Source: an uncultured Elusimicrobiales bacterium | GTDB lineage: Bacteria; Elusimicrobiota; Elusimicrobia; Elusimicrobiales; Elusimicrobiaceae | DNA length: 34,270 bases | Assembly: GCA_944324115.1 (NCBI GenBank) | Contig: CALUVB010000006.1 | Coordinates: forward strand, 1-34,270 | Direction: 5' to 3' | In this document: in pieces, positions 1 through 34,270 of the stretch | Layout of the letters: every line of letters begins with the position of its first letter | Numbering within the stretch: the stretch's first letter is position 1 | Notes under the pieces: model-generated | Told to the model about the DNA's origin: nothing | What the model saw: only the letters and a program-made list of their open reading frames with translations | Databases searched by the model: none | Position numbers and translations under genes: made by a program

Positions 1-506
1 GCGGTTTTACGTTGATTGAATTATTGGTCGTGGTATTAATCATCGGCATTTTGGCGGCGGTGGCTCTGCCCCAATATACCAAGGCCGTAGAGCGCAGCCG
101 TGTGGCTGAGGCGGAAATTATGCTGCGTAGTTTGTTAGATGCGCAAGAGCGCTGTTTTATGGTATACGGTGAAGGGGCAGGAGAATGTATGCAAAGCAAC
201 ACCGCAACAACCGATGGATTATTTGTGCATATGGACATAACGCTTCCTTCCTCTGAAGTGGTTGAAACTCCTTCTGGTTTTCGTGGAATAAAAATCAATA
301 ATTTTATTTATTATCTTGACGGCCAATATGTTACAGCGGACAGAGAGAGTGGAGATAAATATTTATATTATTTAAGTGCTACCAGGTATCGCTCTGAACA
401 TGACGATAAATGTCGGCCCTATGGAATTACTTGTGGAGATGAGGAAATGTCCTGCAAAGATTTGGGATATACGCGTGAGATAGAAGGCTGCGGCTGGGTA
501 AAGTAG
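1..506 (+). CDS. Type IV pilin-like protein, 5' end outside window
   Basis: This is the 3' part of a type IV pilin or pseudopilin gene. The window opens inside the codon before [11 protein letters not shown], which is the prepilin peptidase recognition motif. Cleavage falls between Gly and Phe, and Glu is the fifth mature residue. The leader and start codon lie upstream of the window. The hydrophobic helix ends in ALPQYTKAVERSR, the usual start of the pilin alpha-1 helix. The mature protein is about 167 residues. The C-terminal half carries several cysteines (in GECMQ, DKCRPYGITCG, MSCKD and EGCGW) that could form disulfides. It shares its N-terminus with the two pilins at 15285 and 24610, while the globular parts are unlike each other. 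The product should be inserted in the inner membrane and assembled into a pilus or secretion pseudopilus. No assembly gene is in the window, so major pilin, minor pilin and pseudopilin cannot be told apart. Confidence 0.9.
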   Translation, partial: GFTLIELLVVVLIIGILAAVALPQYTKAVERSRVAEAEIMLRSLLDAQERCFMVYGEGAGECMQSNTATTDGLFVHMDITLPSSEVVETPSGFRGIKINNFIYYLDGQYVTADRESGDKYLYYLSATRYRSEHDDKCRPYGITCGDEEMSCKDLGYTREIEGCGWVK

Positions 507-554
507 CTGGAGTTTAATTTCTTTTTCTCTGTTGCGGTGGGAAGGCAGTTTGCT

Positions 555-1340
555 ATGATATTAAATATGAATACTGCGATTTCCACCGCTTTCTTTTTGA
601 GCTTTTTGGCCGGGGCGGCCACCAGCGTGGGCGGGTTGCTAGCTTTTGTCGTCAAAAAAAATAATTTCGCCGCCTTAGCCTTAGGGTTGGGGTTTTCCGC
701 CGGAGTAATGCTCTATGTTTCCTTTGTGGAGATGATGCCGGCCGCCAAAGAGTCTTTGTCTATGCTCTATGGCATTGACGGGGGAGCATGGCTGGCTACC
801 GGCGTATTTTTCGGCGGGGTGGTGCTGGCATGGCTGATAGACCGGTTTATGCCTTCTCACCATGTTCATTCCGATGCGCTGGAACAAAAAAACAAACTTA
901 AACACTTAGGGCTTTTTACTGCGTTGGCGCTGGCGATTCATAACTTTCCGGAAGGACTGGCTACTTTTATGGCTTCTATGGAAGATGTCACGTTGGGCGT
1001 TTCCATTGCCATTGCGGTGGCGATACATAATATCCCGGAAGGTATTGCGGTGGCTTTGCCGGTATACCATGCCACCGGCAATAAGAGCAAGGCCTTTTGG
1101 TACAGTACATTTTCCGGTATGGCCGAACCGGTGGGAGCGGTGTTGGGGTATGTGGTGTTCCGCTCGGTGTTAAGCGATGCCGCCTTTGGGGTGATGTTTG
1201 CATTGGTGGCTGGAATTATGGTGTACATTTCTTTAGACGAATTGCTTCCGACGGCTCACGAATACGGAGACGGACATGGCGTTATTTGGGGAGTTATTGG
1301 AGGCATGATGGTAATGGCGTTGTCTCTGTTAATCTTCTAA
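555..1340 (+). CDS. zupT: ZIP family divalent metal transporter (ZupT-like)
   Basis: This is an inner-membrane permease importing zinc and probably other divalent metals. Eight hydrophobic segments are visible. The ZIP signature is present twice: HNFPEG at about residue 129 (helix 4) and HNIPEG at about residue 158 (helix 5). These His, Asn and Glu residues line the binuclear metal site in this family. The loop before them has a short His-containing stretch (PSHHVHSD), typical of the ZIP cytoplasmic loop. Length (about 261 aa) fits bacterial ZupT. A GTG at 537 is also in frame, but the ATG at 555 has a purine-rich GGGAAGG about 8 nt upstream and is preferred; an ATG at 567 is a further option. 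It follows the pilin gene by 48 nt and may be read from the same transcript. ZupT rather than another ZIP clade is by resemblance only. Confidence 0.88.
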   Translation: MILNMNTAISTAFFLSFLAGAATSVGGLLAFVVKKNNFAALALGLGFSAGVMLYVSFVEMMPAAKESLSMLYGIDGGAWLATGVFFGGVVLAWLIDRFMPSHHVHSDALEQKNKLKHLGLFTALALAIHNFPEGLATFMASMEDVTLGVSIAIAVAIHNIPEGIAVALPVYHATGNKSKAFWYSTFSGMAEPVGAVLGYVVFRSVLSDAAFGVMFALVAGIMVYISLDELLPTAHEYGDGHGVIWGVIGGMMVMALSLLIF

Positions 1341-1415
1341 TTTCCAGACTAATGTGTGATACTTTTGCGTTTGCGGGATAATATAAGTGAAGGCAGCCAA
1401 TCCTGGAGATGACAT

Positions 1416-1910
1416 ATGGATTTTGACGAAACATACAGCCGTTTATTTAAACCTGTGCTGGCCTATATACTGGGGCGCATGAACCGCCCCGATGCCGCCG
1501 AAGAAGTGTGTGCGCGGGTATGGCAAAAAGTCTGGGACAAAAGAGCTCAGTTTGACCCGCAGCGGGGTCTGCCCGATCAATGGATTTTCGGTATAGCACG
1601 CAACGAAGTAAATAAATATTTTGGGTTTTGGCAGTTTAAGCGGTTTTTTTCTTTGGCAGAAGCGCAAGAACAATATGCTTCTGCAGATCCGCTTCCTTTT
1701 GAACACATGCAGCAACAGGAAAGAAATGATGTATTGTTGCGCGCGCTTCAAACATTAAACGGCAGAGAGCGGGATTTAATTTCGCTTAAATTTTTTGCCT
1801 CTTTTACTAATCGTCAAATTGCACAGATGACGCAACTGAGCGAGAGTAATGTGGGCACTATTTTAAGCCGTGCGATACAGAAATTGCGTGCTTATATGGA
1901 GGAAGTATGA
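1416..1910 (+). CDS. ECF-subfamily RNA polymerase sigma factor
   Basis: This is a sigma-70 family factor of the extracytoplasmic-function type. At 164 aa it is the usual size for the group, with region 2 and region 4 only. Region 2 spans about residues 4-70, with the DAAEEVCARVWQKVW core-binding stretch followed by QWIFGIARNEVNKYF. Region 4 spans about residues 105-160; LNGRERDLISLKFF leads into a helix-turn-helix (TNRQIAQMTQLSESNVGTIL) that would read the -35 element. The start ATG has GGAG 6 nt upstream. The stop overlaps the next start (ATGA), so the two are translationally coupled, as sigma/anti-sigma pairs often are. The next two genes follow with almost no gaps and probably belong to its operon. 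I could not identify a convincing autoregulatory ECF promoter in the 75 nt upstream. Confidence 0.9.
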   Translation: MDFDETYSRLFKPVLAYILGRMNRPDAAEEVCARVWQKVWDKRAQFDPQRGLPDQWIFGIARNEVNKYFGFWQFKRFFSLAEAQEQYASADPLPFEHMQQQERNDVLLRALQTLNGRERDLISLKFFASFTNRQIAQMTQLSESNVGTILSRAIQKLRAYMEEV

Positions 1911-2230
1911 AATTTTCAGAGCAGCAATTAATTCAGTCTTATCAACAATTGGATCCAGATCCGCAGCAGGTGCTGCAGGATAAGCTGTATCAACAGATTT
2001 GCGCAAAAAAACATTCTTTTAAAAGAAAAACGGTATGGGGGCTTTGCGCCGTATGTGCGGCGGTGGTGATGGTGGTGTGTGTGTATATGTTCCGCCCGGC
2101 AGAGCCCCCCTATTTGCTAGACCCGGCTGATTTTAATCAGATGAATTTTGCACTGTACCGGGAACTGGCACTGCCGGGGCAAGATTTGGGCATTTCGCTG
2201 GAAGAGCTGAGCCCGTCTTCCTCTCTCTAA
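1907..2230 (+). CDS. Small single-pass membrane protein, putative anti-sigma factor
   Basis: This 107-residue protein has one clear transmembrane segment at about residues 43-62 (VWGLCAVCAAVVMVVCVYMF). The first 42 residues are polar and Gln-rich, and the tail of about 45 residues is acidic. Following the positive-inside rule (KKHSFKRK just before the helix), the N-terminus is cytoplasmic and the tail periplasmic. The start overlaps the ECF sigma stop by 4 nt (ATGA). Position and topology match an anti-sigma factor, with the cytoplasmic half binding the sigma factor and the periplasmic tail sensing. The HxxxCxxC zinc anti-sigma motif is absent, so the assignment rests on context alone. The 12-nt gap to the next gene indicates a shared transcript. 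Confidence 0.75.
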   Translation: MKFSEQQLIQSYQQLDPDPQQVLQDKLYQQICAKKHSFKRKTVWGLCAVCAAVVMVVCVYMFRPAEPPYLLDPADFNQMNFALYRELALPGQDLGISLEELSPSSSL

Positions 2231-2242
2231 AAGGAGTTTGTT

Positions 2243-2902
2243 ATGAAAAAGTTATTAGTGGTGTTTGGAATTTGTATCCTGTTTTCTTCTGTTGCGTGGG
2301 CTAGACCTAAAGTGGACTTGGCTCAAATCCGCGCAGAACGCGATAAAGGCATTGCTAAAATATCGGCCGAAGTGCGGGATATATCGGCGCGTTATTGGGC
2401 CGGAGAAGTGTTGCGGGGACATACTACTATGAGTAGTCTGCGCAGCAATTGCCGCCATTGGCTGGGCTCTGCGGAGGAAAACATGCGTATGCTGGATTTG
2501 GCGGAAGAATGGATAAGAAAAGGCGATGTGCCTGAACTGACGCCGCAAGAACGGGAACAGTTAGATGAAAATAACCGGCGGGTAAAAGAATTCTTGAACA
2601 GTTGGGAAAATCCGGCCGCCAAAATGCTGGCCGAAGAAAACCGCAAAATTACCCAAATGAAAGCTCCCGTATTTGAGCTGGAAGCGCGGTATTGGGCTTG
2701 GCGGGTGGCGGTATTGCAGGATATAAGTTATGAAGAACTTCTCTCTCAATCGCAGCGTTGGATTGGCGAGAGAGAAGAAAACCAAAGATTAATGAAGGCT
2801 ATCGCCGACAATATCCAAACAGGAAACACGGCTCCTTTGAGCGCCCAAGAAAGACGGCAATTAGATGAAAATAGAAAGGAAATATATAATTACCTGCAAT
2901 AA
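2243..2902 (+). CDS. Secreted protein with two tandem ~70-residue repeats, function unknown
   Basis: The 219-residue protein starts with a signal peptide (MKKLLVVFGICILFSSVAWA, cleavage after Ala20). The mature part is a tandem duplication. Residues about 50-119 and 149-218 align along their length, sharing ARYWA, RW(I/L)G with a following (E)EN, then LT/LS-x-QER, QLDEN and a terminal helix. Both units look alpha-helical and highly charged. I do not recognise a named family. AAGGAG 8 nt before the ATG is a strong ribosome site. It is the third gene of the sigma-factor operon, so it may be a target, sensor partner or envelope effector of that system (inference). A rho-independent terminator-like hairpin follows at 2912. 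Confidence 0.8.
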   Translation: MKKLLVVFGICILFSSVAWARPKVDLAQIRAERDKGIAKISAEVRDISARYWAGEVLRGHTTMSSLRSNCRHWLGSAEENMRMLDLAEEWIRKGDVPELTPQEREQLDENNRRVKEFLNSWENPAAKMLAEENRKITQMKAPVFELEARYWAWRVAVLQDISYEELLSQSQRWIGEREENQRLMKAIADNIQTGNTAPLSAQERRQLDENRKEIYNYLQ

Positions 2903-2911
2903 TCTTCTCAC

Positions 2912-2941
2912 CCAAGGCCCGCTTTTAGGAGCGGGCCTTGG
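2912..2941 (+). terminator. Terminator-like hairpin after the ECF operon
   Basis: An 11-bp perfect stem (2912-2922 with 2931-2941; CCAAGGCCCGC and its complement) encloses an 8-nt loop. It is followed by a weak T-rich stretch. It lies 9 nt after the stop of the secreted repeat protein. Confidence 0.75.
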
Positions 2942-3222
2942 CGTTTAATCCCGTTTATTTTTGTGTATTACTGGTGCTGGCACGAGGGCTTTGGCGGCGC
3001 TTTGAGTTGGCTTAGACCGCAGGGAGAGGCTGTTTTGCCTCATGACGGTTTACCGGCCAACCGATCTGTTTTTGAGATTAAGGTAAAGGAAGAAAGGGCG
3101 GGGCGTTGGCGCGTTTGGCGGTTGGATTTCGTAAACGTTTGCGCGTGGATACGGCGAGAAGGAATGTGCGTCCCGTGCAGGCTGCCGGGACAGCCTGGCG
3201 CCGGAGAAGCTAGTATAATAAA
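2942..3222. other. Intergenic region with no supported gene
   Basis: This is about 280 nt between two convergent transcription units. A 97-codon open frame covers most of it (2963-3256). It has no ribosome site, no recognisable domain and an odd Trp/Arg-rich composition, and it runs into a terminator hairpin, so I do not call it a gene. No RNA gene is visible. Confidence 0.5.
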
Positions 3223-3250
3223 TCCGCCGCTGTATCATATCAGCGGCGGA
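3223..3250 (-). terminator. Terminator of the unknown membrane protein gene
   Basis: A 10-bp perfect inverted repeat (3223-3232 with 3241-3250) has an 8-nt loop. Read on the minus strand, it is followed by TTTATTATA. It lies 38 nt beyond the stop codon of the minus-strand gene ending at 3288. Confidence 0.75.
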
Positions 3251-3287
3251 GCATAGGAAATATTTTGAAGATATTATACGGCTGTTG

Positions 3288-4046
3288 CTAGAATAAATAA
3301 GGGGCAACCATAAATGAAATCATGGAACCTACGGAATAGCTGGTCACATTCACCGCTATACTCAGCGCCGCCGCGTTGCGCAGCGAAAGCTGGCGGCGGT
3401 TGCACAGCCAGAAAATGAACGCTTCTGTTATTACACAGAACAGCCATAGCAGGGCCGTTTCCGTCACTACATTGCCCAGTATTTGCCATGCCAGCGGCAT
3501 AGTAATCAGATTGGCCAAAACAACGCTGTAGAGCACGCGATAGCTTTTGCCAGTGTAAGCCAAATAGGAAAAAGCCGCCAGTACTTCCGTCAGCAAAATA
3601 ATAATTAATGACAGCCAAGCATCAGCCCGCAACAACGCATTAAACGTATGGGATTGGGCAGAACGTTCCACCCACAAATCTCCTTCCCGCACTGTAACGG
3701 TAAAGGAATCGTGCAGCCGCTCCGGCGCGGGAAAAACGTTGCTTTGCCGTTTTACTCCGTCTGAAAAATCAATAATTAACTGTTGATAGGGGGCATATTT
3801 GTAAGCGATAGAGAAACAGCCGTCAGAGTGGCAATAAAGCTTTTGTATGCCGTAACGGCCCAGCGGTGTATTTTGAATGCACTGATTGTCTTGGCATTGA
3901 ATTTGCTCGCTGGTATCGGGCAAAATGGCGGGCCGGTCTTCTCCTTGATATACAAAGTCAAAATCCATTTCCGGCTTAGGGAAAACGCCGCCGAAAAGCG
4001 GCGTAAACATAAACAGCAAGGCTGGCAAAAGCAAAAGTTTCTTCAT
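3288..4046 (-). CDS. Membrane protein with exported N-terminal domain, function unknown
   Basis: The protein has 252 residues. The N-terminus is a signal peptide or anchor (MKKLLLLPALLFMFTPLFGG). An extracytoplasmic domain of about 125 residues follows, with four cysteines in two close pairs (IQCQDNQC and LYCHSDGC), plausibly two disulfides. The last about 110 residues hold three or four hydrophobic segments (around ADAWLSLIIILLTEVLAAF, VLYSVVLANLITMPLAW, ETALLWLFCVITEAFIFWL and ALSIAVNVTSYSVGSMISF). I recognise no family. The last helices with a conserved-looking TE.FIFWL pattern recall small multi-pass domains of unknown function. The gene is divergent from the M29 aminopeptidase gene and shares its promoter region. 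The ribosome site is weak. Confidence 0.75.
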   Translation of the reverse strand: MKKLLLLPALLFMFTPLFGGVFPKPEMDFDFVYQGEDRPAILPDTSEQIQCQDNQCIQNTPLGRYGIQKLYCHSDGCFSIAYKYAPYQQLIIDFSDGVKRQSNVFPAPERLHDSFTVTVREGDLWVERSAQSHTFNALLRADAWLSLIIILLTEVLAAFSYLAYTGKSYRVLYSVVLANLITMPLAWQILGNVVTETALLWLFCVITEAFIFWLCNRRQLSLRNAAALSIAVNVTSYSVGSMISFMVAPYLF

Positions 4047-4105
4047 ATTTTTGTCTCGTATTTTATATTTGCTATTATAACATTATACGAGGAAAAGGGG
4101 GATAT
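4047..4105. promoter_or_regulatory. Divergent promoter region
   Basis: This 59-nt region lies between the two divergent genes. The minus strand shows two overlapping -10-like boxes (TATAAT and TATAAC-type) around 4070-4085. The plus strand shows TATAAC and TTATAC in the same stretch. A strong AG-rich ribosome site (GAGGAAAAGGGGG) precedes the ATG at 4106. Confidence 0.5.
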
Positions 4106-5311
4106 ATGATTTTCAGTAAAATACAATTGGCCCGCTACGCAGATGTCATGGTATGGGCGATGGAGAATGCCCGCCGCGGCGGTAAGTTTAAAAAATACGA
4201 TACGGTTTTGCTCCGTTATGATCGGGCCGCCGCCGCCCTGGCCCAGGCGGTGTATGAACGTTTGCTGCAGAAACGCTATTTGCCTACGGCGCGTGCCGAT
4301 GCGTCGGAAGCGTTTGAACGCGCTTTTTATGACTTGGCAGATGAAAAACAACTTACCTATATCGCCGCCGGAGAAAAAGAATTTCAAGAAAAGCTGAATG
4401 GACTTATTGCTTTGCGCGCACCGGAAGATTTGACCGCTCTGAAGCATACTGATCCTGCACGGCTGGGCCGCGCGGCGGTGGCGCGCAAGCCGCTGCGTGA
4501 AATTATGGACCGGGCTGAGCAAGAGGGGGCCTTCGCCTGGACATTATGCAACTATCCTACAGAAGAACTGGCGGCTAAAGCCGGCCTTTCAATTAAACAG
4601 TATGCTTCTCAAGTGGCGAAAGCTTGTTTCTTAAATGAAAAGGACCCTGTGAAAAAATGGAAGGAAGTGATGAAGCAGATTGCAGAGATAGGCGCTTGGC
4701 TTAATGGACTGGAAATAGCGCGCTTGCGGGTGGAGACGGCGCATATGGATTTTGAAGTGTCATTGGGAGAAAAACGGCAGTTCATTTCCGGAGGAGGGAA
4801 CAATATTCCGTCTTTTGAAATTTTTACCTCTCCGGACTGGCGCGGTACCCGCGGTGTATATTATGCGGATTTGTCTTCTTACCGCAGCGGCAATTATGTA
4901 CAGGGAGTTAAATTGGAGTTTAAGAACGGCCGCGTCGTAAAAGCTTCCGCCCGGCAAGGAGCGGAATTTCTGCGCAAAATGCTGGCGATGGACCGCGGAG
5001 CCAGCCAGATAGGGGAATTCTCTTTGACGGACCGGCGTTTTTCTAAAATAGATAAGTTCATGGCGGATATCTTATTTGATGAGAATTTCGGCGGCAAGCA
5101 CGGCAACTGTCATGTGGCGGTAGGCGCCAGTTACGCAGACACTTTTGCCGGAGATGTGAGTAAATTAGACAAAAAAATGAAAGAGAAGCTGGGGTTTAAT
5201 GATTCTGCTTTGCATTGGGATTTGATTAATACGGAAGAAAAAACAGTACAAGCCCAATTAAAAAATGGGAAAACCGTGTTAATTTATGAGAAAGGCCGTT
5301 TTACCTACTAA
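4106..5311 (+). CDS. M29 family (AmpS/AmpT-type) aminopeptidase
   Basis: This is a cytoplasmic metallo-aminopeptidase of peptidase clan MQ, family M29, which releases N-terminal residues from peptides using two metal ions. At 401 residues it is full length (family about 370-415). The ligands expected for M29 can be placed: Glu238 in SFEIFTSPDW, Glu304 in IGEFSLTD, His336 in GNCHVAVGASY, and His370 and Asp372 in LHWDLI. The surrounding GGNNIPSFE, G.YYADL and KHGNCHVA.G stretches are typical. A strong GA-rich ribosome site lies just upstream. The gene is monocistronic: divergent from the membrane protein and followed by a 200-nt gap. Its role is probably peptide turnover; the substrate range cannot be read from the sequence. 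Confidence 0.92.
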   Translation: MIFSKIQLARYADVMVWAMENARRGGKFKKYDTVLLRYDRAAAALAQAVYERLLQKRYLPTARADASEAFERAFYDLADEKQLTYIAAGEKEFQEKLNGLIALRAPEDLTALKHTDPARLGRAAVARKPLREIMDRAEQEGAFAWTLCNYPTEELAAKAGLSIKQYASQVAKACFLNEKDPVKKWKEVMKQIAEIGAWLNGLEIARLRVETAHMDFEVSLGEKRQFISGGGNNIPSFEIFTSPDWRGTRGVYYADLSSYRSGNYVQGVKLEFKNGRVVKASARQGAEFLRKMLAMDRGASQIGEFSLTDRRFSKIDKFMADILFDENFGGKHGNCHVAVGASYADTFAGDVSKLDKKMKEKLGFNDSALHWDLINTEEKTVQAQLKNGKTVLIYEKGRFTY

Positions 5312-5479
5312 CAGCTTTCTCCTGTGAATACCTGCATTTGGCGGGGCCGCACACAAAGAGGCGGGCGGAACGGCCGTTTGGGCAAAGAGAAGAAGTCTGC
5401 CCGATGTATAAAAATTCTGCGGCTGATGCGTTTTTGTTTTAAAAATTGCTTCGGTCCTACCTGCTGAATATATAAAAAA

Positions 5480-5491
5480 GGCCCTTAGGCC
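5480..5491 (-). terminator. Weak terminator candidate after nrdG
   Basis: A short GGCC-CTTA-GGCC hairpin is followed on the minus strand by TTTTTTATATA, 22 nt past the nrdG stop. The stem is only 4 bp, so confidence is low. The rest of 5312-5512 shows nothing I can name. Confidence 0.4.
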
Positions 5492-5512
5492 GGGATAGTT
5501 GCAGAATAGAAG

Positions 5513-6136
5513 TTAAAGTTCTTCGTGCATTACCTTCAGTACGGATTTTTCTTTTGCCACGGGCAGGCATTCCTGCACGCGGTAGCATTTCCCGTTAACA
5601 CTTTGGGAGATGGCTTCTATATCGGCGTCTGTGAGCACTTCTTTGTCGTAGGTGGTGCGGAATTCGTAGCCGATGCCCGCATTGCGTATCAAATCCATAG
5701 ACTGGCGCAACACAGCCGGGTTAAATTCCACTCCTGTAATGGAAGAATACTTTTCCAGCGGGGCTTTCAAATCCATCGCAATAAAATCCACCAATTTTTT
5801 CTCCAGCAATTCTTTTATCATATCTGGCCGGGTACCATTGGTGTCCAGTTTGACGGCATAGCCCATGGATTTTATTTTGGCTAAAAATTGTGGCAAGTCA
5901 TCAAATAAAGTGGGCTCTCCTCCGGAGACTACAATTCCCTCCAGCGTGCCCTGGCGGCGTTTTAAAAAGGCGTCTATTTCCTCTTCTGCAACGGGCTGAG
6001 TGAAAAGATGGGGATATACCAATTCCGGGTTATGACAGTAGCGGCAGCGGAAATTGCACCCCTGGGTAAATATCACCGCAGCCGGCCGGCCCGGAAAATC
6101 TATGAGCGTAAATTTTAGCAATCCTCCTATTTTCAT
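5513..6136 (-). CDS. nrdG: Anaerobic ribonucleotide reductase activase, radical SAM enzyme
   Basis: NrdG reductively cleaves S-adenosylmethionine to place the glycyl radical on class III ribonucleotide reductase. The protein is 207 residues. The radical-SAM CxxxCxxC motif is at Cys27, Cys31 and Cys34 (GCNFRCRYCHNPE), binding the 4Fe-4S cluster. GGEPT (SAM-binding) is in the expected place at about residue 92, and DLKAP and EFRTTY follow. It is the last gene of nrdD - glycyl-radical subunit - nrdG, 28 nt after the small subunit gene. Its substrate here is unusual, because the glycine to be activated sits on a separate small protein rather than on NrdD itself. The start ATG has AGGA about 9 nt upstream on the minus strand. 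Confidence 0.93.
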   Translation of the reverse strand: MKIGGLLKFTLIDFPGRPAAVIFTQGCNFRCRYCHNPELVYPHLFTQPVAEEEIDAFLKRRQGTLEGIVVSGGEPTLFDDLPQFLAKIKSMGYAVKLDTNGTRPDMIKELLEKKLVDFIAMDLKAPLEKYSSITGVEFNPAVLRQSMDLIRNAGIGYEFRTTYDKEVLTDADIEAISQSVNGKCYRVQECLPVAKEKSVLKVMHEEL

Positions 6137-6164
6137 CTCAAGCCCGTTGCAAAAAAAGGAAATT

Positions 6165-6383
6165 TTATTTGTCGCTGTGGCAGCCGCAGTCGCAGCCGCA
6201 GCCTACGTTCATGTTTTTGCGCATGGCAAATTCTTCTTTTTTGCCTTTATTCCAGTTCTGCACCGGGCGCAAGTAACCGACCACACGGCTGTACACTTCA
6301 CATTTAGAGCCGTGAACGTCTTGCATCTCTTTTTTGAGTTCAGAGATTTTGTTCTCTACAATTTTCTTTTCTTCAGCTGTCAT
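6165..6383 (-). CDS. Stand-alone glycyl radical subunit of class III RNR
   Basis: This 72-residue protein carries the C-terminal radical domain that is normally part of NrdD. The motif YSRVVGYLRPVQNWN places the radical glycine at Gly36. The following GKKEEFAMRK matches the usual NrdD tail. Residues 1-26 form a charged helix (MTAEEKKIVENKISELKKEMQ), likely a coiled coil. The last 15 residues are Cys-rich, with CxCxCxCH at Cys62, 64, 66 and 68, a possible metal or redox tail. The open frame extends to 6425, but the ATG at 6383 has GGAG 9 nt upstream, and the upstream codons merely translate that leader. It lies between nrdD (125 nt away) and nrdG (28 nt). The expected role, by inference, is to dock on NrdD and supply the radical in trans. 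Confidence 0.88.
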   Translation of the reverse strand: MTAEEKKIVENKISELKKEMQDVHGSKCEVYSRVVGYLRPVQNWNKGKKEEFAMRKNMNVGCGCDCGCHSDK

Positions 6384-6507
6384 GTAATTACTCCTGTTAC
6401 TTCTTCCTTCTTGTCCGGTCTGCAACCGCCCGAAGCGGTTTTATATGGGTTGGGCCGGACTGCTTCGCAGGGGCTTTTCGGGGCCCCCGAAAAGGTACTT
6501 GCACAAA
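6384..6507 (-). other. Highly structured spacer between nrdD and the glycyl-radical gene
   Basis: This 124-nt spacer contains several inverted repeats. There is a perfect 10-bp palindrome with 1-nt centre at 6474-6494 (CTTTTCGGGG and complement). CTGC-GAA-GCAG lies at about 6460-6470. AACCGC with GCGGTT lies at 6424-6440. An outer GTCCGG/CCGGAC pair (6413-6418 with 6455-6460) encloses the latter. No T-tract follows, so these are not simple terminators. Confidence 0.6.
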
Positions 6508-8568
6508 TTATTTGCTGTACAACTGTTCTTCCAATAGGCGCACTTGGCGTTCCAGCTCCTGCATGCGTTCGGCTTTGCATTTGGGGCATTCAAAATGTTC
6601 CCCTTCAATATAGCCGCATTTGGGGCAGACGCTGAATGTGGGCGTAATGGAGAAGTAGGGAAGCGTGTATTTTTCGCACACGGTTCTGATGAATTTCTTC
6701 ATCGCTTCCAAGTTTTTAATGCGTTCCCCGGTGAATATATGCTGCACGGTGCCTCCGGTGTATTTGGACTGGATATTGCTCTGTAAGTCCAGCATTTCAA
6801 ATACGTCGTCGGTATAGTTGACCGGCAGCTGCGATGAATTGGTATAGAAAGGCTGGTGCCCTTGTTTATACAGTTCCTCATCTGCGCAGATGATTTCGGG
6901 GTAGCGCTCCTTGTCCAGCTTGGCCAAGCGGTAAGAGGTGCCTTCGGCCGGGGTGGCTTCCAAGTTGTAGTTGTTGCCGGTTTCTTCCTGAAATTTGACC
7001 AAGGTCTCACGCATAAAGGTCAACACTTTTTCAGCAAAGGCGCGGCCTTTCTCTGTGCCGATGTCTTCCCCTATCAAGTTGACGGAGGCTTCGTTCAGGC
7101 CCACTAAGCCGATGGTGGAGAAGTGGTTTTTCCAATATTCGTTAAAGCGCTGCTTGACGGTGCGCAAATAGAAGCTCATGTACGGATAAAGATTTGCGCT
7201 GGTAAAGCGTTCAATAACTTTACGCTTGATTTCTAAGCTTTCTTTGGCCGTTTCCATGCGGTCAAGCAGATTTTTGAAAAATTCATCTTCATCTTTGGAC
7301 AAATAGCCCAAGCGCGGCAAATTGATAGTCACCACACCGATAGAGCCCGTCAGCGGGGCAGAACCAAACAGACCGCCGCCGCGTTTGCGCAGCTCGCGGT
7401 TGTCAATACGCAAGCGGCAGCACATGGAACGGGCGTCTTCGGGGTTCATGTCGGAGTTAATAAAGTTGGCAAAGTACGGAATGCCGTATTTGGCCGTCAT
7501 TTCCCACAACGGCGTTAATTTAGGATTATCCCAGTCGAAATCTTTGGTAATATTGTACGTCGGAATCGGGAACGTGAACACGCGGCCTTTGGCGTCTCCT
7601 GCGAGCATGACTTCGCAGAAAGCGCGGTTGAGCAAGTCCATTTCGTTTTGGAACTCTTTATAGGTCTTGTCCATCAGTTTCCCGCCGATGATAACCGGCT
7701 GGTCCTTATAATAGGAAGGCACATTAAGGTCCAGCGTTAAGTTGGTAAAAGGCGTTTGGAAGCCTACGCGGGTGGGCACGTTCACGTTAAACAGAAATTC
7801 CTGCAGGGCCTGTTTTACTTCATCGTAAGAAAGCTTGTCGTAATAGATAAACGGCGCCAACAGCGTATCAAAATTGCTGAACGCCTGCGCTCCGGCGCTT
7901 TCCCCCTGCAAGGTGTAGAAAAAGTTGACCACTTGGCCCAGAGCCGTGCGGAAGTGTTTGGCGGGTTTGCTTTCGGCTTTGCCTACTACACCGGTGAAGC
8001 CGCTGAGCAGCAAATCTTGCAAATCCCAACCTACGCAGTAAGCGCCCAGCAAGCCCAAATCGTGCAGGTGGAAGTCCCCTTCCGTGTGCATGCGTTTTAC
8101 TTTTTCAGGATAAATTTTATTGAGCCAGTAAATTTTGCTGATTTCAGAGGAAATATAATTGTTAAGTCCCTGCAGGGAATAGCCCATATTGCTGTTTTCG
8201 TTGACTTGCCAGTCAATTTGTTTAAGGTATTGATCTACCAAATCCACGTTGAATTTGGAAGAAATTTCACGGATACGGGCGTGCTGGTCGCGGTAGAGGA
8301 TATAAGCTTTTGCCGTTTTGTGATAATTAGACGTCAGCAATACATCTTCTACAATATCCTGTACGTTTTCTACGTTGGGGGTGGTGTCGGAATAAAGCTG
8401 TTGAATGATATTAATGGCCCGGATAGTCAATTTTTTTGCGGTTTCTGCGTCAAACTCTCCGGTTACCGCGGCGGCTTTTTCAATAGCCTTGGTAATCTTT
8501 TTAGAATCAAAATGTTGAATAGTTCCGTCTCTTTTGACGATATTTGTAATTACTTCTGCGTTTTCCAT
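6508..8568 (-). CDS. nrdD: Class III ribonucleotide reductase large subunit lacking the glycyl radical motif
   Basis: NrdD makes deoxyribonucleotides from ribonucleoside triphosphates without oxygen. The N-terminus is an ATP-cone allosteric domain (residues about 1-95, IVKRDGTIQHFDSKKITKAIEKA). The catalytic barrel follows, with LHDLGLLGAYCVGWDL and SMCCRLRIDNREL-x5-GGLFG, then the TGSIGVVTINLPRLGY stretch, holding the usual active-site cysteines. The zinc-ribbon cysteines are Cys648, 651, 661 and 664. In ordinary NrdD the zinc site is followed at once by the RVxGY radical motif. Here the chain instead continues into a 22-residue charged helix (MQELERQVRLLEEQL) and stops. The radical motif is on the next gene. 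The ribosome site AGGA is 8 nt from the ATG. Confidence 0.95.
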   Translation of the reverse strand: MENAEVITNIVKRDGTIQHFDSKKITKAIEKAAAVTGEFDAETAKKLTIRAINIIQQLYSDTTPNVENVQDIVEDVLLTSNYHKTAKAYILYRDQHARIREISSKFNVDLVDQYLKQIDWQVNENSNMGYSLQGLNNYISSEISKIYWLNKIYPEKVKRMHTEGDFHLHDLGLLGAYCVGWDLQDLLLSGFTGVVGKAESKPAKHFRTALGQVVNFFYTLQGESAGAQAFSNFDTLLAPFIYYDKLSYDEVKQALQEFLFNVNVPTRVGFQTPFTNLTLDLNVPSYYKDQPVIIGGKLMDKTYKEFQNEMDLLNRAFCEVMLAGDAKGRVFTFPIPTYNITKDFDWDNPKLTPLWEMTAKYGIPYFANFINSDMNPEDARSMCCRLRIDNRELRKRGGGLFGSAPLTGSIGVVTINLPRLGYLSKDEDEFFKNLLDRMETAKESLEIKRKVIERFTSANLYPYMSFYLRTVKQRFNEYWKNHFSTIGLVGLNEASVNLIGEDIGTEKGRAFAEKVLTFMRETLVKFQEETGNNYNLEATPAEGTSYRLAKLDKERYPEIICADEELYKQGHQPFYTNSSQLPVNYTDDVFEMLDLQSNIQSKYTGGTVQHIFTGERIKNLEAMKKFIRTVCEKYTLPYFSITPTFSVCPKCGYIEGEHFECPKCKAERMQELERQVRLLEEQLYSK

Positions 8569-8941
8569 GGTATAAGTCCTGTGTATGTGGTAGCCGCGCG
8601 GGTAGAAACCTGCGACAGTTTAAATTTTTGCATAAAAAAACTAAAAATGCAAATTACGTCTAAAAAGGCAGACAAAAAACAGGTAAAAAATATTTTTTTA
8701 CTTCTGAGAATTTCATTTTTTATTTGACTTTTGTCTGCAAAAAATTTTTTGTATTATTTGGGCTAATTAGTAATTATTACTATTAAGAGTATAGCTTATT
8801 TAGCGCTTTTGATAAACCTTTTATATTTGAAACGTGGGGCGTTTTAGTTTTGGAATAAAAGTACGGCAGAACGTTAGCTGCGGCAGTTTCTAAACGTGTT
8901 TGCGGAAAAATAACAAAAAAAAGAAATATTTTGCTTTTTTC
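8569..8941. promoter_or_regulatory. AT-rich divergent intergenic region upstream of nrdD
   Basis: About 370 nt without a supported gene separates nrdD (minus) from the small membrane protein (plus). It holds TTTGCAT...ATGCAAA (8627-8633 with 8647-8653) and a 15-nt dyad TAGTAAT-T-ATTACTA (8768-8782). Either could be an operator for an nrd regulator, but neither matches an NrdR box that I recognise. A 74-codon minus-strand frame (8783-9007) overlaps the promoter of the next gene and looks spurious. Confidence 0.45.
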
Positions 8942-8970
8942 TTGACCACAAGCCGCGAAAGTGATTAAAT
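8942..8970 (+). promoter_or_regulatory. Sigma-70-type promoter of the small membrane protein
   Basis: TTGACC (8942-8947), a 17-nt spacer and TTAAAT (8965-8970), with a TG dinucleotide just before the -10, fit a housekeeping promoter. The start ATG is 23 nt downstream behind a strong GGAGGGG ribosome site. Confidence 0.65.
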
Positions 8971-8992
8971 AAAACAAACAGGAGGGGAATAT

Positions 8993-9253
8993 ATGGACTT
9001 TTATCAAATTATGGTATTAATCGCAGTAATTGCTTTTGTGGTGCTGGTAGTTTACGCAGTGGCCACGCTGCGCCAAGTGGGGCGTACGGCGGAATCTTTG
9101 GAATACTTGGCCACATTGACCGCTGAGAATATGGCTAAAACCCAAAGCACGTTTGATTTGCTGGACAACGTGTCTTCTTTTTTGGACAGTACGTTTTATA
9201 AACTGCTGCGTTTGGGGGCGGATACGATTCAGCGCTATCGTTCTAAAAAATAA
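8993..9253 (+). CDS. Small membrane-anchored protein, DUF948-like
   Basis: The protein has 86 residues. One N-terminal transmembrane helix (residues about 6-26, IMVLIAVIAFVVLVVYAVATL) is followed by an amphipathic helical region (LRQVGRTAESLEYLATLTAENMAKTQ) and a basic tail (RYRSKK). Helix plus heptad-like region resembles the N-terminus of DUF948-type small membrane proteins; function is unknown. The gene has its own promoter, an excellent Shine-Dalgarno (AGGAGGGG) and a strong terminator right after the stop. It is therefore an independent, probably well-expressed transcript. Confidence 0.8.
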   Translation: MDFYQIMVLIAVIAFVVLVVYAVATLRQVGRTAESLEYLATLTAENMAKTQSTFDLLDNVSSFLDSTFYKLLRLGADTIQRYRSKK

Positions 9254-9284
9254 AAAACGCGGGAGAGACAACTCCCGCGTTTTT
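9253..9284 (+). terminator. Strong intrinsic terminator
   Basis: A 13-bp perfect stem (9253-9265 with 9272-9284), GC-rich in the middle with A/T ends and a 6-nt loop, sits directly after the stop codon of the small membrane protein. Confidence 0.92.
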
Positions 9285-9306
9285 CTATATTTCCCGCTTT
9301 AGACAG

Positions 9307-9331
9307 AAAGCCGCTTGAAAGCGGCTTTTTC
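9307..9331. terminator. Second terminator hairpin, possibly bidirectional
   Basis: AAAGCCGCT (9307-9315) pairs with AGCGGCTTT (9320-9328) around a 4-nt loop and is followed by TTTTT on the plus strand. On the minus strand it could end transcripts running out of tspO. The remaining 9332-9509 holds nothing I can name. Confidence 0.8.
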
Positions 9332-9509
9332 TATACTGTTTGGCTGAGCGGCGCAGGGGGAGATGTCCTTGCTGTTGGGGCGGTATGTGATGGCGCTTGT
9401 TGTGCAGCAGTATGTCTTTATCTGCGAATGTCTCCATTAACCCGCTTGGGGCGTAAGCAATTGGCCGCTCCTCTGCTCAACGCAGGTCTTTTTTTGCTTG
9501 AGATCCGGG

Positions 9510-9974
9510 CTAGTTGAGCAAAATTACGGCATAATTTAGGCTCCAAGCAAATCCCAACCATATAATATAAGGCACTAACAGCCAAAAAGCTTGCCGGCAA
9601 ACGGGCCAAAGGCGTTTGAGCAGCCAGGCCGTCACGAAAACTAAAGCGGTTAAAACCAATAAAGCCCAGCCCGGCTCTTGCCTTCCAAAAAATATGGGTG
9701 TCCACAAAGCATTCAGTGCCAACTGGCTGATAAACAATAACAAAGCCGGGCGTATCTCTGGGCGCAGACCTCGCCTGGTTAGATAAAAGCCGGCTACCCC
9801 CATTAAAATATATAACACGCTCCATACCGCCCCAAACAGCCAATCCGGCGGCATAAAAGAAGGTTGCACTAATCCGTGGAACCAAGGTATTCCTTGGCTG
9901 ACGGAAGTTGCTCCTGCCCAAGTAGGCAGCTGGCAGAAGACAATCCAAAATATAAGTCTGGGCAAATGATGCAT
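9510..9974 (-). CDS. tspO: TspO/MBR family tryptophan-rich membrane protein
   Basis: This is a five-helix membrane protein of the TspO/peripheral benzodiazepine receptor family, which binds porphyrins and related ligands; its bacterial role is regulatory or stress-related and not well settled. At 154 residues it has the family size. Recognisable stretches are WF..L..PSFMPPDWLFGAVWSVLYILMGVAGF (helix 1-2 loop and helix 2), SQLALNALWTPIFF (helix 3) and PYIIWLGFAWSLNYAVILLN (helix 5, including the family's W..FA..LN motif). The frame extends to 9998, but the ATG at 9974 follows GGGGGAA by 3 nt and is preferred. It is a single gene on the minus strand, divergent from accB. Confidence 0.9.
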   Translation of the reverse strand: MHHLPRLIFWIVFCQLPTWAGATSVSQGIPWFHGLVQPSFMPPDWLFGAVWSVLYILMGVAGFYLTRRGLRPEIRPALLLFISQLALNALWTPIFFGRQEPGWALLVLTALVFVTAWLLKRLWPVCRQAFWLLVPYIIWLGFAWSLNYAVILLN

Positions 9975-10213
9975 ATTTCCCCCAGTATGCTTTATCATAT
10001 TGGAAGTATGGTTTTCATCTTCCTGTACTTGCTCCAGTATAGCTTATTCTGGGTTTTTTGCGGTAGCATAAAACCGGATTAGAGTGCTGTGATTTGAGGA
10101 GAGGAGAAAAAGCTTTTAGCTGTTTTTGAAAAATTCTATCTTCGGTCTTGCTTTAGCTGGCCTGTTAAAGACAGAAAAGCCTATGTGTACAGCTTTCCCG
10201 GAGCGGAGAAAAA
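9975..10213. other. Intergenic region between tspO and the acc genes
   Basis: About 240 nt. It must hold the tspO promoter on the minus strand; I see no convincing -35/-10 pair. A 63-codon minus-strand frame at 10116-10307 lacks a ribosome site and overlaps accB, so it is not called. Confidence 0.4.
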
Positions 10214-10239
10214 TGCTAAAATAAAACAGAACTATTTTA
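10214..10239 (+). promoter_or_regulatory. Extended -10 promoter and dyad upstream of accB-like gene
   Basis: TGCTAAAAT (10214-10222) is an extended -10 element. It overlaps a 7-bp inverted repeat, TAAAATA (10217-10223) with TATTTTA (10233-10239), placed around the likely transcription start, where an operator would sit. GAGAGG precedes the ATG by 5 nt. Confidence 0.4.
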
Positions 10240-10260
10240 ACCTCCCCAAAGAGAGGCGTT

Positions 10261-10635
10261 ATGGATACTAAATTGATTGCAGAAATTACCCAGTGGATGA
10301 AAACCACGGATTTGGCAGAATTTTGTTACGAAAAAAATCATAATTGTATTGAAATCAAAACCCGCGAAGCTTTGCCCGAGCCTGCTCAGTTCTCTTGTCA
10401 TTTAACAGCCGTTGCCGCGCCTGCTTTGGGCTTTTATCATGCCGCCCCGAAAGGCAAGAGTTTGCCTCTGAAAGAAGGCCAAAAAGTCAAGGAAGGAGAC
10501 AGCTTGGGTTTGGTGGAAACCGTATCTGCCAAGCACTCCGTTACGGCGCCGGTGGCCGGTACGCTGCGTATTATTGCCGCCGAAGAAGGCAAAGCTGTAG
10601 AATATGGCCAGCCGTTGTTTTTTATTGAACCGTAG
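10261..10635 (+). CDS. accB: AccB-like biotinyl/lipoyl-domain protein with the carrier lysine replaced
   Basis: The 124 residues follow the biotin carboxyl carrier protein plan: an N-terminal helix and strand (IAEITQWMKTTDLAEFCYEKNHNCIEIKTRE), a short linker, then a biotinyl domain from about residue 50 (GFYHAAPKGKSLPL, KVKEGDSLGLVE, APVAGTL, VEYGQPLFFIEP). Directly followed by accC (9-nt gap), it should carry biotin for acetyl-CoA carboxylase. The modification hairpin is abnormal. Where BCCPs have EAMKM, this protein has ETVSAKH (residues 86-92). Ser89 aligns with the biotinylated lysine, and the nearest lysine is Lys91, two residues on. The codons are unambiguous. It may be a degenerate or repurposed carrier, or be modified at a shifted lysine. 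Another accB could exist elsewhere. Confidence 0.85.
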   Translation: MDTKLIAEITQWMKTTDLAEFCYEKNHNCIEIKTREALPEPAQFSCHLTAVAAPALGFYHAAPKGKSLPLKEGQKVKEGDSLGLVETVSAKHSVTAPVAGTLRIIAAEEGKAVEYGQPLFFIEP

Positions 10636-10644
10636 AGGCCTTCC

Positions 10645-12036
10645 ATGACTGCAAAAATTAAAGTAACTCCCTTTAAAAAAGTGCTTATAGCCAACCGCGG
10701 CGAAATTGCTTTGCGCGTGATTCGCACGCTCAGAGAAATGAATATCAAATCCATTGCCGTTTATTCCGAAGCGGACCGCAATAGCCTGCATGTGCGTATG
10801 GCTGATGAAGCGGTGTGTATCGGTGCGGCTCCGTCGACGTTGAGCTATCTGAATATTGACGCGGTGGTAACCGCCGCCAAGATGACCGGGGCAGACGCCG
10901 TACACCCGGGCTATGGGTTTTTGTCTGAAAATGCGGATTTTGCCGAAGCCGTGACCAAAGCCGGCATTACGTTTATTGGCCCTACGGCCCAAGCAATCAG
11001 TATGTTGGGCGTGAAAAGCACCGCGCGTGAAATTGCCGTCAAAGGCGGCGTGCCGATTACGCCGGGTTCTGATGGCGTGGTGGGAAAGAACTTTAGAGAA
11101 GTGGCCCGTAAAATCGGCTTTCCTATTATGATTAAGGCTTCTTTGGGCGGCGGCGGAAAAGGAATGCGTGCTTGTTTGGAAGAAAAAGATTTGGAACGCA
11201 TGATGAAAACAGCCCAGGCCGAAGCCAAGGCCAACTTTGGCGATGATCGCGTCTATTTTGAAAAACTCGTTTTAAATCCGCGTCATATTGAAGTGCAGGT
11301 GGCTGCCGATAATTATGGCAACGCCATTGCCTTTGCCGAGCGCGACTGCAGCATGCAGCGCCGCCACCAGAAGCTGGTGGAAGAATCGCCGTCTCCGTTT
11401 GTAGATGCGGTTACCCGCCGTAAACTGCAAGAAGCCGCCGTTAAATTGGTCAAAGCTGCCAAATACCGCGGCGTGGGCACGGTGGAATTTTTGATGGCGC
11501 AGAACAAAGAATTTTATTTTATGGAAGTAAATACGCGTCTTCAGGTGGAGCACCCGGTAACGGAAGCCGTGTGCGGCTATGATTTGGTTAAAATGCAAAT
11601 CCGCATTGCTCAAGGCGAGCCCTTGTGCATCGGGCAGAAAGAAGCGGCGGTCATTCGCTGTCATGCCATTGAACACCGTATTAATGCCGAAGACAGTGAT
11701 CGTAATTTTACCCCGTGTCCGGGTACTATTGAAGAATGGATTCCCGCCGGGGGCTTGGGGGTGCGTGTGGACAGCCATATGTATACGGGATACACCATTC
11801 CCAGCTATTATGACAGTTTGATAGCTAAGCTGATTTTAACCGCTCCAGACCGAGAAAAGCTGCTGCAACGCAGCCGCCGCGCGCTGGGGGAATTTAAAGT
11901 GGGGGGGGTTAAGACGACGATTCCTTTCCACCAGAAGATAGTAAATAATTCGGATTTCGTTGCTGGCAATATGGATACGGGACTGATTGAACGTATGCTG
12001 GAAGCGCAACAAAAGCAAGATGAAGGCAAAAAGTAA
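10645..12036 (+). CDS. accC: Biotin carboxylase subunit of acetyl-CoA carboxylase
   Basis: AccC carboxylates biotin on the carrier protein using ATP and bicarbonate, the first step of malonyl-CoA formation for fatty acid synthesis. The protein is 463 residues, slightly longer than typical (about 450) because of a short N-terminal extension and a charged tail. The N-terminal domain opens with [22 protein letters not shown]. The ATP-grasp domain has [12 protein letters not shown] (glycine-rich loop), [12 protein letters not shown], and the metal-binding [16 protein letters not shown]. The C-terminal domain includes GHAIE-like [12 protein letters not shown]. All catalytic motifs look intact, in contrast to the neighbouring carrier. 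The next gene starts inside its last codons. Confidence 0.96.
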
Positions 12037-12484
12037 GATTTTCAGCCGGCCCGCATTAGCCAAATGGCTGGATAAACAACGCAAAGCGGGACATAAAATA
12101 GTATTTACCAACGGCTGTTTTGATATTCTGCACGCCGGACATGTAAGCGTGCTGGAGTTTTCGCGTGCCCAAGGAGACGTGCTGGTGGTGGGGGTGAACA
12201 GCGATGCATCGGTGCGGCGTTTGAAAGGTCCCACCCGCCCCGTCAATAAACAAGCCGACCGGGCGTTGGTGCTGGCGGCGCTGGAGTCGGTAAACGCGGT
12301 GTGCGTATTTGGAGAAGATACGCCGTACAATTTAATTAAATTGGTCCGCCCCGATGTGCTGGTAAAAGGCGGCGATTATAAGCCTTCGGAAATTGTGGGC
12401 AGAGAATTTGCAAAAAAAGTAGCGCGTTTTGCTCTTTTAAAAGGGCGTTCCACTACCAATATTATCAAGAAAGTACAGAAGTAG
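12020..12484 (+). CDS. hldE: D-glycero-beta-D-manno-heptose 1-phosphate adenylyltransferase (RfaE/HldE C-domain type)
   Basis: This nucleotidyltransferase forms ADP-heptose, the precursor of the LPS inner core, and so points to an outer membrane. The 154 residues correspond only to the C-terminal domain of the bifunctional E. coli HldE; the kinase half must be separate. Motifs are [13 protein letters not shown] (HxGH nucleotide-binding signature), [25 protein letters not shown] and the closing [11 protein letters not shown]. The frame is open back to 11987. The ATG at 12020 gives a normal start and a 17-nt overlap with accC; no strong Shine-Dalgarno is seen, suggesting coupling to accC translation. 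Confidence 0.92.
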
Positions 12485-12503
12485 GTACCAAAAGGAAAAG
12501 AAT

Positions 12504-13694
12504 ATGTCTGATATTTTTGAAAAGTGCAAAAATTATAAAGATGCCAAACTGGCCATGAAGCTGGGTATTTACGGCTATTTCCAGCCGATAGAATCGGCCC
12601 AGGGGCCGGAAGTGGTGTTAGGCGGTAAAAAGTATATTATGGCCGGGTCTAACAATTATTTGGGATTGGCCGATGACCCGGAGATGAAAAAAGCCGCCGC
12701 AGACGCCGCCTTGAAATACGGCACCGGCTGTGCGGGTTCCCGCTTTTTGAATGGGAATACCGTTTTTCACGACCAATTGGAACAGCGCATTGCGCGTTTT
12801 AAACGCAAAGAAGCCGGCCTTATCTTTTCCACCGGTTATCAGATGAATTTGGGCGTGGTGTCCTGCTTAATTAGAAAAGGGGATTATGCCATTGTGGATA
12901 AATTGGACCATGCCAGTATTTTAGACGGCGTCAAACTTTCTGACGGAGAGATGGTGCGTTTTAAACACAATGACCCGGAAGATTTGGAACGTGTACTTTC
13001 TAAATTGCCTCCCGAAGCCGGGAAATTGATTATTGTAGACGGCGTCTTTAGCATGGAGGGTGACATTTGCCCACTGCCGGACATTGTCAAAGCCGCCAAG
13101 AAATACGGCGCGCGTATTATAGTAGATGATGCGCATGCGACGGGTATCATCGGCAAAACAGGCCGCGGCACCTGTGAATATTTCGGTTTGGAAAACGGGG
13201 AAGTGGATTTGGTGGTAGGCACCTGCTCCAAGACCTTTGCCACGGTGGGTGGCTTTGTGGTGGGAGACGCGGATATTATTCATTATATCCGCCACAATGC
13301 ACGCAGCCAGATTTTCTCCGCGGCGTTGCCGCCGGCCTCTGTGGCTTCTATCAATAAAGCGCTGGAGCTGATAGAAAATGATACTTCCCGCCGCGATAAT
13401 TTGTTCCGTATGACGGATAATTTGAAAAAAGGTTTGCGTGAGCTGGGCTTTGATTTGGGACACAGCACCACGCCGGTTATCCCGGTGCATGTGGGCAGCA
13501 ATGAAAACTGCTTTAAGATGTGGCGTGCGCTGCATGAGCTGGGTATTTTCTCCAATCCGGTGGTCAGCCCTGCCGTGCCGCCGGGCCGCGCCTTAATGCG
13601 TTTGACGTTGATGGCTACGCACACTGACGAGCATGTACAAAAGATTATTGATGCGTTTGCCCAGGCGGGCCGGGCAGTAGGCGTTATTAAATAG
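12504..13694 (+). CDS. Serine palmitoyltransferase-like PLP enzyme (alpha-oxoamine synthase family)
   Basis: This PLP-dependent enzyme condenses an amino acid with an acyl thioester. The family includes KBL, AONS (BioF), HemA and SPT. The 396 residues match the SPT branch best by eye: GSNNYLGLADDPE, KYGTGCAGSRFLNGN, H.QLE..IA.F and the lysine loop GTCSKTFATVGGF with Lys243 as the Schiff-base residue. KBL and AONS usually have GTLGKALG at that point. His136 (KLDHAS) and Asp209/His211 (VDDAHATG) are the expected cofactor contacts. AAAGGAAAAG precedes the ATG. A terminator follows, then the candidate ceramide synthase gene. The probable product is 3-ketosphinganine; 2-amino-3-ketobutyrate or 8-amino-7-oxononanoate formation cannot be excluded. 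Confidence 0.88.
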   Translation: MSDIFEKCKNYKDAKLAMKLGIYGYFQPIESAQGPEVVLGGKKYIMAGSNNYLGLADDPEMKKAAADAALKYGTGCAGSRFLNGNTVFHDQLEQRIARFKRKEAGLIFSTGYQMNLGVVSCLIRKGDYAIVDKLDHASILDGVKLSDGEMVRFKHNDPEDLERVLSKLPPEAGKLIIVDGVFSMEGDICPLPDIVKAAKKYGARIIVDDAHATGIIGKTGRGTCEYFGLENGEVDLVVGTCSKTFATVGGFVVGDADIIHYIRHNARSQIFSAALPPASVASINKALELIENDTSRRDNLFRMTDNLKKGLRELGFDLGHSTTPVIPVHVGSNENCFKMWRALHELGIFSNPVVSPAVPPGRALMRLTLMATHTDEHVQKIIDAFAQAGRAVGVIK

Positions 13695-13704
13695 TGATTC
13701 TTAG

Positions 13705-13732
13705 ACCCCGCACTCGCAAGAGGCGGGGTTTT
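13705..13732 (+). terminator. Terminator after the SPT-like gene
   Basis: ACCCCGC (13705-13711) pairs with GCGGGGT (13723-13729) around an 11-nt loop, followed by TTTTG. It lies 10 nt after the stop codon. Confidence 0.75.
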
Positions 13733-13832
13733 GTAATAGCCGGTGGAAACGAGACGGAAGCTGGTTGAAATATTTTTCCGGGGTTGAATACCATAACAGA
13801 GCCGGCTTTTGAGGGTTGAAGGAGACAAGTTG

Positions 13833-13852
13833 CCACGGGTAAATGCCCGTGG
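13833..13852 (+). promoter_or_regulatory. Leader hairpin just upstream of the acyltransferase gene
   Basis: CCACGGG (13833-13839) pairs with CCCGTGG (13846-13852) around TAAATG and is followed by TAGTTTCTTTT. It ends 20 nt before the ATG at 13873 and immediately precedes the ribosome site. It could act as a terminator/attenuator or merely as a leader stem. Confidence 0.45.
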
Positions 13853-13872
13853 TAGTTTCTTTTGGAGGGAGT

Positions 13873-14982
13873 ATGGCGCAGATAGAGATCCAAGATGCAG
13901 AAAAACAGCTTAAATCATTTGTTCAATTTCCTTTTGATTTATATAAAAATGACCCCTATTGGGTGGGGGAGCTGAAAGCGGATACGCTGAAATTACTGCG
14001 GCCTAAAAATACCTTTTGGAGCCATGCGCGGCGTAAATTATTGCTGGCATATAAAGACGGCCAGGTGGCGGGCCGGCTGTGCGTGTTGGTAAATGACACA
14101 TACAACAACTATCATAAAGAGAATATCGGTTTTTTCGGATTTTTTGACTGTATCAATGATAAAGCCGTTTCTTGCGCCCTGTTTGAAGAAGGGGAAAAGT
14201 GGTTGCGTACACAAGGAGTGCAAGCCGTGCGCGGGCCAGCCAATCCTTCTTCCAACCATGTTTATGGGTTGCTGACGGACAGCTTTGAGCAAATGCCTGC
14301 TATTATGATGCCATATAATTATCCGTATTATATGGAGTTACTAGAAGCTGCTGGATTTGCAAAAGCAAAAGATTTGCTGGCGTTTAAACGTACGCGTGAT
14401 GACAAATTTTCTGCATTGTTTGAGAAAATAGTGGCTCGTGCGGCGCGCGTTAAAGGTTTGACGCTGCGGCGGTTGAATTTAAAAAAACTAAAGCAAGAGG
14501 CTTCTATTATCCGTAAAATTTATAATGAGGCCTGGGCGGAGAACTGGGGGCATACGCCGCTGTCTGAGGAAGAAATGCAAGACATGGTGCGGGAGCTGAA
14601 GTGGGTAGTGCGCTCCGAAGGCACCTGCGTGGCGGAAGTAGACGGTGTACCGGCCGGATTTTATATTGCCATTCCCAATATGAATCATGTGTTAAAAATT
14701 TTGCGCGGTAGCTTGTTCAATCCTTGGCGTACGTTGCGTGCTCTGTTGGCTTGGCCTAAGATACGTGACGCACGTTTAATTATGTTGGGGGTGGAGCCGG
14801 GGTTCCGCAAGCGCGGTATAGACTTGGTGCTGATTAAGCATATTGTAGAATACGGCGTAGCCATATGGGACGAAGCGGAACTGTCGTGGATTTTAGAAGA
14901 TAATGAGGGCATTATCCGCGCCATGACGGAGGCGGGGTGTTATCAAACCAAGCGCTATCGTCTGTATCAGAAGCCACTTTAG
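13873..14982 (+). CDS. GNAT-fold N-acyltransferase, YghO family, candidate bacterial ceramide synthase
   Basis: The protein is 369 residues. Typical stretches of this family are visible: KSFVQFPFDLYKNDPYWV near the N-terminus, GRLCVLVNDTYN, IGFFGFFDCIND, WLRTQGVQAVRGPANPSSN, YNYPYYMELLEAAGF and a GNAT-like cofactor region LIMLGVEPGFRKRGIDLVLI at about residues 295-315. As I recall, the bacterial ceramide synthase described in Caulobacter belongs to this family. Its position next to an SPT-like gene supports N-acylation of a sphingoid base (inference). The frame is open from 13843, but the ATG at 13873 has GGAGGGAG 3 nt upstream and is preferred. A strong terminator follows. Confidence 0.8.
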   Translation: MAQIEIQDAEKQLKSFVQFPFDLYKNDPYWVGELKADTLKLLRPKNTFWSHARRKLLLAYKDGQVAGRLCVLVNDTYNNYHKENIGFFGFFDCINDKAVSCALFEEGEKWLRTQGVQAVRGPANPSSNHVYGLLTDSFEQMPAIMMPYNYPYYMELLEAAGFAKAKDLLAFKRTRDDKFSALFEKIVARAARVKGLTLRRLNLKKLKQEASIIRKIYNEAWAENWGHTPLSEEEMQDMVRELKWVVRSEGTCVAEVDGVPAGFYIAIPNMNHVLKILRGSLFNPWRTLRALLAWPKIRDARLIMLGVEPGFRKRGIDLVLIKHIVEYGVAIWDEAELSWILEDNEGIIRAMTEAGCYQTKRYRLYQKPL

Positions 14983-15014
14983 CATGCTGCATCACAAAGG
15001 TCTTGTTCATTGAT

Positions 15015-15038
15015 CCCCCAGCCTGTCTGGGGGTTTTT
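15015..15038 (+). terminator. Strong intrinsic terminator
   Basis: CCCCCAG (15015-15021) and CTGGGGG (15027-15033) with a 5-nt loop are followed by TTTTT, 32 nt after the acyltransferase stop. Confidence 0.92.
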
Positions 15039-15250
15039 CTATGGACTGATTTCTTAGAAGGTATTTCAGACAGGGTAGAAAAGTGTGTAAAAGAATGGGT
15101 TATCGTAAGAAAAGGACCAATGTGTGTTAGGCCAGTTGCTATTGGCTGTTGGCTATTTGCCAGGTACTGGGCAAAATCCAACACTGCTTTTGCAAAATAA
15201 TTAGAAATAACGGATCTGGCCTGGTCCTGTTAGGCGGGGCATTATATGCC
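15039..15250. other. Intergenic region upstream of pilin A
   Basis: About 210 nt with no supported gene between the terminator and the pilin promoter. A short dyad GGCAT-TAT-ATGCC (15238-15250) abuts the -35 box of pilin A. A plus-strand frame running through here (15149-15637) overlaps the pilin in another frame and is a shadow. Confidence 0.45.
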
Positions 15251-15278
15251 TTGCATTGTTTTTTTTTTTTGATACATT
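15251..15278 (+). promoter_or_regulatory. Pilin A promoter with a 12-T spacer
   Basis: TTGCAT (15251-15256), a 16-nt spacer made of TG, twelve T (15259-15270) and GA, then TACATT (15273-15278). Only 6 nt separate the -10 from the ATG at 15285, which predicts transcription starting at or next to the start codon. The same geometry recurs before pilin B. Confidence 0.6.
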
Positions 15279-15306
15279 TTGTTTATGAACAAAATGTATC
15301 AAAAAA
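15265..15306 (+). repeat. 19-bp perfect inverted repeat around the pilin A start codon
   Basis: TTTTTTGATACATTTTGTT (15265-15283) is the exact reverse complement of 15288-15306. The 4-nt centre is TATG, so the start ATG (15285-15287) lies at the loop. The left arm contains the T-tract end and -10 box; the right arm encodes residues 2-8 of the prepilin. Confidence 0.9.
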
Positions 15307-15812
15307 GTACCCTACAACAGCAAAATGCTGCTGTGCACCATATAAGTGGTTTTACATTGATAGAACTATTAGTAGTTGTGTTGATTATTGGTATTTTAGC
15401 GGCGGTGGCATTGCCTCAATATCAGAAAGCAGTCTGGAAAGCCCGCACCGCAGAAGTACAGCAAATGTTGCACAGTTTAAAGAGAGCCTATCAATTGTGT
15501 ATGTTAGAAAATCCCGATGGAGAAGCCTGCCGAGGAGAGAATTTTTGGCAGAATATGTCTTGGACTGTCCCTGGGGAAGTGAGTACAAACTGCGAAGGGG
15601 GCTTGGTTTGCTTCCGCACCCAGCATTGGAGTTATGAAGATGCGGATGGAGACGTATTTGTATTTCCGTTGGAAAATAATCGTATAAATAAAAATTTACA
15701 TTTGACGCTTTCTCTTTATGTCTCTGTGTATGAAGATGTGACATGTGAAGACGACCAAGGAGTTAGTCAGGGAAATGATTTTAAAGGATACTGCAAAGCA
15801 ATGGGTTTCTGA
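15285..15812 (+). CDS. Type IV pilin A
   Basis: This prepilin has 175 residues. A 22-residue leader ([22 protein letters not shown]) ends at the prepilin peptidase site, before [10 protein letters not shown]; Glu is the fifth mature residue. The hydrophobic N-terminal helix runs into [21 protein letters not shown]. The globular domain has six cysteines ([28 protein letters not shown] and GYCKAMGF) and is acidic, unlike the other two pilins outside the N-terminus. No Shine-Dalgarno precedes the ATG, and the start codon is in the loop of a perfect inverted repeat. The frame is open from a TTG at 15279, but the ATG at 15285 matches pilin B (MSKIYQK) exactly in leader length. It is an independent unit, flanked by terminator-like hairpins. 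Confidence 0.93.
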
Positions 15813-15832
15813 CAAATAAGTGGAATTGTATT

Positions 15833-15867
15833 AATACGCTCCCGCAGGTTACTTGCGGGAGCGTATT
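15833..15867. terminator. Long hairpin after pilin A, probably bidirectional terminator
   Basis: A 14-bp perfect stem (15833-15846 with 15854-15867; core ACGCTCCCGCA) has a 7-nt loop. It lies 20 nt past the pilin stop, between convergent genes. T-tracts on either side are weak. Confidence 0.75.
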
Positions 15868-16001
15868 CTATGAGGTATGAAGGATTCTGCTGTTTGGTTG
15901 GTATTATAAGAAAAACAAATTAAAGAAGAGAAAAACAAGCAGACTTCCGCTGTCCATTGTTGTTCCCTTGAAAGAGGCGGTGGGGAGAGAATGTGGAGAA
16001 T

Positions 16002-16910
16002 TTATTTTTTAGTAACCCGTTTCCATGCCGCTTCAAAGTCCGCCGGGACAGGTGCCTCAAAGACAAGTGTTCTTTTGCTAAAGGGGTGCTGAAACTCCAG
16101 CCGCCGCGCGTGCAGCATGAGCCGCTCTGCCGTGGCGCCTTTATACAACCAGTCTCCCAACACCGGGTATCCCAGCCAACTTAAATGTACGCGCAACTGA
16201 TTGGTGCGGCCGGTGCGGGGATAAAGCTCTACATAAGTAAATCCATTTTTGCGTTGCAAGACCTTGTATTCTGTTACTGCTTCGCGGCCTACATCGGAGG
16301 CTTTAATTTTCCCGCCTGCCACCCGCCCAATGGGTACATTTATTGTGCCGCTTTCGTCTGGGATTTCTCCGCAAGCGATTGCGTGATAGGTCTTGTGCAC
16401 ATCGCGATTGGCGAACAGATCCGTCATGGCGGTCTGAAAGTTTGTATTTTTGGCCAACAGCATGACGCCGCTGGTCTCTCGGTCCAAGCGGTGTACCAAG
16501 CCTGCGCGCGGGGTGCCCGGCTCAAATCCTTTGGGTGGGGCGGCCAACACCAGAGAGACTAATGTTTCTTCCGCTGCAAAAGCCGCTTCCGGGCTGGTTT
16601 CCCAAATAGGACTCTGCGGATGTACCAACATGCCGGCTGGTTTGTTGATGACAAAGTAATCTTTTCCTTGCGCTATAATTAAATCGGAAAGTTTGCCGCT
16701 TTGTTCCTGTGCAGTAGGCAATTCAATTTCCACGGTTTCTCCGGTTTGCAGCGGCCAGGAGGGTTTTACTTTTTTCCCGTTCACCGTAATTTTGCCTTCT
16801 TTTATCATCTTTTGTACTAATGCCCGCGAAAATTGCGGCAGTTCATCAGTGGCAAAAATGTCTAAACGGCGGGAGTAGCCCGCAAAATCAAGAATTTTTT
16901 TATCCGGCAT
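16002..16910 (-). CDS. RluA/RluD family 23S rRNA pseudouridine synthase
   Basis: The enzyme converts specific uridines in rRNA to pseudouridine. It has 302 residues: an N-terminal S4 RNA-binding domain (residues about 12-75, RRLDIFATDELPQFSRALVQKMIKEGKITVNGKKV) and then the catalytic domain. The signature HRLDRETSGVMLLAKN contains the catalytic Asp. INKPAGMLVHP and GRTNQLRVHLSWLGYPVLGD are further family motifs. It is the last gene of the minus-strand block and its ATG overlaps the lgt stop by 11 nt. Whether it is RluD, RluC or another subfamily is not decidable by eye. Confidence 0.93.
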   Translation of the reverse strand: MPDKKILDFAGYSRRLDIFATDELPQFSRALVQKMIKEGKITVNGKKVKPSWPLQTGETVEIELPTAQEQSGKLSDLIIAQGKDYFVINKPAGMLVHPQSPIWETSPEAAFAAEETLVSLVLAAPPKGFEPGTPRAGLVHRLDRETSGVMLLAKNTNFQTAMTDLFANRDVHKTYHAIACGEIPDESGTINVPIGRVAGGKIKASDVGREAVTEYKVLQRKNGFTYVELYPRTGRTNQLRVHLSWLGYPVLGDWLYKGATAERLMLHARRLEFQHPFSKRTLVFEAPVPADFEAAWKRVTKK

Positions 16911-17691
16911 GATTCGTATCCTTTTTCAAAAAGCACATAACCGTCACCGTAACAATAATGGTCAGCACGGAAATCAGCTGTGAGGGGGAAAGCCCCAGTA
17001 TGTATTCGCCGCGGAAGTCTCCACGGAAAAATTCTATCACAAAACGAATTATACAGTAGCCAATTAAATAGGCTGCTAATACAGCGCCATTTTTGTGTGG
17101 TTTTTTGTAATAGTATTGTAAAATAAAAAACAAAATCAAGTTGGCTATTACTTCGTAGAGTTGCGTGGGGTGCAGTGGGGTGGTGCCCAGATATTGCGGA
17201 GCTACCAAGCTGTGCGGGTCGGTAAACGTGACGCCCCAAGGCAGAGTGGTCGGTTTGCCATAACAGCACCCCGCCAAGAAACAGCCAGTGCGGCCAATGG
17301 CGTGTCCAATAGGGAGCCCGACAATAAAAAAATCAGCCGTAGGCAACACGGCCAATTTTTTCTTCTTTAAATAAAAGAGCAGTGCGGCAATAGCTGTTAC
17401 GGCTCCGCCAAAGAATACAAAACCGTAGCGGAAATTTTTAATCGCGTAGTTCAAACGTTCTGCAAAAGTGGTTCCCATCTCCTGCCAAGATACCAGGATA
17501 TAAAGCAGCTTTGCCCCAAGTAAGGCCGATACAAACGCAATAAAAATAATATTCCAGAAGGTGTCTTTGTCTAGCTTTATATAATGAAGGCGTTTATATA
17601 AATACCACGCCGCCGCCATATAGGCCAGCGCGGTCATGAGTCCGTAAGAGGCTAGCTCAAAAGAGCCGATTTTAAATAGGATAGGGTGCAT
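16900..17691 (-). CDS. lgt: Prolipoprotein diacylglyceryl transferase
   Basis: Lgt attaches diacylglycerol from phosphatidylglycerol to the lipobox cysteine of prolipoproteins in the inner membrane; a likely client is the lipoprotein encoded at 22626. The 263 residues show about seven transmembrane segments. The Lgt signature is present as GHAIGRTGCFLAGCCYGKP (with the essential Arg), and HPTQLYE follows. The N-terminal HPILFKIGSFELASYGLM is typical. It starts within the stop of the MBL hydrolase gene (TAATG overlap), so the three genes MBL - lgt - rlu are tightly coupled. Confidence 0.95.
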   Translation of the reverse strand: MHPILFKIGSFELASYGLMTALAYMAAAWYLYKRLHYIKLDKDTFWNIIFIAFVSALLGAKLLYILVSWQEMGTTFAERLNYAIKNFRYGFVFFGGAVTAIAALLFYLKKKKLAVLPTADFFIVGLPIGHAIGRTGCFLAGCCYGKPTTLPWGVTFTDPHSLVAPQYLGTTPLHPTQLYEVIANLILFFILQYYYKKPHKNGAVLAAYLIGYCIIRFVIEFFRGDFRGEYILGLSPSQLISVLTIIVTVTVMCFLKKDTNHAG

Positions 17692-18302
17692 TAGCTGATT
17701 ACCTTTTCATCTTTAATGGCGCTGCGCATAAACGGATTGGTGGCGCGTTCATAGCCGATATTAGAGGAACATTTTCCTCCGTAGCTGTGGCCAGCAAACA
17801 CCCGGGTGTCTTCCGGCAGTTTGGAAAGGGTAAGCAAGCTTTTGCGCATGGCCCTCGGATCGGAAGAAGGCAAATCCACCCGGCCGCAGGCTCCCGGAAA
17901 CAGTGTATCCCCCGTAAAGACCGCATCGGCTATTTGCAGACATACGCCGCCGGCCGTATGACCGGGGGTAGGTATAATATGTATGGCAAAAGGGCCTATT
18001 TTTATGTCTTGTGCTCCGTCATAGGGCTGCAGCACGTCTTCAGGCAGTCCGCTTAAAAGCACGTCGTTTTTTTCTATATATGCTTTTAAGCCGTGAGCGC
18101 GGAGCAGTTGCTCAGACTCTTTGACATGGTCAAAATGTCCGTGTGTAAAAAATACCGCCCGCAAGTCGGCTCCCTTTGTCTTGAGAGTATGCTCAATGTA
18201 ATTCATATCCCAAGCTGGATCAATAAGCAAAGCGTCGTGGCCTTGTGTAAGTAAATATGTACAGTTGGCCATGGGGCCTAATTCCAATACTTCTATATTC
18301 AT
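17691..18302 (-). CDS. MBL-fold metallohydrolase (glyoxalase II-like)
   Basis: This is a metallo-beta-lactamase-fold hydrolase of 203 residues. Metal ligands follow the class: THGHFDH (HxHxDH), PGHTAGG, FTGDTLF with the bridging Asp, and a final His in FAGHSYGG. The C-terminal YERATNPFM resembles the E..NP ending of hydroxyacylglutathione hydrolases and persulfide dioxygenases. The HSYGG form differs from the more usual GHGP and leans towards the persulfide-dioxygenase-like subgroup. The substrate is not predictable. It is the first gene of the overlapping MBL - lgt - rlu unit, 70 nt downstream of ftsB. Confidence 0.88.
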   Translation of the reverse strand: MNIEVLELGPMANCTYLLTQGHDALLIDPAWDMNYIEHTLKTKGADLRAVFFTHGHFDHVKESEQLLRAHGLKAYIEKNDVLLSGLPEDVLQPYDGAQDIKIGPFAIHIIPTPGHTAGGVCLQIADAVFTGDTLFPGACGRVDLPSSDPRAMRKSLLTLSKLPEDTRVFAGHSYGGKCSSNIGYERATNPFMRSAIKDEKVIS

Positions 18303-18372
18303 GACAATATCCTTATTATTTGGTCTTTGGTGTGGAATAAACAGCCGTGCCTGCGGGCGCGGGGAATCTGTT

Positions 18373-18669
18373 TCAGTCTGCTTTAAAACGAAATTCCGTC
18401 TCTCCCGGTTTAGACATATGGTATTCCACCCGCGCTACCCGCTCTAAATAAACCGGGTCTTGTTTTTTAAGCAGAGACAGCTTTTTCTGCAGCTGTTCAT
18501 ATTGCTGGTCCAGTTGTATGGTCTGGCGGCTTAAATTTTTGAGCTCTATTTTATTGTGTATCAAACTGATAAACGTATCTCCCAAAAACAAGCAAACCGC
18601 TACCACCGCCAAAGCGGCGATGGTAAGCAATTTGCGGTTGCGTACAATGAGCGTTTTTAAGTCTTTCAT
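18373..18669 (-). CDS. ftsB: FtsB/DivIC-type cell division protein
   Basis: This is a small bitopic division protein of 98 residues. A short basic cytoplasmic N-terminus (MKDLKTLIVRNRK) precedes one transmembrane helix (LLTIAALAVVAVCLFLGDTF). A periplasmic coiled coil (residues about 38-70, LKNLSRQTIQLDQQYEQLQKKL) and the DPVYLERVARVEYHMSKPGE segment follow; the latter matches the septum formation initiator family ending. By family it links with FtsL and FtsQ in the divisome. The ATG at 18669 overlaps the enolase stop (ATGA). The eno-ftsB neighbourhood is also seen in proteobacteria, which supports the call. A start at 18699 inside eno is possible but less natural. Confidence 0.88.
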   Translation of the reverse strand: MKDLKTLIVRNRKLLTIAALAVVAVCLFLGDTFISLIHNKIELKNLSRQTIQLDQQYEQLQKKLSLLKKQDPVYLERVARVEYHMSKPGETEFRFKAD

Positions 18670-19937
18670 TTTTTGAATGCTTTGTTTTTGGCGTAACAAG
18701 CCTTTTTCCCCAATTCGTGTTCTATTTGCAACAAGCGGTTATATTTGGCGGTCCGTTCCGCCCGGGCCGGTGCACCGGTTTTGATGGCGCCGGCATTGGT
18801 GGCTACGGCTAAATCAGCGATAAAACTGTCTTCTGTTTCACCGGAGCGGTGAGAAATAATACACGAATAACGGGCTTTATGGGCGGCCAGAATAACATCT
18901 ATCGTTTCCGACACGGTGCCAATTTGGTTGAGTTTAATCAAAATGGCATTGGCCGCCTTTTGTTCAATCCCCATTTGCAGACGAACAGGGTTGGTAACGA
19001 ACAAATCATCTCCCACAAGGCGGATTTTCCGCCCCAGTTGGGCCGTAATATGCTGCCAGCCAGCCCAGTCGTCTTCTTGCAGAGGATCTTCTATGGATAT
19101 AATGGGGAATTTTTGGCACCATTTTTCATAAATTCGGCTCATTTGCTGGGAAGTATAGGTTTGGTTTTCAAAATGATATTTCCCATTTTTGTAAAATTCG
19201 CTGGCAGCACAGTCCATGGCTAAAGACATAGACGAGTGTTTTGCTTTTTTGCAGGCAGCAACCAGTGTCTTGAGCACATCTTCGTGTTTGGCAATTTTGG
19301 GGGCAAAGCCTCCCTCATCACCCACAGCTGTTACCTGGCCGTTTTCTTTTAGAATGTCTTTTAATGCGTGGTATGTCTGGCTGGCCCATTGGAGCGCTTC
19401 GGAAAAGCTGTTGGCTTGGGCCGGTACAATCATAAATTCCTGTACGTCTAACCCGGAGTCGGCATGTTTGCCGCCGTTGATGATATTCAGCATAGGGGTC
19501 GGCAGCAGGTATTGCTTGCTGTTTAGGCCGTAACAATTGCGTATATGTTTATAAAGGGGAACGCCTTCGCTTTGCGCGCCGGCCCGCAGTACTGCCATAG
19601 ATACGGCCAACATGGCATTGGCGCCAAGTTTGCTTTTGTTCTCCGTTCCGTCTAGGGCAATCATCGTGTCATCTAAGAGGCGGATATCGTTGGCTTGTAT
19701 GGAGCTTAACTGTTTGGCGATTTTGCTGATATTGGCAACGGCTTTTAAAACTCCTTTGCCATTATAGCGCGTGCCGCCGTCGCGCAGCTCCAGCGCTTCA
19801 TGTGAGCCGGTGCTGGCACCGCTGGGCACCATGGCGGTGGCTGTGCTTCCGTCATCTAAAACAACATCGGCGGCTACTGTCGGGTATCCGCGGGAATCCA
19901 ATACTTCTCTGCCGGTTATTTTTTTTATCCGGGCCAT
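18666..19937 (-). CDS. eno: Enolase
   Basis: Enolase interconverts 2-phosphoglycerate and phosphoenolpyruvate in glycolysis. It is full length at 423 residues. The N-terminal domain has REVLDSRGYPTV and the substrate loop MVPSGASTGSHEALELRD. The barrel contains AVGDEGGFAP, the Mg-binding SIEDPL and VGDDLFVTNP, the catalytic-lysine strand ILIKLNQIGTVSE, and SHRSGETEDSFIADLAVA. All expected catalytic motifs are intact. GGGGG precedes the ATG on the minus strand. It lies 26 nt downstream of the phosphohexomutase, making a central-carbon pair, and overlaps ftsB. Confidence 0.97.
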   Translation of the reverse strand: MARIKKITGREVLDSRGYPTVAADVVLDDGSTATAMVPSGASTGSHEALELRDGGTRYNGKGVLKAVANISKIAKQLSSIQANDIRLLDDTMIALDGTENKSKLGANAMLAVSMAVLRAGAQSEGVPLYKHIRNCYGLNSKQYLLPTPMLNIINGGKHADSGLDVQEFMIVPAQANSFSEALQWASQTYHALKDILKENGQVTAVGDEGGFAPKIAKHEDVLKTLVAACKKAKHSSMSLAMDCAASEFYKNGKYHFENQTYTSQQMSRIYEKWCQKFPIISIEDPLQEDDWAGWQHITAQLGRKIRLVGDDLFVTNPVRLQMGIEQKAANAILIKLNQIGTVSETIDVILAAHKARYSCIISHRSGETEDSFIADLAVATNAGAIKTGAPARAERTAKYNRLLQIEHELGKKACYAKNKAFKK

Positions 19938-19963
19938 ATAACCCCCTTCGCCTAGGTTGCGTG

Positions 19964-21451
19964 CTAGACGATACTGTCTATGATTTTTTTGCCTTCCTTG
20001 ATTAATACAGCGGGCAATTTTTCATCGGGCGCTTCCGCATACAAACGTATGCGCCGCTCCGTGCTTGACGGGCGTATTGCCAGCCAGCTGCCTCCCTTCA
20101 AAATGAATTTGAAGCCGTCTGTGGAATCTATGCGCCACACGGAGGTCTTATTAATAGCCAGGGGGGGCTTAATGTCCAAGCGCTCCATGATGCGGTTGAT
20201 TTCAGTTTCCGTTTTGGGGATACTGACTTTTTGGTCATACATGGGGCGATATTGTTTGTAGAAATCTTTACGCAGCTGTTTGAGTGTTTTGCCTTCCACA
20301 GCCAGCATATCAATGATTAGAAAACAAGCTAATAGCCCGTCTTTGTCCGGGATATGATTGGCTACGGCGATGCCGCCGGATTCTTCCATACCCATAATAT
20401 ACTGGCCGGTGGTCATCAATTCGGTGATATATTTAAATCCGACTGGCGTTTCCCGCATCATCAGTCCATGCGCTTTGGCTACTTGGTCAAAAAGCGTAGA
20501 GGTAATCACGCTTCTTACCACACGCCCCTTCAGCTTTTTGTTTTTGACCATATGGTGCAAAAGCATAGGGCCGATTTCGTTAGGAGAAATCCATTCCCCG
20601 TCGGAATCTATAAGGCCGAATTTGTCACAGTCTGGGTTGCAGGCAATACCCAGGTGCATTTTTTTGGATAGGACCAGCTTTTTGAGGCCTTCCAAACTGA
20701 CCGGGCCGGCATTGGGCACTTTGCCGCCGAAGAGCACATCAGTCCCTTCATCTAAGGCTTCCACCGTCACGCCGTATTTTTCCAACGGCGTGCGGAAATA
20801 ATATTGAGCCGTGCCAAACAGCGGATCCAAAGCGATTTTTAATTTGGCTTTTTTTAGGGCTTTGCCGTCTAAAAGCTTTTCCAAATGCGCCATATATTCT
20901 TTTTTGAGGGAATTGGTGGGTATGACGGCGGAATTCAAATGATCAAATTCCGTGGAAGAAGTTCTGAGCACTTGGGCGGCCGGCCCGGGGGTGCGTTTTT
21001 CAATGTCTTCCACAATTTCATTGTTGGCGATGCCGCCGTAATACGCAATCCATTTAAGCCCGCAGACATGGTATTCCGCTTCGCTCCCGGTAATAACGAC
21101 GGCCCCCACGGCGGCTTCTTTAAGTACATTCCATTCCGCTACCGGAGTGGGCAAAGGTTCATCAGCCATTTTGACGCTAATCCCGTTGGCCAAAAAAGCA
21201 TTGGCAGCCACATAGGCCAGCTGTTTGGAAAGGAAACGGGTGTCATAGCCGATAATCACCAACGGTTTTTTGGGTTTTTTACCTTGTTCTTGGCAGTGTT
21301 TCTGATAGCCGCTGCCTTCAAAACCATAAAAAGAGTTTTCCAAAATATGGTCGGAAATCCCGAATGCAAGACGCTGGACGGACTGGGCGGTTAGGCCCTC
21401 GGCAATGACCGCCCGGAAACCGGATGTACTAAATTTGATATCTTCGCTCAT
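19964..21451 (-). CDS. Alpha-D-phosphohexomutase family protein with altered active-site loops
   Basis: The 495 residues have the four-domain phosphoglucomutase/phosphomannomutase architecture: KFSTSGFRAVIAEG at the N-terminus, sugar loop GMEESGGIAVANHIPDKDG, and C-terminal phosphate loop RPSSTERRIRLYAEA. Two key loops are changed. The phosphoserine loop, normally TASHNP, reads TGSEAEY with Ser123 kept but His-Asn-Pro lost. The metal loop, normally DPDADR or DGDGDR, reads NPDCDK (272-277), replacing the first Asp by Asn and Arg by Lys. The gene is otherwise intact and in an expressed position before eno. It may be a divergent mutase of changed specificity or reduced activity. A TATAAT 9 nt before the ATG and no ribosome site suggest an almost leaderless mRNA. 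Confidence 0.88.
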   Translation of the reverse strand: MSEDIKFSTSGFRAVIAEGLTAQSVQRLAFGISDHILENSFYGFEGSGYQKHCQEQGKKPKKPLVIIGYDTRFLSKQLAYVAANAFLANGISVKMADEPLPTPVAEWNVLKEAAVGAVVITGSEAEYHVCGLKWIAYYGGIANNEIVEDIEKRTPGPAAQVLRTSSTEFDHLNSAVIPTNSLKKEYMAHLEKLLDGKALKKAKLKIALDPLFGTAQYYFRTPLEKYGVTVEALDEGTDVLFGGKVPNAGPVSLEGLKKLVLSKKMHLGIACNPDCDKFGLIDSDGEWISPNEIGPMLLHHMVKNKKLKGRVVRSVITSTLFDQVAKAHGLMMRETPVGFKYITELMTTGQYIMGMEESGGIAVANHIPDKDGLLACFLIIDMLAVEGKTLKQLRKDFYKQYRPMYDQKVSIPKTETEINRIMERLDIKPPLAINKTSVWRIDSTDGFKFILKGGSWLAIRPSSTERRIRLYAEAPDEKLPAVLIKEGKKIIDSIV

Positions 21452-21460
21452 AGTGCTGGT

Positions 21461-21466
21461 ATTATA
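21461..21466 (-). promoter_or_regulatory. -10 box of the phosphohexomutase gene
   Basis: On the minus strand TATAAT ends 9 nt before the ATG at 21451, so the transcript would have a leader of only a few nucleotides. No matching -35 is evident. Confidence 0.45.
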
Positions 21467-21596
21467 CTAAAAAAATGGCCTTTTTTCATTTTTTCTTACC
21501 TTATATATGCAAAAAATTTTTCCACTTTGGCAAGAGGCGTTTGACGGGGGTACAAAAATGATAAAATAAAAAAGGTTTAAAGGCAGGATATTGCAC

Positions 21597-22616
21597 ATGA
21601 ATTTTGAACGTGTTAAACAATTTATAAAAGACGCCGCTCTGCCGGCCTATCGTATCGGACAAGTAAAAGATGCCGTGTATAAAAATGGCATTTCTTCTTG
21701 GCAGGAGGCCACTTCGCTGCCGGCTGAGTTGCGCGAAAAGCTGGAAAAAGAGCTGCCCATTTTGAGCTTTACCGTCAAGAAAATGGTCCTTTCTGAGCAG
21801 GACCGGGTGGCCAAGGCGCTTTTGAAATTAAAAGACGGCCTTTTAATTGAGACGGTGCTTTTGAAACCGCACGAAGGTTGGAGCGTTTGCGTGTCCACCC
21901 AAGTGGGCTGCGCGATGAAATGCAGCTTTTGCAGTACGGGGCGCATGGGCTTTAAGCGGGATTTGACGGAAGAAGAAATTGCCGACCAAGTGCTGATGTG
22001 GTTTCAGTATGTAAAAAGAGAAAAAATAGGCGACCGTATTTCCCATGTGGTGTTTATGGGTATGGGGGAGCCGCTGGTCAATTATTTAAACGTGGTCAAG
22101 GCAGTGCAAAATTTAACCAACCCCGATTTTTTAAATATCGGCGCGCGGCATATTTCCATTTCCACTTCCGGCATAGCGGACAAACTGCATAAGCTGGCGG
22201 TGGATTTGCCGCAAGTTAATTTGGCAGTGTCTTTGCATAATGCGGATAATGAGGAACGCAGCCGGTTAATGCCGGTCAACCGCCGTTATGATTTAGACGA
22301 TTTGCGCCTTGCTTTAGATGAATACTTGGCGCTGACGGGGCGGCAGGTCTTTTTGGAATATGCTGTTATTGACGGAGTAAACAACCGCCCGGAACATATT
22401 CGCAAGTTAGGCAAATGGATAAGGGAGAACAAGTTTAGTTATTTGCTGCATGTAAATTTAATCGCTTGCAATTTGGGCAGAGGCAAAAAAACCGATGACC
22501 GGGCCGTACAAGAGATGGCTGATGCGCTGAAAGCTATGGGGATTGGCGTAACTATTCGCAAGAGTATGGGTAATGACATTAGTGCTGCATGTGGGCAGCT
22601 GGCGTCTAAAAATTAG
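21597..22616 (+). CDS. rlmN: Dual-specificity RNA methyltransferase RlmN
   Basis: RlmN is a radical SAM enzyme that methylates C2 of A2503 in 23S rRNA and A37 in some tRNAs. It is 339 residues. The 4Fe-4S cysteines are Cys105, 109 and 112 (GCAMKCSFCSTG). FMGMGEPL, HISISTSG and LAVSLHN follow. The ending IRKSMGNDISAACGQLA contains the methyl-carrying cysteine of the family. A TTG at 21591 is in frame, but the ATG at 21597 is preferred, with AGGA 10 nt upstream. It is the first gene of a probable rlmN - lipoprotein - queC transcript and is divergent from the phosphohexomutase gene. Confidence 0.95.
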   Translation: MNFERVKQFIKDAALPAYRIGQVKDAVYKNGISSWQEATSLPAELREKLEKELPILSFTVKKMVLSEQDRVAKALLKLKDGLLIETVLLKPHEGWSVCVSTQVGCAMKCSFCSTGRMGFKRDLTEEEIADQVLMWFQYVKREKIGDRISHVVFMGMGEPLVNYLNVVKAVQNLTNPDFLNIGARHISISTSGIADKLHKLAVDLPQVNLAVSLHNADNEERSRLMPVNRRYDLDDLRLALDEYLALTGRQVFLEYAVIDGVNNRPEHIRKLGKWIRENKFSYLLHVNLIACNLGRGKKTDDRAVQEMADALKAMGIGVTIRKSMGNDISAACGQLASKN

Positions 22617-22625
22617 GAGAAAAAT

Positions 22626-23060
22626 ATGAAAAAATTGTTTATTTTGCCGTTGTGTTTGTTGGCAGGAGCGTGTGCGACGCTTAACCAAGCCAATATGGAC
22701 TGGATTCCTATTGGGCCTACCTTTCCGGAGACTATGCCGCCCGATGTGCAAATTGTCACCGATAAAAGTGAAATTACCCGCCCGTACGGTAATTTGGGTT
22801 TGCTGCGTATTAAAAATTTAGATCCGGACCGGGATACATTAAAACGCGGCGTTGAGAAAGCCCGCCGCTTCGTGGCTTCTAAGGGGGCAGATGCCATGTT
22901 CTTGGGACAATATAACAGTGCCGAAGACGGCGCGCTTAACCCGAAGGTTACTTTAATTGTCTATGCCATCAAATATGTAGATGATTTGAGCGAAGCAGAC
23001 ATTAAAGCGATGGAAGATTTTGAAGTGGAAGGCGCTTTAAACGCCAGTTTGGATTTCTGA
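22626..23060 (+). CDS. Lipoprotein of unknown function
   Basis: The protein has 144 residues. It has a lipoprotein signal peptide, MKKLFILPLCLLAGAC, with the lipobox cysteine at position 16; the mature protein should be lipidated by Lgt. The mature part contains PPDVQIVTDKSEITRPYGNLGLLRIK and a helix ARRFVASKGADAMFLG, then a beta strand VTLIVYAIKYVDD. This alternation of a strand with 'GADA' helix and a following strand recalls small YbjQ- or DUF4156-like heavy-metal/lipoprotein folds, but I cannot assign it. GGAG lies 7 nt before the ATG. It is between rlmN and queC with gaps of 9 nt on each side, so likely co-transcribed. Confidence 0.85.
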   Translation: MKKLFILPLCLLAGACATLNQANMDWIPIGPTFPETMPPDVQIVTDKSEITRPYGNLGLLRIKNLDPDRDTLKRGVEKARRFVASKGADAMFLGQYNSAEDGALNPKVTLIVYAIKYVDDLSEADIKAMEDFEVEGALNASLDF

Positions 23061-23069
23061 GCTGAATTT

Positions 23070-23741
23070 ATGAAAAAGAAAGCAATAGTTTTATTTTCCG
23101 GCGGGCTGGACAGCACCACCTGTCTCTACTGGGCGTTAGATAAAGGCTACGAATGCGAAACGCTGACCGTTTCTTACGGGCAGAAACACGAGCGGGAAGT
23201 GCGCTCTGCGCGGGAAATAGCGCAGCGGTTGGGGGTGAAACAGCATTTTGTTACGCTGGATTTTCCGTGGTTGGCTTCCAGCTCCTTGGTGGATAAAAAT
23301 CAAGCTATTCCGGATTTGCCTGTAGATGAAATTACCAGCGGTAAAATTCCCTCTACTTATGTACCGGGGCGCAATTTGGTGTTTTTGTCGGTGGCGGCTT
23401 CATTGATGGATTCCCTGCATGCAGACGCCATTGTGGCCGGCCCCAATGCGGTGGATTTTTCAGGCTATCCGGATTGCACGCCGGCGTTTTTTGACGCTGC
23501 CGCCCAAGCTATTAACCGCGGTACCGAACGCGGGGTAACCCGCGGAGTGGAAGTGTTGGCCCCGCTGATGGATTTAAATAAAGCAGACATTGTGCGCCTT
23601 GGCGCCAAATTGGGCGTGCCCTTTGAGCTTACCTGGAGCTGTTACAGCGGCGGGGAAAAACCGTGCGGGCATTGTGATTCCTGCAAATTGCGTGCGCGCG
23701 GGTTTGCCGAGGCGGGAATAAGAGACGGTTCTTTGCAATAA
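23070..23741 (+). CDS. queC: 7-cyano-7-deazaguanine synthase
   Basis: QueC converts 7-carboxy-7-deazaguanine to preQ0 with ATP and ammonia, in queuosine tRNA modification. The 223 residues carry the PP-loop FSGGLDSTTCLYWA (from Ser10), YGQKHEREV, PGRN at about residue 99, and the zinc site Cys191, 199, 202 and 205 (CYSGGEKPCGHCDSC). Length and motifs are normal. No other queuosine gene is in the window. The neighbouring rlmN is also an RNA-modification enzyme. The ribosome site is weak (GAG). Confidence 0.96.
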   Translation: MKKKAIVLFSGGLDSTTCLYWALDKGYECETLTVSYGQKHEREVRSAREIAQRLGVKQHFVTLDFPWLASSSLVDKNQAIPDLPVDEITSGKIPSTYVPGRNLVFLSVAASLMDSLHADAIVAGPNAVDFSGYPDCTPAFFDAAAQAINRGTERGVTRGVEVLAPLMDLNKADIVRLGAKLGVPFELTWSCYSGGEKPCGHCDSCKLRARGFAEAGIRDGSLQ

Positions 23742-23815
23742 ACTTCAGCAAACAGCCTGCGGTTTTCCTTTGGCAGCCATGGCTCTGCCGAAGGATTGAA
23801 AAAAGAGGAGAAATT

Positions 23816-24310
23816 ATGCGGAAATGGATTTTTGTAGTTAGCTTAAGCGTTTGTGCCAGTTTTTCGTATGCTCAGAAAGCGGCCGATTCGGCACAAACTG
23901 CACCGCAGCAAACGGCTGAGGCAGTGGCTGCGGCTCCTGCCGTGCCGGCGCTGACTCCGGAAGAACAATATGAGCGCTTTCAAGAGAGAAATAAAGAAAT
24001 ACGCCGGTTGACTAAACTTTACCGTAAGGCGAAAACGGAAGAAAAAAAGACGGAGATAAAAGCGCGCTTATTGCAAATAGTATCTGAAGCGACCGATGAA
24101 GGGATCGTGTGGGCTAAAGAGCGTATAGCCGCTGAGCGGGCTAATTTGGACCAATGGGAAAAAAACTTGCAGGAGCAGGAAGCGGATTTGGACCAGCTCA
24201 AAGCCAGACGGGTAGATGATATTTTAAGCGGAGAGGCGGAGCGGCGTCACAAGTTGGCGCAGAAACGCTGGAAGCAGGAAATGAAAGACCGCAAAAAATA
24301 TATGAAATAA
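23816..24310 (+). CDS. Secreted coiled-coil protein, function unknown
   Basis: The protein has 164 residues. Signal peptide MRKWIFVVSLSVCASFSYA is followed by an Ala/Gln/Thr-rich low-complexity segment (residues about 20-50) and a highly charged helical region to the end. The helical region includes EEQYERFQERNKEIRRLTKLYRK-type heptads and RANLDQWEKNLQEQEADLDQL. It is lysine/arginine- and glutamate-rich with no cysteine after the signal peptide. I recognise no family; it resembles generic periplasmic coiled-coil or chaperone-like proteins. GAGGAG lies 7 nt before the ATG. A terminator follows at once. Confidence 0.82.
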   Translation: MRKWIFVVSLSVCASFSYAQKAADSAQTAPQQTAEAVAAAPAVPALTPEEQYERFQERNKEIRRLTKLYRKAKTEEKKTEIKARLLQIVSEATDEGIVWAKERIAAERANLDQWEKNLQEQEADLDQLKARRVDDILSGEAERRHKLAQKRWKQEMKDRKKYMK

Positions 24311-24315
24311 TATAT

Positions 24316-24346
24316 ACCCCGCGCCCGTAATGGACACGGGGTTTTT
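24316..24346 (+). terminator. Terminator after the secreted coiled-coil gene
   Basis: A GC-rich hairpin (ACCCCG...CGGGGT, with an alternative inner CCCGT/ACGGG stem) is followed by TTTTT. Confidence 0.7.
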
Positions 24347-24575
24347 AGGCCCCGGTTCCCGTGTAGGCATGCGGGTGAAATAGCTGAATTCATCTAATTG
24401 AGAATTGCGGTATACGTTTTTAAGGTGAAAGCCTGCCGAAAAAATAATAGTTTTTTGTTTTCCTTCATTGAAACCGATGCTGCATTTTATTTGCAAAGAA
24501 AGCCTGGCTCAAACTTCTCTATAAAATCGTTTGGAAATGCCGGCAAACCGAGCATGCTGACATGGGCGAATAGGG
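24347..24575. other. Intergenic region upstream of pilin B
   Basis: About 230 nt without a supported gene or named element between the terminator and the pilin B promoter. It shows no similarity by eye to the pilin A upstream region beyond the promoter itself. Confidence 0.45.
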
Positions 24576-24603
24576 TTGACTTGTTTTTTTTTTTTGATAG
24601 ATT
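24576..24603 (+). promoter_or_regulatory. Pilin B promoter with a 12-T spacer
   Basis: TTGACT (24576-24581), a 16-nt spacer made of TG, twelve T (24584-24595) and GA, then TAGATT (24598-24603). Six nt separate the -10 from the ATG at 24610. Spacing, T count and gap are identical to those of pilin A. Confidence 0.65.
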
Positions 24604-24631
24604 TTGTATATGAGCAAAATCTATCAAAAAA
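24590..24631 (+). repeat. 17-bp perfect inverted repeat around the pilin B start codon
   Basis: TTTTTTGATAGATTTTG (24590-24606) is the exact reverse complement of 24615-24631, with an 8-nt centre TATATGAG containing the start ATG (24610-24612). Relative to pilin A, both arms carry a swapped base pair (C-G becomes G-C), so pairing is preserved. Confidence 0.9.
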
Positions 24632-25170
24632 TGAATCTGACTCGGAAAACTTTTTCCCAGCGTTTTGTGGGCGGTTTTACGCTCATTGAATTGCTGGTGG
24701 TGGTGCTGATCATTGGCATATTGTCTGCCATTGCCTTGCCTCAATATACCAAGGCGGTAGAAAAAGCACGCTTGGCGGAAGCTTTAGTGTTATTAAAACA
24801 CTTGCGTCAGCAAGGGCAGATGTATCTTCTGGCCAATGGAGAAATTCACGGTGTAGTAAGTTTTGAAGATTTAGGAGTAACTTGGCCTGATGATTTTCAG
24901 ATCAGCGGAGATGTGTATGATGAAGATGAAAAAGCTTGCAATAAATATTGGTGCTTTTGGTCTAATACGTTGAGCCACGGCGCTAGTATTGCTAATTTTC
25001 GCCCTGACAGTCCGATGGCCCTTCGTTGTAAAGATGGAGATCCTGATGGGTATATATTGTATGGATTGGAATATGCCTCTCATAGCGAAGATGACTCTAT
25101 AAAAGACCAGCTTTTCTGTATAAACTATGAAGAGGACTATTGTGCGATGTTGGGGTTGCAGCAGCCTTAG
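24610..25170 (+). CDS. Type IV pilin B
   Basis: This prepilin has 186 residues. A 22-residue leader (MSKIYQKMNLTRKTFSQRFVGG) is followed by [10 protein letters not shown] with Glu at mature position 5. The helix continues into ALPQYTKAVEKARLAEALVLL. The globular part is acidic with cysteines at KACNKYWCF, LRCKD, LFCINY and DYCAML. It is unlike pilins 1 and A beyond the N-terminal helix. The start lacks a Shine-Dalgarno and lies in an inverted-repeat loop as in pilin A. A TTG start at 24604 is formally in frame but would break the shared leader. A good terminator follows. Confidence 0.93.
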   Translation: MSKIYQKMNLTRKTFSQRFVGGFTLIELLVVVLIIGILSAIALPQYTKAVEKARLAEALVLLKHLRQQGQMYLLANGEIHGVVSFEDLGVTWPDDFQISGDVYDEDEKACNKYWCFWSNTLSHGASIANFRPDSPMALRCKDGDPDGYILYGLEYASHSEDDSIKDQLFCINYEEDYCAMLGLQQP

Positions 25171-25189
25171 TTCTATTTGTGAAATGAGC

Positions 25190-25221
25190 AAAAGCGCGAA
25201 ACGATTGGTTTCGCGCTTTTT
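25190..25221 (+). terminator. Terminator after pilin B
   Basis: A 13-bp perfect stem (25190-25202 with 25208-25220), loop GATTG, ends in TTTTT. It lies 19 nt after the pilin stop. Confidence 0.92.
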
Positions 25222-25349
25222 GTATACCCCGCATTCTTCTTCCGGAAAAATGTTCCTCCAAAGTTAGCGGAGCCAATAGAAACAGCAGGAAGCAAAAGGT
25301 GGATAAAGGCGGGGCTTTAGCTTCCAAGACATACTCAAGCGGGAAAATA

Positions 25350-25377
25350 AAAGCCGCGGGTGAAATGCCGCGGCTTT
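25350..25377 (-). terminator. Terminator of the minus-strand ACT/nuclease block
   Basis: AAAGCCGCGG (25350-25359) pairs with CCGCGGCTTT (25368-25377). Read on the minus strand it is followed by TATTTTC. It lies about 40 nt past the ACT protein stop. Confidence 0.8.
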
Positions 25378-25418
25378 GTGTTGGTAAATTTTGTTTCGTA
25401 GCGACTATTTTCAAAAAG

Positions 25419-25826
25419 TTAAAATAAGCCGGAGCTTTCCAATGCGCTTAAAGCCTGTGTAATATCGCTTACTACGATAATAAAACGGGTCCTTCCGTTT
25501 CCTACGCATGCTCCATAAATAGAGGTGATATTGATATCCTTGGCGCAGAGCACGTTGCCTATATCAAAGGCCAACCCCACCCGGTCGGGCGTATCTATAC
25601 AAATAGCATCTGTTTTGACGCTGGTAAAGCCGGCTTTGGTCAGTGCGTGGCTGATCTCTGTATTGTAATTCACAGCCACCCGCACTACGGCTGCGTCAAA
25701 ACGCACGTCTTGTGAGATAGCAATCAAATTTACCCGCTCTTTCACAAATAGGTCCGCGAAGTTTCTTAGCGCACCCGGTTCATTGACTAAAAATACGCTG
25801 TATTGTTTTACTACGCCGATGGACAT
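25419..25826 (-). CDS. Tandem ACT-domain protein
   Basis: The 135 residues consist of two ACT domains. The first covers about residues 5-65 (QYSVFLVNEPGALRNFADLFVKERVNLIAIS) and the second about 70-130 (DRVGLAFDIGNVLCAKDINITSIYGACV). ACT domains bind small ligands, usually amino acids, and regulate enzymes. A free-standing pair without a catalytic domain resembles the COG4747 group of predicted amino-acid-binding regulators; the target is unknown. The frame begins at a TTG (25832), but the ATG at 25826 has GAGGG 9 nt upstream. It is 65 nt downstream of the inositol-phosphatase-like gene. Confidence 0.85.
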   Translation of the reverse strand: MSIGVVKQYSVFLVNEPGALRNFADLFVKERVNLIAISQDVRFDAAVVRVAVNYNTEISHALTKAGFTSVKTDAICIDTPDRVGLAFDIGNVLCAKDINITSIYGACVGNGRTRFIIVVSDITQALSALESSGLF

Positions 25827-25891
25827 GCCCAAAGACCCTCTATCTTTCTTCCCTTGCTGCTGGGCGGTACGCCCAAACGCCCGCCGTATAT

Positions 25892-26677
25892 TTAAAGCGA
25901 TCCTCTGTTTATTATAGCAAACATTTCCCGGTGAATTTTACCATTGCTGGCTAAGGTCTGCTGACCAAATGTTTCCAGCTTTTTCCATTTTCTTGCGGAG
26001 AAATCTGTTACTTTTCCGCCTGCTTCTTCTAAAATTAACTTTCCGGCGGAAATGTCCCACGGGTTAAGGCAGTCTTCCCAATATCCGTCAAAGCGGCCCG
26101 CAGCCACCCAGCACATATCCAGTGCAGCAGAACCTAAACGACGGATATCGTGGCAGGAAAGAATAAAGTTTTTAAACCGCTCCAACAGTTCATTCATGCG
26201 GTGTTCCCGCACATAAGGAAAGCCGGTCACTAGCAGCGCATTTTCCAGTTTGTTGACGGAGGAAACCTGTATTTTTTTGCCGTTGAGTGTGGCGCCTTTG
26301 CCTTTGCGCGCCAAAAATAATTCGTTCATACATACATCATACACGCCGCCGAGCACAATCTCATTTTTATGCGCCAGCGCTATGGAAATGGAAAAGTGCG
26401 GCATTGTGTGGGCGTAATTGGTGGTGCCGTCTATGGGGTCTATCACCCATTTCCAGGCAGAGCCGGTATTTTTTAGTCCGTTTTCCTCTGCTAAAAAATC
26501 ATGTTCCGGAAAGTTCTTTTTAATAATCTGTAAAATGGCTTTTTGGCATGTCACATCGGCCTGCGTAACCAAGTTGGCCCGGCCTTTGAGCCCATAGCTT
26601 ACTTTACCCAGCCGCCTTCTGGCGATGGCGCCTGCGGTTTTTAAGCATTCCTGCAAAATGGCAAATTCTTTGTTCAT
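25892..26677 (-). CDS. Inositol monophosphatase family protein (SuhB-like)
   Basis: This is a Mg-dependent, Li-sensitive-type phosphatase of 261 residues. Metal ligands are Glu64/65 in FLAEENG and Asp80 and Asp83 in WVIDPIDGTTNYAH. The C-terminal motif WDISAGKLILEEAGG supplies the last Asp. RRLGSAALDMCWVAAGRFDGYWE is typical of the family. Possible substrates are inositol-1-phosphate, or other sugar phosphates; SuhB homologues also act in rRNA transcription in some bacteria. The ATG overlaps the nuclease stop (ATGA), indicating translational coupling. Confidence 0.92.
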   Translation of the reverse strand: MNKEFAILQECLKTAGAIARRRLGKVSYGLKGRANLVTQADVTCQKAILQIIKKNFPEHDFLAEENGLKNTGSAWKWVIDPIDGTTNYAHTMPHFSISIALAHKNEIVLGGVYDVCMNELFLARKGKGATLNGKKIQVSSVNKLENALLVTGFPYVREHRMNELLERFKNFILSCHDIRRLGSAALDMCWVAAGRFDGYWEDCLNPWDISAGKLILEEAGGKVTDFSARKWKKLETFGQQTLASNGKIHREMFAIINRGSL

Positions 26678-28158
26678 GGTATGAGAATATCAGCTTGTTT
26701 TAATTTGTTTTCCAAATCCAGCATGGCTTTGCAGTCATCTTCGTTATACATAAGCACTTTTTTTATCAGTTCGTCGTTGCCTGTTTTTAGCCAATTGGTG
26801 AAATACACCATGCTGTCCATGGCGCCGCAGTCGTCTTGACGCCAGTTAAAGCCAAAAGCCGGGGCCGCTGCTTTGAGCGAAAAGCTGGGCGCCGGCAGAT
26901 AAAAGGCTTTCTGTACGGCCACTTTTAAGTCATAACACAAACTGACCAGCAGATTTAGCTTTTGCTCGTCATGTTTGTTCTCTTGGGCCATTTTGCGCAT
27001 TTTTTTTGCTTCATATTCTGTCCAATGGTACAAGACCGTATTTTCCGGCTCTTTAATATAATCGTAAAATTGTTCAAAAATTTTAATTTCTTCTTCCGGC
27101 GTTTTGGCTACAAACGAAATATACTTGTCTTCTTCTTTATCCCAAATACCGATTAAATAGACAAAGGATATATTCTCTTTGGTAAATGTTTCCGTCGCTT
27201 CAAAATCAAAATACAGATTGCGTTTTTTGGCCGGCGGGGGAAAGCAACCGGCTTGTTTCAGTACGGGTTTGTGGTGCAAATAAGCCAGCGAATTGTAGTA
27301 AGCGTCAGTGGCAAAAGGTTCCTCCAGCAAGCCGCGCAATTTCTCCAGCCCGGCGCGTGCTACGTCATCGGTGGTAAACAGGCCATAAATTTTAAGACAT
27401 TGGCGCATTTCGGCGCTTAGTCCGGGAAGCATTTGCAGATCTTTGCTTTCAGCTACGACTTTATTTGCGTAAATGCGCCAAGGGGGATTAGCCGCTTTGG
27501 GCGGTTTATGGGCTTCGGGTTTTGCTTTTCCGTCGCGAATGCGGCGAAAGTATTCCAGTTCTTGTTCCAGGCGTTGCTCATGGTCCAAATAATCCACTTC
27601 GGTGGTTTTTCCTTTGAGCTCTACGTGCGTATAACGACAAGTAAATCCTTGTATGTCTGCTAGTATGCGGTTTAAAAGAGATACTTGCAGCGCATAGTGT
27701 TCTTTCAATTCATGGGCCCGTTTAAACTGAACGATGCGATAATAATAATTGCCAAAGCGGCTGCGTGTTCCGTCTATTCTCTGCAGTAGATTTACGCTAC
27801 CGTACACGTTTTGGGGCAGATTCCACAGAGCAGCGTTGGCGATGGCGTTTTTGCCTTCAGCCATAGCGCGCAGGGTGGCTTTAAAGCGTTCCGTATCGTT
27901 TGTAGCGGAAATAAATTCCACTCCCGGAAAATGTTCTTTTATCCAATGATCGCGGCTGTTGCGGTCTGTGCGTACTTTCAGATTTTCGTAGCGGTTTAAT
28001 TCATTGACGGCAGCCTCTGCCGGAGCGTGAAACGAACACCAAATGCCAAAGGGATCCTCTAGCAAGGAAAACATTTTGGAAGCATTAAAATCGGTTTTAT
28101 CCGGGGTACGTTCGGCGGAAAAACGGCGAAATAGAGTATCTGTTAGTGTCTCGTACAT
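26674..28158 (-). CDS. TM0106-type RecB-like nuclease with C-terminal RNase H-like exonuclease domain
   Basis: The protein has 494 residues. The N-terminal part (about 25-205) resembles the PD-(D/E)XK RecB-like domain: a nuclease core strand followed by QFKRAHELKEHYALQVSLLNRILADIQG. A helix-hairpin-helix-like stretch follows at about 242-276 (MLPGLSAEMRQCLKIYGL). The C-terminal domain (about 312-490) is a predicted 3'-5' exonuclease-like RNase H fold with Asp318-Glu320 in YFDFEATE, YHWTEYEAKKM, and the final acidic motif YNEDDCKAM. This order matches 'TM0106 family RecB-like putative nucleases'. The Cas4-type C-terminal cysteine cluster is not evident. Its role is presumably DNA repair or processing. 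A CRISPR link is not supported: there is no array here. Confidence 0.85.
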   Translation of the reverse strand: MYETLTDTLFRRFSAERTPDKTDFNASKMFSLLEDPFGIWCSFHAPAEAAVNELNRYENLKVRTDRNSRDHWIKEHFPGVEFISATNDTERFKATLRAMAEGKNAIANAALWNLPQNVYGSVNLLQRIDGTRSRFGNYYYRIVQFKRAHELKEHYALQVSLLNRILADIQGFTCRYTHVELKGKTTEVDYLDHEQRLEQELEYFRRIRDGKAKPEAHKPPKAANPPWRIYANKVVAESKDLQMLPGLSAEMRQCLKIYGLFTTDDVARAGLEKLRGLLEEPFATDAYYNSLAYLHHKPVLKQAGCFPPPAKKRNLYFDFEATETFTKENISFVYLIGIWDKEEDKYISFVAKTPEEEIKIFEQFYDYIKEPENTVLYHWTEYEAKKMRKMAQENKHDEQKLNLLVSLCYDLKVAVQKAFYLPAPSFSLKAAAPAFGFNWRQDDCGAMDSMVYFTNWLKTGNDELIKKVLMYNEDDCKAMLDLENKLKQADILIP

Positions 28159-28300
28159 TATTTATATTCTATATCTTTTTGCGGGGAAATGCACAGCCGC
28201 TCCTATAGCAGCGCCGGGCTGCGCGGACTCATAGAAACGGGCGGTGCGGTATTTCGTCGGGTTCTGTTCTTGCTAAAGAGCCGTGTTTTCTGTGCGAAAA

Positions 28301-28314
28301 TATGATAATATAAT
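28301..28314 (+). promoter_or_regulatory. -10 region just upstream of the start at 28319
   Basis: TATGATAATATAAT contains overlapping GATAAT and TATAAT boxes, ending 4 nt before the ATG. No -35 or Shine-Dalgarno is evident, so the message may be leaderless. Confidence 0.45.
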
Positions 28315-28318
28315 ACAT

Positions 28319-28750
28319 ATGTTAAATGCCTTGCTTTTTCAATTAATAGGTTTTACTGTGTGTTTTGTTTTGCTGTTTTATTTTACAGCAAAGTACCGTG
28401 CTGCCTTGGTGCGCGAAACGGATTTGGACTTCCCGGTAGAAGATTTGACTGTAATGACGGTGGCTAAACCTAATTTTGCTTCCCGGGCTTCTATTTTAAG
28501 TTCATTACAGAATACTTCGGCTTTGGAAGTGACGGATTTGAAGGAAAAAGTGAAAGAGCTGCATTATCGCTTGGAAGAAATGAAATTGGCGCAAGATAAA
28601 AATAATGCCGACTTGAGCCGCTTAGTTGCCCGCATGGAGCAACGCTTGTCCACTTTTGAGCAGGAATATATTACAAAATTGCAGCCTACTTTGCTGAGCT
28701 TGATTGAAGAATTGGAAAATATGAAAGTGGCTGAAAAAAAAGATAAGTAG
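28319..28750 (+). CDS. Membrane-anchored coiled-coil protein, function unknown
   Basis: The protein has 143 residues. An N-terminal transmembrane helix (LLFQLIGFTVCFVLLFYFTA, residues about 4-24) is followed by a linker and a long coiled coil (residues about 65-135, VTDLKEKVKELHYRLEEMKLAQ onward, with LSRLVARMEQRLSTFEQEY). The tail is basic (AEKKDK). I recognise no family. The frame extends upstream to 28283, but the ATG at 28319 removes a non-hydrophobic, unlikely N-terminus and sits right behind -10 boxes. It is divergent from the nuclease gene and ends in a strong terminator. Confidence 0.8.
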   Translation: MLNALLFQLIGFTVCFVLLFYFTAKYRAALVRETDLDFPVEDLTVMTVAKPNFASRASILSSLQNTSALEVTDLKEKVKELHYRLEEMKLAQDKNNADLSRLVARMEQRLSTFEQEYITKLQPTLLSLIEELENMKVAEKKDK

Positions 28751-28770
28751 CAAAAACAACTTTAAATTTA

Positions 28771-28802
28771 AAAAGCCCGCCCTCAAAATGGCGGGCTTTT
28801 TT
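28771..28802 (+). terminator. Strong intrinsic terminator
   Basis: AAAAGCCCGCC (28771-28781) pairs with GGCGGGCTTTT (28790-28800), loop CTCAAAAT, followed by further T. Confidence 0.92.
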
Positions 28803-29100
28803 GCCGTATCAGAAGACCTGGCGGGGGGATAGTTTTCCATGCGGAAAAGAATACGGTTGTTTCTGCCGGCAAATTATACTCTTGGTAAAAAACACCCCTA
28901 CATTATCTTCCTCTGTTAGAAAAACATTTTGTAAAAATTGGGTTTAGAGACCTAATCCTGCTGTTTGTTGACGAGAACAGCTTTAAGCAAAATACCCGCA
29001 ATTGTACTTGGCGGCGAAAACTTCCTAAAGATAAAGCGCAAAAATCTAAGTGAGCGGATTAGATTTTGTTGTTGGAGGAGGGGCAAAAACAGCCTGGAAC
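28803..29100. other. Intergenic region upstream of the megasynthase
   Basis: About 300 nt without a gene. It contains a 9-bp inverted repeat AAAATCTAA (29041-29049) with TTAGATTTT (29059-29067), which could be an operator or weak terminator. Confidence 0.45.
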
Positions 29101-29159
29101 TTGGCCCATAACCACTAAATTTCATATAATATATCCATATAGAGTTTTACCCAAAACTC
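29101..29159 (+). promoter_or_regulatory. Megasynthase promoter and 5'-leader hairpin
   Basis: TTGGCC (29101-29106), an 18-nt spacer and TATAAT (29125-29130) form a plausible promoter. The leader would begin almost directly with a 7-bp hairpin, GAGTTTT (29142-29148) and AAAACTC (29153-29159). GGGAG follows at once as ribosome site, with the ATG at 29170. Confidence 0.55.
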
Positions 29160-29169
29160 GGGAGATAAA

Positions 29170-34270: not shown

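What the first reader, a model, noticed from the sequence alone, without database searches (positions are those of the whole stretch)
10519..10539. AccB-like carrier lacks the biotinyl (and lipoyl) lysine
The codons read ETVSAKH where BCCPs have EAMKM and lipoyl domains have ETDKA. Ser89 occupies the modified position, with Lys91 two residues later. The rest of the domain and the adjacent accC are well preserved, so this is not simple decay of the locus. The protein may be a non-carrying scaffold or regulator of AccC, be modified at a shifted lysine, or be paired with a second carrier.
Basis: partly seen in the sequence, partly recalled or inferred. Interest (0 to 1): 0.65.

Follow-up and report, generated by a model that had tools for sequence, protein, structure and literature searches.

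The report
Lysine-less AccB paralogue beside accC
A small protein encoded next to the fatty-acid enzyme biotin carboxylase looks like the biotin-carrying subunit but has lost the attachment lysine, and it stays under strong selection across a group of gut and environmental bacteria while a second, normal copy keeps the lysine, so it is probably a non-carrying helper subunit like one described so far only in plants.

Summary
The 124-aa AccB-like ORF at 10261-10635, 9 bp before the genome's only biotin carboxylase, reads ETVSAKH where BCCPs read EAMKM. Ser89 aligns without a gap to biotinyl-Lys122 of E. coli AccB. It is not a sequencing error or local decay: 52 of 52 same-genus genomes (uncultured Elusimicrobiales) lack Lys there, and dN/dS is about 0.1. 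The genome holds separate normal BCCPs (EAMKV) on other contigs.

Across the phylum two sister AccB clades exist (support 100). AccB1 keeps EAMK in 25 of 25 sequences. AccB2, linked to accC, has lost the EAMK motif in all sampled members of five families (f1, f2, f7, f8, f10), and its lysine has changed at least 13 times. Outside these families AccB2 is usually still EAMK. In matched genomes the hairpin is 98% identical in AccB1 and 22% in AccB2, while the N-terminal domains are equally conserved.

Best reading: AccB2 is a former second carrier turned non-carrying subunit or regulator of AccC, with AccB1 carrying biotin. It is a bacterial, apparently independent counterpart of plant BADC. Complex formation and modification state are untested, and some relatives keep a lysine in a degenerate motif.

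The parts
10261..10635 (+). AccB2: AccB-like protein, 124 aa, without the biotinyl lysine
   Evidence: PF00364 47.5 bits over its cut-off; best NCBIfam match TIGR00531 BCCP 50.5 bits but below the 115.2 cut-off; conserved throughout the order
10261..10362 (+). N-terminal AccB-type domain (residues 1-34)
   Evidence: aligns with the N-terminus of E. coli AccB in 4hr7, weak score; dN/dS 0.088, lowest of the regions measured
10396..10632 (+). biotinyl-type domain (residues 46-124), thumb one residue shorter than in E. coli AccB
   Evidence: AlphaFold2 model pLDDT 82.8; best PDB match 1bdo, Z 13.9, rmsd 2.3, 78 residues
10516..10536 (+). hairpin ETVSAKH in place of EAMKM
   Evidence: direct sequence; turn between two strands in the model; variable in AccB2, invariant in AccB1
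10525..10527 (+). Ser89 codon at the position of the biotinylated lysine (Lys122 of E. coli AccB)
   Evidence: S/A/T/G/F in 52 of 52 genus members
10645..12036 (+). accC, the only biotin carboxylase of the genome
   Evidence: NF006367 660.9 bits and TIGR00514 648.7 bits, both over cut-off; only PF02785 match in the genome; catalytic motifs aligned
11987..12484 (+). cytidylyltransferase-like gene (TNGCFDILH type); listed start overlaps accC, true start probably later
   Evidence: PF01467 62.2 bits; same position after accC in relatives
12504..13694 (+). PLP-dependent acyltransferase, serine-palmitoyltransferase/Kbl/BioF-like
   Evidence: NF047600 505 bits, below its 640 cut-off; downstream of accC in several relatives
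13843..14982 (+). GNAT-domain protein, last gene of the run
   Evidence: PF00583 31.1 bits
15015..15033 (+). terminator-like hairpin after the gene run
   Evidence: 7-pair stem followed by TTTTTC; a consensus match only

Best explanation
AccB2 is a paralogue of the biotin carboxyl carrier protein that no longer carries biotin. It most likely stays bound in the AccC module as a non-catalytic subunit that helps assemble or tune the complex, while the separately encoded AccB1 (EAMKV) shuttles the carboxyl group from AccC to the single carboxyltransferase. Shown here: the missing lysine, conservation under purifying selection, the AccB fold, long-standing linkage to accC, a second carrier with the intact motif, and relaxation strongest at the modification hairpin. 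Inferred: that it binds AccC and/or AccB1, that it is unmodified, and that its role is assembly or regulation.
For: No Lys at position 89 in 52 of 52 genus members, with dN/dS 0.105 overall, 0.088 in the N-terminal part and 0.143 in the hairpin. AccB1 and AccB2 are two clades with SH-aLRT 100; K89 changes at least 13 times in AccB2 and never in AccB1. In genome-matched sets from the class, hairpin identity is 0.98 in AccB1 and 0.22 in AccB2, while N-terminal identity is 0.34 and 0.39. The genome has one biotin carboxylase, next door, one carboxyltransferase, a biotin-ligase-type gene and AccB1 with EAMKV. In class relatives the order MTAP-like, cytidine-deaminase-like, AccB2, an extra gene, accC recurs, which supports orthology. 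AccB fold, best matches 1bdo and 4hr7. Precedent: plant BADC proteins lack the motif and act as glue in a BC-BCCP-BADC complex (PMC11926652).
Against: No interaction, expression or modification data. In the sister family f2, 19 of 24 AccB2 keep a Lys at position 89 in an EVGKD-like motif, and most of genus g12 keep one too, so some orthologues might still be modified. Residues 90-91 always include a Lys in the genus. In the wider class the biotinyl-type domain is slightly better conserved (0.43) than the N-terminal part (0.39), so the N-terminal domain is not clearly the functional core.
Confidence: 0.6

Rival explanations
1. AccB2 is an inhibitor or decoy: it occupies the carrier site of AccC without biotin and lowers carboxylase activity in proportion to its level, coupling malonyl-CoA supply to operon expression.
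For: Same evidence as the scaffold reading; an inhibitory role has been proposed for plant BADC (quoted in PMC11926652); equimolar operon expression with AccC would give stoichiometric control.
Against: The plant study argues that its structural data do not fit inhibition; a constitutive 1:1 inhibitor co-encoded with the sole biotin carboxylase seems costly. Not separable from a scaffold by sequence.
Confidence: 0.2
2. AccB2 is still a carrier, modified at a shifted lysine (K90 or K91) by biotin ligase or a lipoyl ligase.
For: At least one Lys at residues 90-91 in 52 of 52 genus members; ligase-family genes are present.
Against: Neither K90 (34/52) nor K91 (43/52) is conserved by itself; the AM/M neighbours are lost; from general knowledge of biotinyl and lipoyl domains, moving the lysine by one residue abolishes modification (not re-tested here, no paper held); the other clade keeps EAMK without exception.
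Confidence: 0.08
3. AccB2 is a transcriptional or translational autoregulator of its operon through its N-terminal domain, as reported for E. coli AccB, and the barrel is retained only for folding.
For: N-terminal region has the lowest dN/dS (0.088); first gene of the accC run.
Against: The barrel is also under strong purifying selection (0.115) and its C-terminal strand motif GQPLFFIE is among the best conserved parts; the E. coli precedent is from memory, not tested.
Confidence: 0.09
4. Decaying pseudogene or assembly error.
For: The key residue of the family is missing.
Against: dN/dS about 0.1 and conservation across the order in independently assembled genomes.
Confidence: 0.02

Closest known systems
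Biotin carboxyl carrier protein AccB (E. coli BCCP, TIGR00531; structures 1bdo, 4hr7)
   Same: colinear N-terminal domain (weak score), thumb-bearing flattened barrel, gene next to accC
   Different: no lysine at the modified hairpin position, no EAMKM; below the TIGR00531 cut-off; shorter linker (124 aa in all)
Plant BADC proteins (noncatalytic BCCP paralogues of plastid heteromeric ACCase)
   Same: BCCP paralogue lacking the biotinylation motif, coexisting with a true BCCP and a separate BC subunit
   Different: bacterial, co-encoded with accC, belongs to a phylum-wide clade some of whose members keep EAMK, so apparently arose independently; partner binding is unproven; the genome's carboxyltransferase is of MmdA/PCC-beta type instead of AccA/AccD
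Lipoyl domains and GcvH
   Same: related barrel fold
   Different: AccB-type thumb and N-terminal domain; top structure matches are biotinyl domains; no lysine at the lipoyl position; the genome has a separate GcvH with ESVKS
Epsilon subunit AccE of actinobacterial acyl-CoA carboxylases
   Same: idea of a small noncatalytic subunit assembling a biotin carboxylase complex
   Different: described as containing a helix structure in PMC3199775; not a biotinyl fold as far as known

Membership tests
Biotin carboxyl carrier protein (AccB/BCCP) | biotinyl/lipoyl barrel with thumb | tested here: met
   PF00364 over cut-off; 1bdo Z 13.9, rmsd 2.3 over 78 residues; thumb one residue shorter
Biotin carboxyl carrier protein (AccB/BCCP) | biotinylated lysine in an EAMKM-like hairpin | tested here: not met
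   Ser89 in place of Lys; 52 of 52 genus members lack it
Biotin carboxyl carrier protein (AccB/BCCP) | TIGR00531 score at or above the curated cut-off | tested here: not met
   50.5 against 115.2 bits; note that AccB1 of the same genome, with EAMKV, also falls slightly short at 107-109
Biotin carboxyl carrier protein (AccB/BCCP) | N-terminal AccB domain | tested here: inconclusive
   colinear alignment with 4hr7 residues 21-55 but only 5.1 bits
Biotin carboxyl carrier protein (AccB/BCCP) | gene linkage to accC | tested here: met
   9 bp upstream of accC; accC downstream on the same strand in nearly all fetched loci of the phylum
Plant BADC | BCCP paralogue lacking the biotinylation motif while a true BCCP coexists | tested here: met
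Plant BADC | binds BC and BCCP and promotes assembly | not testable with these tools
   needs protein biochemistry; plant precedent in PMC11926652
Plant BADC | common descent with plant BADC to the exclusion of other BCCPs | not tested
   no plant sequences could be fetched; AccB2 groups with EAMK-bearing Elusimicrobiota proteins, which suggests independent origin
Lipoyl domain / GcvH | lysine at the lipoyl position of the hairpin | tested here: not met
   Ser89

The most novel reading that the evidence does not exclude
Much of a bacterial class replaced an ancestral two-carrier acetyl-CoA carboxylase by a carrier plus an obligate non-carrying carrier-fold subunit. This would be a bacterial, independently evolved counterpart of plant BADC, with lineages at intermediate stages (EAMK, AMR or AMQ, EVGKD, ETVSAKH) as a natural series for testing how a carrier becomes a scaffold.
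Probability: 0.5. Interest if true: 0.72.

Novelty: new variant of a known kind. Interest (0 to 1): 0.58.

Why it matters
Noncatalytic BCCP-like subunits have been called unique to the plant enzyme (PMC11926652), and whether they are glue or inhibitor is disputed. A bacterial version co-encoded with the sole biotin carboxylase, with EAMK-bearing orthologues in related lineages, would give a simpler system to settle that and show that the solution evolved more than once. It also warns that annotating the gene beside accC as accB can mislead pathway reconstruction: in these genomes the likely carrier is encoded elsewhere.

Tried and rejected
Full-length AlphaFold2 model from a shallow permitted alignment: pLDDT 51, not used; the domain-only model was good. 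Idea that the extra gene between accB2 and accC in relatives is the carboxyltransferase: rejected; it is a zinc-ribbon/TPR-like, probably membrane-anchored protein, with no match in this genome (that empty answer had no positive control). AccA/AccD: none found; the one PF01039 protein is MmdA/PCC-beta-like and also gives the only PF03255 match. Literature searches for a bacterial lysine-less BCCP found none; the library holds only open-licence papers, so this is weak evidence. The E. minutum genome paper and papers on moved target lysines were not held. tRNA and Rfam scans of the window's right end were empty.

Full report
What is there. The window is contig C6 of a 1.53-Mb, 96%-complete genome in 25 contigs; its nearest named relatives are uncultured Elusimicrobiales MAGs. 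The ORF 10261-10635 encodes 124 aa and is followed after 9 bases by accC (10645-12036). Residues 86-92 read ETVSAKH at 10516-10536; the coordinates in the finding are one codon late. Position 89 is Ser where BCCPs have the biotinylated Lys. No gap is needed across the hairpin in sequence alignments. In the structural alignment to E. coli AccB 1bdo the register puts Ser89 on Lys122.

Fold. Pfam Biotin_lipoyl scores over its cut-off. NCBIfam's best match is the acetyl-CoA carboxylase BCCP model at 50.5 bits, far below its 115.2-bit cut-off. A domain-only AlphaFold2 model (pLDDT 82.8) has residue 89 in the turn between two strands and matches 1bdo, the AccB of the E. coli BC-BCCP complex 4hr7, and Arabidopsis BCCP1 best. 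The alignment fed to the model contained ordinary biotinyl domains, so the fold result is expected for a homologue. The thumb is kept with one residue less.

Not an error, not decay. The protein is found in 36 of 37 genomes of the genus and all 24 sampled genomes of the sister family. All 52 genus sequences examined lack Lys at position 89 (S 44, A 3, T 2, G 2, F 1). Pooled dN/dS is 0.105, with 0.088 for residues 1-34, 0.115 for the barrel and 0.143 for the hairpin.

The likely carrier. The genome has five biotin/lipoyl domains: an OadA-type protein with EAMKM, two BCCPs with IEAMKV on contigs C12 and C17, GcvH, and the window protein. It has one biotin carboxylase, the window's accC, one carboxyltransferase (MmdA/PCC-beta type, 534 aa, contig C8) and a biotin-ligase-like protein. 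AccC therefore has a potential EAMKV partner, encoded elsewhere.

History. With both paralogues sampled across the phylum (102 sequences), a tree built without the hairpin columns separates AccB1 from the accC-linked AccB2 with SH-aLRT 100. AccB1 reads EAMK in 25 of 25. AccB2 reads EAMK or ETMK in the sampled f9, f18, f21, f23 and most f12 members, AMQ in one f3 genome, AMR in two f12 genera, and no longer has AM in families f1, f2, f7, f8 and f10. The Lys state at position 89 needs at least 13 changes within AccB2 and none in AccB1; many forks are poorly resolved because the protein is short, and the one-residue insert in f7 makes position 89 ambiguous there. In f2, 19 of 24 keep a Lys in an EVGKD-like motif, with R, N or G in the other five; most of genus g12 also keep one. 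In genome-matched comparisons within the class, hairpin identity is 0.98 for AccB1 and 0.22 for AccB2, while N-terminal identity is 0.34 and 0.39 and barrel identity 0.63 and 0.43. Constraint was thus lost most strongly at the modification hairpin. In relatives of the class the order MTAP-like, cytidine-deaminase-like, AccB2, zinc-ribbon protein, accC recurs (gene names there are read from the sequences), which supports orthology despite divergence; the genus has accB2 directly before accC.

Mechanism. The most economical reading is that an ancient duplication gave two carriers; AccB1 kept the biotin, and AccB2 kept its place in the AccC module but not the biotin. The closest working precedent is plant BADC, non-biotinylated BCCP paralogues that bind BCCP and BC and act as glue, or by another view as inhibitors; that paper calls them unique to the plant enzyme (PMC11926652). 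Whether AccB2 assembles, stabilises or inhibits is not decided by sequence. Steps shown: missing lysine, selection, fold, linkage, second carrier. Steps inferred: no modification, binding to AccC or AccB1, role. Modification at K90 or K91 is unlikely but not excluded.

Metabolic setting. In two close relatives the single-chain carboxyltransferase lies on the same strand, about 28 kb downstream of accB2, directly after a PfaA-like synthase and a phosphopantetheinyl transferase. In the window the PfaA-like gene starts at 29170 and runs off the contig, and contig C8 carries a polyketide-dehydratase-like segment, the PPTase and the carboxyltransferase, so C6 and C8 are probably neighbours. E. minutum has a Type R secondary lipid synthase cluster with PfaA and PPTase (PMC3098273). 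The carboxylase served by AccB2 may thus feed malonyl-CoA to this synthase; that link is inference.

Verdict. It is a new variant of a known kind: an AccB paralogue that should not be filed as a BCCP, working perhaps like BADC but not shown to be one.

Noticed in passing
window 29170-34269 (+), contig end: PfaA-like multidomain synthase (ketoacyl synthase, acyltransferase) running off the contig; in relatives it is followed by repeated copies of a roughly 85-aa segment, which may explain the contig break, then a PPTase and a carboxyltransferase.
   Followed up: partly
L002 and L003 (G000 contigs C12 and C17): Two AccB1 loci: the C12 locus is 99.6% identical in DNA to a relative (G092) whose AccB2 is only about 91% identical to the window's in protein, while C17 differs by about 18% in DNA. 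One contig may be a contaminant of the MAG; either way AccB1 is present.
   Followed up: partly
L061, L066, L081, L127, L133 and others: A 450-680 aa protein with an N-terminal zinc-ribbon-like motif and TPR-like C-terminus is encoded between accB2 and accC in family f2 and several class relatives; function unknown, no match in this genome.
   Followed up: partly
L144, L149, L154: Apparent separate losses of the lysine in otherwise canonical motifs: EAMQ (f3 g17), EAMR (f12 g70) and VAMR (f12 g55), each with an EAMK AccB1 elsewhere in the genome.
   Followed up: yes
window 12504-13694: Serine-palmitoyltransferase-like/Kbl-like PLP enzyme kept downstream of accC in several relatives; possible sphingolipid-type or alpha-oxoamine chemistry, below the curated cut-off.
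   Followed up: no
window 6508-8568 (-) and 5513-6136 (-): Anaerobic ribonucleotide reductase (NRDD, ATP-cone) and a radical SAM protein that may be its activase.
   Followed up: no
window 9510-9998 (-): TspO/MBR family protein upstream of accB2, where other class members have MTAP-like and cytidine-deaminase-like genes.
   Followed up: no
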